Below, piece after piece: positions 1-52,670 of a stretch of 52,670 nt of DNA (within the stretch, counting starts at the first letter, position 1; each line of letters begins with the position of its first letter). Position numbers and translations under genes: made by a program. Below the pieces are notes generated by a model. It had not been told where the DNA came from. It made no database searches and was given only the letters and a program-made list of their open reading frames with translations. The DNA lies in the IMG/VR virus record IMGVR_UViG_3300034068_000720, positions 1 through 52,670 of that record; one strand, 5' to 3'. Source of the DNA: a virus.

Positions 1-23
1 AAATTATATACAAAGGAAAAATT

Positions 24-923
24 ATGACAACAACAATCACAATCAAAGATCGAGCAGTCAATGCCACATACCAAAATGTTACAGGATTAACAGGCGGTAC
101 TGGCGATGGTGCTACATTTGATGTAACAAAAACCAATGGAGTTTACTCCGTTGTACTTGATAGCCTAGCCGCAAGCGCAGGTACAGGTTATGTGGCAGGC
201 GATACAATTACTCTTGCTGGCACAGCACTAGGTGGCACAGCGGCTAACAATTTGATTGTTACAGTGGCCACAGTTGGCACTGCTGGTAAGATTGCTACAT
301 TTGGTGTAGTAGGCACAGGTCGTGTAGGTGATGGCACAGTTGATGTTACAGTAGATGTCACAGGTACCGCAGGTGTTGACACTTACACAATGGGTGGTGC
401 AAGCACTGAATACACTGTTACTAAGACAGCTGGCAACATTGAATTAGACAGCACATTGGTCAGCAACATGGAATTTAATCTTGCCGACCACGAACGTGTG
501 GTGTTCACAGACAAAGCTGTTGCCTATGATGCCGCAGGCCGTGCAGGTGATGTATATGCATTGTTAGCTGCCGCACTTGGCACCGCAGATGTAACTAATG
601 CATACAAAGGCATTGGTATCAGTCTTGCTGATGCAGGTTGGACAAACAAAGAACTAGCAACAGCATTGCTAGCCACAGATGCTTACAAAACTGATGCAGG
701 CGGTGTTAGCAACGAAACATTTATTAAGCATGTCTACAAAAATGTATTTGGCTCTGATGCTACATTGACTCAAGTCACTGACTACACAGCTTGGATGACC
801 AATAGCAATTTGAGCCAAGCTGATGTCCTGGTTGCTGCCAGTGAGTTGACAGCTTTTGAAACCACAATTGGCCTGGTTGGACTAGCAACTACTGGTATCG
901 AGTACACACCAGTAACAGTTTAA
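24..923 (+). CDS. adhesin/structural-like protein with DUF4214-type C-terminus
   Basis: 299 aa, Gly/Thr/Ala-rich. The first ~150 residues carry repeated beta-type segments of the pattern G-T-G-Y-x-x-G-D-T-I-x-L-x-G-T, seen in phage tail/structural and bacterial surface proteins. The last ~110 residues (A-D-V-T-N-A-Y-K-G-I-G, then F-I-K-H-V-Y-K-N-V-F-G and A-S-E-L-T-A-F) resemble the DUF4214 region of RTX/S-layer-like proteins. There is no signal peptide. AAGGA lies 7 bases before the ATG, and a strong hairpin terminator follows. Likely a virion decoration or adhesion protein; the exact role is inferred. Confidence 0.6.
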   Translation: MTTTITIKDRAVNATYQNVTGLTGGTGDGATFDVTKTNGVYSVVLDSLAASAGTGYVAGDTITLAGTALGGTAANNLIVTVATVGTAGKIATFGVVGTGRVGDGTVDVTVDVTGTAGVDTYTMGGASTEYTVTKTAGNIELDSTLVSNMEFNLADHERVVFTDKAVAYDAAGRAGDVYALLAAALGTADVTNAYKGIGISLADAGWTNKELATALLATDAYKTDAGGVSNETFIKHVYKNVFGSDATLTQVTDYTAWMTNSNLSQADVLVAASELTAFETTIGLVGLATTGIEYTPVTV

Positions 924-939
924 TTTATTACACTGACTC

Positions 940-968
940 AAAAAGGTCCATAATGGACCTTTTCTTTT
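940..968 (+). terminator. rho-independent terminator
   Basis: AAAAGGTCCA and TGGACCTTTT form a near-perfect stem followed by a T-rich tract, 17 bases after the stop of the structural-like gene. Confidence 0.8.
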
Positions 969-1093
969 GGCAAAGTTATGGTGAATTACACAAACTTTGT
1001 AATGAAGATTCACTCGACATTTCATGTAGATCTTGTTACTATTGCTATACACAAGAACAATGTGTATTTTATAATTGATCCAAAGGAAAACAT

Positions 1094-1936
1094 GTGAAAA
1101 AACTTTTATTAGTAGCCGGTACAATATTACTTGGCATTTCGTCTGCTTGCCAGGCAAACTATTCTGCAGAAAACAAAATTATCAAGGTAGTCATTCCGCA
1201 ACAACCGTCAAGCGGCTTAGGCACGTTATATCAACATATAGAAGCTTATGCCAACAAACAAAATATAAAAATGATACCTGTGTACAAGCCAGGTGCACAA
1301 AGTAAGATAGGTATAGATTATGTCAGTAAAGAAAAGAATGATGGCAATACACTTTTATTTTCCACTGTCAGTGACTATGTTGGAGTAAATGCAGACTTTG
1401 AAGCAGTAGCACCTGTTACAAAAATTAACATGATTCTTGTGGCCAGTAAAAAAAGCAAAATTAAAACAGTCACAGACATTGTACAACAGGAACAAGCAAA
1501 TCCAGGAAAACTAACCTGGGCATACATGTCGTCAGCACAGGTTGTGTATATTGATAATTTTGCTAAAGTCAGTGGCATGGATGCAAACAAAATTTATAAG
1601 GTTCCGTTTGGCAACAATACTGGAGTAGGTGTGGTTAACGGAGACGCAGACCTAACAGTGCTATCACCATCTGTTGTAATTTCGCTTAAAGACCATTTGA
1701 CAGTGGTAGACATTGACGACGCAACAAAACAAAAATTGTCTGCAAAGGATAATGCCACAGGCTTATTCTTGCCCAAGAACTCAAGTAAAGATTCGGTTAA
1801 ATTTTGGAATAAATTTGTCAATGACCTGCTGAATGATGAAGACTTTAAACTGGCCTTGAAACCATTGAATACCAGGACCTTTACCAATGCAACATCTAGA
1901 GAACTAGAGAACATTGTCGATAATTGGAAACAGTGA
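1094..1936 (+). CDS. TctC/Bug-like periplasmic solute-binding protein
   Basis: 280 aa starting at GTG, with AAAGGA about 8 bases upstream. The N-terminus (M-K-K-L-L-L-V-A-G-T-I-L-L-G to A-C-Q-A) is a clear signal peptide. The mature part follows the Bug/TctC pattern: V-V-I-P near residue 32, K-P-G-A-Q-S-K-I-G about residue 60, N-D-G-N-T-L-L, then a second lobe with N-P-G-K-L-T-W-A-Y and a V-N-G-D-A-D segment. These proteins bind carboxylates or similar metabolites for tripartite transporters; this one is about 40 residues shorter than usual. No transporter membrane gene is adjacent. It overlaps the next gene by one base (TGATG), suggesting translational coupling with a regulator. Confidence 0.65.
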   Translation: MKKLLLVAGTILLGISSACQANYSAENKIIKVVIPQQPSSGLGTLYQHIEAYANKQNIKMIPVYKPGAQSKIGIDYVSKEKNDGNTLLFSTVSDYVGVNADFEAVAPVTKINMILVASKKSKIKTVTDIVQQEQANPGKLTWAYMSSAQVVYIDNFAKVSGMDANKIYKVPFGNNTGVGVVNGDADLTVLSPSVVISLKDHLTVVDIDDATKQKLSAKDNATGLFLPKNSSKDSVKFWNKFVNDLLNDEDFKLALKPLNTRTFTNATSRELENIVDNWKQ

Positions 1937-2655
1937 TGACACGTACAATATTAGTTACATCAAAATTTTTAAAGCCTATAGCAGGTCACCAAGTTAGTGC
2001 TCGACATAAACGAGCTGTCAAAGACTTTACGGCCAGGCATAATCCAAATGGCTATAGTGTAAGCTCAAGCATTGAAGGTTTACTGCTGAAATTAAACACC
2101 GTAAAAAGCTACGATGAAATCCCTGAAAAGATAGCTGTCTCCTATCCAGATTTAATCAGCAGAGGAATTGATCTCAAAGACACATTTGATGTAATCAGGT
2201 TAACTGCACGCCTGGCCGCAAATAAATTCAATGAAAAACCCCAAGAACTACTGGTTACTGGGCATGTGGGATATAGAAGCCTTGCAGTTGCAGACTGTAA
2301 AAAATTAATATCAGCAGGCTTTGTTGGATGCACACTTTCTCCATTGGTATATGGAATAGAAGCCGCAGAAGAAAGTGCGTATTGTAACAAAAAAGATCCT
2401 TACCATTGGAGTCCAATGGCCATCAAAGATAAAGCAATTATTGAAACGCATGAACCATTGGAAATAACACTGACATTCAGACAAGACCAGATTCTAAAAA
2501 TGATTTGTACACACGGCATGACAAACCATCAAATAGCCCGACGCTTGAACCTTAGTGAAAGTACAGTTAAGATGCACATTGGAGTCATACTGAAAAAATA
2601 CAACGCCCAACATCGTACTCAACTGGTTCTTTTGGACAAACAGCCTAGACTATAG
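1936..2655 (+). CDS. LuxR-type DNA-binding regulator
   Basis: 239 aa from the ATG that overlaps the stop of the solute-binding gene; a TTG 12 bases upstream would be in frame but is less likely. The C-terminal ~60 residues are a LuxR/GerE helix-turn-helix (L-T-F-R-Q-D-Q-I-L-K, then T-N-H-Q-I-A-R-R-L and S-E-S-T-V-K-M-H-I). The N-terminal ~170 residues could be a degenerate receiver or sensor domain (segment G-H-V-G-Y-R-S-L-A-V-A-D-C-K-K-L), but no clear phosphoacceptor Asp set is visible. Coupling to a binding protein suggests a sensor/regulator pair, which is inference. Confidence 0.65.
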   Translation: MTRTILVTSKFLKPIAGHQVSARHKRAVKDFTARHNPNGYSVSSSIEGLLLKLNTVKSYDEIPEKIAVSYPDLISRGIDLKDTFDVIRLTARLAANKFNEKPQELLVTGHVGYRSLAVADCKKLISAGFVGCTLSPLVYGIEAAEESAYCNKKDPYHWSPMAIKDKAIIETHEPLEITLTFRQDQILKMICTHGMTNHQIARRLNLSESTVKMHIGVILKKYNAQHRTQLVLLDKQPRL

Positions 2656-2709
2656 TACAGGTTGTTGTATTGTGCGTGGTTGTAACTAATTGTAACAACA
2701 AGGAATTAC

Positions 2710-2928
2710 ATGCAAAATACAAACAACCTACCTAGACTTACCAATAGGCAACAAGAGGTATTCAATTTGATTGCTAACCGAGGTATTAGCAACAAACAAA
2801 TTGCTCGAACACTAGGCATCAGTGAAAGCACAGTTAAGATACACGTAAGTGCTGTTATGCGTAATCTTTGTGTTAGGAATAGAACACAGTTGGCTCTAAT
2901 GAAATCAATTGTGAGTATTACAGATTAA
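2710..2928 (+). CDS. stand-alone LuxR-type HTH protein
   Basis: 72 aa made almost entirely of a LuxR/GerE helix-turn-helix: L-T-N-R-Q-Q-E-V-F-N-L-I, then S-N-K-Q-I-A-R-T-L-G-I-S-E-S-T-V-K-I-H-V. AAGGAA lies 6 bases before the ATG. It resembles the HTH of the preceding gene, so the two are probably duplicates, one without the N-terminal domain; a single-domain form could compete for the same operator (inference). Its 3' end overlaps the convergent oxygenase gene by 24 bases. Confidence 0.7.
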   Translation: MQNTNNLPRLTNRQQEVFNLIANRGISNKQIARTLGISESTVKIHVSAVMRNLCVRNRTQLALMKSIVSITD

Positions 2929-3495
2929 ACTTTTTAGTTTAACTGCACATTCTTCAAATGTAGGATTGCCTTTGAATCTTAAACTTAGGCACCATCTGGC
3001 TTTTTCATCGGTGTTTTCAACACTATGAATTACACTTGTCCTGACTAAAGTAGGTTTAGTAATCATAAATTTGTCTAGGACGGTAAAATCATTCGTATTG
3101 TGAAATTTATTATTGTTTCTTGTACCATAGTGTATACCATTTAATTTGGCTTTTTCAAACGTTGGTAAGACTTGAGGTAATGTTGTTGAAAACCAATACA
3201 TCAGCGATTCTGTATTGTCCAGGTTGATATTAACTGCACAATTCCAGGAGTCCCATGTATTTGTACTGCTATTATGAATTACATCATGATGAACTGCTCC
3301 TGTTAAGCCAGGCGACTTGTGGAATATTTCTACGTCATGCAATTCCAAATCTAATTTAGAAAAAAGTTCAGTTATTTCTGAATGTATGAATTTTGATGGT
3401 ACGTGCCAATACTTTGGATACAGACTATCTATGGCCGGGCGCACATAATCGTCTGTTAGAATTTTTTCTTGCAAATCAAGTTCTAGATAATACAT
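2905..3495 (-). CDS. 2OG-Fe(II) oxygenase-like (cupin fold) protein
   Basis: 196 aa. Shows the phage-type double-stranded beta-helix pattern: a metal H-x-D candidate in A-V-H-H-D-V (about residue 93), a strand W-N-C-A-V-N-I-N-L followed by M-Y-W-F, and a distal His in R-T-S-V-I-H-S-V-E-N with W-C-L-S-L-R-F after it. This matches the core of Fe(II)/2-oxoglutarate oxygenases; the substrate cannot be told. It is the last gene of the leftward operon and begins 5 bases after the stop of the preceding one. Confidence 0.6.
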   Translation of the reverse strand: MYYLELDLQEKILTDDYVRPAIDSLYPKYWHVPSKFIHSEITELFSKLDLELHDVEIFHKSPGLTGAVHHDVIHNSSTNTWDSWNCAVNINLDNTESLMYWFSTTLPQVLPTFEKAKLNGIHYGTRNNNKFHNTNDFTVLDKFMITKPTLVRTSVIHSVENTDEKARWCLSLRFKGNPTFEECAVKLKSLICNTHN

Positions 3496-3500
3496 ATAAT

Positions 3501-4235
3501 TTAAAGATTAAAGTACTCAGCAATACCTGCTCGTTCGGCCCACTCTTTATTGAATTTTCCGTCGATTCGTAAACTCCATGCCGCACATTGCGGATGGCCT
3601 TCACTTGCATGGATATTGTGAGTATTGAACACACATGCTCTGCTGGTAGAATGGTGTGTTTCACCAGTTTCATGATCCTTAATAACCAATCTCTTGGGTA
3701 CAACGCCTGTTAGCCAAATAAATGGGTCCATTGTATTTTTCTTAGACAAATCATTCTCGGGGTAGTCACAATGAAGAGCTGTCCGCTGTCCAGGCTCGCT
3801 GATCCAAAAAATTACTCTGCCGTACTCAGTAAAGCAATTCTGTGCATCTATCCAATCAAATAAAAATTTAAATTGATCATCAAATCCATATTTTATTGCA
3901 TTACTTTTCAGATGCTTTTCATGATACTTTGCTGGATATCCTTTATTACCTCGTAAGATAAAACCATTTCCAAGTGTAACTGCTCCAGATAATTTAGCAT
4001 AATGCAAGGCTTCTACACGAGTTAACTCGGGCATTTCTGCCAGAATACGATCACGCTCATTATATACACTCACTGTAGATTGATCATAAAGTGTATTTTG
4101 GCTAGTACCAGAAGGACTAAAATGTGCATGATTCTTAGCCAAACCAAACGCAATTTTATCGTTCATCTCGTCGAATGCTTTCATGTCTAGATAGTTTTCT
4201 AGATTACAAAATATTTGATTATTAATTAGATGCAT
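3501..4235 (-). CDS. 2OG-Fe(II) oxygenase-like protein, paralog of 40113-40907
   Basis: 244 aa. Metal motif A-L-H-C-D-Y near residue 153, distal His in N-T-H-N-I-H-A-S-E-G, then S-L-R-I-D-G-K-F. The blocks F-L-F-D-W-I, G-R-V-I-F-W-I, P-F-I-W-L and S-L-R-I-D-G-K-F recur in the same order in the protein at 40113-40907, so they are paralogs. AAGGAA precedes the ATG, and a late-type octamer GTTAAATA lies upstream (4257-4264). Confidence 0.65.
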   Translation of the reverse strand: MHLINNQIFCNLENYLDMKAFDEMNDKIAFGLAKNHAHFSPSGTSQNTLYDQSTVSVYNERDRILAEMPELTRVEALHYAKLSGAVTLGNGFILRGNKGYPAKYHEKHLKSNAIKYGFDDQFKFLFDWIDAQNCFTEYGRVIFWISEPGQRTALHCDYPENDLSKKNTMDPFIWLTGVVPKRLVIKDHETGETHHSTSRACVFNTHNIHASEGHPQCAAWSLRIDGKFNKEWAERAGIAEYFNL

Positions 4236-4256
4236 ATTATTTTTCCTTGGGCATTG

Positions 4257-4264
4257 TATTTAAC
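4257..4264 (-). promoter_or_regulatory. late-type octamer GTTAAATA
   Basis: Read on the minus strand, six of eight match TATAAATA. Placed to give a short leader carrying AAGGAA before the start at 4235. Confidence 0.35.
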
Positions 4265-4274
4265 TTTATACTGT

Positions 4275-4934
4275 TCATTGGGCAGTCTCACCTGAAAACA
4301 GCAGGTTATTGTTTTTAAAAACGTCTCTCCAATATCCCGACGTTGGAACCAAAGCCCAAAGTTTGGTATTTTCAAAAACTATCAATGTTCGTTTACCTCT
4401 GAATTGATTCACTGCCTGGGAGACACCTGGGAAAATAGATAAAAAGTCATCCCCAATCAACAGATCAGTGTCGGTCATAAACTTCTTAATGTCATTTCTA
4501 ACATCTTCGTAATAGTGAGAGGCATCAATGAATGTTAAATTATATTTTTTGTCTCTGACAAAGTCTCTGCTAGCAACCGGATGTACATCTAAATCGTTAT
4601 AGATATCATCTCCTACGCAAAATTTGAATGCCTTTTGCCATCCACTAAAAATTGCAATATGCTTTGCTCTTTCGTATAGATCGGGATCTCCCATTTCAAA
4701 ATTTACTTGCCTAAATGTTTTTTCAATTAAAGTAGGATCAAGGAATCCTCTAAAATTATCCACCACTGTCATTTTCACTGAGGGCAATTTTCCATTGTAC
4801 AAGGCAGCAGTTGAACTGCCCAAGAAGCAACCAACTTCTAATATAGATCCATTCTCAGGCACCGCTTGTGCTATCTTTGACAGTAGTGTCAGTTCCTCTA
4901 ACTTCATCCATCCGGGAATACTTGTGTTAATCAT
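4275..4934 (-). CDS. class I SAM-dependent methyltransferase (Methyltransf_24-like)
   Basis: 219 aa. Glycine-rich SAM motif I (I-L-E-V-G-C-F-L-G-S-S-T, residues ~31-42), motif II acidic D in V-V-D-N-F-R-G, and F-I-D-A-S-H-Y-Y-E-D-V followed by L-I-G-D-D-F, the pattern of Methyltransf_24 proteins that often modify sugars or natural products. The start overlaps the stop of the upstream gene by 4 bases (ATGA), placing it firmly in the leftward operon. The substrate is unknown. Confidence 0.75.
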   Translation of the reverse strand: MINTSIPGWMKLEELTLLSKIAQAVPENGSILEVGCFLGSSTAALYNGKLPSVKMTVVDNFRGFLDPTLIEKTFRQVNFEMGDPDLYERAKHIAIFSGWQKAFKFCVGDDIYNDLDVHPVASRDFVRDKKYNLTFIDASHYYEDVRNDIKKFMTDTDLLIGDDFLSIFPGVSQAVNQFRGKRTLIVFENTKLWALVPTSGYWRDVFKNNNLLFSGETAQ

Positions 4935-5488
4935 GTTGGTTTATAAGTGTTATCTACTATGCTCATCATTATGTGTATTCTTGGTTCTTGCCCACTGTTT
5001 ACAAATTTATGACAATTCTTTGCATCTACCCAATATATATCTCCATTGGCCTCAATGGTGTCGAGGCCGGTGGGCATTGATATAATAGGTATATGAATTC
5101 TGGCATACTTATCAGCGTTTGTAGGGTATAGTCCAGTGTCTCTCATCCGCATAATTCTTGCCCTGCAAACTGGAGTTGGCATGCTCATAATCAACTCTTC
5201 AAATATGGAATTTTTAAATCTGGGAAGTATAGTGCTATAGTCAGTCTCCAGCATGCCTGGTTTCGAAAAGCCAACAGAGTCCCATATATTATTTCTCCAC
5301 GGATCAATCTGCAAAGGAATTTGAGATTGATAGTGTTTATGTGTTCGTTCTATTTCTAAGACATATTCAAGAGTTGCAGATTTTAGCTCTTCAAATTTTT
5401 CAAATTGGGCTATAACTGCAACGGATCTGGTTATTCCACTCATGCTAGCCATGTTGAGCACTTTCATATTCAAGTCGCTTTTTTTCAA
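4931..5488 (-). CDS. aspartyl/asparaginyl beta-hydroxylase-like protein, altered metal site
   Basis: Up to 185 aa. The segment A-R-I-M-R-M-R-D-T-G-L-Y followed by A-R-I-H-I-P-I, then N-C-H-K-F-V-N-S-G and P-R-I-H-I-M, is the signature of the Asp/Asn beta-hydroxylase (AspH/LpxO-like) cupin family. The usual first metal motif H-x-D appears as N-A-D (in P-T-N-A-D-K), so one metal-binding His is missing. The start is uncertain: ATGs at 5467, 5452 and 5443 are in frame, and the longest version overlaps the upstream sulfotransferase by 44 bases. Confidence 0.55.
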   Translation of the reverse strand: MKKSDLNMKVLNMASMSGITRSVAVIAQFEKFEELKSATLEYVLEIERTHKHYQSQIPLQIDPWRNNIWDSVGFSKPGMLETDYSTILPRFKNSIFEELIMSMPTPVCRARIMRMRDTGLYPTNADKYARIHIPIISMPTGLDTIEANGDIYWVDAKNCHKFVNSGQEPRIHIMMSIVDNTYKPT

Positions 5489-6146
5489 AGCCGTTAAACC
5501 AATTCTTAACGTGAGCCAAATTGACCACCAATGATTCTAAATCCGCATGTTCGTCCTTTGATTTGACTTTGTATCTAGCCCCAATTTCTTTTGCTTTGCC
5601 AGAAACAAGATCATCAAAGTCAATTAGTGTTGCTGATTTATTTGCTATTAGCCAGTCCTGCAGATGACATGCAGAATGATAATTCCAATACATTTTCCTA
5701 AATGTTCCTTGTTGGAATGTTGTGGCCTTGCTTTGAGTTAGGCCGTCAAAATTTGAGTTTGTTGATGTTATATAAAAACTTAAAATCTGTTCCCATGCAT
5801 TTCTACGTACACAAACCCAATGGAAGTCTTTAAATTCTTCAACCAAGAAAGGAAACTCTAATAAAGTTTCTGGCCAAATTGTAATTACACTTTTATCAAA
5901 TTTTTTGTACTGCTTCAATCTGGTGTAATGTGTCATTGAATTTTTAAACTCACGTTCAGAATCTGACAGTATGTATTCAAGGTACTCATCCCTTCTAATG
6001 GCTTTATCATCTTCGATATATGTAGTGCGAGGAGAAAACCATTCACCATGTGCATGGTAGCCAGCATCTTCTACTATTTTTGATAATAGTTTCGTTCCAG
6101 ATCTAGGAGGAGAAAAGATTACAATGTTGTTATGATCTAGTAGCAT
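5445..6146 (-). CDS. sulfotransferase-like protein
   Basis: 233 aa from the ATG that overlaps the preceding stop by one base (TAATG on the minus strand). The PAPS-binding P-loop equivalent is I-V-I-F-S-P-P-R-S-G-T-K-L-L at the N-terminus, and a later W-V-C-V-R-R-N-A-W-E-Q-I segment matches the 3'-phosphate-binding region of Stf0-type sulfotransferases. An upstream in-frame extension exists but runs into the PP-loop gene and is rejected. With the neighbouring methyltransferase and PP-loop ATPase it suggests a small-molecule or glycan modification pathway. Confidence 0.7.
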   Translation of the reverse strand: MLLDHNNIVIFSPPRSGTKLLSKIVEDAGYHAHGEWFSPRTTYIEDDKAIRRDEYLEYILSDSEREFKNSMTHYTRLKQYKKFDKSVITIWPETLLEFPFLVEEFKDFHWVCVRRNAWEQILSFYITSTNSNFDGLTQSKATTFQQGTFRKMYWNYHSACHLQDWLIANKSATLIDFDDLVSGKAKEIGARYKVKSKDEHADLESLVVNLAHVKNWFNGFEKKRLEYESAQHG

Positions 6147-7063
6147 TAAAAATTCCAGTCTTTGAATTCTTTTATGTTTCCGGAACAAGATTCTAAATGC
6201 TTGACCAGTTCGTTGTAGTTTACACTGACACTGGTTTCTACAGGATAGTTCCAATGTGGGACTGTCCATTCAGGATAATTTTCGTAACCTGTTTTTTTGG
6301 TGGGCCATAGTATGTCTTTTCTAAAATACTGTCCTTTAACCAGTCCTTTGAGGTAATAATTGAATCTACTCAGTGGAGCCATCTTCATAGTCTTAGAAGA
6401 AACTAAGTCGTTGTTATTATAATACTCAGATACATCTCCCCAGGTTTTAATTAGGTCATCACAGTAGTATGCTGCCAAGCTTTCTGCACTGTATGGGAAA
6501 TCTAATATTGTTCTATGCTTGCCAATCAGATCAAACCTTAATAGTAAACTTTCGTAATAGTTGTGATAAATGTGAATGCCCTTGTTAGAGTTCCCTATTA
6601 GTGCAGGTTCGTTTGCCCCACTCATGATCATTGGAAATTTCTCTGGCAATTGTTTGCTGGCCCATTCAAATGGATGATGCAACAGCGAGATAGATTTTTC
6701 TACTTCTTTACGTTTCAACCATGCTTCTTTGTGCTGTTCTAAATTGAGTTCTAGTATCTTAATGCTTATGCCATAGAATTTCGCTGACTCTTTTACCACG
6801 TTGTATTCAAAGTCATTGCGTCCTTTGACATGTATAAAGAAAGGCTCAAAATCTGCCTTCATATCTAAAAAGCATCTGAGAATAACCTGACTGTCAACAC
6901 CTGAACTAAACGCTACATAGACCCGCCCATGTTCAGCGTTGATGCGTTTTACATCATTGTTTAATTCTTCTCTAAGATTGCCAAATGCTCTGGATGGGCT
7001 TTCGTATTTTACAATAAATTTACCGTCAATGAGGTCGTAAGTGATTGGATTATTTGTTGTCAT
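6146..7063 (-). CDS. PP-loop ATPase (asparagine synthase C-domain-like)
   Basis: 305 aa. ATP pyrophosphatase motif V-A-F-S-S-G-V-D-S-Q-V-I-L-R near residue 50 (S-x-G-x-D-S), followed by an alpha/beta fold typical of N-type ATP pyrophosphatases (asparagine synthase, QueC, TilS-like). No glutaminase domain is present. Such enzymes adenylate a carboxyl or carbonyl and add nitrogen or sulfur. The start overlaps the acetyltransferase gene by 14 bases. A second PP-loop ATPase is encoded divergently at 7602-8813. Confidence 0.65.
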   Translation of the reverse strand: MTTNNPITYDLIDGKFIVKYESPSRAFGNLREELNNDVKRINAEHGRVYVAFSSGVDSQVILRCFLDMKADFEPFFIHVKGRNDFEYNVVKESAKFYGISIKILELNLEQHKEAWLKRKEVEKSISLLHHPFEWASKQLPEKFPMIMSGANEPALIGNSNKGIHIYHNYYESLLLRFDLIGKHRTILDFPYSAESLAAYYCDDLIKTWGDVSEYYNNNDLVSSKTMKMAPLSRFNYYLKGLVKGQYFRKDILWPTKKTGYENYPEWTVPHWNYPVETSVSVNYNELVKHLESCSGNIKEFKDWNF

Positions 7064-7508
7064 ATCTTTTTATCATTTTTACAATTTCTGTTTCATACCC
7101 TGCTTGACGAGCTGCCACCATCATGGCCGTATTGCCAACATGTATAAATGTAATAGACTTTTTACAATTGCCGTTTTTAACACGACTGTCGTAATATTTA
7201 ACTATCAACTTCAACAATCCTCTACGCCTGTAGTTTTTGTCTATAGCTGTTAAAATTATTCTAGTGCTGTGTTGTTCCCATACCCAGACCCTAAGTCCGA
7301 CAATTTCATCATTGTATGTCAGATATATCACCCGACATGATTTTATACTGGGGATAAAATTTGAAGTGGCAAAACCTGCTTCAAGCAATTCTCCCCACTG
7401 TCTGGCAAAAAAAGCAGTTACTTTTGCTGGCATGTTTTCATGATTGCAAAAGTTAATTTTTATCTCATTGCCTAGTTTGTCTACTTCGGTGCCAATTAAT
7501 TGTGTCAT
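7050..7508 (-). CDS. GNAT-family N-acetyltransferase
   Basis: 152 aa. The acetyl-CoA-binding motif A is I-D-K-N-Y-R-R-R-G-L-L-K-L-I-V (about residues 90-104, R/Q-x-x-G-x-x pattern), with a C-terminal A-A-R-Q-A-G-Y motif B. The start at 7508 is chosen over 7514 because AATAAGTA (7514-7521) sits exactly five bases upstream, the arrangement seen at other genes here; there is no Shine-Dalgarno. First gene of the leftward operon. Confidence 0.65.
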   Translation of the reverse strand: MTQLIGTEVDKLGNEIKINFCNHENMPAKVTAFFARQWGELLEAGFATSNFIPSIKSCRVIYLTYNDEIVGLRVWVWEQHSTRIILTAIDKNYRRRGLLKLIVKYYDSRVKNGNCKKSITFIHVGNTAMMVAARQAGYETEIVKMIKRYDNK

Positions 7509-7513
7509 GTACA

Positions 7514-7521
7514 TACTTATT
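7514..7521 (-). promoter_or_regulatory. late-type octamer AATAAGTA
   Basis: Six of eight match to TATAAATA, five bases before the ATG at 7508 (minus strand); predicts a leaderless transcript for the leftward operon. Confidence 0.45.
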
Positions 7522-7588
7522 GACTCATTGACTGCCTAAACTAACCAATTTGGCGTTTCTTATGGCAAATCAACCAAGTATATGGCAT

Positions 7589-7596
7589 TATAAGTA
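7589..7596 (+). promoter_or_regulatory. late-type octamer TATAAGTA
   Basis: Seven of eight match to the T4 late octamer, exactly five bases before the ATG at 7602. No Shine-Dalgarno lies between, so the mRNA should start at the ATG. Confidence 0.55.
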
Positions 7597-7601
7597 GTGG
7601 T

Positions 7602-8813
7602 ATGCACTTTCTCAATGGATATTATTTTGTTGGCCGCGAAATTGTCGAAAGCAAAGTCCATGCACTGGTTCAAGCCAGTGAAAAAAGGACTGATGTCAAG
7701 TGGTGGTATTACAATGAAATTTTTGATAACGCAAATGAAAATTTCCGACTGCATGATGCGTCAGTTGAAGCCATGTACAAGCAACGTGCTCTACAACTTC
7801 GCGACTCATACGACTATTTGATCTTAAACTACAGTGGTGGGGCTGATAGCCACAACATACTGGCCACGTTTTTAAAAAATAACATCCGGCTGGATCACAT
7901 CTTTGTACAATGGCCGGAACGCCTGATGGATCGGGGGCTGTATGTTCCAAATTCAGTTGATAAAAGCAATGCCAATTTCCATAGCGAATGGGACCTGGTC
8001 CTAAAAAAAGACTTGGAATGGCTAGGTAAGAATCATCCAGAAATCAAAATAGAAATTGCAGATTGGACCATGACTGTCAGTGACAAGTTCTATTCAGATG
8101 ATATTTTTGCCAATACAGTAAGCAATCTTCCTAGTATTGCACGAGCACAGAAACAACATACATTTAGCCCTACTGAAGGAAAACTAGCATTGGCAGGTAA
8201 AAAAGTTGCTAGTATATTTGGTGTAGACAAACCACAAGTGACGTTTGCAGACGATAAATGGTTTATGAGTTTTGTTGATACAGCTTGTATGGCCGGTGCA
8301 AATCCTGATAATCCAAATGGTACTGAATACTTTTATATAACACCAATGATGCCAGAACTTGCAATACTACAGGCGCATAAAGTTGCAGAATGGTACATTG
8401 CACATCCTGAAAAACTTTATCTAGTGCGTAATAAAAAATTCCGCTTCAGGAATGAAGCCGGCTACAATCAAATGACCCATCAACAGCACTATGCCGAGTA
8501 TGACGAAATTGCAGAAATTGTCAAACAAGTTTGCTATCCTGATTGGGATTTTAATAAATTTCAGGCCGCTAAACCGTTTAGTCAACTTGACAATTTACAA
8601 ATGGGAGTAAGGGCATGGGATAATATTCTTACTGTATTGCCTACTTTTAATAGAACACAACAGGCATGGGAATATCACTGGAAATCGTATCTGGATAAAA
8701 TCAATCCTCGCTTTATGCGAAGCAGAGATACTGTGGCAGTATGTAGGTCTAGATATTATGAACTCAATCTGAACTCCCCGGGGCCATTGAGCAAACTAAG
8801 TATTGAATCATGA
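7602..8813 (+). CDS. PP-loop ATP pyrophosphatase-like enzyme
   Basis: 403 aa. PP-loop L-I-L-N-Y-S-G-G-A-D-S-H-N-I-L near residue 78 (S-G-G-x-D-S). The rest is not close to a well-known subgroup: a middle region with E-I-A-D-W-T and F-M-S-F-V-D-T, and a C-terminus ending in S-R-Y-Y-E-L. Adenylation of a substrate is likely, the substrate unknown. It heads the rightward operon and overlaps the next gene (ATGA). Confidence 0.6.
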   Translation: MHFLNGYYFVGREIVESKVHALVQASEKRTDVKWWYYNEIFDNANENFRLHDASVEAMYKQRALQLRDSYDYLILNYSGGADSHNILATFLKNNIRLDHIFVQWPERLMDRGLYVPNSVDKSNANFHSEWDLVLKKDLEWLGKNHPEIKIEIADWTMTVSDKFYSDDIFANTVSNLPSIARAQKQHTFSPTEGKLALAGKKVASIFGVDKPQVTFADDKWFMSFVDTACMAGANPDNPNGTEYFYITPMMPELAILQAHKVAEWYIAHPEKLYLVRNKKFRFRNEAGYNQMTHQQHYAEYDEIAEIVKQVCYPDWDFNKFQAAKPFSQLDNLQMGVRAWDNILTVLPTFNRTQQAWEYHWKSYLDKINPRFMRSRDTVAVCRSRYYELNLNSPGPLSKLSIES

Positions 8814-9112
8814 TTAGATTTACAAAAACGCAGACAAGGTCTGACCAAACAACTCCATATTATGAATCATCTGATGACGAGGTTACGGCCTATTTTAATA
8901 ATAAATTTATTAAACCACTCAAGTTGCTTGCTGATGTGAAAACGTTGTCTGACGATAAGTTAACATTAGTCAGCGTATCAGACTGGGCCACAGTTGAAGA
9001 TTATTTAGATATGTTGACTGACGAGTATTGTTATGTTAACATTACGGCTCCAACAAAAGAATATAATGAAAAGAACAATATTATCTTAACAGTTATTGCA
9101 GAGGAAATATAA
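8810..9112 (+). CDS. small protein, paralog of 10345-10665
   Basis: 100 aa, unknown function. It begins I-R-F-T-K-T-Q-T-R-x-x-x-x-T-P-Y-Y and has L-S-D-D-K-L-T-L, matching F-K-V-V-K-I-Q-T-R and I-S-A-D-E-L-T-L in the protein at 10345-10665. The two small paralogs flank the P450. The size and beta-alpha pattern would suit a dimeric alpha/beta-barrel (ABM-like) fold, but this is a guess. It overlaps the PP-loop gene by 4 bases. Confidence 0.6.
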   Translation: MIRFTKTQTRSDQTTPYYESSDDEVTAYFNNKFIKPLKLLADVKTLSDDKLTLVSVSDWATVEDYLDMLTDEYCYVNITAPTKEYNEKNNIILTVIAEEI

Positions 9113-9113
9113 A

Positions 9114-10274
9114 ATGGCATGGGCATGGGGAACTACAGAAATTACAAAGCCAACGAAGGTTGTACAGGAGACTGCAATCTTAGAAGAACCGCATGTGGAA
9201 ATGTTCGATCCGCACTCGGGTGAGTGGTTGTTAAACAAGTTTGAAACATACAAACAACTTCGTGCAGGAGATACAGCATACTGGAGTAGAAAATACCAAA
9301 TGTATGCCTTAACTCGTTATGACGATGTTGTGTTTGCTCTAGACAATCCTGAAATATTTTCTTCAGAAGAAGGTAATTTGATTGCTAAAGATTCAGCAAA
9401 TTTTGAAAAAACATTAGGTGCAAGTAACGATGACTTCCAGCGAATCGCTGAGGTGTTTGCAGAAAGTTGTAGAGAATTAATCAAACCCGTTGATAATTTA
9501 AATATTTCCAAAATCATTGAAGACCTAAGTGCAACAGTGGTTACTGAAATGATTAATCCACCTTTTAAGAAAGATGAAATTAAACAGTATGTAAAGCACA
9601 TACAAAAATATCATACTGGTAGTGTCAAGTATAACACAGATGATACTGGTTATAACATGTATACTGACCTGTTGCTTTCCATGGCAGGTACATTACAAGT
9701 TCCACCCAAAGGCCCTGGAATTTATAAAGAGGTTGTTACCAATAACCCTGAAAAGATAGAAATGATGTCATTGTTTGTGGGTCCAGCTGTGTACGGGGCA
9801 AGTTCATTGACTGGTGCGTTAGGAATCCTTACACATGATTTATTCAGAGAAAACAAGCTAGATATTATTTTAGCTGACAGAAGTCTAATCCCCAATTTGA
9901 TCAATGAATCACTGCGATTTCATGCCAGCACCGGTAGATTTTCCCGTACTGTCAAGCAACATGTTAAGTTGCATGGAGTAGACCTTGAACCAGGAACAAA
10001 AGTAGCATTGTGTTTAGAATCTGCTAATAGGGATCCAGCAATGTTTCCAGAATCTGACAAATTTTTATTAGGTCGCAACACCAATGGTCACATGGCCCAT
10101 GCTTGCATTGCGTTACCAATGATCAAACTACTCATGCATGTTTGGGTAGAACAACTCTTGGACTTATATGGTAAATATCGGGTTACAACTGAAAGCAAAG
10201 ATTTACAGTATGTAATAACATTTTCAGGAAATACCAATATGATCTCTAATTTATATCTGGCAACTGATAAATAA
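9114..10274 (+). CDS. cytochrome P450-like protein with atypical heme loop
   Basis: 386 aa. GAGGAAA lies about 10 bases before this ATG, one base after the upstream stop; an ATA-containing extension is not used. P450 features: E-S-L-R (ExxR) in N-L-I-N-E-S-L-R-F-H-A, then C-L-E-S-A-N-R-D-P-A-M-F-P and a single Cys in G-H-M-A-H-A-C-I-A-L where F-G-x-G-x-H-x-C-x-G is expected. The I-helix region (S-L-F-V-G-P-A-V-Y-G-A-S-S) lacks the usual acid-Thr pair. The Cys ligand is kept but the loop is shortened, so it may be an unusual or non-oxygenating P450. Confidence 0.7.
   Translation: MAWAWGTTEITKPTKVVQETAILEEPHVEMFDPHSGEWLLNKFETYKQLRAGDTAYWSRKYQMYALTRYDDVVFALDNPEIFSSEEGNLIAKDSANFEKTLGASNDDFQRIAEVFAESCRELIKPVDNLNISKIIEDLSATVVTEMINPPFKKDEIKQYVKHIQKYHTGSVKYNTDDTGYNMYTDLLLSMAGTLQVPPKGPGIYKEVVTNNPEKIEMMSLFVGPAVYGASSLTGALGILTHDLFRENKLDIILADRSLIPNLINESLRFHASTGRFSRTVKQHVKLHGVDLEPGTKVALCLESANRDPAMFPESDKFLLGRNTNGHMAHACIALPMIKLLMHVWVEQLLDLYGKYRVTTESKDLQYVITFSGNTNMISNLYLATDK
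10266..10273 (+). promoter_or_regulatory. late-type octamer GATAAATA
   Basis: Seven of eight match to TATAAATA overlapping the P450 stop; would give a leader of about 65 bases for the gene at 10345. It may be a by-product of the coding end. Confidence 0.3.
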
Positions 10275-10344
10275 GTTTAAAGAAATATGCTTAGAGTAGC
10301 GTATTATTGCATTTAAGTGATGTTTACACAAGGAGCTTTCACAC

Positions 10345-10665
10345 ATGTTTAAAGTTGTTAAAATTCAGACTCGTCCGAATACCAGCGTTCCGTTTTGGCA
10401 AGGTCGAATTGATCCTGCATTGACCGATGAATTTAGAAATTATTACTACGAAACTTACGTTTTAACTGGTAAGTTTATCTCTGTTACAGCAGAAATTAGT
10501 GCAGACGAATTGACACTGACAAACACAATGATTTGGAATTCTGATTCAGACTGGCAATCAATGCTTGCTGACCCAATTGCACAAGAAGGTTTAATTAACA
10601 AATCCAAGGCACACTTGGCTACTCATGGTATCACTGAAGTTAATCAGCCTGGTGTAACATTCTAA
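10345..10665 (+). CDS. small protein, paralog of 8810-9112
   Basis: 106 aa. F-K-V-V-K-I-Q-T-R-P-N-T-S-V-P-F-W at the N-terminus and E-L-T-L-T-N-T-M-I-W in the middle align with the small protein upstream of the P450. AAGGAG lies 10 bases before the ATG. Unknown function; the pairing around a P450 suggests a common role in the pathway (inference). Confidence 0.6.
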   Translation: MFKVVKIQTRPNTSVPFWQGRIDPALTDEFRNYYYETYVLTGKFISVTAEISADELTLTNTMIWNSDSDWQSMLADPIAQEGLINKSKAHLATHGITEVNQPGVTF

Positions 10666-10693
10666 CCTGTAAAAATTAAATTAGAATGGTTGC

Positions 10694-11413
10694 ATGAATA
10701 AGTACTTCATGCAAACAATTTTATACACTCTCATCGTAACACATATTACTATTGCATGTGTTACGATGTTTTTACATCGTAGTCAAGCCCATCGAGGCGT
10801 TGAATTTCACCCCGTAGTAAGTCATTTCATGCGCTTATGGTTATGGATGACAACGGGTCAAATTACCAAGCAATGGGTGGCCGTACACCGCAAGCATCAT
10901 AGATTCACAGAGGTAGAAGGTGATCCACATAGCCCACACGTATTTGGTTTTTGGCGTGTGCTGTTTAAGGGTGCCTTCTTATATCATTCAGCTAGCAAAG
11001 ACGCAGAAATGGTAAAACAATATGGCGCAGGCACACCTGATGATTGGATAGAACAAAATGTTTACACTAAGCATAGTCGTGTGGGCATCATGCTTATGTT
11101 GCTGATAGACATCTTACTATTTGGTTGGATGGGGTTAGTAGTATGGGGTATCCAAATGATATGGATTCCATTCTGGGCCGCTGGTGTTATCAATGGTCTA
11201 GGTCACTGGTGGGGATATCGTAATGGCGAAACAAAAGATCAAAGCAGGAACATTATGCCTTGGGGCATTCTTATTGGCGGTGAATGTCTTCATAATAATC
11301 ATCACCTTGAACCCGGCAATCCTCGTCTCAGTCGTCGCTGGTTTGAATTTGATATAGGCTGGCTGTACATTCGAACTTTAGTAATACTCAGACTGGCAAC
11401 TCTACGTACTTGA
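10694..11413 (+). CDS. membrane fatty-acid (acyl-lipid/acyl-CoA) desaturase
   Basis: 239 aa with the three histidine boxes of the delta-9-type desaturases: H-R-S-Q-A-H-R (~28), H-R-K-H-H-R-F (~65) and G-E-C-L-H-N-N-H-H (~197). Hydrophobic stretches at the N-terminus and about residues 133-165 fit four membrane passes. It is shorter than most bacterial enzymes (~280-400 aa) but the catalytic boxes are complete. It would introduce a double bond into membrane lipids. The stop codon lies inside the -35 box of the next promoter. Confidence 0.85.
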   Translation: MNKYFMQTILYTLIVTHITIACVTMFLHRSQAHRGVEFHPVVSHFMRLWLWMTTGQITKQWVAVHRKHHRFTEVEGDPHSPHVFGFWRVLFKGAFLYHSASKDAEMVKQYGAGTPDDWIEQNVYTKHSRVGIMLMLLIDILLFGWMGLVVWGIQMIWIPFWAAGVINGLGHWWGYRNGETKDQSRNIMPWGILIGGECLHNNHHLEPGNPRLSRRWFEFDIGWLYIRTLVILRLATLRT

Positions 11414-11438
11414 CAAAATAATTCTTTTATGTTATACT
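11410..11438 (+). promoter_or_regulatory. sigma70-type promoter
   Basis: TTGACA, 17-base spacer, TATACT. The -35 box contains the desaturase stop. Drives 11462 onward. Confidence 0.8.
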
Positions 11439-11461
11439 TGTTATATCATCAAGGAGTTTAA

Positions 11462-11638
11462 ATGGAAGATGAAAGCCACTTACCAGTAGCAGAACAAAGC
11501 CTGGTGTTCCGTTTGCGAAAGCGAGCAGAAATACGTAGACAAATCCAAAGCCGTAAAAGCGTTACTGAAGGTAAGCCAGATCGCATTGCCGACCTGCTAG
11601 AAGAAGCTGCCAACGAAATTGAACGTTTACTAAAATAA
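11462..11638 (+). CDS. small charged phage protein
   Basis: 58 aa, rich in Arg/Glu/Lys (K-R-A-E-I-R-R-Q-I-Q-S-R-K-S and A-D-L-L-E-E-A-A-N-E-I-E-R-L-L), probably helical. AAGGAG 8 bases before the ATG and a strong promoter support it. Function unknown; its stop is one base from the start of the phosphoesterase gene. Confidence 0.65.
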   Translation: MEDESHLPVAEQSLVFRLRKRAEIRRQIQSRKSVTEGKPDRIADLLEEAANEIERLLK

Positions 11639-11639
11639 C

Positions 11640-12179
11640 ATGAAAAAATGGATTACCAGTGACATTCACTTTGGACATGTCAACATATTAAAGTTTTGTG
11701 CTGATTCGCGCCCGTTCCGAGATGTTGATGACATGGACACAACAATTATTAAGAATTGGAACAGCTTAGTTGGTCACAATGATATTGTTTACATCTTGGG
11801 CGATGTGGCGTTTTTGCCCCCTGATCAAGCTGTGCGTACAATGCGTAGGCTCAACGGCACCAAGATTCTGATCAAAGGAAATCACGATGCCAAGTTGTTG
11901 CGCGAGTCATCTGAGTTTATTGATTGCTTTAAGGAAATACACGACTACTTGGATTTAAAACACAATGGTCATCGCATAATAATGTTTCATTATCCAATTT
12001 GGGAATGGGATGGCATGCACCACGGCACCATACACTTTCACGGACACTGTCATGGGAGACCAACAAATGTACCTGGCAAGATACTTGACGTTGCAATGGA
12101 TGCCAATCAATGCTTACCTGTACTGTTAGATGATGCAATTGCCCAAGTAAACAAACTACCTGTAAGGAAACACCACTAA
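11640..12179 (+). CDS. calcineurin-like metallophosphoesterase
   Basis: 179 aa with all metal motifs in order: T-S-D-I-H-F-G-H (~7), L-G-D-V-A (~54), K-G-N-H-D (~80), F-H-Y-P (~116) and H-F-H-G-H-C-H-G (~131). This compact form is common in phages; it hydrolyses phosphoesters, possibly nucleotides or nucleic-acid ends. It overlaps the next gene (TAATG). Confidence 0.85.
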   Translation: MKKWITSDIHFGHVNILKFCADSRPFRDVDDMDTTIIKNWNSLVGHNDIVYILGDVAFLPPDQAVRTMRRLNGTKILIKGNHDAKLLRESSEFIDCFKEIHDYLDLKHNGHRIIMFHYPIWEWDGMHHGTIHFHGHCHGRPTNVPGKILDVAMDANQCLPVLLDDAIAQVNKLPVRKHH

Positions 12180-12436
12180 TGTCTAGTTTAGCTGAATATT
12201 TTGCACTACATCGTCCAGTGGCCAAATGGTCGTTTGGAGAGCGTGTGACGGGTAAGTTCAATGGCGTTCCCTTTGTTGGCACCACCGGCGGCGAAGGTAT
12301 GATCAATGAGCAAGAAGGTAGCATAGTCACAGTATTTGTAGACTTGCCAATCAAGCACAATGGCACCTGGCATACCACGTTTATCAAAGTAAAGCCCAAT
12401 GCTATCAAAAAGCTTTCACAACTAGTTTTGCCATAA
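12179..12436 (+). CDS. hypothetical protein
   Basis: 85 aa, not recognised. Beta-rich, with F-G-E-R-V-T-G-K-F-N-G and G-S-I-V-T-V-F-V-D-L. Coupled to the phosphoesterase by a one-base overlap, so probably real. Confidence 0.6.
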   Translation: MSSLAEYFALHRPVAKWSFGERVTGKFNGVPFVGTTGGEGMINEQEGSIVTVFVDLPIKHNGTWHTTFIKVKPNAIKKLSQLVLP

Positions 12437-12471
12437 TCTGCTGTATCGGTAACTTCTCGGTGTGTTTAGTG

Positions 12472-12477
12472 TATAAT
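12472..12477 (+). promoter_or_regulatory. possible -10 element TATAAT
   Basis: TGTATAAT with no good -35 box; 53 bases before the gene at 12530. Confidence 0.35.
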
Positions 12478-12529
12478 TAGTTTTGTAAGACAACAGTTTT
12501 ACTACACACTCAAACACAGGAGAACTACA

Positions 12530-12796
12530 ATGAGTACAATCGCCCCCAACGGCTACACCATTCGTCTTGAACTACTCAAGATGGCAAAAGAAATGCTAGA
12601 ACAAGACTGGCATGCACAGCGTGATGCTGTTATGACTGACTACAGTACCAGAGTTGGATTTGCAACTGCCCAGGCTGAAAAGATGGGTTTCCAAAATACC
12701 ACACCACCAACTCAACCCACCTTCCAACCTTTCCCTACAGAGGAACAGATTATCAAGAAGGCCAAAGTCCTAAACGAGTTTATCAATACCAAATAA
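12530..12796 (+). CDS. hypothetical phage protein
   Basis: 88 aa beginning S-T-I-A-P-N-G-Y-T-I-R-L-E-L-L-K-M-A-K-E-M-L, a type seen in T4-like aquatic phages; helical N-terminus, Pro/Thr-rich linker, helical C-terminus. AGGAG 7 bases before the ATG. Function unknown. Confidence 0.65.
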   Translation: MSTIAPNGYTIRLELLKMAKEMLEQDWHAQRDAVMTDYSTRVGFATAQAEKMGFQNTTPPTQPTFQPFPTEEQIIKKAKVLNEFINTK

Positions 12797-12819
12797 CTTA
12801 AACTAGTTTAGCCAAAAGG

Positions 12820-12848
12820 AGTCTATATGGTAAAGAACTATATAGACT
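12820..12848 (+). other. stem-loop, possible terminator
   Basis: AGTCTATAT and ATATAGACT form a perfect 9-bp stem with an 11-base loop, followed by TTCTT. Confidence 0.45.
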
Positions 12849-12901
12849 TTCTTGTGAAAGCTTGCTATAATTGTAATACCATCCACATAGTGATGTACTA
12901 A
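12827..12901 (+). CDS. possible 24-aa peptide
   Basis: Reading frame M-V-K-N-Y-I-D-F-L-V-K to V-M-Y with AAGGAG 6 bases before the ATG. It overlaps the stem-loop and the -10-like TATAAT (12866-12871) of the next gene, so it may be fortuitous. Confidence 0.25.
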   Translation: MVKNYIDFLVKACYNCNTIHIVMY

Positions 12902-12918
12902 AAACAAGGAAACTTAAA

Positions 12919-13197
12919 ATGTTAAAGAAATTCGACGAAACTACTAAACAGTACAAACTGTTCCGCGCCTTGGTTATCAATGGTGAGTCATTGACAGAAG
13001 CCGCTATCCAGAAGCGTTTCGGTATCAAGAACCCAACTGCTACAATCAGCGTTATCCGTCAACGTGGTTATGCTGTTTATGCTAATCCGCGTAAAGCTGG
13101 CAACGGCGTACAAGTTACTGAATACCGCCATGGTGAAGCCAGCCGCAAGATGGTTGCTTTAGCATACAAAGCACAAGCTATGGGCATCACACTCTAA
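12919..13197 (+). CDS. small phage protein with HTH-like core
   Basis: 92 aa. Residues ~20-50 (L-V-I-N-G-E-S-L-T-E-A-A-I-Q-K-R-F-G and T-A-T-I-S-V-I-R-Q-R-G-Y) look like a winged-helix/helix-turn-helix that detects phase in repeated T-x-x-x-S-x-x-I contacts. AAGGAAA precedes the ATG and a strong terminator follows, so it is monocistronic. Probably DNA-binding; target unknown. Confidence 0.65.
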   Translation: MLKKFDETTKQYKLFRALVINGESLTEAAIQKRFGIKNPTATISVIRQRGYAVYANPRKAGNGVQVTEYRHGEASRKMVALAYKAQAMGITL

Positions 13198-13218
13198 TTT
13201 TAAATTAGTTTGTTTACC

Positions 13219-13244
13219 AAAAGGATGCTACGGCATCCTTTTTT
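13219..13244 (+). terminator. rho-independent terminator
   Basis: AAAAGGATGC / GCATCCTTTTTT stem with a 4-base loop. Confidence 0.85.
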
Positions 13245-13247
13245 CAC

Positions 13248-13255
13248 GATAAGTA
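13248..13255 (+). promoter_or_regulatory. late-type octamer GATAAGTA
   Basis: Six of eight match to TATAAATA directly after a terminator, giving a short leader containing AGGAG for the gene at 13275. Confidence 0.45.
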
Positions 13256-13274
13256 TTGCATATAGGAGTAACAC

Positions 13275-14069
13275 ATGCCAAAAAGAATTCTAATCATGGG
13301 CTTACCTGGAGCAGGTAAGACATATCTAGCACAACATATTGTAGACCACTTACAAGCAGATAAAAAGAAAGTTGGTTGGCTAAATGCCGATGATGTGCGT
13401 AAAAAGTACAACGACTGGGATTTCAGTCATGAAGGCCGTATTCGTCAAAGTTTGCGTATGCGTGAACTAGCTGATGCTATGACGGACGTAGATTATGTTA
13501 TCTGTGACTTTGTTGCACCGCTGGTTGAAATGCGTAACAACTTCAAAGCAGATTGGACAGTATGGGTTGATACCATTCGCGAAGGCCGTTATGCCGACAC
13601 CAACGCTATGTTCATTGAACCTGAAGTGTACGACTTCCGTATCATAGAACAGAAAGCAGAAAAGTGGGGCGAGTTCATTGCCGCACACATCTTAGACAAT
13701 AGACGTCGTCCTGTGTTTGATTGGAAAAAAGAAACTGTACAGATGCTGGGTCGTTGGCAACCATGGCATGATGGACATCGTGCATTGTTTGAACGCCTGT
13801 TGGCCAAGACAGGACAAGTTGTCATTCAAGTACGTGATGTACAAGGTTGGCAAGGCAGTAATCCATTTGAGGTAGAAAAGGTCAAAAGTTTTATTAAACG
13901 TGATTTAGATACCTTATATCAAGGTCAATATGAAATTCAAGTTGTTCCGAATATCGTACATATTGGATGGGGCCGTGGTGTAGGATATACCTCAGGTGAA
14001 GAAACATTTAATGATTCAATAACCGATATTAGTGCAACTAAAATCCGTAAAGAATTAGGACTAAAATAA
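13275..14069 (+). CDS. adenylylsulfate-kinase-like P-loop kinase fused to nucleotidyltransferase
   Basis: 264 aa, two domains. Residues 1-~150: P-loop kinase of the APS-kinase type (Walker A G-L-P-G-A-G-K-T, N-A-D-D-V-R, D-F-V-A-P). Residues ~155-264: cytidylyltransferase/NadR-like fold with G-R-W-Q-P-W-H-D-G-H (HxGH-type motif) and I-S-A-T-K-I-R near the end (ISxTxxR). This fusion is known from T4-like phages; its substrate there is not settled. AGGAG lies 6 bases before the ATG. Confidence 0.8.
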   Translation: MPKRILIMGLPGAGKTYLAQHIVDHLQADKKKVGWLNADDVRKKYNDWDFSHEGRIRQSLRMRELADAMTDVDYVICDFVAPLVEMRNNFKADWTVWVDTIREGRYADTNAMFIEPEVYDFRIIEQKAEKWGEFIAAHILDNRRRPVFDWKKETVQMLGRWQPWHDGHRALFERLLAKTGQVVIQVRDVQGWQGSNPFEVEKVKSFIKRDLDTLYQGQYEIQVVPNIVHIGWGRGVGYTSGEETFNDSITDISATKIRKELGLK

Positions 14070-14082
14070 CTGATAATAATCA

Positions 14083-14124
14083 ATAATATTAACTATATTA
14101 TGCTTCAATAATAGTTAATATTAT
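14083..14124 (+). other. AT-rich perfect stem-loop
   Basis: ATAATATTAACTAT and its exact complement form 14 bp around a 14-base loop, 13 bases after the kinase gene. Could protect the mRNA 3' end or act as a protein site. Confidence 0.6.
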
Positions 14125-14145
14125 ATATTGTAGCAGAAAAACAAC

Positions 14146-14174
14146 AAAAAGCCCTACTTCTTGTAGGGTTTTTC
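14146..14174 (+). terminator. rho-independent terminator
   Basis: AAAAAGCCCTAC / GTAGGGTTTTT stem with a 5-base loop. Confidence 0.85.
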
Positions 14175-14184
14175 ACGAAAGTGG

Positions 14185-14213
14185 TTGACGGCCGGCCCAA
14201 GACCGCTTATAAT
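14185..14213 (+). promoter_or_regulatory. sigma70-type promoter of the CAAGACCGCTTATAAT family
   Basis: TTGACG, 17-base spacer, TATAAT followed by ACATACA. Shares the spacer end CAAGACCGCT with promoters at 46253 and 47001. Confidence 0.85.
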
Positions 14214-14243
14214 ACATACATACACACAAAAAGGAGCTTCCGA

Positions 14244-14630
14244 ATGCGTAATTTTACTAAACAAGAACACCTTAACAGCATCGATACCAATGATATTGGT
14301 GAGTTCATTGAGGACTTTGGCGACGAAACACTGAACAAGGCCTTTGGCAAGTTCTGTATCATGGACGACCAAGGTGCTTACAATTCCTTGTTGGAAGATA
14401 TGGGCTACCTCGAGGACGAGATTGACAATGAGCAGTGTACCATCGTTCACGATACTGTAGTTGAAACCCTCAAGCAAGTGAACTTGGTGTTTAAGAACTT
14501 AGGTTTGGATCTGGAATTCAAAAGTGCAGACATGGTAGAGCACGTGGCCTTTATGCTTACCGGCAAAGGTGACACGCCTGAGGACATGGGCCACCGTATC
14601 CGTAAATTGGTTGACGGCAAAGCAGTTTAA
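14244..14630 (+). CDS. hypothetical acidic phage protein
   Basis: 128 aa, acidic (E-F-I-E-D-F-G-D-E and E-D-E-I-D-N-E). Not recognised. AAGGAG lies 9 bases before the ATG; the upstream in-frame extension runs through the promoter and is rejected. The C-terminal codons (L-V-D-G-K-A-V) also form the -35 box of the next promoter. Confidence 0.7.
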   Translation: MRNFTKQEHLNSIDTNDIGEFIEDFGDETLNKAFGKFCIMDDQGAYNSLLEDMGYLEDEIDNEQCTIVHDTVVETLKQVNLVFKNLGLDLEFKSADMVEHVAFMLTGKGDTPEDMGHRIRKLVDGKAV

Positions 14631-14639
14631 TAGTATAAT
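14611..14639 (+). promoter_or_regulatory. sigma70-type promoter inside a gene end
   Basis: TTGACG within the last codons of the preceding gene, 17-base spacer, TATAAT then ACATACAT. Confidence 0.8.
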
Positions 14640-14663
14640 ACATACATATTAATGGAGTTACCA

Positions 14664-15086
14664 ATGAAACACACTATTATATTAGACAATGGTACCTATC
14701 TACAGGTCAATGACTTGGGATGGACCGAGCGTAAGACACCACGCCAGTACAAAAATCTGGCAGAAGCCCAGCACCATTTACAATGGGGCATTGCCATGTG
14801 TCATACTAATGTTAAACTTAGAACAGACTACATTGCAACTTATCACAAAGACAAAACTAAATTTGAAAAGGCCGTTGCCAAAGAACAGTCACTGATTAAC
14901 CAGCTAGAGACACAACCTTATAACAAGGTAGCAGATCAAATTAAGAAGGCTCACTTTAACATTGATCAACTCACTGTCAAGTTTTATCCTGAAAGCCGCC
15001 TTAAGGATTTCAACCGTGATACCAAGTTCCTTGCAAGTGCCAAGCAAGTACTTGCCAACAACCCCAGGATCATTCCTTTAGGTTGA
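14664..15086 (+). CDS. hypothetical phage protein
   Basis: 140 aa, not recognised. Charged and mostly helical from residue 40. The ATG at 14664 follows GGAG by 7 bases; an ATG at 14652 would put the GGAG inside the gene. Its stop lies inside the -35 box of the next promoter. Confidence 0.7.
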   Translation: MKHTIILDNGTYLQVNDLGWTERKTPRQYKNLAEAQHHLQWGIAMCHTNVKLRTDYIATYHKDKTKFEKAVAKEQSLINQLETQPYNKVADQIKKAHFNIDQLTVKFYPESRLKDFNRDTKFLASAKQVLANNPRIIPLG

Positions 15087-15111
15087 CAGGATCTAAAAAA
15101 TCTAGTATAAT
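15083..15111 (+). promoter_or_regulatory. sigma70-type promoter overlapping a stop codon
   Basis: TTGACA containing the stop of the previous gene, 17-base spacer, TATAAT. Confidence 0.85.
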
Positions 15112-15136
15112 TAACACATACACACAAGGAACCAAA

Positions 15137-15463
15137 ATGGCTACAACAGACACAGTCCGTAAGTTAGGCAAATTTGAGGAATATTGGAGTGCCAAATATC
15201 CTCCAAGTAAAAGCACTAAAGCACAACTGCCAATGGGTAAAGCCAGCGCAGAATTTTGCATGTATGGTTACACACAAAGAACTTTTACCGACGCCACTAC
15301 ACATTACTTTGGAGTCCATACTGCTACTGGTATAGAGGTTAGTGCCAGGACTAGAGAAGGTGCAGTTAAGGCCTTGGCCACAGTAGAGCGCAAACAGACA
15401 AAGATTAAAGAGGCTATTGCTTTTTTAAAGTCTGCAGGTTATCAAATTTCCAAATCTGTTTAA
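15137..15463 (+). CDS. hypothetical phage protein
   Basis: 108 aa, not recognised; basic, with a C-terminal helix K-E-A-I-A-F-L-K-S-A-G-Y. AAGGAA lies 7 bases before the ATG just after a strong promoter. Probably co-transcribed with the exported protease that begins 8 bases after its stop. Confidence 0.65.
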   Translation: MATTDTVRKLGKFEEYWSAKYPPSKSTKAQLPMGKASAEFCMYGYTQRTFTDATTHYFGVHTATGIEVSARTREGAVKALATVERKQTKIKEAIAFLKSAGYQISKSV

Positions 15464-15471
15464 GGATAAAC

Positions 15472-17565
15472 ATGAAACTCAAAGCACTAACATTAGCTAT
15501 TGCACTGGCCCTGGGCAGTAATGCCTACGCACAAACAAAGGCTCTTAACTATGAGGCCAAAGAAATTAGTACTGTCCTTAAAGTTGGCGGAGTTACCAAC
15601 GCATGGGCACGTGGCATCACTGGTAAAGGGGTTACCATTGCTGTACTTGACAATGGTTTTGACTTGGCACACAAAGACTTTGCAGGCAAAGTAGTTGCCA
15701 GCAAGAACTTTAACAGTGTTATTGCCTGGAACAACCCCAAAGACCCAACAGCAGTTACTTGGGGCTGGCACGGCACAATGATGGCTGGCATTGCGGCGGC
15801 AGCCAACAATGGAGTAGGCACAGTAGGTGTTGCTCCAGATGCTCGGCTTTTATTGGGCCAAGTTGGGCAAGGCGGAGAAACAGTTAGTGTGGAAATGGCC
15901 GCAGTATATAAAGGCATTGACTGGGCTAGTGCCAATGGCGCCACAGTTATTAACCTGAGCCTGGGCTCAAACTTTGATAAAAACTTCCAAAAGGGAATGA
16001 CGTTACTCAATGCCAGCCAAAGCGGCATCTGGAAAGCACCAACTGTAAATGGAGCATTGTATAATGGTTACAGTATCAAAGAAGTTAGTGCGTTTGCAGT
16101 AGGCACCAATCGAGGCAGTATCATTGTTGCCTCATCCGGTAACCAAGGCTTGCCTTATGCACAATATCCTGGTGCATTTGCTACACAAGTTGACAGCACA
16201 GGCAAACTGGTGCTTGGTGGTCGTATGTTGATTGTTGGTGCCACTGTACCAGACGGCACAAGCATGGCATCCTTCTCAAATCGTGCAGGTAGCATTTGTA
16301 CACACATTGTAGGCACAACCTGTAATGATCCTTATCTGGTCAAAGACTTCTTTGTTGTGGCACCAGGCATGCAAGTTTATGGCAGTGCTCCAAATCAAAT
16401 GAACAGGGGTGCTGATGGGTCTATGGCAACAAGCGGCACAAGCCCTGCGGCGGCCTATGTGTCAGGTGGCATTGCATTGATGAAGCAGGCATGGCCACAG
16501 TTACGTCCAGAGCAACTGGTAGCAGTCACTCTAAAAACAGCCAAGGATCTTGGTGCAAAGGGTGTTGACGATGTGTTTGGACATGGCTTAGTAGACTTTG
16601 ATGCGGCAACACGGCCCATGGGCACACTAGTACTTGCCAACAATACAAAGTTAACTGGCTCAGGCCCACAAGGTAAAGTGCTACAATTACAAGGCACAGG
16701 CGTAGTAACCGCAGGTGCATCTAGTTTGAGCACCAGCTCAGTATTGCAAAACTCTCAAGCAGTGGATACAATTGGACGCAACTATGCAGTGGACTTGACC
16801 AAGGCAGTCAGCTACAGCAATGCACTAAGTTACCAATATGGTACACCTTGGATGAGCATGGCAGGCTCAAACTATAAGCACCTTGTTACGCCACTTGGTC
16901 GTGATGGTGTGTTAACACTTATGTCTAGCGATGGTGGTGCATCTAGTCAGTATGAATGGCAACATGACACAAGCACACGTCTAAGCTTTGAGGCAGGTAC
17001 ACTACAAGAACGCAACGGCTTCTTGGGCACACAAGGTGGTGGCGCAATGGCATTTGGTGGTAGCAGTACTGTATGGACAGGTGTTGGCTTTAACCAAGCT
17101 ATCACTGGCAACACGGCCCTGGTAGGAAACTACACCATGGGTATCACACGTACAGGCAATGTACAAGACAGCATGATCCAACTTGGCTCTAATGTAATTG
17201 CTGATTCGTGGAAGCTGGGCGTAGCACAAAACAATTTGATGTTTAGTGGCAAGACCAAAGACACATTAAGTTTAGCGGTAGCTACTCCAGTGGCAGTACG
17301 CAAAGGCTATGCAAATGTTACAGGTGTAACAGGCTACACTTACACTGACAATGATGATGGTACAACAGATGCTAACCCAATCACACAAACAGAACGTGTA
17401 AGCTTGTCTCCCAAAGCACGTGAGATGAACTTGGTGTTAGGTTATACTGTAACGCAGAACAATACATCATCAATTGGAGTCAATGTAGTTAGACAATTTA
17501 ATGCAGGTGGGCAAGCAGGCGTACAAGGCACAGGCGTATCAATTATGGCACGTAGCGTATTTTAA
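15472..17565 (+). CDS. exported subtilisin-like (S8) serine protease, autotransporter-like
   Basis: 697 aa. Signal peptide M-K-L-K-A-L-T-L-A-I-A-L-A-L-G to A-Y-A. S8 triad: Asp in V-L-D-N-G-F-D (~60), His in G-W-H-G-T-M-M-A-G (~99), Ser in A-T-S-G-T-S-P-A-A-A-Y (~324, in place of the usual G-T-S-M-A-A-P). Residues ~450-697 are glycine-rich, strand-rich and end in Phe (A-R-S-V-F), as in outer-membrane barrels, so an autotransporter layout is plausible. AAGGA precedes the ATG. It could act on host surface proteins or exclude other phages (inference). Confidence 0.75.
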   Translation: MKLKALTLAIALALGSNAYAQTKALNYEAKEISTVLKVGGVTNAWARGITGKGVTIAVLDNGFDLAHKDFAGKVVASKNFNSVIAWNNPKDPTAVTWGWHGTMMAGIAAAANNGVGTVGVAPDARLLLGQVGQGGETVSVEMAAVYKGIDWASANGATVINLSLGSNFDKNFQKGMTLLNASQSGIWKAPTVNGALYNGYSIKEVSAFAVGTNRGSIIVASSGNQGLPYAQYPGAFATQVDSTGKLVLGGRMLIVGATVPDGTSMASFSNRAGSICTHIVGTTCNDPYLVKDFFVVAPGMQVYGSAPNQMNRGADGSMATSGTSPAAAYVSGGIALMKQAWPQLRPEQLVAVTLKTAKDLGAKGVDDVFGHGLVDFDAATRPMGTLVLANNTKLTGSGPQGKVLQLQGTGVVTAGASSLSTSSVLQNSQAVDTIGRNYAVDLTKAVSYSNALSYQYGTPWMSMAGSNYKHLVTPLGRDGVLTLMSSDGGASSQYEWQHDTSTRLSFEAGTLQERNGFLGTQGGGAMAFGGSSTVWTGVGFNQAITGNTALVGNYTMGITRTGNVQDSMIQLGSNVIADSWKLGVAQNNLMFSGKTKDTLSLAVATPVAVRKGYANVTGVTGYTYTDNDDGTTDANPITQTERVSLSPKAREMNLVLGYTVTQNNTSSIGVNVVRQFNAGGQAGVQGTGVSIMARSVF

Positions 17566-17576
17566 GGAAGTTACCA

Positions 17577-17813
17577 ATGTCAAAGAAAACAGCACGTAAA
17601 ATTGAACTAGATGGTGAAACAGCAGATCGTATCACAGTCTTAAACTTAATAGATTATCGTGCGTATCTTAAAACAGAATTGAATTTGTGGAAGAAGAATC
17701 CCAGGTCTGATACTAACCCGGATGGTTATTGGTTGCACCCAGATGATGTAGCAGGTAACATCAAGGCCATTGAGGCTCTTAACTTGATTATCAAACATTT
17801 TGGAGAACAGTAA
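17577..17813 (+). CDS. small phage protein
   Basis: 78 aa; D-R-I-T-V-L-N-L-I-D-Y-R-A-Y-L-K-T-E-L followed by W-L-H-P-D-D-V and I-K-A-I-E-A-L. Of a kind common in T4-like phages, function unknown. AAGGAAG 8 bases upstream; overlaps the next gene (TAATG). Confidence 0.7.
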   Translation: MSKKTARKIELDGETADRITVLNLIDYRAYLKTELNLWKKNPRSDTNPDGYWLHPDDVAGNIKAIEALNLIIKHFGEQ

Positions 17814-18358
17814 TGAATGAGAAACTAGACGCAGAACTTTGTAGCACATACCCCAAGCTATTTGCTAATCGTTATGCAGATATGAAGACAACAGCCATGT
17901 GTTGGGGTTTTGACTGCGGTGATGGATGGTATAATATTATTAAGGCATTGTGCAGTAACATTCAACACCACATTGACAACAGCATTAAACGCAACAAGTC
18001 TGACAGCGACTACAACATGATGTTAATTGAAATACACCAAGGTAAGTTTGATCGATTTGATGAATACTACAAAGGCTTCCAGGAACACTTTAGGGAAGAA
18101 AAACGTGAAGAACTTCTCAAGGAAGAATTCCGTGAGGTGCATCCTGTTGTAGAACAAGTCACAGTAGACCAAGTCAAAGAAAAGTTTGGCGCTTTGCGTT
18201 TTTACTACACAGGTGGTAACGATGAAATTAGCGGAATGGTTCGTATGGCTGAGTCAATGAGTGTACTAACTTGTGAAACCTGCGGCAAGCCCGGCGAACA
18301 ACGGCATGGCGGTTGGATTAGGACCTTGTGTGACGAACACGCGGCAAACCGAACATGA
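17813..18358 (+). CDS. phage protein with C-terminal zinc-ribbon-like motif
   Basis: 181 aa. The C-terminal third (V-K-E-K-F-G-A-L-R-F-Y-Y, then C-E-T-C-G-K-P-G and T-L-C-D-E-H) is a widespread phage/bacterial module with Cys-Cys...Cys-x-x-His that probably binds zinc. Function unknown. ATGA overlap with the next gene. Confidence 0.75.
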   Translation: MNEKLDAELCSTYPKLFANRYADMKTTAMCWGFDCGDGWYNIIKALCSNIQHHIDNSIKRNKSDSDYNMMLIEIHQGKFDRFDEYYKGFQEHFREEKREELLKEEFREVHPVVEQVTVDQVKEKFGALRFYYTGGNDEISGMVRMAESMSVLTCETCGKPGEQRHGGWIRTLCDEHAANRT

Positions 18359-18840
18359 CAACATTATATGTACTAGTTGGTGTTCCGGGTTCAGGTAAAA
18401 CCACTTGGATCGGACTCCAATCTTTTGATTGGGACAATACTGTAATCATCAGCACTGATCGATATGTAGAGCAATATGCTATTGCAATGAACAAAACTTA
18501 TTCAGATGTCTTTAAAGAGTACATGCCCACAGCAGTAGATAAGATGGCACAGGCCGCAGTAGATGCATTCAAGGCCAATAAGGTTGTAGTTTGGGACCAG
18601 ACCAGTACTTCAGTTAGTGCTCGTGCAAAAAAGTTACGTATGGTGCCTGCACACTACACCAAGATAGCAGTTGTATTTGAAACGCCACGTAAAGATATAC
18701 ATGATAAGTTTTTGAACCGGCCCGGTAAGAAAATTCCATCTGAAGTGATTCAGAACATGATTTCTAATTTTGTTTATCCATCAGTAAGTGAAGGCTTTGA
18801 TAAAATTATCATTGCAAAGTTAAAAGGAATAGATCAATGA
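18355..18840 (+). CDS. P-loop (polynucleotide-kinase-like) kinase
   Basis: 161 aa. Walker A V-G-V-P-G-S-G-K-T-T (~8-17), S-T-D-R-Y-V, then V-V-W-D-Q-T-S-T-S (DQT-type motif of PNK/zeta-toxin-like kinases), and N-R-P-G-K-K-I-P lid. Phosphorylates a nucleic-acid end or small molecule. Overlaps its neighbours by 4 bases at both ends. Confidence 0.8.
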   Translation: MTTLYVLVGVPGSGKTTWIGLQSFDWDNTVIISTDRYVEQYAIAMNKTYSDVFKEYMPTAVDKMAQAAVDAFKANKVVVWDQTSTSVSARAKKLRMVPAHYTKIAVVFETPRKDIHDKFLNRPGKKIPSEVIQNMISNFVYPSVSEGFDKIIIAKLKGIDQ

Positions 18841-19877
18841 AAACTAAATTTGCCATTCTTGCCCTTGCCCTTGTATTTGCAGGATGTAGTGGATGCGGTG
18901 GTGGTGGCTCTGATGCTCAAACTATCAGTGTATCTGCACCAACTGTACCATCAGCACCAATACTCCCAGCGTATAGTACTACCCTTGGTGTTGCAGAATA
19001 TAATTTTGAAAATACAGTAATCAAGACCAACGTTGTCCCCAGCAGTGACTTTTATAAACAGCTTGCAACATTCTGGGGTCTTGGCACGTTAGCCCCAATG
19101 ATACCAGCATTTGATGGCAAAGGCTTGCTTATTGCAAGTTGGACACCTAGCAATAAACCTAATGCTCCTACATTTGTACTTGCACATGGTGGGGGTGGTG
19201 GCATAGGCGCTACAGAATTTATATTAGGAGCAGATCTCATATCAAGGACTGGTGCAAATATCTTAATTGTTGACAGTACCTGGAGTCGAGGAAGGATTAG
19301 CAACGGTGGCGATAGTATTCCTACATCTGGAAAGACTATGAGTTCTAATGCTCGCATGTTTGATTTGGTTGCCGCAGGAAGATGGCTTGCAACGCAGGGT
19401 GTTGATCCTAAGAAAACTTATGCCATTGGTATGAGTCAAGGTGGTTGGGGTGTTTTAAGAGCATTTACAAACGACCCAATGATAACAACATTAGTCAAAC
19501 CATATTATGCAGGCGGAGTTTCACTTTATCCTCCGTGTGAAGAGCCTGGAACTAAACACACAGAGGAACGTAATTTCACATTCCATAAACTTGGTCCGTA
19601 CCATAGCAAGGTGCTATTAATTACTGGCGCACTAGACACACTTACGCCTGTATCATATTGCTCAGACTCAACTGTCAAGTCAGTTGACAAGTGGTTGCAT
19701 TGGGAAGATGCAACGCACTCATTTAACATGTCAACTGGTAGTGCATTTCAGCGATCAATTGATGGCGTTTGTCAAACCATGGTCAATGGCTTTGGCGCAC
19801 ATCAATTCTGTTACAACGAACGCAGAGCAACACAAATGTTAAATGAAGTTCAACAATTTTCAGCAGTAGGACAATGA
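18837..19877 (+). CDS. lipoprotein alpha/beta hydrolase
   Basis: 346 aa. Lipobox L-V-F-A-G-C with a Gly-rich linker after it, so an exported lipoprotein. Hydrolase features: oxyanion H-G-G-G-G-G, nucleophile elbow G-M-S-Q-G-G (~201), acid in G-A-L-D-T-L-T-P and base His in D-A-T-H-S-F. Similar to dienelactone-hydrolase/acetylxylan-esterase-like enzymes. The membrane-anchored location with the protease at 15472 suggests envelope work. ATGA overlaps at both ends. Confidence 0.75.
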   Translation: MKTKFAILALALVFAGCSGCGGGGSDAQTISVSAPTVPSAPILPAYSTTLGVAEYNFENTVIKTNVVPSSDFYKQLATFWGLGTLAPMIPAFDGKGLLIASWTPSNKPNAPTFVLAHGGGGGIGATEFILGADLISRTGANILIVDSTWSRGRISNGGDSIPTSGKTMSSNARMFDLVAAGRWLATQGVDPKKTYAIGMSQGGWGVLRAFTNDPMITTLVKPYYAGGVSLYPPCEEPGTKHTEERNFTFHKLGPYHSKVLLITGALDTLTPVSYCSDSTVKSVDKWLHWEDATHSFNMSTGSAFQRSIDGVCQTMVNGFGAHQFCYNERRATQMLNEVQQFSAVGQ

Positions 19878-20329
19878 AAAAAATCTACTATGAAAAGGTT
19901 GGCCGGCGCTATAAGCCAGTATCAGAATACGATAGCGAATACTTGGATAGCTTTCCAAAAGGTAATCATCTTGTGATGTGCTATCCAGGCGGACAAAGTC
20001 GACGCTTCAATATTAATCCTGCACTGGCACCAATGATTGCCGCAGGACGTTATGCCGAAGATGCCATGAGCGCGGCACTGGTCAAGGCCAGTGAAATGCG
20101 CCCGCATAACAAGCCTATTACCGAAAAACAAAAGAAAGCTTGGATAGCCTTGGCCAAGGCCTTTGGTGATGATCGTTACTACATTGAAATCCCCAGTGCT
20201 AGAGAAGTTACCGAGGCAGGCTTAAAGGCAATGGAGGTAGAAGCTTCTAAGTTAATGGATCATCCAATGGTGCAGGCCGCTTACAATGAATTTATGGCTA
20301 CGTGTAAATTAGTTTTGGATTCTAAGTAA
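19874..20329 (+). CDS. hypothetical phage protein
   Basis: 151 aa of unknown function; starts K-K-I-Y-Y-E-K-V-G-R-R-Y-K-P-V-S-E-Y and has I-T-E-K-Q-K-K-A-W-I-A-L-A. Coupled to the hydrolase by ATGA; its 3' end overlaps the convergent oxygenase-like gene by 21 bases. Confidence 0.65.
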   Translation: MKKIYYEKVGRRYKPVSEYDSEYLDSFPKGNHLVMCYPGGQSRRFNINPALAPMIAAGRYAEDAMSAALVKASEMRPHNKPITEKQKKAWIALAKAFGDDRYYIEIPSAREVTEAGLKAMEVEASKLMDHPMVQAAYNEFMATCKLVLDSK

Positions 20330-20881
20330 GGCTTCATCGACACTTAGCCTTGTTCTTTCAACTTGGCATTGTAATACTACACTGATTGCAATGCGAGGTT
20401 TCTCTTTGGTGAAAACAACATGCGGAATACCTGCGTGTATGATGTTGGCACCTATTAAGATTGCTTCTTCAATCACATCACATTCGTCACGTTGCCAACT
20501 AAGGTAAGGTGAAACTTGCTTGGTATTGATAACAGTTGGTGCTGTGTTTACATCATAAAGACTTTTAGCATTATCTTTTAAAGCAAACCACTGCATTGGT
20601 GCATCTTCTCCGCCAATAATGAAGTTTATCTTACTACAAGATTCTGTAATGTGATCTAGATCGGTATGTATCCTACGTACACTACAGTGTGCTGGTAGAT
20701 AAAATATCTCAGCAAAACTTATATGTAAATTTTTAGAGTCTGCCCAGGATAGCAACGCAGGCGAAAGTTCAGCAACAGGAAATCCAAAGTGTTTTGCTTC
20801 TATTGATGCCCATAGGTAATCAAATTGACTGTTATCAACAACTGCCCAAGGACATTCAATAGGCTTGTAATTTAGGCCCAT
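20309..20881 (-). CDS. 2OG-Fe(II) oxygenase-like protein
   Basis: 190 aa. Metal motif R-R-I-H-T-D-L-D (~72), strand I-N-F-I-I-G-G-E-D-A-P-M-Q-W-F, distal His in I-G-A-N-I-I-H-A-G-I-P-H, then P-R-I-A-I-S-V-V-L. Fits the phage double-stranded beta-helix oxygenase pattern; substrate unknown. Overlaps the upstream methyltransferase by 10 bases. Confidence 0.6.
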   Translation of the reverse strand: MGLNYKPIECPWAVVDNSQFDYLWASIEAKHFGFPVAELSPALLSWADSKNLHISFAEIFYLPAHCSVRRIHTDLDHITESCSKINFIIGGEDAPMQWFALKDNAKSLYDVNTAPTVINTKQVSPYLSWQRDECDVIEEAILIGANIIHAGIPHVVFTKEKPRIAISVVLQCQVERTRLSVDEALLRIQN

Positions 20882-21678
20882 TGCATTGCTTGCCAGTGCA
20901 TTCTGATAGTGGTATAACCAGATCCAAAATAGTTTGAACCAGGCATGAACTTAAACAGTTTACCATTGTGTTCTGGATTTGCACAAATTTGCTTTACAGT
21001 TTCATAGGCAGCCTCTTCGCTCTTGGCAAAGAATACTTTGTTCTTGCCCCACATAACAGGGAATAGTAGCCCTTGTTGTTGTGCAATCACAGTGGCCCAT
21101 GTGCGTAGCGGAGCACCTGTACACCAATCATCTACAATGTAAATACCATCATCCTTTAGCTTGGGCACACACTTGCGTATTGTGTCCAAGTTTTCATCTA
21201 CACCATCACCATAGTCGTGATGAATGATGTCGTACTTGGTGTCACCAAGAGCACCTTCTGTTTGTACACATTCTAATGATAGCGGAACTCCTGTCAAGCG
21301 TTCACAGCGTTCTGTAATCCAGACGCTCATGTCAGCAGGAGTTGATAGAGTACCTAACATTTCAATTTCTTCCTTGGTCAAGCAACGATTAAAATGGTCA
21401 GCATACCATGCTCCACTGGTGTTTGCGGCTTTGGCACCAATAAAGCTAAGATGGTCAACACCTGTGAATTTTACATTGGTGTGTCCTGTTTCTGCTAGAG
21501 CTTGGTTAAAGATACCAACGCCACCGCCCAGGTAAGATCCCAGTTCTAAGAAGGTTTCAATGTTAGGCTTGCTACCAAATAGTAGCCATGATGCTATTAC
21601 ATCCTCTGGTGGGCTTAACATGCCCAATTTTAGGACATGTTGATATATGTTATTAAGGTTTCTCCAGGAATAGTCCAC
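20872..21678 (-). CDS. class I SAM methyltransferase-like (CmcI/Methyltransf_24-like)
   Basis: 268 aa, GTG start with GGAG about 6 bases upstream. SAM motif F-L-E-L-G-S-Y-L-G-G-G-V (~43), D in G-V-D-H-L, then Y-D-I-I-H-H-D-Y-G-D and Y-I-V-D-D-W. Its pairing with an oxygenase-like gene repeats the arrangement at 2905-4934. Confidence 0.7.
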   Translation of the reverse strand: MDYSWRNLNNIYQHVLKLGMLSPPEDVIASWLLFGSKPNIETFLELGSYLGGGVGIFNQALAETGHTNVKFTGVDHLSFIGAKAANTSGAWYADHFNRCLTKEEIEMLGTLSTPADMSVWITERCERLTGVPLSLECVQTEGALGDTKYDIIHHDYGDGVDENLDTIRKCVPKLKDDGIYIVDDWCTGAPLRTWATVIAQQQGLLFPVMWGKNKVFFAKSEEAAYETVKQICANPEHNGKLFKFMPGSNYFGSGYTTIRMHWQAMQWA

Positions 21679-21687
21679 TTTTTCTCC

Positions 21688-21695
21688 GATAAGTA
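21688..21695 (+). promoter_or_regulatory. late-type octamer GATAAGTA
   Basis: Six of eight match to TATAAATA, exactly five bases before ATG 21701. Confidence 0.45.
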
Positions 21696-21700
21696 TGTTT

Positions 21701-22240
21701 ATGCTTGATGACTTTTACGTTTACGAAACACCAGATTTTCTTGATGTCAACTACATCACTAACTTAGTTATGCAGAAGTTAGAGACTGATTTTGTCCTTC
21801 AGGGCTATGTCAGAATTGATGCCACACAAGATCCATATCTAAAAACTATTTTAGAACGCTTTCCATTCATTGGTGGTTGGCTCAATATCTACCATACTAA
21901 ACCAGAGGGATATATTCCTTTGCACATTGACGGCCATAGACTTGCGGCCTTTAACATTCCTATTAGTGGCTGTGATGAAACAAGTCAAACAATTTATTAT
22001 GAACCTGTTGGTGAAGTAGAAAAGGTTTACAAGCCAGATGAACGTCATTACCGGATCAATGGTGAGATGCAGGAAGTATATCGCTTTGCACTGACCAGAC
22101 CTGCACTAATACGAAACGATGTAGCCCATGATGTCAAGCGATTCAATGCCACCAGTACCAGGATCATTGCCAGCTGGGGAGTTGGCGGAACTTTTGAAGA
22201 ATGTAGAGATTTGTTCAAATCAATCTTGGAAAAAAGTTAA
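21701..22240 (+). CDS. 2OG-Fe(II) oxygenase-like protein
   Basis: 179 aa (an ATG two codons upstream also exists). Metal motif P-L-H-I-D-G-H-R (~84), A-F-N-I-P-I-S-G-C-D-x-x-x-Q-T-I-Y-Y strand, distal N-D-V-A-H-D-V-K-R and R-I-I-A-S-W-G. No Shine-Dalgarno; the octamer-N5-ATG arrangement decides the start. Divergent from the 20872 methyltransferase. Confidence 0.65.
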   Translation: MLDDFYVYETPDFLDVNYITNLVMQKLETDFVLQGYVRIDATQDPYLKTILERFPFIGGWLNIYHTKPEGYIPLHIDGHRLAAFNIPISGCDETSQTIYYEPVGEVEKVYKPDERHYRINGEMQEVYRFALTRPALIRNDVAHDVKRFNATSTRIIASWGVGGTFEECRDLFKSILEKS

Positions 22241-22258
22241 ATTATTTTACTAAAAGAC

Positions 22259-22287
22259 TTGACTTTTAAGTTAAACGGATATATAAT
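22259..22287 (+). promoter_or_regulatory. sigma70-type promoter of tRNA array 1 leader
   Basis: TTGACT, 17-base spacer, TATAAT. Predicted +1 is the A of the ATG at 22294. Confidence 0.85.
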
Positions 22288-22293
22288 AACACT

Positions 22294-22359
22294 ATGCTAA
22301 ACATTAATCTATTACCAGGTAACACAGGAACAGCCTTAGAGGATACTCCAAGGCCGTAA
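22294..22359 (+). CDS. putative leaderless 21-aa leader peptide
   Basis: Frame M-L-N-I-N-L-L-P-G-N-T-G-T-A-L-E-D-T-P-R-P-stop. The ATG coincides with the predicted transcription start and the stop lies in the 5' arm of a hairpin that competes with the terminator. Supported only by this geometry and by a similar arrangement at 32473. Confidence 0.4.
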   Translation: MLNINLLPGNTGTALEDTPRP

Positions 22360-22419
22360 ATCTACACACCTAGTAAAGATTACGGCCCTGGAACTAAACA
22401 CTCCAGGGTTTTGCTTTTT
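22333..22419 (+). promoter_or_regulatory. attenuator-like hairpins and terminator before tRNA-Gly
   Basis: Hairpin I 22333-22354 (GCCTT..AAGGC), hairpin II 22352-22387 (GGCCGTAA/TTACGGCC) and terminator stem III 22386-22408 (CCCTGGA/TCCAGGG, then T-rich) overlap in turn, so I excludes II and II limits III. tRNA-Gly begins 23 bases after the T-tract with no other promoter seen, so it must depend on read-through. Confidence 0.6.
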
Positions 22420-22441
22420 AGCAAGCTAGAATTTTTTTGAT

Positions 22442-22517
22442 GCGGGATTAGCTCAGTTGGTAGAGCGATACCTTGCCAAGGTATAGGTCGAGAGTTCGAG
22501 CCTCTTATCCCGCTCCA
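22442..22517 (+). tRNA. tRNA-Gly(GCC)
   Basis: 76 bases, full cloverleaf, anticodon loop TTGCCAA, CCA encoded. First tRNA of array 1, behind the leader terminator. Confidence 0.95.
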
Positions 22518-22532
22518 AAAGAGTTTTAAAGT

Positions 22533-22548
22533 GTTGTAAAAATACAAC
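22533..22548. repeat. palindromic element GTTG-N8-CAAC, copy 1
   Basis: GTTGTAAAAATACAAC, 20 bases before the -35 box at 22569. Same element upstream of other promoters (32128, 46180, 46206, 46956, 49992). Confidence 0.6.
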
Positions 22549-22568
22549 AAAAAACTTTCAAATAAGTG

Positions 22569-22597
22569 TTGACAAAGTGGCTTAACTGTCGTATAAT
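22569..22597 (+). promoter_or_regulatory. sigma70-type promoter of tRNA array 1
   Basis: TTGACA, 17-base spacer, TATAAT: consensus at every position. Confidence 0.9.
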
Positions 22598-22636
22598 TGA
22601 TACTTACACAGCAACAAACGATAGAGTAGTTGTTTA

Positions 22637-22651
22637 GTTCTTTAACAATTT
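22637..22651 (+). promoter_or_regulatory. boxA-like antitermination site
   Basis: GTTCTTTAACAATTT closely matches the boxA of bacterial rRNA leaders (CTCTTTAACAATTT in E. coli). It lies between the consensus promoter and the first tRNA, where it could make polymerase resist termination in the untranslated array. Confidence 0.55.
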
Positions 22652-22721
22652 AGTGGCAATTTTTATGTAAGCACATTAACTTGAACGGATTCTTTCCTAG
22701 TATTGCTTTTGTGTTTACCAT

Positions 22722-22796
22722 GCTCGATTCGTCTATCGGTTAGGACGCTGGCCTTTCACGCCGGAAAGAGGGGTTCGATTCCCCTATCGAGTACCA
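22722..22796 (+). tRNA. tRNA-Glu(TTC)
   Basis: 75 bases, anticodon loop CTTTCAC, CCA encoded. Confidence 0.95.
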
Positions 22797-22941
22797 TTTG
22801 TTTAGTGTTATCAGGGTATCGTGTGCAGACGTGTACACTATGCGGGCCTAACTGGCGAGGGACAGGTCCTAATATAACTGCTTAGTCGCTATGGACGGAA
22901 GCGCAACTGACTCCTAAATTGAGCAGATAGCACTAAACAAA
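22797..22941 (+). ncRNA. structured spacer RNA closed by a 16-bp stem
   Basis: The spacer between tRNA-Glu and tRNA-Leu starts and ends with arms 22797-22812 and 22926-22941 that pair over all 16 bases (one G-U). Inside are further stems such as GGGCCT/AGGTCC. No ORF fits. The closing stem abuts tRNA-Glu and ends 5 bases before tRNA-Leu. Confidence 0.6.
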
Positions 22942-22946
22942 TGTAT

Positions 22947-23031
22947 GCGAGTATGGAGAAATCGGTATACTCAAGAGACTTAAAATCTCTCGTCGAAAGG
23001 CATCCCGGTTCGACCCCGGGTACTCGCACCA
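22947..23031 (+). tRNA. tRNA-Leu(TAA)
   Basis: 85 bases with long variable arm, anticodon loop CTTAAAA, CCA encoded. Confidence 0.95.
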
Positions 23032-23037
23032 AGTTTA

Positions 23038-23114
23038 GGAGTGGTAGATCAGCTGGTTAGATTACCTGCCTGTCACGCAGGGGGTCGCGGGTTCGAGTCC
23101 CGTCCACTCCGCCA
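23038..23114 (+). tRNA. tRNA-Asp(GTC)
   Basis: 77 bases, anticodon loop CTGTCAC, CCA encoded. Confidence 0.95.
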
Positions 23115-23465
23115 AATCCCGTTACTATTTTCGTTAAAATAGCGTTTGATTAGCGATAGAGATCCGGTGGCAGAAAACCGTAAGCGTGGGGCTGGAAACT
23201 ACCCCTACAGACTCTGATAGGCAGTATCCTTCTGCACACAGACTTTGAATAAAAAGGATGGACAGAGTAACCGCTCAATTTAAGGGCTGGTGTGGAAACC
23301 AGTAGCTTAATCCTAATTTTGTAGCAGTAGTAGTTACGGGCACTTCCGGCAACAGGAGGCGCTGACTAGCAGGGTGCAACTCCCTCGGCTACATCTATTT
23401 TGAGAGCCACATCGCCTGGATACTTCCTCCTTGGAGCACTAGGTCCTGCAACCGTGGCTCTCCCT
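23115..23465 (+). ncRNA. structured non-tRNA spacer
   Basis: About 350 bases without a plausible ORF but with many local stems: CGGT/ACCG (23165/23177), CTGGT/ACCAG near 23290, TGTAGC/GCTACA closing 23320-23393, CTTCC/GGAGG inside it, and a perfect 9-bp GAGAGCCAC/GTGGCTCTC closing 23402-23462. Several GAAA/GGAAA-type loops are present. It could be one large folded RNA; the family is not identified. Confidence 0.5.
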
Positions 23466-23552
23466 TATATTAAAACACATTGACGTGTGACTGCGTCACT
23501 GTCTCAGTGAGAGGCCTGTTAAAGCTACAGGACATCAGTGTGTTTCAATATG
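23466..23552 (+). ncRNA. stem-closed RNA before tRNA-Leu
   Basis: Arms 23466-23482 and 23536-23552 pair over 17 positions with one mismatch and two wobbles. Inside are hairpins GTGAC/GTCAC and CCTGT/ACAGG. The 3' arm contains the 16 bases AGTGTGTTTCAATATG that recur at 24928-24943, also just before a tRNA. Confidence 0.55.
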
Positions 23553-23555
23553 ATA

Positions 23556-23640
23556 GCCCCCTTGGCGGAATTGGTAGACGCGGCAGATTTAGGTTCTGTT
23601 ATCGAAAGGTGTGAGAGTTCGAGTCTCTTGGGGGGCACCA
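23556..23640 (+). tRNA. tRNA-Leu(TAG)
   Basis: 85 bases, anticodon loop TTTAGGT, CCA encoded; reads CUN codons. Confidence 0.95.
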
Positions 23641-23767
23641 GGTTTTGATGAGGGGGAGTGTGCATAGCGGCCCTGGGCCTACGGTGCCTACTCTTAAACA
23701 ACAGCAGAGCAGTTACGCAAACATCGTAACATAAGACTTGGAGCCACTCCTGTGCCCCTTAGCACTT

Positions 23768-23775
23768 TATAAATA
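23768..23775 (+). promoter_or_regulatory. perfect T4-type late octamer TATAAATA
   Basis: Eight of eight, exactly five bases before ATG 23781; predicts a leaderless transcript. Confidence 0.65.
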
Positions 23776-23780
23776 GACGC

Positions 23781-24659
23781 ATGATACAATTAGATCAAGC
23801 AGAAGTTAGTTGGGCATTAAATGCACATTGTGGACATAAATGTTCATACTGTCATTCCCAATACAGTGGCGGTGAATTAGACAAGTCTGTTGATCAGTAT
23901 CTGGCAATTATTAAAAAATTGCAGGATACAAGATACCAGCACCATTCTAAGATATACTGGAAAATCAGTGGAGGGGAACCCCTACACTTTCCGCATCTAA
24001 GCACAGTATTAAAAAAGATGAAAGAAAAGCCTTGCGTCATACGACTGGATACCAGTGGTGATGACAATTGGTTTTCATTGTACGGTGTTATAAATCTAAT
24101 AGATAAAATAAAACTCACATATCATTCGTGGCAAAACGATGATGTGTTTGGTTTCGTACTAGAACAATGTCAAGAAAAGAATGTAAGTGTAACAATTGAA
24201 GTTCCATTGTTACCCGGTGCTATAGTAGAGTCTAGGGCCAAAGTAAAACATTTTGTAGACTTGGGATATGTATGCAATGAACAGGTACTACGTGACTTAG
24301 GTGGCGACTTACATCGGGGATATAGTCAACTTGATGAAAACAGAATCTATGGTAGACCCGATGATTGGGAACCAGAACTGGTTGTGTATAATCCAAACTT
24401 ACCAGATCCCAACTATGTAGATTTAAGTACTGTCAATAACACTGATCCTGTGTACACTGGTATGCCATGTTATGCAGGTGTTGATTGGTTGTACATAAAC
24501 CCTAGGGGATTTGCCTCATACAGCCAATGTGGTGGCAGGAACGAACACTTTAATGCGTTTGATCCTGCATGGCAACCACCCAGCAATTCGTTCCCTTGCA
24601 CAGTTAATCAGTGCAGGAGTGAACAGGATAGGACAAAAATAAGAATTCACAATTCTTAG
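23781..24659 (+). CDS. radical SAM enzyme inside tRNA array 1
   Basis: 292 aa. [4Fe-4S] motif C-G-H-K-C-S-Y-C (Cys17, 21, 24), SAM-binding I-S-G-G-E-P-L-H, and more cysteines near the C-terminus (P-C-Y-A-G-V, S-Q-C-G-G, F-P-C-T, Q-C-R) suggesting an auxiliary cluster as in SPASM/twitch proteins. No Shine-Dalgarno; start set by the octamer. The 140-base stretch between tRNA-Leu and the gene has no other recognised feature. Substrate unknown; it may modify a peptide or RNA. Confidence 0.75.
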   Translation: MIQLDQAEVSWALNAHCGHKCSYCHSQYSGGELDKSVDQYLAIIKKLQDTRYQHHSKIYWKISGGEPLHFPHLSTVLKKMKEKPCVIRLDTSGDDNWFSLYGVINLIDKIKLTYHSWQNDDVFGFVLEQCQEKNVSVTIEVPLLPGAIVESRAKVKHFVDLGYVCNEQVLRDLGGDLHRGYSQLDENRIYGRPDDWEPELVVYNPNLPDPNYVDLSTVNNTDPVYTGMPCYAGVDWLYINPRGFASYSQCGGRNEHFNAFDPAWQPPSNSFPCTVNQCRSEQDRTKIRIHNS

Positions 24660-24947
24660 TACAGAACGTTCCGAGTGTCTTCGGATAGTGTGACCCACAC
24701 GATGAGAAGTAGTGTGACAACTACGGGTGGTAGTCTTCGAACCCAAAGGCCGCTAGCAATGCGAGAACGGTCCCTGTCGGGAAGCGGGTGGAAGGAGTGT
24801 GTGATGGGTATGATAGCGTCATATCTTGATACTCTATAATTACCGCCGGGGGATGCAGAGCATATTGAAGCACATTAAAGATAGGGTCGTAGCGGTTCCA
24901 TGAACTTGAGTACATACCAAGGTAGTTAGTGTGTTTCAATATGTTTT
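24660..24947 (+). ncRNA. structured spacer RNA before tRNA-Ala
   Basis: About 285 bases without a credible ORF. Arms 24861-24878 and 24926-24943 pair over 18 bases with two wobbles; the 3' arm shares 16 bases with the stem before tRNA-Leu at 23537-23552. Upstream parts hold several short GC-rich stems (for example GTGTGACCCACAC). It ends 4 bases before tRNA-Ala. Confidence 0.5.
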
Positions 24948-25023
24948 GGGGGTGTAGCTCAGTTGGGAGAGCGTCTGCTTTGCAAGCAGAATGTCGCAGG
25001 TTCGATCCCTGTCACCTCCACCA
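24948..25023 (+). tRNA. tRNA-Ala(TGC)
   Basis: 76 bases, anticodon loop TTTGCAA, CCA encoded. Confidence 0.95.
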
Positions 25024-25040
25024 ATATTAAGGAGAAAGCT

Positions 25041-25208
25041 ATGAGTGATGGCGGTAAAGGATCTGCGCCAAGGCCAAAAAGTGTTGATGCAAATACATTT
25101 GCAAGCAATTGGGAATTGGCGTTTGGCAAGAAGAAATCTCAAGAAGAAATGATTGATGAAGAGATTGAAGTCGAAGGCACTGTCAAAGACAGTGAACAAG
25201 GCGGATAA
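25041..25208 (+). CDS. small phage protein within the tRNA array
   Basis: 55 aa: S-D-G-G-K-G-S-A-P-R-P, then N-W-E-L-A-F-G-K-K-K and an acidic tail. This short protein type is common in T4-like and other phages, function unknown. AAGGAG 8 bases upstream decides the ATG; an in-frame extension through tRNA-Ala is rejected. Confidence 0.8.
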   Translation: MSDGGKGSAPRPKSVDANTFASNWELAFGKKKSQEEMIDEEIEVEGTVKDSEQGG

Positions 25209-25218
25209 GTAAAGTGCT

Positions 25219-25294
25219 GGGTCGTTAGCTCAGTTGGTAGAGCGTCTGCCTTACACGCAGAATGTCGGCGGTTCGAGCCCGTCACGACCCACCA
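25219..25294 (+). tRNA. tRNA-Val(TAC)
   Basis: 76 bases, anticodon loop CTTACAC, CCA encoded. Confidence 0.95.
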
Positions 25295-25301
25295 AAATTT
25301 A

Positions 25302-25377
25302 GCCCTTATAGCTCAGCTGGTAGAGCAACTGATTTGTAATCAGTAGGTCCCGTGTTCGAATCATGGTGGGGGCACCA
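25302..25377 (+). tRNA. tRNA-Thr(TGT)
   Basis: 76 bases, anticodon loop TTTGTAA, CCA encoded; two G-U pairs in the acceptor stem. Confidence 0.95.
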
Positions 25378-25384
25378 AATATCT

Positions 25385-25461
25385 CGGAGTGTAGCGCAGT
25401 CTGGTAGCGCACCTGGTTTGGGACCAGGGGGTCCAAGGTTCGAATCCTTGTACTCCGACCA
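25385..25461 (+). tRNA. tRNA-Pro(TGG)
   Basis: 77 bases, anticodon loop TTTGGGA, CCA encoded. Confidence 0.95.
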
Positions 25462-25466
25462 TGTTG

Positions 25467-25540
25467 GCGGGATTCGTAAAATGGTATTACCTTAGATTTC
25501 CAATCTAAAGTCGGGAGTTCGATTCTCCCATCCCGCTCCA
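25467..25540 (+). tRNA. tRNA-Gly(TCC)
   Basis: 74 bases, anticodon loop TTTCCAA, CCA encoded; complements tRNA-Gly(GCC). Confidence 0.95.
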
Positions 25541-25755
25541 AGAACCCGGGCGCCCTTGCCCGTTATACAAAGGGGGGAATACTGGCAAACCCATAGACGC
25601 CACGGTGCATTGGATCTACCGCAAGGTTCCCTTTAGGAACTACTTGAGAAATCACAAAGGCAGGGACGCTAACCTGTCTAAATAGAAAAGTACGTAGACA
25701 GAGTAGACTGCTCAGTCCGGGGCCTATGTGGTGTAGGTAGCCGGACACTAATTAT
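25541..25755 (+). ncRNA. structured spacer RNA before initiator tRNA
   Basis: 215 bases with stems CAAG-TTCC/GGAA-CTTG (25622-25645) and GTCCGG..CCTA/TAGG..CCGGAC (25715-25746), the latter ending 9 bases before tRNA-fMet. No plausible ORF on the plus strand. Confidence 0.5.
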
Positions 25756-25831
25756 CGCGGGGTACGTCAGTGGCCAGACTGCTAGGCTCATAACCTAGAA
25801 GACGGAGGTTCGAATCCTTCCCCCGCAACCA
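25756..25831 (+). tRNA. initiator tRNA-fMet(CAT)
   Basis: 76 bases. The acceptor CGCGGGG / CCCCGC-A-A-CCA leaves the C1:A72 mismatch that marks bacterial initiators and equals the E. coli fMet acceptor. Anticodon stem ends AGG/CCT rather than the classic GGG/CCC. Confidence 0.9.
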
Positions 25832-25837
25832 ACACAT

Positions 25838-25913
25838 TCCCTGATAGCTCAGTTGGTAGAGCACACGACTGTTAATCGTGTTGTCCCTGGTTCGAGCCCA
25901 GGTCGGGGAGCCA
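25838..25913 (+). tRNA. tRNA-Asn(GTT)
   Basis: 76 bases, anticodon loop CTGTTAA, CCA encoded. Last tRNA of array 1; no clear terminator follows. Confidence 0.95.
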
Positions 25914-25941
25914 AATATGCCACTAAATTGTTAAAAAACAC

Positions 25942-25970
25942 TTGACCATTCTGCGGATTTCATGTATAAT
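25942..25970 (+). promoter_or_regulatory. sigma70-type promoter
   Basis: TTGACC, 17-base spacer, TATAAT, 28 bases before the metallopeptidase gene. Confidence 0.85.
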
Positions 25971-25998
25971 AGCGTTATTATACAGCAGAAAGAGCACC

Positions 25999-26400
25999 AT
26001 GGAATACCACATTGAAGCAGGTCCTAAAACACGCCGCTACATTGAGGCCATTCTGCCCAGCATGATGACTCAACTGGGACTGAACCGTAGTCGTCGCTTG
26101 TTAATGATCAAAGTGGATCGTGACCTTGAGGACCAAGGTTCCACCATACCAATGTTGGGAATTGATACCTTTTTGGTGGTACTCAAGCCCACACGTAATA
26201 TCTTAAATTTAGGCATAACCCTGGCACACGAGCTTACCCATGTAGCGCAATTTGCCAATGGTACTTTGCAGGTAACCCCAAAAGGTAAAAAATGGAAGGG
26301 CAAGTTCTATCCGACAGCGCACCCTTACTTGGAACAACCGTGGGAAGTGCAGGCGTTTGCTAGACAAGAGATTGTTTTCAGAAAAGCAATAGAAAAATAA
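25999..26400 (+). CDS. small zinc metallopeptidase-like protein
   Basis: 133 aa. Zinc motif L-A-H-E-L-T-H-V-A-Q (HExxH, ~75-79) and a downstream E in Q-P-W-E-V-Q-A-F-A that could be the third ligand. SprT/gluzincin-like in layout; compact phage form. AGAAAGAG upstream. An in-frame TTG extension through the promoter is rejected. Confidence 0.7.
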   Translation: MEYHIEAGPKTRRYIEAILPSMMTQLGLNRSRRLLMIKVDRDLEDQGSTIPMLGIDTFLVVLKPTRNILNLGITLAHELTHVAQFANGTLQVTPKGKKWKGKFYPTAHPYLEQPWEVQAFARQEIVFRKAIEK

Positions 26401-26402
26401 TA

Positions 26403-26410
26403 GTTAAATA
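26403..26410 (+). promoter_or_regulatory. late-type octamer GTTAAATA
   Basis: Six of eight, exactly five bases before ATG 26416. Confidence 0.4.
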
Positions 26411-26415
26411 ATACT

Positions 26416-26622
26416 ATGAATATCTCAAGAGCTGAACAAAGTAATATTCGCTACAGCCAAGAGCAGTATCGTCTGCAACAGATCCAATCTGAAAATTTAC
26501 AAACCAAATATCATCAAAAAATTGTAGAACAACGCAGTTATGAAAGACTCATTGCTGAACGGGTTAGTCGTAATCTTCGTTTAGATTTAGACAAAGGCCG
26601 CAACGTAGACATTGAATGTTAA
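26416..26622 (+). CDS. hypothetical helical protein
   Basis: 68 aa, Gln/Glu/Arg-rich (Y-S-Q-E-Q-Y-R-L-Q-Q-I, then I-A-E-R-V-S-R-N-L), probably coiled coil. No Shine-Dalgarno; octamer-N5-ATG. Unknown function. Confidence 0.55.
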   Translation: MNISRAEQSNIRYSQEQYRLQQIQSENLQTKYHQKIVEQRSYERLIAERVSRNLRLDLDKGRNVDIEC

Positions 26623-26631
26623 GGAAGTATT

Positions 26632-27087
26632 ATGCCTTGGATTGAAAATGTAAGCCTGGGTGATATCCCAAAAGCCAAACACCACAACGCAGGTGAGAAT
26701 AGTATGCTGATTCAAATTGTTGACCCAGATATGACTTTTCCTGCACCTATGCACCAGTTCAAAGAAACACACCAGTTCAAGTTCTTAGATCTTGAAGGAC
26801 CCGACGCTTACGGACATGAATTTAAAGTTACCGATGAGCAGGCGGAAAGTCTGGTTCAGCTCTTGCAACATGCCTTGGCTAATAGAATGAATGTTGTTGT
26901 GCATTGTGTTGCAGGTGTTTGCCGTAGTGGTGCAGTCTGCGAAGTTGGAGTCATGATGGGCTTTGATGACTGTGAAGCATTTCGTAGTCCCAACCTGCTG
27001 GTCAAGCACAAGATGATGAAGTACTTAGGCTGGACTTACGATGAAAATGAACCACATTCGATCAATGGTGATGCAACCGATTGGTAA
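26632..27087 (+). CDS. dual-specificity protein phosphatase-like
   Basis: 151 aa. P-loop V-V-H-C-V-A-G-V-C-R-S-G (HCx5RS) near residue 90, with an upstream acidic stretch D-L-E-G-P-D that may hold the general acid. Cysteine-based phosphatase family; target unknown. AAGGAA 6 bases before the ATG. Confidence 0.75.
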   Translation: MPWIENVSLGDIPKAKHHNAGENSMLIQIVDPDMTFPAPMHQFKETHQFKFLDLEGPDAYGHEFKVTDEQAESLVQLLQHALANRMNVVVHCVAGVCRSGAVCEVGVMMGFDDCEAFRSPNLLVKHKMMKYLGWTYDENEPHSINGDATDW

Positions 27088-27090
27088 GCA

Positions 27091-27261
27091 ATGAACTGGC
27101 TACGTTATAGTGGAATATGGGTTACATTGGTTTGTAACCCATATCATTGGCGAGTTTCGTTTAGAAATGAATCTGACTCGGCTTGGCCAGATACCAAAGA
27201 ATACTCAATACAATTAGTATGTGTATCAGTTCGTGTTGTCATTGACAACGGCAGTTATTAA
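27091..27261 (+). CDS. small Trp-rich phage protein
   Basis: 56 aa: M-N-W-L-R-Y-S-G-I-W-V-T, then N-P-Y-H-W-R-V-S-F and V-R-V-V-I-D-N-G-S-Y. The N-P-x-H-W and V-x-V-I-D-N-G-S-Y blocks recall a small protein type of T4-like phages. No strong Shine-Dalgarno. It contains a perfect 11-bp inverted repeat (27115-27144). Confidence 0.55.
   Translation: MNWLRYSGIWVTLVCNPYHWRVSFRNESDSAWPDTKEYSIQLVCVSVRVVIDNGSY
27115..27144 (+). other. perfect 11-bp stem-loop inside a coding region
   Basis: ATATGGGTTAC and GTAACCCATAT around an 8-base loop; both arms are translated. Confidence 0.7.
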
Positions 27262-27995
27262 AGACTCTTATCCATTAGCTTTTCGTAACCTGCCCAGTCC
27301 CACTCTACCAACAAGAACATTAGGATCTTGCTGTAGCCTGGGACTTTTCTTGCGGCATGGCAATACTCGGAATTGTTAAACACAAAAGTATTTGACTCTG
27401 TTTCTCTATAGGCATCTATCAAGAATGATTCTTTTGTAGGATCAACTGTTAGTCTTTCATATCCCCAACCAAGACTTGCATCTGGCTTTGGATGTAACCA
27501 AAAAGTTGGTTCTGGATTTTCATCGTGTAGCATTACACGCAAGGAAGTTGGTACACCTGGGTACTGCTCATCTAGGTCACGATGCAGGCCAATGGGGAAT
27601 CTATTTTCCCAGCACTTAGCATGGATAACGTTCTTGATTGGTAGGTGCTGATACAGTTGTTCAAACAGCTTGGGAAACTCTTTAGCACCATCAACTATCA
27701 CATGTTGCATGGATGTGTCGTCAGTGGGAGTCATGTACCAACCGCGCCAATTACAACCATCTTCTGTGTACTCGTCCTTGAACCAGTCTTCAGCGGCAGC
27801 TTTTGCCCTAGCTTCTTCTCGATCAAAAGGATATCCGTTTGTTTTTTTCAAACGTAGTACATTTCTGGATTTTTCATTGAACATATCCACAAAGTGTTCA
27901 TCAGGTATAATCCGCGGAATGTCTAGTACAACATGCGGAATGTTCTTGTATTTTTCGCCCAAGTGGCGGGGGTAGTTGTCGTTAATGTGTGCCAT
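27258..27995 (-). CDS. 2OG-Fe(II) oxygenase-like protein
   Basis: 245 aa. Metal motif G-L-H-R-D-L-D (~142), strand S-L-R-V-M-L-H with T-F-W-L-H-P, distal His in E-Y-C-H-A-A-R-K-V-P-G and I-L-M-F-L-L-V. ATG 27995 is chosen because GCTAAATA (28001-28008) lies exactly five bases upstream; longer versions run toward the divergent gene. Substrate unknown. Confidence 0.6.
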   Translation of the reverse strand: MAHINDNYPRHLGEKYKNIPHVVLDIPRIIPDEHFVDMFNEKSRNVLRLKKTNGYPFDREEARAKAAAEDWFKDEYTEDGCNWRGWYMTPTDDTSMQHVIVDGAKEFPKLFEQLYQHLPIKNVIHAKCWENRFPIGLHRDLDEQYPGVPTSLRVMLHDENPEPTFWLHPKPDASLGWGYERLTVDPTKESFLIDAYRETESNTFVFNNSEYCHAARKVPGYSKILMFLLVEWDWAGYEKLMDKSL

Positions 27996-28000
27996 GCAGA

Positions 28001-28008
28001 TATTTAGC
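28001..28008 (-). promoter_or_regulatory. late-type octamer GCTAAATA
   Basis: Six of eight on the minus strand, five bases before ATG 27995. Confidence 0.4.
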
Positions 28009-28033
28009 ATCGATGATTGTGCTATATACTGAT

Positions 28034-28711
28034 ATGCAATTATATCATATTCCAATACCTTCATTGTGGCCCACTGAAGAAGAAGCCAAGTACGCCACTG
28101 AAAAAATAATTCCAGTTGCAGAAGAATCAGCTAGGAATTTATTTGAACGATTGGGCCCAAAGTTTGATAAAACCTACATAGATCAAGACTTAGTTTTAAG
28201 CTGGGGCACAGGCCAGCGTATGAAAGCTCATGTCGAAGAATTAGGATTATCCTTAAAAGCATTTTCAGTATTTGTAGGAGCACCAGGCACACTTTCAGCT
28301 AGACCGCATGTGGATGGACTGGGCAGTGGAATAGTTGATGATAAAATAGTTGGTAGTGCAATGATTGCTAGATTAAACGTACCACTTAGGGGTATTACAG
28401 GCAGTAGACTCAACTGGTGGAAAACTGGAACAAACGACCCAAGAATTTTAGAACGTCACTTTGAAGAATGGAATGCTAGAACAAAGGCATGGCAAAAAGG
28501 ATTCAGTTATTTGGCTGATCCAAAGTTAGATTGGGAAGAACCTGACTGGTACATTGACGAGCCAGGGCCTTGTTGGAATAGAACAGAGTTGGCACATAGA
28601 TTAGATCTACATAACACAACAGAAATACGTATTAATATCACTGCTGAAATTTTAGTTCCTGTGTCTTGGGAAACACTAGTAGAACGCTTACATGCTCGGG
28701 GTTATTGTTGA
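28034..28711 (+). CDS. 2OG-Fe(II) oxygenase-like protein
   Basis: 225 aa from ATG 28034. H-x-D in A-R-P-H-V-D-G (~94), A-R-L-N-V-P-L-R-G strand with L-N-W-W-K, then a C-terminal R-I-N-I-T-A-E-I-L-V. The distal His is less certain (E-L-A-H-R). Divergent from the 27258 gene with only 38 bases between starts. Confidence 0.55.
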   Translation: MQLYHIPIPSLWPTEEEAKYATEKIIPVAEESARNLFERLGPKFDKTYIDQDLVLSWGTGQRMKAHVEELGLSLKAFSVFVGAPGTLSARPHVDGLGSGIVDDKIVGSAMIARLNVPLRGITGSRLNWWKTGTNDPRILERHFEEWNARTKAWQKGFSYLADPKLDWEEPDWYIDEPGPCWNRTELAHRLDLHNTTEIRINITAEILVPVSWETLVERLHARGYC

Positions 28712-28774
28712 CGTCTAATAGATTTTGTCAATTGCCGCTATAAAAAAATACAATGGGTTTTAATGGTTTTATAG

Positions 28775-28803
28775 TTGACTTCTATGATATATACTAGTAT
28801 ACT
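28775..28803 (+). promoter_or_regulatory. sigma70-type promoter of the redox operon
   Basis: TTGACT, 17-base spacer, TATACT. Confidence 0.85.
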
Positions 28804-28826
28804 TGAAAGTATCAGTATAAACACTG

Positions 28827-28855
28827 AGTTCCGAAGCCGATGAAGGATCGGAACT
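28827..28855 (+). promoter_or_regulatory. 5'-leader hairpin of the redox operon
   Basis: AGTTCCGA / TCGGAACT, 8 perfect bp, with an alternative inner stem CCGAT/ATCGG that cannot coexist. Lies 28 bases before the peroxiredoxin ATG. Confidence 0.5.
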
Positions 28856-28883
28856 TACTCGCTTAAACAAAGGAGATATAAGC

Positions 28884-29423
28884 ATGAAAACAGTTGGTGA
28901 TAAATTAACCCCATTCGCAGTAACAGGTGTTCGTCCAGGACAACCAGAAGACGCTTTCTATACTATTACAGAAAATAGTTTTGAAGGTAAATGGAAAGTA
29001 ATCGTTTACTATCCAAAAGATTTTACATTCGTATGTCCTACCGAAATCGTAGCCTACGACAAATTGACCACAGACTTTGCCGACCGTGATGCAGTCTTGC
29101 TAACAGGTAGCACAGACAATGAGTTCTGTAAAGTAGCATGGCAGACAGCCCATGCTGATCTAAAGAAAATCACACATCACCAGTTTGCCGACACACAGCG
29201 TGGTGAGTTGTCATTAATTGAACAACTGGGTGTATTCTATGCTCCAGCCGGCGCGGCATTACGTGCCACATTCATTATTGATCCAAGCAATGAAATCCAA
29301 CACGTTACTGTGAACAACTTGAACGTTGGTCGTAGCCCAGAAGAAACACTTCGCGTATTGGATGCGCTACAAACTGGTGAACTATGTGCTTGTAACCGCA
29401 CAGTAGGTGGAGAGACTCTGTAA
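28884..29423 (+). CDS. ahpC: alkyl hydroperoxide reductase AhpC (2-Cys peroxiredoxin)
   Basis: 179 aa. Peroxidatic Cys51 in D-F-T-F-V-C-P-T-E, and a C-terminal E-L-C-A-C-N (Cys168, Cys170), the double resolving-cysteine pattern of the AhpC type that works with AhpD, as in Mycobacterium. Reduces peroxides in the cytoplasm. AAAGGAGA precedes the ATG; it overlaps the next gene (TAATG). Confidence 0.9.
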   Translation: MKTVGDKLTPFAVTGVRPGQPEDAFYTITENSFEGKWKVIVYYPKDFTFVCPTEIVAYDKLTTDFADRDAVLLTGSTDNEFCKVAWQTAHADLKKITHHQFADTQRGELSLIEQLGVFYAPAGAALRATFIIDPSNEIQHVTVNNLNVGRSPEETLRVLDALQTGELCACNRTVGGETL

Positions 29424-29839
29424 TGTTGAATACAAAAAATGTTGATCGTGTTGGAAATACATTAGTTGATATTTTTCACCGATTAGCACTTTTTGGAATA
29501 GGCGCCGCAACGGTATGGGCCGCTGGCTGGACGTTTTTTGAAATGTTCCAGAAGCACCATGCCGGAGTTGCTGACTTGTTACTGATGTTTATCTATTTGG
29601 AAATTGGGGCCATGGTTGGGATTTATTTTAGAACCAACCATATGCCTGTTAGGTTTCTACTTTACATAGCAATAACTGCATTGACCCGGCACATGGTAGA
29701 TATCATGAGTCACCAGCCCATCAACATTGTTGAGATGCTGTCAGTGGCTGGTTCCACATTTGTTATTGCCATTAGCGTATTGGTTATTCGATATACCAGT
29801 GCAAAGTTTCCCAGTGATAAAAAAGATGAGGTAGCATAA
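29423..29839 (+). CDS. PsiE-like membrane protein
   Basis: 138 aa with about four membrane helices: ~20-40, L-L-L-M-F-I-Y-L-E-I-G-A-M-V-G-I-Y (~52-70), F-L-L-Y-I-A-I-T-A-L-T-R-H and F-V-I-A-I-S-V-L-V-I. The central block resembles PsiE (phosphate-starvation-inducible) proteins of unknown biochemical role. It sits between AhpC and AhpD, an uncommon place. Confidence 0.65.
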   Translation: MLNTKNVDRVGNTLVDIFHRLALFGIGAATVWAAGWTFFEMFQKHHAGVADLLLMFIYLEIGAMVGIYFRTNHMPVRFLLYIAITALTRHMVDIMSHQPINIVEMLSVAGSTFVIAISVLVIRYTSAKFPSDKKDEVA

Positions 29840-29840
29840 A

Positions 29841-30347
29841 ATGAGTTTTATTGAATCAGTTAAAGGTGCATTACCAGACTACGCAAAAGATACCAAGTTA
29901 AATCTTGATGCTGTCCTGTTGCGTAGCACATTAGATGCAGATGTGGCCATGGGTTGTGCTGTAGCCGCACTTGCCGCAACAGGCAACGGCAAAATTCTAT
30001 CGGTAATTTTAGCAGATGCTCCAGTACACGCAGAGTCGGCACTGACCGCCGCAAGCATTATGGCACAGAACAATGTATGGTATCCATATGTTGAGATGGC
30101 CGATGATCCTAGTCTAAAAGGATTGCCTGCACAGTTACGTATGAACGCCATTGCGTCACACGGTGGAACTACCAAGAGCAACTTTGAAGCATTTAGTTTG
30201 GCAGCTAGCATTGTTGGCAAGTGTCACTTCTGTGTAAAAGCACATTACGAAACATTGAAGACAGAAGGCTACACAGTGGAACAACTTCGTGACATTGGTC
30301 GGATTGCCAGTGTTATGAATAGTGTAGCAAAAGTGCTGAACAGTTAA
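29841..30347 (+). CDS. ahpD: AhpD-like alkylhydroperoxidase
   Basis: 168 aa. The active-site set Glu116, Cys128, Cys131, His135 (N-F-E-A-F, then K-C-H-F-C-V-K-A-H) has the same spacing as mycobacterial AhpD (E118, C130, C133, H137). It should reduce AhpC and have some peroxidase activity itself. One base separates it from the reductase gene downstream. Confidence 0.9.
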   Translation: MSFIESVKGALPDYAKDTKLNLDAVLLRSTLDADVAMGCAVAALAATGNGKILSVILADAPVHAESALTAASIMAQNNVWYPYVEMADDPSLKGLPAQLRMNAIASHGGTTKSNFEAFSLAASIVGKCHFCVKAHYETLKTEGYTVEQLRDIGRIASVMNSVAKVLNS

Positions 30348-30348
30348 T

Positions 30349-31092
30349 ATGTTTACAGAAAAAGTTACATGGGTTCATCACTGGAGTGATCGTACATTCA
30401 GTTTTAAATGCACTCGCAATACTGCATTCAGATTTGTTGCTGGCGAATTTGCCATGATTGGTTTAATGATTGACGGCAAGAGAGTTATTAGAGCTTATAG
30501 TGTGGTAAGTCCACCATGGGCAGAAGAACTAGAATTCCTTAGTATTAAAATTCAAGACGGTGAATTGACCAGTAGGCTACAACATATAGAAGTTGGCAGT
30601 GAAGTTGTCGTCATGCCTAAAGCTACAGGCACATTAGTTAACAGTGCATTAACACCTGGCGGTGAACTATGGATGCTGGCCACTGGCACAGGGCTTGCTC
30701 CTTTTATGAGCTTGATTCGTGATCTAGAAACATTGGAAACATGGACTAAGATTCATATGGTTCATAGTGTTAGACATAGTTCAGATTTAGCGTATAACGC
30801 AGATTTAACATCTGCATTTAAACTTCATCCGCAAGATGGGGAATTGCACGAAATGGTTCATGCGGTATTAGAATATCATCCTATACTTACAGGGCAAGGA
30901 GAGCATAGGATTACAACGCAACTTGCCCATCACCACTTGCCCATAGACACAGATACAGATAAAATCATGGTCTGTGGTAATTTAGAATTTAATCATCAAG
31001 TTGCTGATTGGTGTCGAGCACAAGGCATGACTGAAGGAAGCATACGTGAACCAGGAACATTTGTTGTAGAAAGAGCATTTGTAGAAAAATGA
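30349..31092 (+). CDS. ferredoxin/flavodoxin-NADP+ reductase-like flavoprotein
   Basis: 247 aa. FAD motif R-A-Y-S-V-V-S-P (~48), NADP-binding A-T-G-T-G-L-A-P-F (~106), and C-terminal E-P-G-T-F-V-V-E-R-A-F-V-E-K, all typical of bacterial Fpr. As the last gene of the AhpC-PsiE-AhpD operon it may supply NADPH electrons, in place of the lipoamide system used elsewhere, or feed the P450 and radical SAM enzymes (inference). Confidence 0.85.
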   Translation: MFTEKVTWVHHWSDRTFSFKCTRNTAFRFVAGEFAMIGLMIDGKRVIRAYSVVSPPWAEELEFLSIKIQDGELTSRLQHIEVGSEVVVMPKATGTLVNSALTPGGELWMLATGTGLAPFMSLIRDLETLETWTKIHMVHSVRHSSDLAYNADLTSAFKLHPQDGELHEMVHAVLEYHPILTGQGEHRITTQLAHHHLPIDTDTDKIMVCGNLEFNHQVADWCRAQGMTEGSIREPGTFVVERAFVEK

Positions 31093-31117
31093 AAACGATT
31101 ATCGTAAAGGAAATACA

Positions 31118-31513
31118 ATGCTAGAATGTTTGATTTTAGGTGACAGTATTGCAGTTGGCACACACCAATTCCGGCAAGAGTGTGTGCTAGTGGGTAAGGG
31201 TGGCATCAACTCTTGGCAATTCAACAAGAACTACGCCAAGAAAATTGAGCCGGCTAATACAGTAATCATCAGCTTGGGTTCTAACGATCATGATGGTGTA
31301 AACAGTTTCAAGGAACTGTTGGCCATGCGACAACGGATAGAAGGCAAGCGAGTATTTTGGATCATGCCTGCCATCAAACCACACATTCAAGACATGGTGC
31401 AGATCATTGCCAAAAATTATGGTGATACAGTACTGCCCATCACCAAGTTACAGCCTGACAAAGTACACCCAAGTTGGGCTGGCTACAACGAAATTGCAAG
31501 TACTACTAAGTAA
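31118..31513 (+). CDS. small SGNH-hydrolase-like protein
   Basis: 131 aa. Block I I-L-G-D-S-I-A (nucleophile Ser ~10), Gly in G-K-G-G-I-N, Asn in S-L-G-S-N-D, and D-x-V-H-P (catalytic D-x-x-H) near the C-terminus. Minimal SGNH esterase/acetylhydrolase fold. AAGGAA before the ATG. Confidence 0.75.
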   Translation: MLECLILGDSIAVGTHQFRQECVLVGKGGINSWQFNKNYAKKIEPANTVIISLGSNDHDGVNSFKELLAMRQRIEGKRVFWIMPAIKPHIQDMVQIIAKNYGDTVLPITKLQPDKVHPSWAGYNEIASTTK

Positions 31514-31517
31514 GGGC

Positions 31518-32105
31518 ATGATTACTCAATTTCCAATTCTTATTTTAGCAAATTATAGAACAGGATCAACAGCACTGCTCCATAGTATGGCCAGCGAATA
31601 CAGTTTAGAACGTTTTTCAGAACCGCATCTTAGGCCTGAGTCGATGCAGACATTGTCTGATAAGATTGAAAATAAACAAAATGATTCTATTATTAAATTC
31701 ATGCCTGATCAAATTGTCAAATATCAAATATATCAATACTTTTACAACAGCGATTGCTATAAAATTAAACTACAGCGCAGAGACAGGGTGGCTCAGATTA
31801 CAAGTTTCTATGCATCGCTTATAAGTGGAAAATGGCATGAATATAAATCAGTGCCACCCACTAAAAAATATTCTATTCCGTTTAACGATGAAGTTGCCGA
31901 TCGTGCAATTGATCAAATACTACATAACGACAAATTGTTCGAGGAAATGGATATTAAATTTGACCAAGAATTATTTTATGAAGATTTGAATTTAGAAAGT
32001 ACCCCTTTTATTTCTAAGTTACCTAGCTTAATAAATTATAATAAAATTTATCTATACTTGGAACACAAATTGCAGATCCAATCTGAGCTGGCTACAAAGA
32101 GCTAG
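31518..32105 (+). CDS. sulfotransferase-like protein
   Basis: 195 aa. N-terminal L-I-L-A-N-Y-R-T-G-S-T-A-L-L is the PAPS-loop equivalent; K-I-K-L-Q-R-R-D-R-V-A-Q-I matches the 3'-phosphate-binding segment of sulfotransferases. The long in-frame extension back into the SGNH gene is rejected in favour of the ATG at 31518. A second sulfotransferase after that at 5445. Confidence 0.65.
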   Translation: MITQFPILILANYRTGSTALLHSMASEYSLERFSEPHLRPESMQTLSDKIENKQNDSIIKFMPDQIVKYQIYQYFYNSDCYKIKLQRRDRVAQITSFYASLISGKWHEYKSVPPTKKYSIPFNDEVADRAIDQILHNDKLFEEMDIKFDQELFYEDLNLESTPFISKLPSLINYNKIYLYLEHKLQIQSELATKS

Positions 32106-32127
32106 TGAGTAATACAAAATAACTACC

Positions 32128-32143
32128 GTTGTATTTTTACAAC
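32128..32143. repeat. palindromic element GTTG-N8-CAAC, copy 2
   Basis: GTTGTATTTTTACAAC, the exact inverse of copy 1; 5 bases before the -35 box. Confidence 0.6.
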
Positions 32144-32148
32144 ACCGG

Positions 32149-32176
32149 TTGACAAACTAATTTTTTGTGCTATAAT
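32149..32176 (+). promoter_or_regulatory. sigma70-type promoter
   Basis: TTGACA, 16-base spacer, TATAAT. Confidence 0.85.
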
Positions 32177-32196
32177 AGTTCTTTAAAAGGATTTCT

Positions 32197-32409
32197 ATGT
32201 TGACACTTAAACAACGAGCCGCAATCGAAGTGGCAAAAATTTTCATCTTGGCAATAGTTATTGGCACAGGTACTGGCATTTTGCTTAATACTGTGCCACT
32301 GGCAATCATTGGCATTGGTGCATGTATCATCATGTTGGTGTTTGGTACCAAGATGATTTATGATACAAAGCTTTCACAACTGGAAGCAGAAGAAAAATTA
32401 AAAAGTTAA
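32197..32409 (+). CDS. small membrane protein
   Basis: 70 aa with two hydrophobic helices (I-F-I-L-A-I-V-I-G-T-G-T-G-I-L-L and L-A-I-I-G-I-G-A-C-I-I-M-L-V-F) and a charged tail. AAAGGA 8 bases upstream. Function unknown. Confidence 0.7.
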   Translation: MLTLKQRAAIEVAKIFILAIVIGTGTGILLNTVPLAIIGIGACIIMLVFGTKMIYDTKLSQLEAEEKLKS

Positions 32410-32436
32410 ATTTTTTCACTATAAGTCAAATAAAGG

Positions 32437-32465
32437 TTGACAAGTAGACTAAGTAAGTGTATAAT
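32437..32465 (+). promoter_or_regulatory. sigma70-type promoter of tRNA array 2 leader
   Basis: TTGACA, 17-base spacer, TATAAT. Confidence 0.9.
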
Positions 32466-32472
32466 GATTACT

Positions 32473-32586
32473 ATGATGCAAAACATTTCTTATCAATCGC
32501 AAAGTTGGTGCTCTAAGCAGAGTATAAGCTTCTGTGCCTCTAAGTTTATGTCTTATCGTCATATTTCAGGAGCATGTCCAGGATAA
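32473..32586 (+). CDS. putative leaderless 37-aa leader peptide, Ser-rich
   Basis: Frame M-M-Q-N-I-S-Y-Q-S to C-P-G-stop: 9 Ser and 3 Cys of 37. The ATG is at about +2 of the predicted transcript. Its last codons form the 5' arm of the antiterminator-like hairpin (32576-32616). Support is geometric only. Confidence 0.4.
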   Translation: MMQNISYQSQSWCSKQSISFCASKFMSYRHISGACPG

Positions 32587-32639
32587 AGTAATCTAGCCAT
32601 TACTAACACCCTGGACTCGAAAGGCTCCAGGGTTTTTTA
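32576..32639 (+). promoter_or_regulatory. attenuator-like antiterminator/terminator before array 2
   Basis: GTCCAGG (32576-32582) can pair with CCTGGAC (32610-32616), enclosing AGTAAT/ATTACT; alternatively CCCTGGA (32609-32615) pairs with TCCAGGG (32626-32632) followed by TTTTTT. The two folds exclude each other. The terminator arms equal those at 22386-22408. Confidence 0.65.
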
Positions 32640-32652
32640 TTGATAGGAAAAA

Positions 32653-32814
32653 ATGAAATCAGGTAACAAGAAATTAAAAGAAGTTGAGTGGATTCGACAG
32701 CACACGTTAACACAAGAGCAGACTAAACAACTGATTCTAAACAAGTTAAAACGTGCTGAAGAAATGCATATCGCTTTTAAACGGCAGGAGATGTTGGTTC
32801 AAAAACATCGTTGA
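32653..32814 (+). CDS. small basic phage protein
   Basis: 53 aa, Lys/Arg-rich and helical (N-K-K-L-K-E-V-E-W-I-R-Q-H, then L-K-R-A-E-E-M-H). AGGAAA just upstream, 13 bases after the leader terminator, so it also depends on read-through. Function unknown. Confidence 0.6.
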   Translation: MKSGNKKLKEVEWIRQHTLTQEQTKQLILNKLKRAEEMHIAFKRQEMLVQKHR

Positions 32815-32820
32815 TAGCAA

Positions 32821-32995
32821 AGTGTGTATAGGTAACGAGGACCTAGCCTGCACTTAAAACATGGGCAAACGGGCGGCGACTAGGATGAAATCCCTTGTGT
32901 GGGAGGAAAAATTAGATCGTATTAAAGCATTCTTTAAGAACAGGCAGCCTAAGTATTTTAGAGTGCTTTAATACACACATTTGCAAGAGTGTGTT
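32821..32995 (+). ncRNA. structured spacer RNA before tRNA array 2
   Basis: Stem GTGTGTAT/ATACACAC (32822-32829 with 32971-32978) closes the element; inside, 32919-32933 and 32960-32974 pair over 15 bases with one wobble. An alternative ACACAC/GTGTGT hairpin uses the closing arm. No ORF seen. Confidence 0.5.
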
Positions 32996-33004
32996 AGAAA
33001 CATG

Positions 33005-33033
33005 TTGACAATCAACATGCAAAGCCTTATAAT
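33005..33033 (+). promoter_or_regulatory. sigma70-type promoter of tRNA array 2
   Basis: TTGACA, 17-base spacer, TATAAT, 8 bases before the first tRNA. Confidence 0.9.
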
Positions 33034-33041
33034 AAGATTAT

Positions 33042-33116
33042 GGGCTAATAGCTTAATGGTAAAGCAGTCGACTCATAATCGATTGAGTGTAGGTTCAATT
33101 CCTACTTAGCCCACCA
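33042..33116 (+). tRNA. tRNA(CAT), probable tRNA-Ile2 (or elongator Met)
   Basis: 75 bases, anticodon loop CTCATAA in CGACTCATAATCG, the same 13 bases as E. coli tRNA-Ile2, whose C34 becomes lysidine. If so it reads AUA; otherwise it is a second elongator Met. Confidence 0.9.
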
Positions 33117-33125
33117 AACAATTTA

Positions 33126-33210
33126 GGAGATGCCGCCGTAATGGTATGGCAGGGGACTGTAAATCCTCCGACTTCGGTCATAATAGGTTCGATCCCTATC
33201 ATCTCCACCA
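33126..33210 (+). tRNA. tRNA-Tyr(GTA)
   Basis: 85 bases with long variable arm, anticodon loop CTGTAAA, CCA encoded. Confidence 0.95.
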
Positions 33211-33214
33211 ATTT

Positions 33215-33288
33215 GTATCCATAGTGTAATGGCAGCATCGCGGTCTCCAAAACCGTCAGTCTAGGTTCGAGTCCTAGTGGGTACGCCA
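33215..33288 (+). tRNA. tRNA-Trp(CCA)
   Basis: 74 bases, anticodon loop CTCCAAA, CCA encoded. Confidence 0.9.
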
Positions 33289-33295
33289 AATAATA

Positions 33296-33387
33296 GGAAA
33301 GTGATGCAGGTGCGTTGGTGCGCCGACCAGCCTTGAAAACTGGGTTCTCAGAAATGGGATGGGGTTCGACTCCTCCGCTTTCCGCCA
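33296..33387 (+). tRNA. tRNA-Ser(TGA)
   Basis: 92 bases with long variable arm, anticodon loop CTTGAAA, CCA encoded; one C-A mismatch next to the loop. Confidence 0.9.
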
Positions 33388-33390
33388 AAT

Positions 33391-33466
33391 GCCAAGATAG
33401 CTCAGTTGGTAGAGCACCGGTCTGAAGAATCGGGTGTGGTTGGTTCGATCCCAACTCTTGGTACCA
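33391..33466 (+). tRNA. tRNA-Phe(GAA)
   Basis: 76 bases, anticodon loop CTGAAGA, CCA encoded. Confidence 0.95.
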
Positions 33467-33473
33467 AATTAAT

Positions 33474-33549
33474 GTGGGTGTGTACTGAATGGTTAGGTAG
33501 CGGATTGCAAATCCGTTTTATGCAGGTTCGATCCCTGTCACCCACTCCA
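33474..33549 (+). tRNA. tRNA-Cys(GCA)
   Basis: 76 bases, anticodon loop TTGCAAA, CCA encoded. Confidence 0.95.
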
Positions 33550-33558
33550 AAATATTAC

Positions 33559-33632
33559 TGGGGGTTAGTTAAATGGTATAACCGCGGATTTTGATTCCGC
33601 TGTCACAAGTTCGATTCTTGTACCCTCTGCCA
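33559..33632 (+). tRNA. tRNA-Gln(TTG)
   Basis: 74 bases, anticodon loop TTTTGAT, CCA encoded; U1-U72 leaves the weak first pair typical for Gln. Confidence 0.9.
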
Positions 33633-33651
33633 AATTTATCAGGAGTAACGT

Positions 33652-33774
33652 ATGAACTGGGAAGCATCTAACAAAATTAACGAAAGGGCAATCCTAGAAT
33701 GGACCCGAATGTGTAAAGCATACCGGGAGTATCTTTACCTCGGAAGATCTTCATCGCTATCGTATAATGGATAA
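33652..33774 (+). CDS. small phage protein overlapping tRNA-Arg
   Basis: 40 aa: M-N-W-E-A-S-N-K-I-N-E-R-A-I-L-E-W. AGGAG 7 bases upstream. The last 22 bases lie in the tRNA-Arg(GCG) gene, so mRNA processing at the tRNA would remove the stop; possibly truncated by the tRNA. Confidence 0.5.
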   Translation: MNWEASNKINERAILEWTRMCKAYREYLYLGRSSSLSYNG

Positions 33775-33827
33775 TACACCAGTTTGCGGAACTGGGAATT
33801 TAGGTTCGATTCCTGATGGCGGTACCA
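33753..33827 (+). tRNA. tRNA-Arg(GCG)
   Basis: 75 bases, anticodon loop TTGCGGA, CCA encoded; acceptor starts with A and has several G-U pairs. GCG is unusual, since bacteria mostly read CGY with inosine. Confidence 0.85.
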
Positions 33828-33828
33828 A

Positions 33829-33836
33829 TATAAATA
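33829..33836 (+). promoter_or_regulatory. perfect T4-type late octamer TATAAATA
   Basis: Eight of eight, two bases after tRNA-Arg and exactly five before ATG 33842. Confidence 0.65.
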
Positions 33837-33841
33837 TTTCA

Positions 33842-34585
33842 ATGAATCCAAATTTATTAATAATCAAAGACATTGTAGGAACACCATTGATAACCAAGTT
33901 TAGAGGAGTAGATTCTGAATCTCGTTTCAATCATAATCTGGCCAATACTCCTGGCTTTAAAGCTGAATGGGCCAACTTTCCAATCACCTATAGTTTAAAC
34001 AGCAACTACTATCGTTGCCCCGAATGGAAAGACATAGAGTGGGATAAAAGTGTTTTGTTGTTAGGCGACAGTTGGGCATTTGGCCAGGGGCTGGATCTTC
34101 CTTCAACCATCGCCAGCAGACTTAGTCATGAGCTAAACGGGATACCTGTGGTCAACCTTGGGCAAACTGGTACCAGCTGGACATTTTCCTGGATTAATTC
34201 AGTTAGATTAGTTGAAGCTGGAATTAGGCCCCGGGCCGTGATTTATATTTGGACGCATACTGCACGTTACGCTCAGTTGCTAGAAAACAACATAACACAC
34301 TCGCATGGGGCATGGGACGTTGACCAGCCAGGCTTAAGCCGAGAATATGCCATGGATCCGGTGCATTCTATGAACATGAGTATAGAGATTTTAAGATCAA
34401 TTCGCACAATGTGGACTTGTCCACAACTGCATTACACTTGGAGTAAGCATGTTGAGTTGCCAGGAGTACACTATCTTGGTAACTCAGAACTTGACAAAGC
34501 TCGTGATCTTATACATCCTGGTCCCAGATCAACTGCACAGTGGGCACGATCTATGGCACAGGAATTGTCAAGTAAAATTAACTAA
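33842..34585 (+). CDS. SGNH-hydrolase-like protein in tRNA array 2
   Basis: 247 aa. Block I L-L-L-G-D-S-W-A-F-G-Q-G (~81), Gly in L-G-Q-T-G-T-S-W, and D-L-I-H-P-G near the C-terminus (D-x-x-H). The block III Asn is replaced (I-Y-I-W-T-H-T). Same family as the partial gene at 51988. No Shine-Dalgarno; octamer-N5-ATG. Confidence 0.65.
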   Translation: MNPNLLIIKDIVGTPLITKFRGVDSESRFNHNLANTPGFKAEWANFPITYSLNSNYYRCPEWKDIEWDKSVLLLGDSWAFGQGLDLPSTIASRLSHELNGIPVVNLGQTGTSWTFSWINSVRLVEAGIRPRAVIYIWTHTARYAQLLENNITHSHGAWDVDQPGLSREYAMDPVHSMNMSIEILRSIRTMWTCPQLHYTWSKHVELPGVHYLGNSELDKARDLIHPGPRSTAQWARSMAQELSSKIN

Positions 34586-34593
34586 TAAAATTT

Positions 34594-34669
34594 GGGACTA
34601 TAGCTCAGCTGGTAGAGCAGTGGACTTTTAATCCATTGGTCGCGAGTTCGAATCTCGCTGGTCCCACCA
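34594..34669 (+). tRNA. tRNA-Lys(TTT)
   Basis: 76 bases, anticodon loop CTTTTAA, CCA encoded. Confidence 0.95.
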
Positions 34670-34670
34670 A

Positions 34671-35171
34671 TTATTCAGAAGGTTTATCTATATTAATAGA
34701 AATAGATACTCTGTCACCAGATCCGGTGTTTATACCAGCTCTGTGATGCATGTCTTTTGAAAATAAAAACCATGTGCCTGTTTCGCAGTTGTGCTTGGTC
34801 CACCGGTTACCAATTAGTAATTCCAATGGAGGGTGACTTGGTTTACAATTAACATAATACACTAAAACTTTATCTCCTGAGTGTAAATGATAGTGTGACT
34901 TCATTATACCTCCGGTTAATGTAATATTATACCAACTTATCATTATTTGATCAGGTACAACCAAGTGCTTTAAGCAATCTAGTACTGGTGCAAATTCAGG
35001 CCAAAGATGCGGGTTGGCACCGGGGTTTGTTCGGGCTCCTGCGTGAGATTCCACTATTCTTTCAAAATGTTTACTAGTAGGGTTAATCATAGCGATAGTC
35101 TTATCAGTGGAAGTATCCATGCATCGTTTCATCAATGCAGTATTATCAATATTAAGACGTCCAGTTAGCAT
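34671..35171 (-). CDS. 2OG-oxygenase-like protein, antisense within the tRNA array
   Basis: 166 aa. Metal region K-S-H-Y-H-L-H-S-G-D, strand V-L-V-Y-Y-V-N-C, then W-F-L-F-S-K-D-M-H-H-R-A-G and R-V-S-I-S-I-N-I-D, as in putative 2OG-Fe(II) oxygenases of phages. ATG 35171 is chosen because ACTAAATA (35177-35184) lies five bases upstream; a longer frame would run through tRNA-Met. Encoded opposite to the flanking tRNAs. Confidence 0.6.
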   Translation of the reverse strand: MLTGRLNIDNTALMKRCMDTSTDKTIAMINPTSKHFERIVESHAGARTNPGANPHLWPEFAPVLDCLKHLVVPDQIMISWYNITLTGGIMKSHYHLHSGDKVLVYYVNCKPSHPPLELLIGNRWTKHNCETGTWFLFSKDMHHRAGINTGSGDRVSISINIDKPSE

Positions 35172-35176
35172 AAAAT

Positions 35177-35184
35177 TATTTAGT
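35177..35184 (-). promoter_or_regulatory. late-type octamer ACTAAATA
   Basis: Six of eight on the minus strand, five bases before ATG 35171. Confidence 0.4.
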
Positions 35185-35199
35185 GCAGACTTTCTATAT

Positions 35200-35274
35200 G
35201 GTGATATAGCACAGTGGTAGTGCATCTGCTTCATACGCAGAGTGTCGTAGGTTCAAATCCTACTATCACCACCA
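35200..35274 (+). tRNA. tRNA-Met(CAT), elongator
   Basis: 75 bases, anticodon loop TTCATAC, G1-C72 pair, CCA encoded. Confidence 0.9.
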
Positions 35275-35283
35275 AAATATTAT

Positions 35284-35359
35284 GGAGTTGTTAGTGTAAA
35301 GGTTAACACCACGGATTGTGATTCCGTTAATATGGGTTCGATTCCCATACTTCTCCCCA
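35284..35359 (+). tRNA. tRNA-His(GTG) with acceptor-stem U-U pairs
   Basis: 76 bases including the His-specific extra G-1 opposite C73, anticodon loop TTGTGAT, CCA encoded. Acceptor positions 4:69 and 5:68 are U-U mismatches. Confidence 0.85.
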
Positions 35360-35385
35360 ATATATAAGTATACAACGTAATTTAC

Positions 35386-35461
35386 ACCGCTATAGCTCAG
35401 TTGGTAGAGCACCGCCTTGATAAGGCGTAGGTCCCTGGTTCGAGTCCAGGTGGCGGTACCA
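35386..35461 (+). tRNA. tRNA-Ile(GAT)
   Basis: 76 bases, anticodon loop TTGATAA, CCA encoded. Confidence 0.95.
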
Positions 35462-35464
35462 ATT

Positions 35465-35662
35465 TTATTGTTTGTCTATCTTCTTGGCGATTTCGTGAGC
35501 CGTTTTAATTACCTTTTTAGGAAGGTCATGTGCAGGTTTTTCACCGTAGCCGTATTTCTTTTTGGCCACTGCCATTCCTACAGCATAAGGATTGTCTACT
35601 TTTTCTTCTACAGGTACGTCATTGATAATGTCAATGTATTTTCTTAGTAAGTTGCCACTCAT
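35465..35662 (-). CDS. small phage protein
   Basis: 65 aa: M-S-G-N-L-L-R-K-Y-I-D-I-I-N-D, then A-V-A-K-K-K-Y-G-Y-G and a Lys-rich helix. The N-terminus resembles short proteins of T4-like phages. AAGGAA lies 9 bases before the ATG (35662); a GTTAAATA octamer lies at 35681-35688 on the minus strand. Confidence 0.7.
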   Translation of the reverse strand: MSGNLLRKYIDIINDVPVEEKVDNPYAVGMAVAKKKYGYGEKPAHDLPKKVIKTAHEIAKKIDKQ

Positions 35663-35680
35663 GATCAAATTCCTTTACAA

Positions 35681-35688
35681 TATTTAAC
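35681..35688 (-). promoter_or_regulatory. late-type octamer GTTAAATA
   Basis: Minus strand; would give a 13-base leader that starts at the AAGGAA of the gene at 35465-35662. Confidence 0.4.
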
Positions 35689-35730
35689 ACCGTTAAATAA
35701 AGTATACTCATACTTTCGTACGAGTATCGT

Positions 35731-35805
35731 CGGTCCTTAGTTCAATGGATAGAATGCTTGGCTTCGAACCAAGTGGTGTGGGTTCGATTCCTGCAGGACC
35801 GGCCA
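35731..35805 (+). tRNA. tRNA-Arg(TCG)
   Basis: 75 bases, anticodon loop CTTCGAA, CCA encoded. Confidence 0.95.
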
Positions 35806-35811
35806 GTTATT

Positions 35812-36144
35812 TTAGCGCAGACCGCGAGCCAATCGCATTGGAATAACAGCGGCAATTTCGTCGTAGTCATCCATGTCAATCACATCGTCGGTGCCAACTT
35901 CAATTATTTTTTCAACCAAGAAGTGCAGTAGTGTGTCACTGACAACATCTTCGCGTACCAGTTCTAGTATGCGGATAAGTGCAGGAATATTAAAGCTGAC
36001 AGCAGGACCGTAGGCTTCTTTGGTTTCTACCATTGATTCATCTTCAGTTTCGCCATTGGTATCTGTTGTAGTACCATTTCTATAATGTAGTACATATTTA
36101 GACTTGGGTAAAATTGTTTTGTTAGATTTTCTGTAGTATGCCAT
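35812..36144 (-). CDS. hypothetical acidic phage protein
   Basis: 110 aa; basic N-terminus (A-Y-Y-R-K-S-N-K-T) then an acidic, helical rest (D-D-V-I-D-M-D-D-Y-D-E-I). AAAGGAAA before the ATG; TTTAAATA octamer at 36175-36182 (minus strand). Function unknown. Confidence 0.65.
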   Translation of the reverse strand: MAYYRKSNKTILPKSKYVLHYRNGTTTDTNGETEDESMVETKEAYGPAVSFNIPALIRILELVREDVVSDTLLHFLVEKIIEVGTDDVIDMDDYDEIAAVIPMRLARGLR

Positions 36145-36174
36145 TTGGTTTCCTTTGTAGTTACTTAGACCATC

Positions 36175-36182
36175 TATTTAAA
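36175..36182 (-). promoter_or_regulatory. late-type octamer TTTAAATA
   Basis: Seven of eight on the minus strand, 30 bases before ATG 36144. Confidence 0.4.
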
Positions 36183-36231
36183 ATTACAAAATGAAAACAT
36201 CACACTACTTTAGCCGATCTAGCAATTTGTC

Positions 36232-36260
36232 TTGACAAAGATCAATAAGTATCGTATAAT
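36232..36260 (+). promoter_or_regulatory. sigma70-type promoter of tRNA-Ser/Arg
   Basis: TTGACA, 17-base spacer, TATAAT, 21 bases before tRNA-Ser. Confidence 0.9.
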
Positions 36261-36281
36261 AAACAAATAGCAAAGAACACA

Positions 36282-36369
36282 GGAGCATTGGCCGACCGGT
36301 TAAGGCAACAGATTGCTAATCTGTCACTGCGTAAGTGGTGAGTAGGTTCGATTCCTACATGCTCCGCCA
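36282..36369 (+). tRNA. tRNA-Ser(GCT)
   Basis: 88 bases with long variable arm, anticodon loop TTGCTAA, CCA encoded. Confidence 0.95.
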
Positions 36370-36393
36370 ATTTTTACAACCAGAAAGACTCAG

Positions 36394-36549
36394 ATGATTA
36401 AACCAGGCAAAACATTCAAACTTAGCAAATCAACCAAGCGCATGATGTGCAGTATTGTTGACACTAAATCTCGCAATCAATACAAAGCAATGATGATTCA
36501 AGCCGAGCTTGCTGCCAATGTTATCATCAAACGCGAACCACGCAAGTAA
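36394..36549 (+). CDS. small conserved phage protein
   Basis: 51 aa: I-K-P-G-K-T-F-K-L-S-K-S-T-K-R-M-M, then M-M-I-Q-A-E-L-A-A. This short basic protein is of a type common in T4-like phages; function unknown. AGAAAGA upstream. Confidence 0.75.
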   Translation: MIKPGKTFKLSKSTKRMMCSIVDTKSRNQYKAMMIQAELAANVIIKREPRK

Positions 36550-36581
36550 TTTTCTACACAGGGGTTAGTTGATTGAATTAT

Positions 36582-36656
36582 CTGGCGTTAGTACAATGGA
36601 TAGTACATAGAGCTTCTACCTCTAGAATGTGGGTTCGATTCCTGCACGCCGGACCA
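36582..36656 (+). tRNA. tRNA-Arg(TCT)
   Basis: 75 bases, anticodon loop CTTCTAC, CCA encoded. Its variable loop contains the ATG (36627) from which the carboxypeptidase frame can start. Confidence 0.9.
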
Positions 36657-37514
36657 ATACTTTTAGTTTTGTTGGCCACGTTAACTGTACAAGCAAAACC
36701 CAAGACCAAAGCACCGCCTGCTCCTGAAGCACGAGCGGTGCTTCTTTTTGACCGCAAAACTGGCACTATAAAAGAAGACTTAAACATTCATGACGTTATG
36801 CCCATTGCTAGTGTAACTAAGTTGATGACTGTTTATGTTGTGTTAGAAAGCCGAGCAGACCTGGGAGAAAAAGTTACTGTTAAGGCACAGAAGTTTGAAG
36901 GTAGCCCGGTGCTTAGATCAGGGATGAAAATAACACGTGAAGAATTACTGTACCTGGCTCTCATATCCAGCGATAACCTTGCGTCTAAAATGCTAGCTGT
37001 TGCTCATCCACAAGGCTATGATGCCTTCATAGCAGAAATGAATGCTACAGCACAACGCTTGGGTATGCATAACACATCTTACATAGAGCCAAGTGGATTG
37101 TTTCCAAATAAAAGCACAGCCTGGGATTTGCATTTACTAAACACAGCAGTATCTAAGTATAGCATATTCCGGGAAGCCGCAATGAGTAAAACTTCCAAGC
37201 AAGACACACAAAATAAAAAGGGAATTTGGCAACGTATTGTTATTCGTAATACCAATGCCTTTGCAGGAGACTATGATATTGCAGTTGGAAAGACAGGGTT
37301 TACTAATCCTGCTGGTTGGTGTATTAGTATGCTAATCAAACATCAAGGACACGAGTTTGACCTCATTGTCCTTGGTAGCCCTAGCAAGAAAGTTCGTAAT
37401 GATTTAGTTGCTGTTAAATTGAAGAATCATATGAATTGGATCACTGCCAATGCTGTGATTAAGAAGATTGAAAACTTAGAAACACTAGAATACGACCTTC
37501 TTCCAGTACCTTAA
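36627..37514 (+). CDS. D-alanyl-D-alanine carboxypeptidase (S11, DacA/PbpG-like)
   Basis: 295 aa if read from ATG 36627, giving a textbook signal peptide M-W-V-R-F-L-H-A-G-P-I-L-L-V-L-L-A to V-Q-A. Penicillin-binding motifs: S-V-T-K (SxxK), S-S-D-N (SxN) and K-T-G-F. It trims peptidoglycan stem peptides in the periplasm. The first ten codons lie inside tRNA-Arg(TCT); other starts are TTG 36573 (with GGGG upstream, reading through the whole tRNA) or TTG 36669. The 3' end overlaps a convergent gene by 4 bases. Confidence 0.8.
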   Translation: MWVRFLHAGPILLVLLATLTVQAKPKTKAPPAPEARAVLLFDRKTGTIKEDLNIHDVMPIASVTKLMTVYVVLESRADLGEKVTVKAQKFEGSPVLRSGMKITREELLYLALISSDNLASKMLAVAHPQGYDAFIAEMNATAQRLGMHNTSYIEPSGLFPNKSTAWDLHLLNTAVSKYSIFREAAMSKTSKQDTQNKKGIWQRIVIRNTNAFAGDYDIAVGKTGFTNPAGWCISMLIKHQGHEFDLIVLGSPSKKVRNDLVAVKLKNHMNWITANAVIKKIENLETLEYDLLPVP

Positions 37515-38191
37515 TCTTTAATGAATCTAGCAATCCTGGCCCAGGGTTCTTGATATCGTACAGTCATGATAAGTCTGGGTTTCTTTTCATCCCAGTTAAT
37601 GGCATGCAACACATCAGTTCTGACAAAACTTGCGTATTCATTGAACTTGGTAAGATTAGAGCAACGATATTCAGGTTCCCCAGCAGTTTCCCAACGCTCT
37701 TCCATGCTTCCACCGCGAACCTGAATGCGTTTTGACATTGTGCCTGGCGGTGCATTTGGCCTTGGAAATTCAATAACATGTAGTCTATTGTCAGTTATAT
37801 GATCCTTAATATCCCACCAAACCATTTCTTGACTTTCATCGCCGTCTAACAATATGTTAAAACGAACTGGAACAGATACTTCAATGCCACGCAAGGTATC
37901 AATGTGTGGATTACCTCTAGGATCTGCTTTTGGGTTATCCACTTGCTTATAAATGAAAAATTGTATCACTGGATCCGATTGCAACCCAAATGGTGCCAGT
38001 TGTGCCAAAATTTCTTGCCACACAGCAGAATCATACCACTCTTGCATGTCTTCTCGAGGGAATTCAATCAATGCGGCATGTAATGGAGCATTTCGTTGAT
38101 AGTTGTCAACGATTGGCGCAGTTTTTTCTTTGAGCCATTGTAGGCCTTCTTCACTTAGTGAGAATGGAATTGTATGGTAAGGAATATTCAT
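37511..38191 (-). CDS. 2OG-Fe(II) oxygenase-like protein
   Basis: 226 aa. Metal motif G-N-P-H-I-D-T (~96), V-R-F-N-I-L-L-D-G and M-V-W-W-D strand, distal His in R-T-D-V-L-H-A-I-N and R-L-I-M-T-V-R-Y. Same pattern as the protein at 2905. CATAAATA (38197-38204) lies exactly five bases before the ATG and no Shine-Dalgarno is present. Confidence 0.65.
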   Translation of the reverse strand: MNIPYHTIPFSLSEEGLQWLKEKTAPIVDNYQRNAPLHAALIEFPREDMQEWYDSAVWQEILAQLAPFGLQSDPVIQFFIYKQVDNPKADPRGNPHIDTLRGIEVSVPVRFNILLDGDESQEMVWWDIKDHITDNRLHVIEFPRPNAPPGTMSKRIQVRGGSMEERWETAGEPEYRCSNLTKFNEYASFVRTDVLHAINWDEKKPRLIMTVRYQEPWARIARFIKD

Positions 38192-38196
38192 AATTT

Positions 38197-38204
38197 TATT
38201 TATG
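38197..38204 (-). promoter_or_regulatory. late-type octamer CATAAATA
   Basis: Seven of eight on the minus strand, five bases before ATG 38191. Confidence 0.55.
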
Positions 38205-38217
38205 TTTCAATTAGTAC

Positions 38218-38246
38218 TTGACACCGCCTGATAAATAAAGTAAAAT
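38218..38246 (+). promoter_or_regulatory. sigma70-type promoter with overlapping late octamer
   Basis: TTGACA, 17-base spacer, TAAAAT; GATAAATA at 38230-38237 lies inside the spacer, so both early and late use are possible. Confidence 0.65.
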
Positions 38247-38269
38247 AGTTATATTATTTGGAGACTTTA

Positions 38270-38491
38270 ATGATTGTTCACATCAGCGTTGCTTTAAGCA
38301 AAGAGAATGGAAAATGGGTTGCACAATGGCAACCACAAGGTTGCGTAGGCGCAGTATTTAGATGCAACAATTGTACAGATTCAAATCATGAAATTCTGGC
38401 AAATCGTCGAGAGGAACTTGAGCGTAAACTCGACAAAGCATTGCGATTGGCATTCCCTAAAGCCAACTACATTATTCAACACCGTAAATGA
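38270..38491 (+). CDS. small protein with CxxC
   Basis: 73 aa; Q-P-Q-G-C-V-G-A-V-F-R-C-N-N-C with three cysteines, then an Arg/Lys-rich helix. GGAG 8 bases before ATG 38270 (not 38258). Coupled by ATGA to the radical SAM gene, so perhaps a partner or substrate. Confidence 0.6.
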   Translation: MIVHISVALSKENGKWVAQWQPQGCVGAVFRCNNCTDSNHEILANRREELERKLDKALRLAFPKANYIIQHRK

Positions 38492-40116
38492 TCTATCTAA
38501 TTAGCGATTTCCCAATGAATGCAGGTTCTAGGGCACTGGGTGCGTATAGAATTGCTACAGCACTACGACAGGCTGGATATGCAGTTGATGTCATTGACTT
38601 TTCATGTGTATGGTCTCCTGGAGAAGTGCTCGAATATATTAGAAAAGGTCCTCCACCAACTTGGATTGGTTTCAGCACTACATTCTCTGCACCCAAAGGC
38701 GGTGGCCGCCAAGCAACTGAAGCCTTAGATATAAATGATAATTTGACACGTTGGGGCAAAGCAGATAGATTTTTCTTCGAGCAAATCAAACAAATGGCAC
38801 CGGTTGTGATTGGCGGTGCTCGATCTACTAGACTAAAGTTCTTCTATAATGCTAATTATTTTCTGGCTGGCTATGGTGATACAGCAGTAATTGAGCTAAC
38901 CAAGTATATCACAGGCGAAACAGGTTCACTTAACTTTGTAGAAGAAGAAATTAAACCATTAACTGGATATTTTGACAAAAACTACACAGTTAAAACAATC
39001 AACTGCCAAGAAGCGTATCCAGTGGACACAGTGGACAATATTGTAACTGAATTTTTACCAGAAGACTTTATCCAGCAAGGTGAGGTCCTGCCTATTGAAA
39101 TTAGCCGTGGTTGTATTTTTAAGTGTTCGTTTTGTGCCTTTCCCTTAAACGGCAAAGCAAAGAACGATTACATCCGTCCCGAAGATCAATTAATTGCTGA
39201 CATTACAGAATATCAAACAAAATACAACAGCTATAATTACCTGTTGATGGATGACACATTTAACGACACCGTTGAAAAGATGGAAATGATGGTACGTGTG
39301 CAAAAAGCAGTACCAAAGCCATTTAACTTTTGGGCGTATGGTCGCCTAGACTTGTTGGCAAGTAGAAAAGACATGATTGACCTAATTGGTCCTGCTGGTT
39401 GGAAGTACTTTAGCTTTGGTGTTGAAACGTTCAATAAAAGTGCAGGGGCCAAGGTAGGCAAAGGTGGCAACATGGACAAGCAAAAAGATGCACTAGCCAC
39501 CATTAAAGAGAAGTACCCAGCTTCTTGGTTCCTGTTGGAAATGATTGTAGGGCTTCCTGGAGATACCGAAGCCACTGTATTAGAAAGCTTGAATTGGTTG
39601 ATTGAAAGACCAGATCTTTGGGATGAATTAAACTTTAAAGGACTTGGAATTAACAATCCCAAGTACTATACATGGACTAGTGAAATTTCAAAGGCCCCTG
39701 ACAAGTTTGGCATTACACTCAAGAACCCAAATACTACAAATGCTCAATGGGGATGGACGCATCCTACCATGGATGGGAGAGAAGTTGGACCATTGGTAAA
39801 TTATATCAGTGCAAAGTTAGAAGCTTATGCTCCAATTATTATTGGTAGTTTACCTGATCGCCACAAGTATCTACATCACCAGGCAGACATGCTGGGATTA
39901 ACTCATGATGTTATAACGGAACACTACGGTGGTAAAATGAATGTGGCCTGGTTCTTGACAACATACACAATGTATCATAATTACAAAGTTCAGAAATTAG
40001 CGTCACGAGGGCTCACAGCTAAAATAAATAGATTGACAGAAAAGGATTGGCAGCCCAGAGACTACGATGGGGAGGAATACTATCCTTTACCAATCCACCA
40101 GGCTACCATACTATGA
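38488..40116 (+). CDS. B12-binding-type radical SAM enzyme
   Basis: 542 aa. N-terminal ~150 residues form a Rossmann-like B12-binding-type domain (L-G-A-Y-R-I-A-T-A-L, W-I-G-F-S-T-T, V-V-I-G-G-A); no D-x-H-x-x-G cobalamin His is evident. The radical SAM core has C-I-F-K-C-S-F-C (Cys ~209, 213, 216), then M-D-D-T-F-N-D and V-G-L-P-G-D. Paralog of 47553-49013. Overlaps its neighbours by 4 bases at both ends; the next gene is an oxygenase-like protein. Confidence 0.8.
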   Translation: MIYLISDFPMNAGSRALGAYRIATALRQAGYAVDVIDFSCVWSPGEVLEYIRKGPPPTWIGFSTTFSAPKGGGRQATEALDINDNLTRWGKADRFFFEQIKQMAPVVIGGARSTRLKFFYNANYFLAGYGDTAVIELTKYITGETGSLNFVEEEIKPLTGYFDKNYTVKTINCQEAYPVDTVDNIVTEFLPEDFIQQGEVLPIEISRGCIFKCSFCAFPLNGKAKNDYIRPEDQLIADITEYQTKYNSYNYLLMDDTFNDTVEKMEMMVRVQKAVPKPFNFWAYGRLDLLASRKDMIDLIGPAGWKYFSFGVETFNKSAGAKVGKGGNMDKQKDALATIKEKYPASWFLLEMIVGLPGDTEATVLESLNWLIERPDLWDELNFKGLGINNPKYYTWTSEISKAPDKFGITLKNPNTTNAQWGWTHPTMDGREVGPLVNYISAKLEAYAPIIIGSLPDRHKYLHHQADMLGLTHDVITEHYGGKMNVAWFLTTYTMYHNYKVQKLASRGLTAKINRLTEKDWQPRDYDGEEYYPLPIHQATIL

Positions 40117-40907
40117 TTTACGCACCAGTACTAGAGAAACCAGTTTTAGAACTTGATCAGTTTTTTGATTTAACTGATTTTGAAGAATTATCACAACGAA
40201 TAAAATTTGCTGTAGTAAAGACACGCCACCAATTTGGCATTGGAATATCTGGGCCATCAACTCCGGGACTAGTAACATGGTTACCTGAAGATGGCTTCCT
40301 AGAAGCTGGTGATGCTAGAGTCCTAGTTGAAAATTATTTTAATCTAGCTTCAACCCCTCAGTGGGAAAAAGATGAGTGGGCCAAGTTGCGATTTGACGAG
40401 CAGTTGTTTTTTACATTAATGTCACATCCAGCCAAGACTCTTTGTACCGCCTTGCCAATTAGAAGATTACGCACAGGTGCCGGTAACTCAGGCAAGTTTC
40501 ACTTAAAGCATTTAGCAAGCGAAACAGAAGATGCTCCAGCACGTGAGCATTATGAGTTTGTGATGGACTGGATTGCCAAACAAAATGTATTTGAAGAAAT
40601 TGGTCGGGTACAATTCTTCATTAATACTGATGGACATGGTACACCAATACATCGTGATTATGCTGACCATTCAAGACAGGACCAATTCATCTGGATTGGA
40701 TTTTTTGACAACAAGAAGTTCTTTGTTTACGACAGTGACACAAAAGAAAAACATTATGTGCAAGGACGAATTGCTACATTTGATAACCATCAATGGCACG
40801 GTGGTGAACCTAGCGCAGGAATGGGTGTGAGTTTACGAATTGATGGCAAATTCAACCAAGACTTCCTAAATAAAACTAATTTAAAGAATTACGTTAAAAA
40901 CTCTTGA
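40113..40907 (+). CDS. 2OG-Fe(II) oxygenase-like protein, paralog of 3501-4235
   Basis: 264 aa from the ATG overlapping the radical SAM stop (ATGA). Metal motif P-I-H-R-D-Y (~174), F-I-W-I-G-F-F, distal H in F-D-N-H-Q-W-H-G-G-E, then S-L-R-I-D-G-K-F. Blocks F-V-M-D-W-I and G-R-V-Q-F-F-I line up with the 3501 protein. Coupled translation suggests the two enzymes act on one substrate. Confidence 0.65.
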   Translation: MIYAPVLEKPVLELDQFFDLTDFEELSQRIKFAVVKTRHQFGIGISGPSTPGLVTWLPEDGFLEAGDARVLVENYFNLASTPQWEKDEWAKLRFDEQLFFTLMSHPAKTLCTALPIRRLRTGAGNSGKFHLKHLASETEDAPAREHYEFVMDWIAKQNVFEEIGRVQFFINTDGHGTPIHRDYADHSRQDQFIWIGFFDNKKFFVYDSDTKEKHYVQGRIATFDNHQWHGGEPSAGMGVSLRIDGKFNQDFLNKTNLKNYVKNS

Positions 40908-40932
40908 CTATGCCTTTGACTTATGTTACAGT
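40904..40932 (+). promoter_or_regulatory. weak sigma70-type promoter
   Basis: TTGACT, 17-base spacer, TACAGT; the -35 overlaps the oxygenase stop. Confidence 0.45.
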
Positions 40933-40937
40933 AAGCA

Positions 40938-41252
40938 ATGTCAAAAGATTCCTTACCACAGGGCAAGTGGCTTAAAAAGAAGACCGACTACTGGCTCTGC
41001 TACAAAAAGTTTCATATGTTCAGCGATGCTACTGGTAGTGATCACATTGCCCTACAGGCCGAACTTCGTAAGGCCATGCATGAAGCCGCAGAAGTATTAG
41101 AACAGCATGATATTCCTATTGCCAATATCTACTCTGAGAATGTGCTTGATCATAGAATGTACGATAATGTTTATCGTGTTGCTATAGGATTTGAATCTAA
41201 GGAAGATCTTGCGATGGCAAAGTTGGTGCTAAAGGCAGATGATTTTCAATGA
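40938..41252 (+). CDS. hypothetical phage protein
   Basis: 104 aa; K-W-L-K-K-K-T-D-Y-W-L-C-Y-K-K-F then a helical acidic part. Not recognised. Its 3' end overlaps the convergent zinc-ribbon gene by 56 bases. Confidence 0.6.
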   Translation: MSKDSLPQGKWLKKKTDYWLCYKKFHMFSDATGSDHIALQAELRKAMHEAAEVLEQHDIPIANIYSENVLDHRMYDNVYRVAIGFESKEDLAMAKLVLKADDFQ

Positions 41253-41415
41253 TTGACCAACGTCTTTTTGGACATCTAGCAGACTTCAGGCTAGCTTTAG
41301 CAGGTAGAAAACACCAGCACTGACTACATGAAACAATCGTAGGCACATAAAATTCACACCTGGTACAAATTTCAAGTCGTCGTTGTCTTTCAGTTTCGGG
41401 TACACGTTCTAGCAT
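41197..41415 (-). CDS. small zinc-ribbon-like phage protein
   Basis: 72 aa. Four-cysteine pattern I-C-T-R-C-E-F-Y, S-C-S-Q-C-W-C-F and A-R-C-P-K-R-R-W, as in short phage cysteine-rich proteins whose family usually stops a few residues after the final C-P-x-x-x-W. The ~17-residue tail here overlaps the neighbour and may be an extension. Metal binding likely. Confidence 0.65.
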   Translation of the reverse strand: MLERVPETERQRRLEICTRCEFYVPTIVSCSQCWCFLPAKASLKSARCPKRRWSIIENHLPLAPTLPSQDLP

Positions 41416-41427
41416 AGGATATTTATT

Positions 41428-41685
41428 TTGAAAAGAGTATTATTAAAAACATTACCCTTAGGTGACCCAGATGATGTAGCAATATATGCGGCAGCCGCTG
41501 TGTATGATTGGACACAAAGACCAGATGGTCGGCAAGTTGTTGAACAATTTGGAATTACCACAGACAAAATGTACTGGACCAATGGGCCCATGTTGTCCTA
41601 CAGTATCACAATAGATATTTGGGCAGAAGTAGATTCAGAAACTGAAGTTTTATTAAGACTATCAGGCTTGCTGGTAGATAGATAA
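41428..41685 (+). CDS. hypothetical protein, TTG start
   Basis: 85 aa; M-K-R-V-L-L-K-T-L-P-L-G-D then W-T-N-G-P-M-L-S-Y-S-I-T-I-D-I-W. TTG start with AGGA 8 bases upstream; no ATG is available near the N-terminus. Overlaps the convergent gene by 24 bases. Confidence 0.5.
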   Translation: MKRVLLKTLPLGDPDDVAIYAAAAVYDWTQRPDGRQVVEQFGITTDKMYWTNGPMLSYSITIDIWAEVDSETEVLLRLSGLLVDR

Positions 41686-42345
41686 TATTAAGTGTGTGCG
41701 TAGCTTTTCAGTTTTGTCAACTTTTGTTGAAGGTGTGAGATTGAGTGCAGTATGATTTACATTGGTATCTAAAAACCAAACTCTGCAATCTGCAGGTAAA
41801 TGCACAGTTTTAATTTCGTATTCTTGTTCAACCATCATATAACAATATGGGGTTGTAGTTTCCACAATGTGATATCGTCCAATGCAATGTTCATCTTTGT
41901 GTAGGTTATACGAGCCACCTGGCGCCAAGGTCCCAGAGTGTATCCAACATATCTTGCCTGAACCAAACCTAGTTTGTGTATAGGCTTGAAGCTGATCTAG
42001 TATTTCTTTTATGTAACTATTTTGTACAATTGGGTGCATTTCAGTGTACTGAGCAGTTGATAGATTGTATTCCTGACGAATTAAAAACTCACCGTCGGAT
42101 ATTGAACCAACAAACTTTGATCGGATATCCCCCCACTTATCAATTATGCTTTGTGGAATGTTGGGTGGGTATGTTAAGCAAATGTTAGTCTTCTTGTTAA
42201 AACTATCAACTGCTTCTTTTGGACTGTAGCCAACAAAACTGTTGATTGCTTGCATTGCCTGTCGCAACTTGCCTAAGTCGATGGTTATGGGTACAGGTTC
42301 AATTTGACCCAGCACCTGATCATGCATTACAATTTTCTTAGCCAT
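41662..42345 (-). CDS. 2OG-Fe(II) oxygenase-like protein, tandem paralog
   Basis: 227 aa. Metal motif Y-N-L-H-K-D-E-H-C-I, then H-L-P-A-D-C-R-V-W-F-L-D-T-N-V-N-H-T-A-L-N and L-R-T-H-L-I-L-S-I-Y. These blocks match the adjacent gene at 42351. It starts 5 bases after that gene's stop, so translation is likely coupled. Confidence 0.65.
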   Translation of the reverse strand: MAKKIVMHDQVLGQIEPVPITIDLGKLRQAMQAINSFVGYSPKEAVDSFNKKTNICLTYPPNIPQSIIDKWGDIRSKFVGSISDGEFLIRQEYNLSTAQYTEMHPIVQNSYIKEILDQLQAYTQTRFGSGKICWIHSGTLAPGGSYNLHKDEHCIGRYHIVETTTPYCYMMVEQEYEIKTVHLPADCRVWFLDTNVNHTALNLTPSTKVDKTEKLRTHLILSIYQQA

Positions 42346-42350
42346 GATTG

Positions 42351-43052
42351 TTAAGGCTGAGTATGGCGCTCTGCTTCATAAATGTCAAACGGATCATCGT
42401 ACACACTAAAAATAATATGCATTCGATAATTGTTAGCCTGCGGAGCCATATTAATAGCAGAGTGTAACTTACGAGTATCAAGCCGCCATAATCTACCATC
42501 AGCTGGAAGATGCGTCATTTCTAGCCCTGAATCATTTTCAGAAAACATATAAGAATAATTGTTCTCTATAATAGGTAAATGATACTTGAAGTGAGTATGT
42601 TGGTCTACGTGCAGTTTATAGCCAGAAAATGTATTCAGGTAGGCCAAGTATACACGAGTAACTGGATTGAGATTGGGAAATGCATTTGCATGGTGTTGCT
42701 TGACCTGTTCAATCACAGTTCCAACATATTTGTCAGCTATTTCTGCTCCAGTGATGTTAAAAGTAGATGTGTCTAAACCAATCTTGGCTGCTTCTTTGTC
42801 TCCCAGTGTCAATGGTCCAAGATATTTTGAAGTAACAGGATCATCAGGCCACTCACCTTTGGTTATTTCTAAGGCCTGCCCCTCCATGGGTGGATGAGTC
42901 AAGTTTACTCCTAGTTTAAAAACCCCTTCATAATTAAAGCTATCCTTAAATAAATCAAAATTTAAACTTTTGAATAGCCAGTCAATGTCTTGGCGTATTT
43001 GCCCAACGTCAAAGTAAATGTTGGGACACGGTGATATAGTTTTGGAAGTCAT
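42351..43052 (-). CDS. 2OG-Fe(II) oxygenase-like protein, tandem paralog
   Basis: 233 aa. Metal motif K-L-H-V-D-Q-H, Y-H-L-P-I-I, then H-L-P-A-D-G-R-L-W-R-L-D-T-R-K-L-H-S-A-I-N and Y-R-M-H-I-I-F-S-V-Y. ATG 43052 is chosen over the in-frame TTG at 43130 because CATAAATA (43058-43065) lies exactly five bases upstream. Likely a duplication with the 41662 gene. Confidence 0.65.
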   Translation of the reverse strand: MTSKTISPCPNIYFDVGQIRQDIDWLFKSLNFDLFKDSFNYEGVFKLGVNLTHPPMEGQALEITKGEWPDDPVTSKYLGPLTLGDKEAAKIGLDTSTFNITGAEIADKYVGTVIEQVKQHHANAFPNLNPVTRVYLAYLNTFSGYKLHVDQHTHFKYHLPIIENNYSYMFSENDSGLEMTHLPADGRLWRLDTRKLHSAINMAPQANNYRMHIIFSVYDDPFDIYEAERHTQP

Positions 43053-43057
43053 ACCAA

Positions 43058-43065
43058 TATTTATG
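43058..43065 (-). promoter_or_regulatory. late-type octamer CATAAATA
   Basis: Seven of eight on the minus strand, five bases before ATG 43052. Confidence 0.55.
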
Positions 43066-43163
43066 TTCAAATTTCTGCGTATGTTGTCAACGAAATGCTG
43101 AGCTGTGGCGTTATATATGTATACAGACAATAATGTGTGTATAACAAACTTAAAGGAAATTTT

Positions 43164-43415
43164 ATGAAATTAGTATCCGCACTTGTCGCAACCATGTTTG
43201 CCGCTACAGCATTTGCCCAAGCACCTGCTGCCAAAAAAGAAGAAGCTAAAGTTGCCGCACCTGCACCAGCTGTAACTGCTCCTGCCGCACCAGCCGCACC
43301 TGCACCAGCTAAGGCTGAAGTTAAGAAGGACGAAAAGAAGCCTGCAAAAAGTGAGCCTGCTAAGAAAGAGCCAGCTAAAGCAGACGCAAAGCCAGCCGCT
43401 ACTCCAGCAAAGTAA
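43164..43415 (+). CDS. exported Ala/Lys/Pro-rich low-complexity protein
   Basis: 83 aa. Signal peptide M-K-L-V-S-A-L-V-A-T-M-F-A-A-T-A-F-A, then only A, P, K, V, E, T, S, D repeats such as K-K-E-P-A-K and A-P-A-P-A. Such tails are seen in envelope-associated proteins of betaproteobacteria. AAAGGAA before ATG 43164. Could bind cell wall or DNA by charge (inference). Confidence 0.65.
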   Translation: MKLVSALVATMFAATAFAQAPAAKKEEAKVAAPAPAVTAPAAPAAPAPAKAEVKKDEKKPAKSEPAKKEPAKADAKPAATPAK

Positions 43416-43416
43416 A

Positions 43417-43596
43417 ATTGACTTAGAAGAAAGTGACCTTATAATAGACGATGAGGTCACTTTTGGTCGTAATCGACAAAGTGCAAAGTTTGGTGAGTTA
43501 GTAGATGAAGACTCTGAATTATCAGACCATGTAAAATTTAGATTATGGCTTGCACGTCAACTGGCTCTGGCCAAGTACAGGGAAACAAGGGGCTAA
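43417..43596 (+). CDS. phage protein lacking a standard start codon
   Basis: About 60 codons: I-D-L-E-E-S-D-L-I-I-D-D-E-V-T-F-G-R-N, A-K-F-G-E-L-V-D-E-D, then F-R-L-W-L-A-R-Q-L-A-L-A-K-Y. The composition and F-G-R-N-R-Q-S-A-K-F-G block look like a real phage protein. The only canonical start (GTG 43351) lies inside the preceding gene; ATT 43417 or a +1 frameshift at that gene's stop are alternatives. Confidence 0.5.
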   Translation: MDLEESDLIIDDEVTFGRNRQSAKFGELVDEDSELSDHVKFRLWLARQLALAKYRETRG

Positions 43597-43612
43597 GGCT
43601 CCTGTTTCCTTT

Positions 43613-43620
43613 GATAAGTA
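43613..43620 (+). promoter_or_regulatory. late-type octamer GATAAGTA
   Basis: Six of eight, 24 bases before the iscU-like ATG; leaves a leader containing AAGGAG. Confidence 0.4.
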
Positions 43621-43644
43621 CAGTAAATACAAGGAGAGCATGTT

Positions 43645-44025
43645 ATGGCTTACAGCAATAAGGTAGTTGATCACTATGAAAATCCCCGGAATGTCGGATC
43701 TTTTGACAAGACTGATACTGATATTGGTACTGGTATGGTTGGCGCACCTGCTTGCGGCGACGTAATGAAATTACAAATAAAGGTTGATCATGATACAGGT
43801 ATTATTACAGATGCAAAATTTAAAACGTATGGCTGCGGATCGGCTATTGCAAGCTCGAGCCTCATTACGGAATGGGTCAAAGGAATGCACATCGACCAAG
43901 CCGGAGCAATCAAAAACTCCGACATTGCCGAAGAACTAGCACTACCCCCAGTTAAGATCCACTGTAGTATCCTAGCTGAAGATGCTATCAAGGCCGCAGT
44001 TGAAGATTACAAGAAAAAACACTAA
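43645..44025 (+). CDS. iscU: Fe-S cluster scaffold protein IscU
   Basis: 126 aa with the three cluster cysteines Cys37 (G-A-P-A-C-G-D), Cys64 (Y-G-C-G-S-A-I-A-S-S) and Cys107 (K-I-H-C-S), plus Asp39 and L-P-P-V-K next to the third Cys (chaperone-recognition motif of the host HscA). Assembles [2Fe-2S] clusters on demand of a cysteine desulfurase, which must come from the host. AAGGAGA upstream; TAATG overlap with iscA. Confidence 0.92.
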   Translation: MAYSNKVVDHYENPRNVGSFDKTDTDIGTGMVGAPACGDVMKLQIKVDHDTGIITDAKFKTYGCGSAIASSSLITEWVKGMHIDQAGAIKNSDIAEELALPPVKIHCSILAEDAIKAAVEDYKKKH

Positions 44026-44345
44026 TGTTACAAGTTACTGAACCAGCCGCAAAGAAGATCCAAAGCATGTTGAGCCGACGTGGTTCAGGTGTTGGCATCA
44101 GACTTGGTGTTAAAACTACAGGTTGCTCTGGACTTGCTTATGTGTTAGAATACGTTGACGCACCGCAAACAGGTGATGAACACTTTGAGGCGTCAGGTTG
44201 CCAAATTTTTGTTGATCCTAAAAGTTGTGTGTACTTGCAAGGTTTAACTGTAGACTATGTCCGCAAAGGTTTACAAGAGGGGTTTGAATTTTTAAACCCC
44301 AACGAGCGAGATCGTTGTGGTTGCGGTGAAAGTTTTAGAGTTTAA
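44025..44345 (+). CDS. iscA: A-type Fe-S carrier protein IscA
   Basis: 106 aa. Cys34 in T-T-G-C-S-G-L-A-Y and Cys98/Cys100 in R-C-G-C-G-E-S-F, the three ligands of A-type carriers. Delivers clusters to [4Fe-4S] enzymes. The window encodes three radical SAM proteins that would need such clusters. Confidence 0.92.
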   Translation: MLQVTEPAAKKIQSMLSRRGSGVGIRLGVKTTGCSGLAYVLEYVDAPQTGDEHFEASGCQIFVDPKSCVYLQGLTVDYVRKGLQEGFEFLNPNERDRCGCGESFRV

Positions 44346-44356
44346 AGGAAACTGTT

Positions 44357-44659
44357 ATGAAAAAGTTTATTACAATTTTAGTCTTGACGCTGTCTGCAAC
44401 CGCAGCCTTGGCCCAACACAATCATCATCGCCATCACTTCAATCACCATCGTCATCACTACTATGGTGGCAACAATTGGATGGCTCCCTTGATCATTGGT
44501 GGCTCAATTGGTTATATCTTGAACAGACCTGCTCCTGTTATAGTTGAACAACCTCCTGTGTACATTCAACCTCAGCCAGTAGTCCAACCACAATGCACTC
44601 GCTACATCTATCAAGATCAACACGGACAAACTATTCGGGAAGAAATTCGTTGCAATTAA
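44357..44659 (+). CDS. exported His-rich protein
   Basis: 100 aa. Signal peptide M-K-K-F-I-T-I-L-V-L-T-L-S-A-T-A-A-L-A, then H-N-H-H-R-H-H-F-N-H-H-R-H-H-Y-Y, a hydrophobic stretch, a Pro/Val/Gln-rich part and two late cysteines. The His cluster should bind Ni, Zn, Cu or Fe in the periplasm. AAAGGAA upstream. Follows iscUA, which may reflect metal handling. Confidence 0.65.
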   Translation: MKKFITILVLTLSATAALAQHNHHRHHFNHHRHHYYGGNNWMAPLIIGGSIGYILNRPAPVIVEQPPVYIQPQPVVQPQCTRYIYQDQHGQTIREEIRCN

Positions 44660-44684
44660 AATCTAGTTCTGTTACAATAGAACT

Positions 44685-44933
44685 ATGCAAATAAACGAAC
44701 TTCACGAGATTGATCAACTGCTAGCGTATGTTGATCCAAAATACTATGACACCTTTTGCGATGTTTGGTACCAAGGTCTAGACGCCTACAAGGAATACCC
44801 GCACAGCTTGATCATAATGGCCAATGCTGTACTGAATCACTGGGACATTCCATTGTACGCAGAAGATGTATCTTGGTCTGACGCAGACAAGTGTTTTATT
44901 TGGCATTTCATTAAACAAAAAGGAACAGAATGA
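44685..44933 (+). CDS. hypothetical phage protein
   Basis: 82 aa, acidic; [14 protein letters not shown], then [14 protein letters not shown]. Not recognised. ATGA overlap with clpP. A TACAAT at 44673 might be a -10 box. Confidence 0.6.
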
Positions 44934-45550
44934 GTTTAGTACCAATGGTCGTTGAAAAGAGCGGCACAGGCGAGCGAGCATATGACATCTACAGTCGCTT
45001 GCTCAAAGAACGTATTGTCATGCTGGAAGGTGAAGTCACTGACCAAATGGCAAATTTGATTGTTGCCCAGTTGCTTTATCTTGAAGCAGAGAATCCTGAA
45101 AAAGACATCAGCTTGTTTATCAACAGTCCGGGCGGAAGCGTTACAGCAGGCTTGGCCATCTATGATACCATGCAGTTTATTAGACCTGACATCAGCACCT
45201 ACGTCATGGGGCAAGCGGCCAGTATGGGTAGCTTCTTGGCACAAGCAGGTGCCGCAGGCAAGCGTTTTGTTCTGCCAGAGAGTCGCACAATGATTCATCG
45301 TGTTAGCTCAGGCACACGTGGCACCAGTGGATCTATTCACGTACAAGATCTACAATTTGAAGATGCCAAACGTAGCTTTGAAGAAGCACAACGTATCAAC
45401 CGGCGCCTGACAGAATTGTATGTGCGTCATAATACAGCAGGCAAAACATATGACGAATTGTTTGCCACTATGAAGTTTGACACCTTCCTAAGTTCTGACG
45501 AAGCAGTTGCTTATGGCTTGGCTGACAAGGTTATGACCAAAAGAGTTTGA
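44930..45550 (+). CDS. clpP: ClpP-family protease subunit, catalytic Asp replaced
   Basis: 206 aa, close to bacterial ClpP along its length. Ser98 in G-Q-A-A-S-M-G-S and His123 in M-I-H-R-V are kept. Aligning the C-terminal part to E. coli ClpP puts Thr180 where the catalytic Asp171 should be. It may need a host ClpP ring partner or have low activity, or use another acid. Ends at a terminator. Confidence 0.88.
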
Positions 45551-45569
45551 TGTAACAATTAAACAACAC

Positions 45570-45594
45570 AAAAGGATCTAAGGGTCCTTTTTCT
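45570..45594 (+). terminator. rho-independent terminator
   Basis: AAAAGGATC / GGGTCCTTTTT stem followed by T-rich sequence, 20 bases after clpP. Confidence 0.8.
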
Positions 45595-45623
45595 TTGACC
45601 TTTTTTAAAAACTGTGTTATACT
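45595..45623 (+). promoter_or_regulatory. sigma70-type promoter
   Basis: TTGACC, 17-base spacer, TATACT, directly after the clpP terminator. Confidence 0.85.
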
Positions 45624-45652
45624 ACACACTTATCAATTTACTCGAGGTAAAC

Positions 45653-46186
45653 ATGAACAAGTGGCTCGCTGGACTATGTGTAGGTATTGCAGTAATTTTT
45701 ATGATCAGGATTGAGGACCAACTTGAAGATATTCAAGCACAGGTGCAGGACCTTAATCACATTGTTAAAACCAATCAAGGTATCGCTCTTACTTCTGCAG
45801 ATGTTGATTGCATGACAAAAAATATCTATTACGAAGCAGGAGTTGAGGATAAAGTTGGCAAGTATGCAGTGGGCCATATCACAATGAATCGATTAAAGAC
45901 TGGCTACTGGGGCAAGAGCGTTTGTGATGTTGTTTACTCCAAAGACCAATTCTCTTGGACCAGACTGAAAAAGCTTCCCAAGCCTGATCAAGAAAAATGG
46001 ATCGAAAGCATGTTCATTGCCAGAGACGTAATACAGGGATATAGGGTTGCCAGTTTAGGCAATGGATTGTTTTACCATGCTGACTACATTAAAGATCCAC
46101 ATTGGGTAGATCACAAGCATAAAATTACCCAAATTGGCCGTCATATTTTCTATAATAAAGCCAAAAACAGCTGGTTAGAGTTGTAA
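45653..46186 (+). CDS. SleB-type cell-wall hydrolase (endolysin-like)
   Basis: 177 aa. N-terminal membrane anchor or signal (W-L-A-G-L-C-V-G-I-A-V-I-F-M-I), a short coiled coil, then the Hydrolase_2 domain: N-I-Y-Y-E-A-G (catalytic Glu ~60), V-G-K-Y-A-V-G-H-I-T-M-N-R, V-C-D-V-V-Y and Q-F-S-W. Cuts peptidoglycan glycan strands. The signal-anchor form suits a SAR-type endolysin. ATG 45653 chosen after GAGGTAA. Confidence 0.8.
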   Translation: MNKWLAGLCVGIAVIFMIRIEDQLEDIQAQVQDLNHIVKTNQGIALTSADVDCMTKNIYYEAGVEDKVGKYAVGHITMNRLKTGYWGKSVCDVVYSKDQFSWTRLKKLPKPDQEKWIESMFIARDVIQGYRVASLGNGLFYHADYIKDPHWVDHKHKITQIGRHIFYNKAKNSWLEL

Positions 46187-46195
46187 AAATGCAAC
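46180..46195. repeat. palindromic element GTTG-N8-CAAC, copy 3
   Basis: GTTGTAAAAATGCAAC overlapping the hydrolase stop. Confidence 0.55.
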
Positions 46196-46205
46196 AATAA
46201 CCCTT

Positions 46206-46221
46206 GTTGCTAAAATACAAC
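46206..46221. repeat. palindromic element GTTG-N8-CAAC, copy 4
   Basis: GTTGCTAAAATACAAC, 31 bases before a -35 box. Confidence 0.6.
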
Positions 46222-46252
46222 AAAAATAGGCTCAAAATACCCCAGAAAATGG

Positions 46253-46281
46253 TTGACCAAAGGCTCAAGACCGCTTATAAT
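46253..46281 (+). promoter_or_regulatory. sigma70-type promoter in 106-bp repeat
   Basis: TTGACC, 17-base spacer ending CAAGACCGCT, TATAAT. Confidence 0.85.
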
Positions 46282-46311
46282 CAATACATGTTAAGCAAAA
46301 AGGAGTTCAAG

Positions 46312-46590
46312 ATGAGTTATGTAATTGTTGCAAAAGGTACCGGTTTAATCGTTACAGATGGTCCTAACAAAACCCGTGCATACAAAACTTTTGGTGCCGC
46401 CCGTGCTACCAGAACTCGTTTGTGTAACAAAGCAGGTTGGACTGAAGACCAGTTGAACATTGTGAGCCGTGACACTTACCGTGCCCCTAAGATTACAGTT
46501 CGTAATTTGATGACAGGTGTGCCAGTAGAAATTGATGCTGATACACCTTGGGCTTGCCGTGTTGACAGCGAAGCATTTTGGAGCAATTGA
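46312..46590 (+). CDS. hypothetical phage protein
   Basis: 92 aa; S-Y-V-I-V-A-K-G-T-G-L-I-V, then basic G-A-A-R-A-T-R-T-R. Not recognised. AAGGAG 8 bases before the ATG; the longer frame through the promoter is rejected. Confidence 0.65.
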   Translation: MSYVIVAKGTGLIVTDGPNKTRAYKTFGAARATRTRLCNKAGWTEDQLNIVSRDTYRAPKITVRNLMTGVPVEIDADTPWACRVDSEAFWSN

Positions 46591-46591
46591 T

Positions 46592-46735
46592 ATGAAAGTG
46601 ATTTATAACGGTTTATTGGGTGGATGGTACATTGTGCGTGGCGCACATCAGACACCCATCAGTGGACGTTTTGAAACCAAAGAAGCCGCGGTGGCTCACT
46701 TGCGTAGACGCAATCCCATGCATACAGGAGTTTGA
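46592..46735 (+). CDS. small phage protein
   Basis: 47 aa: M-K-V-I-Y-N-G-L-L-G-G-W-Y-I-V-R-G-A-H-Q then A-V-A-H-L-R-R-R. Compact beta-beta-alpha look; function unknown. One base after the previous stop. Confidence 0.65.
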   Translation: MKVIYNGLLGGWYIVRGAHQTPISGRFETKEAAVAHLRRRNPMHTGV

Positions 46736-46736
46736 T

Positions 46737-46976
46737 ATGATATTCCCAGGTAAAAAAATAGCTCTAAATCGTGTGGGTCCACGTGAGATTTCCACAGTTG
46801 AACTTCCTAGGTTTGCTGTCGAAGATCGTGTACAGTACGAAACCTGCGTGTTCTTGGACGATGGTTCTAGCGATGTGGTTGGTCGCTATAACACCTTGGA
46901 AGAAGCACACCATTTTCATAACGCCATAGTCAGACACGAATTGTTTCATAACGATGTTGCTAAAACACAACAATAA
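46737..46976 (+). CDS. hypothetical phage protein
   Basis: 79 aa; I-F-P-G-K-K-I-A-L-N, E-D-R-V-Q-Y-E-T-C-V-F-L, then a His-rich helix. GGAG 6 bases before the ATG. Its last codons contain a copy of the palindromic element. Confidence 0.6.
   Translation: MIFPGKKIALNRVGPREISTVELPRFAVEDRVQYETCVFLDDGSSDVVGRYNTLEEAHHFHNAIVRHELFHNDVAKTQQ
46956..46971. repeat. palindromic element GTTG-N8-CAAC, copy 5
   Basis: GTTGCTAAAACACAAC inside a gene end, 29 bases before a -35 box. Confidence 0.55.
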
Positions 46977-47000
46977 CCCTGAATACTCAAGGGTCATAGG

Positions 47001-47029
47001 TTGCTCACTGGACCAAGACCGTTTATAAT
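47001..47029 (+). promoter_or_regulatory. promoter, degenerate member of the repeated family
   Basis: TTGCTC, 17-base spacer with CAAGACCG, TATAAT then ACATACATG. Confidence 0.65.
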
Positions 47030-47059
47030 ACATACATGTTGAACAAAAAGGAACTTGAA

Positions 47060-47335
47060 ATGACAGCATCGATTAGAGAAGCAGTTGGCCGCAATATGCA
47101 ACGTGAACGTGAAATCGGCATGTATGGTGTTACTGAAGACGCCTTGCGTGAAAACATTGAAAGTTCAATTACTTTTAAACTGTCAGGTCCTATGATGATT
47201 GTGGCAGGCATGCTGAGTGACGCACAAGAGATGATGGCATATGAGCAACCTGACTTTCGCACTATTGAAGCTCAACGTCAATTGCTCAATCGTGCCAAGT
47301 GGGTTTTGTTTGAATACATGGACACAACGAAATAA
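47060..47335 (+). CDS. hypothetical phage protein
   Basis: 91 aa, helical (I-R-E-A-V-G-R-N-M-Q-R-E-R-E, then E-A-Q-R-Q-L-L-N-R-A-K-W-V). AAGGAA 9 bases before the ATG. Not recognised. Confidence 0.6.
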   Translation: MTASIREAVGRNMQREREIGMYGVTEDALRENIESSITFKLSGPMMIVAGMLSDAQEMMAYEQPDFRTIEAQRQLLNRAKWVLFEYMDTTK

Positions 47336-47344
47336 GGAATTATT

Positions 47345-47512
47345 ATGAAAATCTCTACCGCTATCTCAGTATTACAAAAAGATGCAGACTTTTTGGGTAT
47401 GCCTTTATTGGACTTCTTGAAGTTCGTTAAAACAAACCCCATGGCTCAAACTCAAAAGACCATGGAAGCTTATCGTGTGTTTGAAGCTCAGGCCGCAGAG
47501 TTCTTTGCTTAA
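47345..47512 (+). CDS. small phage protein
   Basis: 55 aa: M-K-I-S-T-A-I-S-V-L-Q-K-D-A-D-F-L then a helical tail E-A-Q-A-A-E-F-F. AAGGAA upstream. Function unknown. Confidence 0.6.
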   Translation: MKISTAISVLQKDADFLGMPLLDFLKFVKTNPMAQTQKTMEAYRVFEAQAAEFFA

Positions 47513-47521
47513 GGAGAAATT

Positions 47522-47575
47522 ATGAAAGCACTTATTGGATCAGTATCTGGTATCATAGTGCTAGTAATTTTTTAA
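47522..47575 (+). CDS. 17-aa hydrophobic peptide, possibly a truncated membrane protein
   Basis: M-K-A-L-I-G-S-V-S-G-I-I-V-L-V-I-F with AAGGAG placed perfectly. It ends inside the 3' end of the convergent radical SAM gene, which may have cut off a longer protein. Confidence 0.45.
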   Translation: MKALIGSVSGIIVLVIF

Positions 47576-49013
47576 TGTAAGACTGTATGTGATTTTTTCC
47601 TGTTTCAACCAATTGACTTGTGCTGAAACTTATTTTGCTAAGTTTTTTCTCAAACAACGTTTTATCAAATCCGTATTGCATCAACATCAAGGTATACCAA
47701 GATCCAAACCTAGCTGTAATTGCTCCTTGTCTTGGTGCCAACTCTTTTAAGAAAACTTCTACATCATAGTAATTCCACTGATCGTTGACCCATGCCCAGG
47801 GTCTTTTCTGATAAGGAAATGTATAACCGTAATTGGTTGCGTTTCTCTCAAACTCACTGAGATTTTTGGAATCACCATTTTGATTCATTCCTAGAGTGTG
47901 TAGCGCCATATGATGTAGATCATTTTGTTCAAACCAATCCAATGTACTGTTTATGCTCTCTTTATTATCCCCGGGCAAGCCTACGATAAAACTTAAAGTT
48001 TGATAGACCTTGTTACCCCAGATATCGTGATATAATCGCGGAATATAGTCTCTGGCTTTCTTGCCACTCCAGGCTTTTCCTATAACTGTTGATCCTTTTT
48101 CTCCGAGAGTTTCAATACCGTGAAATGCCGCCAGCAGACCCGACTCGGCCAGCATGTAAGGTACATCTTCATACCTATCTAATAAGTCTGCTCTTAGGTA
48201 TGCAGTATAGTTAATTTTAAAAGGCAAAGATGTAACCATCTTATGCCATTCCCGCATCTTGTATTCTGTATCATTGAATGTATCGCAGATAACATAATAA
48301 TTTGTTATTCCCCATTTCGCGTAGTTATGTAATAACTCAGTTTTGATTAATTCCATACTTCTAAGATAATCTAATTTTCCTCTGCCCAACATCAAGTGGT
48401 TACAAAACTTACATTTAAAAATACAGCCCCGGCTGATTTCTATTGGTAAGGTTTCTCCGGGCATAATACAATCACTGTCAGTAAACAAATGATTATCTGT
48501 TTCTATATTAAATTGTAGATTTCTTGCAGACTTGTAATTTTTAAAAAGTCCCCAGGACTTAATTTCAAATTCGAATAACGGTTGTTCTCCGTGTCCTTTG
48601 TAAAATTTTAAAAGTTCAACAAAGGTATCTTCACCGTATTCTAAAATACAGGCATAATCCTTCTTTACGATGTTGTCCTTAGTTGTGGGAGACGATGCTT
48701 GATACCCACCAAAGACTAATTTTATCTTGGGATATTCTTTGGTTATGCGATTAATTACATTAATGACATAATCAGGAATTAATCCTTTTTCAGTTAAAAA
48801 TGTTGTAGAGATTCCTAATACACAGGTTGTTGGTGTAATAAATTTTACTGTTAATGTGTATAGTTCTTCCTCAGTAAGATGTAAAAGGTGATCGATTACT
48901 TGAGCTGTATATCCTGCATCTCTGGTAGCTTTTGCAATTTTATAAGCACCGAGAGTCCTATGTATCATATATTTGTTGAGACCAGGACCAGCATTCCATA
49001 AAATTACATCCAT
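47553..49013 (-). CDS. B12-binding-type radical SAM enzyme
   Basis: 486 aa. N-terminal Rossmann-like domain (L-G-A-Y-K-I-A-K-A-T, V-L-G-I-S-T-T-F, L-V-F-G-G-Y), radical SAM C-I-F-K-C-K-F-C (Cys ~197, 201, 204), C-D-T-F-N-D and V-G-L-P-G-D. Shares L-P-I-E-I-S-R-G-C-I-F-K-C with 38488-40116. AAAGGAA upstream and GATAAATA at 49034-49041. Sits opposite to the surrounding small genes, suggesting insertion. Confidence 0.8.
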   Translation of the reverse strand: MDVILWNAGPGLNKYMIHRTLGAYKIAKATRDAGYTAQVIDHLLHLTEEELYTLTVKFITPTTCVLGISTTFLTEKGLIPDYVINVINRITKEYPKIKLVFGGYQASSPTTKDNIVKKDYACILEYGEDTFVELLKFYKGHGEQPLFEFEIKSWGLFKNYKSARNLQFNIETDNHLFTDSDCIMPGETLPIEISRGCIFKCKFCNHLMLGRGKLDYLRSMELIKTELLHNYAKWGITNYYVICDTFNDTEYKMREWHKMVTSLPFKINYTAYLRADLLDRYEDVPYMLAESGLLAAFHGIETLGEKGSTVIGKAWSGKKARDYIPRLYHDIWGNKVYQTLSFIVGLPGDNKESINSTLDWFEQNDLHHMALHTLGMNQNGDSKNLSEFERNATNYGYTFPYQKRPWAWVNDQWNYYDVEVFLKELAPRQGAITARFGSWYTLMLMQYGFDKTLFEKKLSKISFSTSQLVETGKNHIQSYIKKLLAL

Positions 49014-49033
49014 AAAATTCCTTTTATATTAGA

Positions 49034-49041
49034 TATTTATC
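49034..49041 (-). promoter_or_regulatory. late-type octamer GATAAATA
   Basis: Seven of eight on the minus strand, 20 bases before ATG 49013 with a Shine-Dalgarno between. Confidence 0.5.
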
Positions 49042-49049
49042 ACAATCTC

Positions 49050-49078
49050 TTGACACAAATTGGTTCTTGTGTTATAAT
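49050..49078 (+). promoter_or_regulatory. sigma70-type promoter
   Basis: TTGACA, 17-base spacer, TATAAT. Confidence 0.9.
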
Positions 49079-49103
49079 TGGTACTTAGAAACAAGGAGTT
49101 GAT

Positions 49104-49313
49104 ATGGGTTACAAGATTTTGAATTCCGTAGACCGTATGCGTGAAAAGTATGGTCCACGTGCGGGCCTAGAAGGTCCTTTCAACTTCAATGGTCGTGTGT
49201 TATACTACGATGTCAGGGAAGGTGCCTACTACGATCCAACCACAGACTTCTACCTGGCCCAGGATGAGATGTACATGATTGAGCAACGAATCGTAGACAC
49301 CTTATCACAATGA
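49104..49313 (+). CDS. small phage protein
   Basis: 69 aa: S-V-D-R-M-R-E-K-Y-G-P-R-A-G-L-E-G-P-F, then Y-Y-D-P-T-T-D-F-Y-L. AAGGAG 7 bases before the ATG; ATGA overlap with the next gene. Function unknown. Confidence 0.7.
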   Translation: MGYKILNSVDRMREKYGPRAGLEGPFNFNGRVLYYDVREGAYYDPTTDFYLAQDEMYMIEQRIVDTLSQ

Positions 49314-49543
49314 AGTTTGACTTTGATGAAGTGCTACAGTGGGCAGGTGCAGTTTTAATTATTGCAGGGCACTCATTGAACGCCATTGGCCCTTCAATGT
49401 ATCCTTATAATATTGTGGTCTTTGCCCTAGGAACCGTAGCGTTTTTAACCTGGGCCATTCGTGCAGGGAATCGACCACAAATGGCAGTTAATTTAGTGTC
49501 AATAGCCATTGGACTTGTAGGGTTAATATCTGCCTTTGGTTGA
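49310..49543 (+). CDS. small membrane protein
   Basis: 77 aa with three hydrophobic segments (A-G-A-V-L-I-I-A-G-H-S-L, I-V-V-F-A-L-G-T-V-A-F-L, L-V-S-I-A-I-G-L-V-G-L). Common phage type, unknown role. Its stop lies in the next -35 box. Confidence 0.7.
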   Translation: MKFDFDEVLQWAGAVLIIAGHSLNAIGPSMYPYNIVVFALGTVAFLTWAIRAGNRPQMAVNLVSIAIGLVGLISAFG

Positions 49544-49568
49544 CCAAAAATTTCCAACCTGCTATAAT
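49540..49568 (+). promoter_or_regulatory. sigma70-type promoter overlapping a stop codon
   Basis: TTGACC, 17-base spacer, TATAAT. Confidence 0.85.
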
Positions 49569-49598
49569 ACTTGTATCAAGACTAAACAAGGATTAAAA

Positions 49599-49958
49599 AT
49601 GAAATTGCGTGTCGTAACATGGTTTTTTGTTACCTACCTTGACGGTGACTATGGTTTTGGTAAGCGTAATAATGAATACTTTTACATTCCTGACGATGAA
49701 ACATATAAAAAACATTTTCGAAAAGACTGGAAAATGTTGGATTTTATTTTGTACCAGTTAGCACCTAAAATTGTATTAAACAATAAAACAATACAAGCAA
49801 ATCCCAAGCGATATGGAGAAATAATATCTGACTGGGAATTAGTTGACAACAGCTTTTTAACGGAATATGAGCAGTACCAAATTTGGCGCCATGGCGAGGT
49901 CTGTGACCCTACTCCGATTATACCGTCCTTTGTAGCCGGTCCTGGCGTCAGATATTAG
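49599..49958 (+). CDS. hypothetical phage protein
   Basis: 119 aa; L-R-V-V-T-W-F-F-V-T-Y-L-D-G-D-Y-G-F-G, then D-W-K-M-L-D-F-I-L. AAGGA before ATG 49599. Not recognised. Confidence 0.6.
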   Translation: MKLRVVTWFFVTYLDGDYGFGKRNNEYFYIPDDETYKKHFRKDWKMLDFILYQLAPKIVLNNKTIQANPKRYGEIISDWELVDNSFLTEYEQYQIWRHGEVCDPTPIIPSFVAGPGVRY

Positions 49959-49964
49959 GTGAAA

Positions 49965-49987
49965 TTCTGCTTAATTTTTAAGCAGAA
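49965..49987 (+). other. perfect 10-bp stem-loop
   Basis: TTCTGCTTAA / TTAAGCAGAA with a 3-base loop; no T-tract follows, so not a typical terminator. Confidence 0.6.
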
Positions 49988-49991
49988 AAGT

Positions 49992-50007
49992 GTTGCTAAA
50001 ATACAAC
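49992..50007. repeat. palindromic element GTTG-N8-CAAC, copy 6
   Basis: GTTGCTAAAATACAAC, identical to copy 4. Confidence 0.6.
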
Positions 50008-50038
50008 AAAAATAGGCTCAAAATAACCCAAAAAACGG

Positions 50039-50067
50039 TTGACCAAAACCTAAAAACCGCTTATAAT
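50039..50067 (+). promoter_or_regulatory. sigma70-type promoter in 106-bp repeat
   Basis: TTGACC, 17-base spacer, TATAAT then ACATACATG. Confidence 0.85.
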
Positions 50068-50097
50068 ACATACATGTTAAGCAAAAAGGAGTTCAAA

Positions 50098-50481
50098 ATG
50101 GAAGACTTTAAAAGCTGGGAAGAGATGAGCGATTTGGAGCAAGCCCAATGCACTTTTTGGGACATGTACAAGGATGCTTATGGCTTCCGTCCCCGCGGTA
50201 TTGATACTTCTACTTGGACTCTTGAGCAGTTCCAAGATGAGTTTGTGATCTTGGGTCAAGCCATTGACCGCGAAGAGACAGCTCGCAAGGCTTCCGAAGC
50301 TGAGGCAATCGACAAGTTCGAGAAGCATGTAGTCAACACCATCTGTATGGGTGCTGGTGACCGTGCTACGGCACTTCGTTGGATCATGGATGCTTCTAGT
50401 GCCAATGGTGATTGGGAATATCTTTGCTACGATCTGGGCCTCCCATATCGCTACTTTTCGGTTGACAAGGTTGCAGTTTAA
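50098..50481 (+). CDS. hypothetical phage protein
   Basis: 127 aa, acidic, Trp-rich N-terminus (E-D-F-K-S-W-E-E-M-S-D-L-E-Q-A-Q). Not recognised. Its last codons (S-V-D-K-V-A-V) contain the next -35 box, like the gene at 14244. Confidence 0.65.
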   Translation: MEDFKSWEEMSDLEQAQCTFWDMYKDAYGFRPRGIDTSTWTLEQFQDEFVILGQAIDREETARKASEAEAIDKFEKHVVNTICMGAGDRATALRWIMDASSANGDWEYLCYDLGLPYRYFSVDKVAV

Positions 50482-50490
50482 TTGTATAAT
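50462..50490 (+). promoter_or_regulatory. sigma70-type promoter inside a gene end
   Basis: TTGACA within coding sequence, 17-base spacer, TATAAT then ACAAACATG. Confidence 0.85.
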
Positions 50491-50517
50491 ACAAACATGT
50501 TCAAAAAGGAGTTAACG

Positions 50518-50775
50518 ATGTCAGCATTAAAAACATACTTGGTTCGTAAAAACGCATATGGTACAATCTTTGGTGCCAAAGAACTTACCCTGGACAATGC
50601 TACGGACCGTCAACGGATTGCTGATTCGATTGACTCAGATCTGAGTCCTGAGAATTTGTCATGCGACGGTGAGTTGCCCCGTAGTCTGGTTCAAGCCCGT
50701 TACAAGGAATTGACAGCCGCGGCAAAAGAATTGCAAAAGTTGGATCCCTCTGTTAAGTTTTACGAATTTGCTTAA
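50518..50775 (+). CDS. hypothetical phage protein
   Basis: 85 aa; S-A-L-K-T-Y-L-V-R-K-N-A-Y-G-T, then L-V-Q-A-R-Y-K-E-L. AAGGAG 8 bases before the ATG. Unknown. Confidence 0.6.
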   Translation: MSALKTYLVRKNAYGTIFGAKELTLDNATDRQRIADSIDSDLSPENLSCDGELPRSLVQARYKELTAAAKELQKLDPSVKFYEFA

Positions 50776-50784
50776 GGAATAAAA

Positions 50785-51195
50785 ATGGCATACGTTAGTC
50801 AAGAACTCAAAAGTAAGTTAAGCCCTGCTATCAAGGCAGTTTGCAAAAAGTATGGCATCAAGGCCAGTATTGCAGTTCGCAGTCACATGACCCTGTGTCT
50901 TAATATCAAAAGCGGTGCTATTGATTTTATTGGTAACAGCAATCGTGTGTGTGGTGCAGACTTTTACCAAGTGGCACGAGGCTTTAAACCCAACACCACT
51001 GGTTACGATCAAGTAAACCCTTATCACTTTCAAAATCATTATGATGGTGATGCTCGAGCATTCTTGACTGAGGTACTTGCAGTTATGAATGACGGTAACT
51101 GGGACAAGAGTGACATCCAAAGTGATTACTTTAATGTAGGTTGGTATGTGGATGTGAACATTGGCACCTGGAACAAGCCTTATACAGTAGCATAA
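50785..51195 (+). CDS. conserved phage protein
   Basis: 136 aa; L-S-P-A-I-K-A-V-C-K-K-Y-G-I-K-A-S-I-A-V-R, I-K-S-G-A-I-D-F, V-N-P-Y-H-F, and S-D-Y-F-N-V-G-W-Y-V-D-V. A type I recognise from many phages, without known function. AAGGAA before the ATG; TAATG overlap with the next gene. Confidence 0.75.
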   Translation: MAYVSQELKSKLSPAIKAVCKKYGIKASIAVRSHMTLCLNIKSGAIDFIGNSNRVCGADFYQVARGFKPNTTGYDQVNPYHFQNHYDGDARAFLTEVLAVMNDGNWDKSDIQSDYFNVGWYVDVNIGTWNKPYTVA

Positions 51196-51386
51196 TGCCT
51201 TATAACATTGAGTTCCCTGCCTTGTATGCAATAACACAAATGCAAGCAGATAGGCTTAGAGCAGTTGGTGATAATTTAGAATACTATTCAGTAGATGTAA
51301 GGATTGATTATGAGCGGTGGATTCAGTACCAAACGGAATATGGCAAATGGTCGAGGGATTCCGTATCCAATGACTTCAATGGCTGA
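51195..51386 (+). CDS. hypothetical phage protein
   Basis: 63 aa; P-Y-N-I-E-F-P-A-L-Y-A-I-T, then I-D-Y-E-R-W-I-Q-Y-Q. Coupled to the previous gene by overlap. Unknown. Confidence 0.55.
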   Translation: MPYNIEFPALYAITQMQADRLRAVGDNLEYYSVDVRIDYERWIQYQTEYGKWSRDSVSNDFNG

Positions 51387-51414
51387 AGCAAATCAAAAAC
51401 GTAGAAAGACTAAA

Positions 51415-51681
51415 ATGAGTTTCAAACAAAAACTTCGCGAGTGGTTGTACGATGACAGCAACGAGACGCCACCTCACATTGAGCGTGATGAGAATGACTT
51501 GCGTGAAGAACAGGCTATCAACTTTAGTATAATCCCTGCGGCAGGTGGTCGCATTGTACAGGTACGGGTTTATGACCATCGCAAAGATCACAATGTGACT
51601 AAACTGCATATCATTACGCCCGAAGAGAACTTGGCTGAGAGCCTTGCACAAATCTTACAAATCGAACAACTGAGCCGATAA
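51415..51681 (+). CDS. T4-like/cyanophage-type conserved protein
   Basis: 88 aa starting M-S-F-K-Q-K-L-R-E-W-L-Y-D-D, with V-Q-V-R-V-Y-D-H-R-K-D, L-H-I-I-T-P-E-E-N-L and a helical end. This matches my memory of a small protein of T4-like aquatic phages that starts M-S-F-K-x-K-L-R-x-W-L, which decides the start over the ATG at 51379. Function unknown. TAATG overlap next. Confidence 0.7.
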   Translation: MSFKQKLREWLYDDSNETPPHIERDENDLREEQAINFSIIPAAGGRIVQVRVYDHRKDHNVTKLHIITPEENLAESLAQILQIEQLSR

Positions 51682-51995
51682 TGGACGCATACAAGGAAGT
51701 TACCGGCGGCCAGTTTCCTGCCCACACTTATCTATTGGATGGCAACAACTTGGTGGCCTACATTAAGATAGGAGAGCAGAAGCCTTTCTATTTTAAGAAT
51801 CCAATTAAAGGATTTGACCGACGTGGTCGCAAGTTTATAAAGACTGATTCTAAGACTTTCAATGCCAAGGTAGTGAGCCATCTCATTGAGGTAAAAGGAT
51901 CAAATGGCAATAGTTACCAAGTTGATCCGGAAGCACGTACATGCACCTGCCCTGGCTTTTCATTTCGTGGATCATGCAAACATATAAATGTATAA
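51681..51995 (+). CDS. SWIM-type zinc-finger protein
   Basis: 104 aa. C-terminal C-T-C-P-G-F-S-F-R-G-S-C-K-H fits C-x-C-xn-C-x-H of SWIM fingers, found in nucleic-acid-associated proteins. The N-terminal part is strand-rich. Overlaps the next gene by 8 bases. Confidence 0.7.
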   Translation: MDAYKEVTGGQFPAHTYLLDGNNLVAYIKIGEQKPFYFKNPIKGFDRRGRKFIKTDSKTFNAKVVSHLIEVKGSNGNSYQVDPEARTCTCPGFSFRGSCKHINV

Positions 51996-52670
51996 CCATA
52001 ATGACATATTAATTGTAGGTGATAGCTTTGTAAAGGATAGGTCACACCCAACTGACTGGCCCATGGCATTGTTAACAATGCTGACAGGAAGCAAAGAGAC
52101 ACCAAATGGTGTAGGCATCGGCGGAACGTCTTGGTGGACTGCTAGAAAATGCATTGTCGATGCATTACAAAATCAGCCACCAAAAATTCTAATCATTTGT
52201 CATACTGACCCACTTCGTTTACCCAGCGACAAGGATATTGGACTCAATTCCGGCACAGTATTAGGTCAAAAATATGATACTAAAAATTCATATTGGTATT
52301 CTAAATTAGAGTTTGATGCCGCCGCAATGTATTATACTCATTTAATATCTACTGAGTTTCATAACTGGGCAAGAGACCAATGGTATAATGAATTAGACAG
52401 TCTTGTATTATCAGTTCCAATTGTTATTCACTTGCATTGTTTCCCAGACATTAAGTTTAGTAAACAAACAGAAAGTTTTGCTTTTAAGCACGGTATTACC
52501 TCAACTGAAATACTATTTGAATTACAGGTACAGGAATCTGGATCCGTACATGGTATTCATCCAGTTACATTTAGAAACCACTTTAGTCCAGAGAACAATG
52601 TCAAGATTGCCCAGACCCTTTATAGTGCTGTTATGACATTTGATCCTGCTAAGAATGGAACCAAACAGGA
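51988..52670 (+). CDS. SGNH-hydrolase-like protein (partial, runs off the window)
   Basis: At least 227 codons, open at the window end. Block I I-L-I-V-G-D-S-F-V-K, Gly in G-I-G-G-T-S-W-W, I-I-C-H-T-D-P and V-H-G-I-H-P-V (catalytic His region). Resembles the protein at 33842 (G-T-S-W, H-T). Third SGNH-type protein in the window. Confidence 0.65.
   Translation, partial: MYNHNDILIVGDSFVKDRSHPTDWPMALLTMLTGSKETPNGVGIGGTSWWTARKCIVDALQNQPPKILIICHTDPLRLPSDKDIGLNSGTVLGQKYDTKNSYWYSKLEFDAAAMYYTHLISTEFHNWARDQWYNELDSLVLSVPIVIHLHCFPDIKFSKQTESFAFKHGITSTEILFELQVQESGSVHGIHPVTFRNHFSPENNVKIAQTLYSAVMTFDPAKNGTKQ

Follow-up and report, generated by a model that had tools for sequence, protein, structure and literature searches.

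Introduction

The closest described systems are the attenuators of amino-acid operons such as trp, his, leu, thr, ilvGMEDA, and pheA, in which a short translated leader carries codons matched to the operon and an antiterminator competes with an intrinsic terminator. Such leaders use repeated codons to sense between one and three amino acids, and the genes under their control encode biosynthesis enzymes. Tandem regulatory codons are typical of biosynthetic leaders, as is a pausing or sequestering 1:2 hairpin for trp and his, and neither is strictly defining. T-box riboswitches form a second group, in which one uncharged tRNA is bound directly through a specifier loop and tRNA status governs the choice between terminator and antiterminator.

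For decades it has been debated why phages should have tRNA arrays, and, to our knowledge, the regulation of these arrays is hardly known. Three articles, in the parts available, describe phage tRNAs as replacements for tRNAs destroyed by host tRNA-cutting systems (PMC10264068, PMC11555353, PMC13096335), and those parts concern the tRNAs rather than a leader that regulates them.

The sequence analysed here, termed the window, is a viral stretch of 52,670 nucleotides (IMG/VR record IMGVR_UViG_3300034068_000720) that holds two tRNA arrays, each preceded by a leader with a short open reading frame (ORF). The two leaders are best explained, with a probability of roughly 0.85, as ribosome-mediated transcription attenuators that test a whole panel of tRNAs. 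Together with their relatives they make up an apparently undescribed, large phage class of 89 leaders in 30 families, almost all of which lie before tRNA arrays.

Results

Two leaders and two tRNA arrays in the window

The features of leader 2 and of the region behind it are as follows.

32437–32465, + strand: sigma-70 promoter of leader 2, TTGACA-17-TATAAT, 12/12 consensus match
32473–32586, + strand: leader ORF 2, leaderless, 37 codons, MMQNISYQSQSWCSKQSISFCASKFMSYRHISGACPG
32576–32582, + strand: antiterminator 2, 5′ arm GTCCAGG, inside the final ORF codons (complementarity, folding)
32587–32604, + strand: antiterminator 2, inner stem AGTAAT (32587–32592) / ATTACT (32599–32604) (folding)
32609–32638, + strand: intrinsic terminator 2, stem CCCTGGA (32609–32615) / TCCAGGG (32626–32632) followed by TTTTTT (sequence, folding)
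32653–32814, + strand: 53-codon ORF directly past terminator 2
33005–33033, + strand: separate promoter directly before tRNA-Met, a leader-bypassing route to array 2, 12/12 consensus
33042–36656, + strand: tRNA array 2, Met Tyr Trp (Ser) Phe Cys Gln Arg Lys Met His Ile Arg Ser Arg

The ORF opens with ATG ATG only 7 nt past the −10 box. Its final codons supply GTCCAGG, which pairs with CCTGGAC at 32610–32616, the antiterminator 3′ arm. Because this arm takes up six of the seven nucleotides of the terminator 5′ arm, mutual exclusion of the two structures is nearly complete. RNA folding assigns −11.8 kcal/mol to the antiterminator hairpin (z −3.4, 0 of 200 shuffles) and −15.1 kcal/mol to the terminator hairpin (z −3.8), and antiterminator complementarity is likewise above chance (z −3.6). 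When the transcript is cut before the terminator 3′ arm, the antiterminator is predicted to form. Folding also predicts a hairpin within the window leader ORF, at which polymerase might pause. A sequence-only reading of this locus had described the promoter, the ATG at the predicted start, the 37-codon frame, the antiterminator with its inner 6-bp stem, and the nearly complete exclusion, and all of these are present where it placed them.

The same reading had set the leader before tRNA array 2, which is true of its position. The first feature past the terminator is, however, the 53-codon ORF rather than a tRNA, and the first tRNA, at 33042, has its own perfect promoter. No PHROG match was obtained for the 53-aa protein; in relatives, small conserved proteins with an HTLTxEQ motif recur, in varied forms, at this place between leader and array. 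Window positions 32820–33000 are occupied by a structured RNA of ~170 nt (GGnAACGAGnnCC...AAACGGGCGGC...TAGGATgnAnTCnCTT), which is conserved and gave no Rfam match. It recurs at L267:15846, L271(-):12043, and 16 other loci, for a count of at least 19 and none in shuffles, and in many of these it sits between leader and tRNAs. Within the array, a tRNA-like gene at 33297–33387 has a long variable arm and the anticodon loop CTTGAAA and is read as tRNA-Ser UGA. ARAGORN did not call it, and its score on the tRNA-Sec model, a tRNA-clan model, is 35 bits; array tRNA lists are therefore minimum lists.

Leader 1 (22259–22418) has the same layout and precedes array 1.

22259–22287, + strand: promoter of leader 1, TTGACT-17-TATAAT
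22294–22359, + strand: leader ORF 1, leaderless, 21 codons, MLNINLLPGNTGTALEDTPRP
22352–22387, + strand: antiterminator hairpin 1, GGCCGTAA/TTACGGCC, overlapping the first nucleotides of the terminator stem
22384–22418, + strand: intrinsic terminator 1, ~24 nt upstream of tRNA-Gly (sequence, folding)
22442–25913, + strand: tRNA array 1, Gly Glu Leu Asp Leu Ala Val Thr Pro Gly Met Asn

Here the antiterminator duplex is predicted at −20.1 kcal/mol (z −4.5) and the hairpin at −14.6 kcal/mol. The stem CCCTGGA/TCCAGGG is common to both leaders, as had been claimed, but is weak evidence alone, as this terminator is common in viral contigs and most copies lack a leader. Otherwise the two leaders are largely unrelated in sequence, as the earlier account held, although not wholly, since a short 5′ similarity, ACTATG..AAACATT, can be read by eye.

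Three other observations concern the surroundings of the arrays. Inter-tRNA stretches of array 1 at 22800–22940, 23118–23555, and 24660–24945 are long, non-coding, and apparently structured, some are flanked by inverted repeats, and none matched Rfam. An ORF within array 1 (23781–24659) carries a CGHKCSYC motif (Cx3Cx2C) and is radical-SAM-like by motif only. For the region 6149–7063 the PHROG comparison gave a weak match (E 4e-4) to QueC-like queuosine biosynthesis, which is notable beside many tRNAs.

The leader architecture recurs in many phages

Close relatives were gathered with the 53-aa protein behind leader 2 and a protein upstream of leader 1, and further ones with DNA patterns (the terminator; the promoter plus ATGATG; the terminator with flank). 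The contigs surveyed are mostly uncultured and partial. Scanning for a promoter followed by a start, a short ORF, and a terminator yielded 86 non-redundant leaders; removal of 2 false ones and addition of 5 by hand gave the 89 leaders in 30 peptide families. In four of the five added by hand, the start is not leaderless but lies further downstream, behind a Shine-Dalgarno sequence. The leader stop codon lies ~19–31 nt upstream of the terminator, and tRNA genes follow almost every leader that has enough downstream sequence. That shared architecture is the telling point, as proposed for the two window leaders, is borne out by the dozens of families that show it.

The association of ORF and terminator was also recovered blind to the terminator. 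Among 76 unique sites with promoter and ACTATGATG, 39 have ORFs of 15–60 codons, and 36 of these 39 are then followed by a terminator (0.0 in shuffles). The terminator-stem search alone was rejected as a leader finder, its matches being mostly unrelated terminators.

Outside this set the architecture is scarce. Bacterial genomes (257 Gb) gave 18 promoter plus ATGATG matches, 0 with the leader architecture, and tblastn against cultured phages with one leader peptide and the 53-aa protein gave nothing useful. By head maturation protease (window 44930–45547, 63% identical) the closest phages are PA5oct and Paride, Pseudomonas jumbo phages of the Arenbergviridae with 12 tRNAs, whose tRNA regions hold no such leader; nor was one found in the tRNA regions examined of KVP40, XacN1, Bacillus phage G, and LR756511. 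Candidates with both antiterminator and terminator occur in Sinorhizobium phage Phosso (PV764938.1, ORF 419754–419918, CCGGGTC/GACCCGG) and Agrobacterium phage Atu_ph07 (NC_042013, ORF 339118–339246), with an amino-acid fit that alone is not significant (0.22 and 0.46, respectively). Caulobacter phage phiCbK has a candidate 44-aa ORF that conforms to the pattern, in a GC-rich genome that makes chance pairing easy.

A separate small element was seen in L008 (~1540–1600), G002, and G003, where a leaderless 14-codon ORF, MMKHFSIAGSISIR, has three ATA codons and lies ~25 nt before the ATA-reading tRNA-Ile(tat). A hairpin without terminator is found downstream, and the ORF is possibly a single-codon form of the leader idea.

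Evolutionary signs of a coding sequence and an RNA switch

The leader ORFs evolve as protein-coding sequence. An omega-like ratio (nonsynonymous to synonymous per site) is 0.20–0.34 in 11 of 12 leader groups and 0.70 in one, and leader length differences in the 12 groups are all multiples of three. The group of leader ORF 2, with 10 members, is under purifying selection (0.21), its indels being multiples of 3. Judged from this evolution, the ORFs are probably translated.

The final codons of the ORF pair with the terminator 5′ arm better than shuffles do in 35 of 38 family representatives. Covariance over homologs, which had been named as a check on the proposed switch, was also seen: bases after GGG in the ORF covary with bases before CCC in the terminator (TCC/GGA, TTC/GAA, TCT/AGA, TTT/AAA, and others), with 0 of 5000 permuted pairings equal to the observed one. 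In folds of partial transcripts, nearly all of the 38 show the antiterminator 5′ arm paired to the terminator arm rather than to any segment upstream, so that read-through is the expected default when no ribosome is present.

These data bear on a very unlikely account in which the leader is an independent small RNA that ends at the terminator, with an incidental ORF and tRNAs transcribed from other promoters such as that at 33005. The strong terminator and the promoter of array 2 would suit it. However, of 63 leader-array gaps 23 hold a promoter-like site of at least 10/12 and 40 hold none, and behind leaders of the leader 1 type the first tRNA lies 10–33 nt past the terminator stem. The coding signature and the antiterminator-terminator covariation would also be left unexplained.

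Leader codons list the tRNAs of the array behind

tRNA arrays were mapped on 40 contigs. In the representatives of the 30 families, the array's own leader contains 341 of the 347 array amino acids, against 161 of 223 for other amino acids, and none of 20,000 permutations paired leaders and arrays as well. All 20 amino acids appear within 35–52 codons in 10 of the 30 families; the number expected runs from 0.18 if protein fragments are taken as the null to 0.32 if pooled leader composition is taken.

Phages with one array have leaders that list all or nearly all amino acids, and in phages with two arrays each leader lists those of its own array. Leader-specific residues in 13 two-array records match their own array 90:1 (26:1 plus 64:0), with a P of 7e-22 that is nominal only because the records are related phages. 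The window alone gives 12:0, with D, E, L, and T only in leader 1 and C, F, H, K, Q, S, W, and Y only in leader 2. Leader ORF 2 contains all ten array-2-specific amino acids (Y W S F C Q R K H I) and leader ORF 1 eight of the nine specific to array 1, Val being absent despite a tRNA-Val. The difference between own and other array, relative to random protein fragments, has P 0.0001 for leader 2 and 0.007 for leader 1. Residues also move with tRNAs. In G035 it is the second array, not the first, that has tRNA-Tyr, and only the second leader contains Tyr. In G024/G025 the first array has tRNA-His and only the first leader contains His, and the second array has tRNA-Cys and only the second leader contains Cys; for Cys, G016 shows the reverse.

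The match has limits. Synonymous codon choice shows no extra anticodon fit (391 of 425 versus 388 ± 4 expected), so the evidence stands at the amino-acid level. Several leaders hold residues without a matching tRNA, which are due partly to truncated arrays and partly to codons forced by the antiterminator arm.

Most array tRNAs are represented by one or a few scattered codons, and tandem repeats of one codon are absent. The single Trp codon in most leaders fits a system in which one codon per tRNA is enough. Placement is also ordered: for 324 of the 341 listed amino acids a codon occurs four or more codons ahead of the antiterminator arm, as compared with 307 ± 4.5 under shuffled residue order (0 of 300 reach the observed value). 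A ribosome stalled there would leave the arm free, and this placement is the geometry needed for stall-induced antitermination.

Rival readings of the leader peptide

The sequence-only reading had taken leader 2 for a Ser-rich attenuator. A coding leader with a switch is indeed present, but Ser is one of about ten array-2 matches, and the same architecture elsewhere is not driven by Ser. A classical attenuator that senses Ser alone could draw on the 9 Ser among the 37 codons of leader 2 and on Ser being the commonest residue over all leaders (11.7% versus 6.2% in proteins). Leader 1, however, has no Ser, each array has a matched set of about ten amino acids, codons of the antiterminator arm such as GGG-TCC account for part of the Ser, and single-codon runs like those of the his, trp, and leu leaders are absent. 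Ser sensing is therefore highly improbable.

A nascent regulatory peptide, or a free small protein, could instead act by its sequence and not through tRNA supply. In its favour, leader peptides are conserved within groups. Arrest peptides need defined residues, however, and between families little peptide sequence is in common, the amino-acid content and the arm-encoded end being largely what is shared. As leader composition tracks the tRNA array, little credence can be given to this idea.

The ORF might also report ribosome activity only, its amino-acid content being irrelevant. Stalling at any position would work for such a sensor of translation, which would agree with the leaderless start and with an antiterminator that is the default without a ribosome. 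The reading is nonetheless unlikely, as it explains neither the all-20 lists of single-array phages and the split lists of two-array phages nor the purifying selection on the peptide.

Discussion

A working model of a proposed tRNA-panel attenuator

In the proposed mechanism, RNA polymerase would start at or next to the ATG and a ribosome would begin the leaderless ORF, in which nearly every amino acid of the downstream array tRNAs is represented by one codon or more; we infer that the ORF is translated in the cell. When all listed tRNAs are available and charged, geometry suggests that the ribosome at the stop codon would cover the antiterminator 5′ arm, so that the terminator forms and transcription ends before the tRNAs. 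If any listed tRNA is missing, the ribosome would stall upstream and leave the arm free. The antiterminator would then form first, take the terminator 5′ arm, and allow the array to be transcribed. The array would thereby be under negative feedback from the tRNAs that it encodes.

The trigger would probably be severe. Mostly one or a few codons per tRNA imply a response to severe tRNA loss rather than to mild shortage. According to attenuator theory, a leader becomes less sensitive as the proportion of regulatory codons in its ORF shrinks and more sensitive when these codons are read very slowly (PMC1183508), from which it follows that tRNA loss, as by host nucleases, would be detected better than mild starvation. 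The likely setting, which is speculative, is an infection in which host tRNAs are destroyed by tRNA-cutting defences or exhausted, and any link of the leader to host tRNA nucleases is likewise speculation. It seems moderately probable that these pangram-like leaders check the whole tRNA set of the cell as a counter to host tRNA-destroying immunity, with the array switched on when any listed tRNA is lost and off when it is replaced, a split array having a split checklist.

The leader need not be the sole control of its array. The unattenuated promoter at 33005, with its perfect consensus, counts against sole control of array 2, and promoter-like sites in 23 of 63 gaps have the same implication for others.

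If the model is true, phages sense tRNA loss and answer it, which makes the tRNA-replacement hypothesis directly testable, and attenuation reaches from one amino acid to a whole decoding set. From a leader list one could predict which tRNAs its array serves to protect, and the element itself could be used, ready-made, to report tRNA depletion.

Comparison with known systems

The sequence-only reading knew of no phage tRNA operon with such a leader, and no published precedent was found in the literature covered, from which subscription journals and preprints are largely absent. Neither the Atu_ph07 paper nor two jumbo-phage overviews mentioned such an element where searched for relevant terms. 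An Rfam search returned no T-box or other leader family, only tRNA-type models and weak chance matches. T-box riboswitches are alike in that tRNA status would decide between terminator and antiterminator; in the phage leaders, however, a coding ORF does the reading.

The likeness is closest to the attenuators of amino-acid operons, with which the phage leaders share the short leader ORF, codons matched to the operon, alternative antiterminator and intrinsic terminator, and expected induction by stalling. They differ in listing ~8 to 20 amino acids, mostly with one or a few codons each, in having tRNA genes as output, and in starting leaderless in most cases. They also appear to differ in that nearly all of the partial-transcript folds show no upstream segment sequestering the antiterminator arm, so that no translation should mean read-through. 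The proposed action is thus known, being ribosome-mediated attenuation, and these leaders are set apart by a list of many tRNAs, by tRNA genes as output, by starting leaderless, and by an RNA fold predicted to be on by default.
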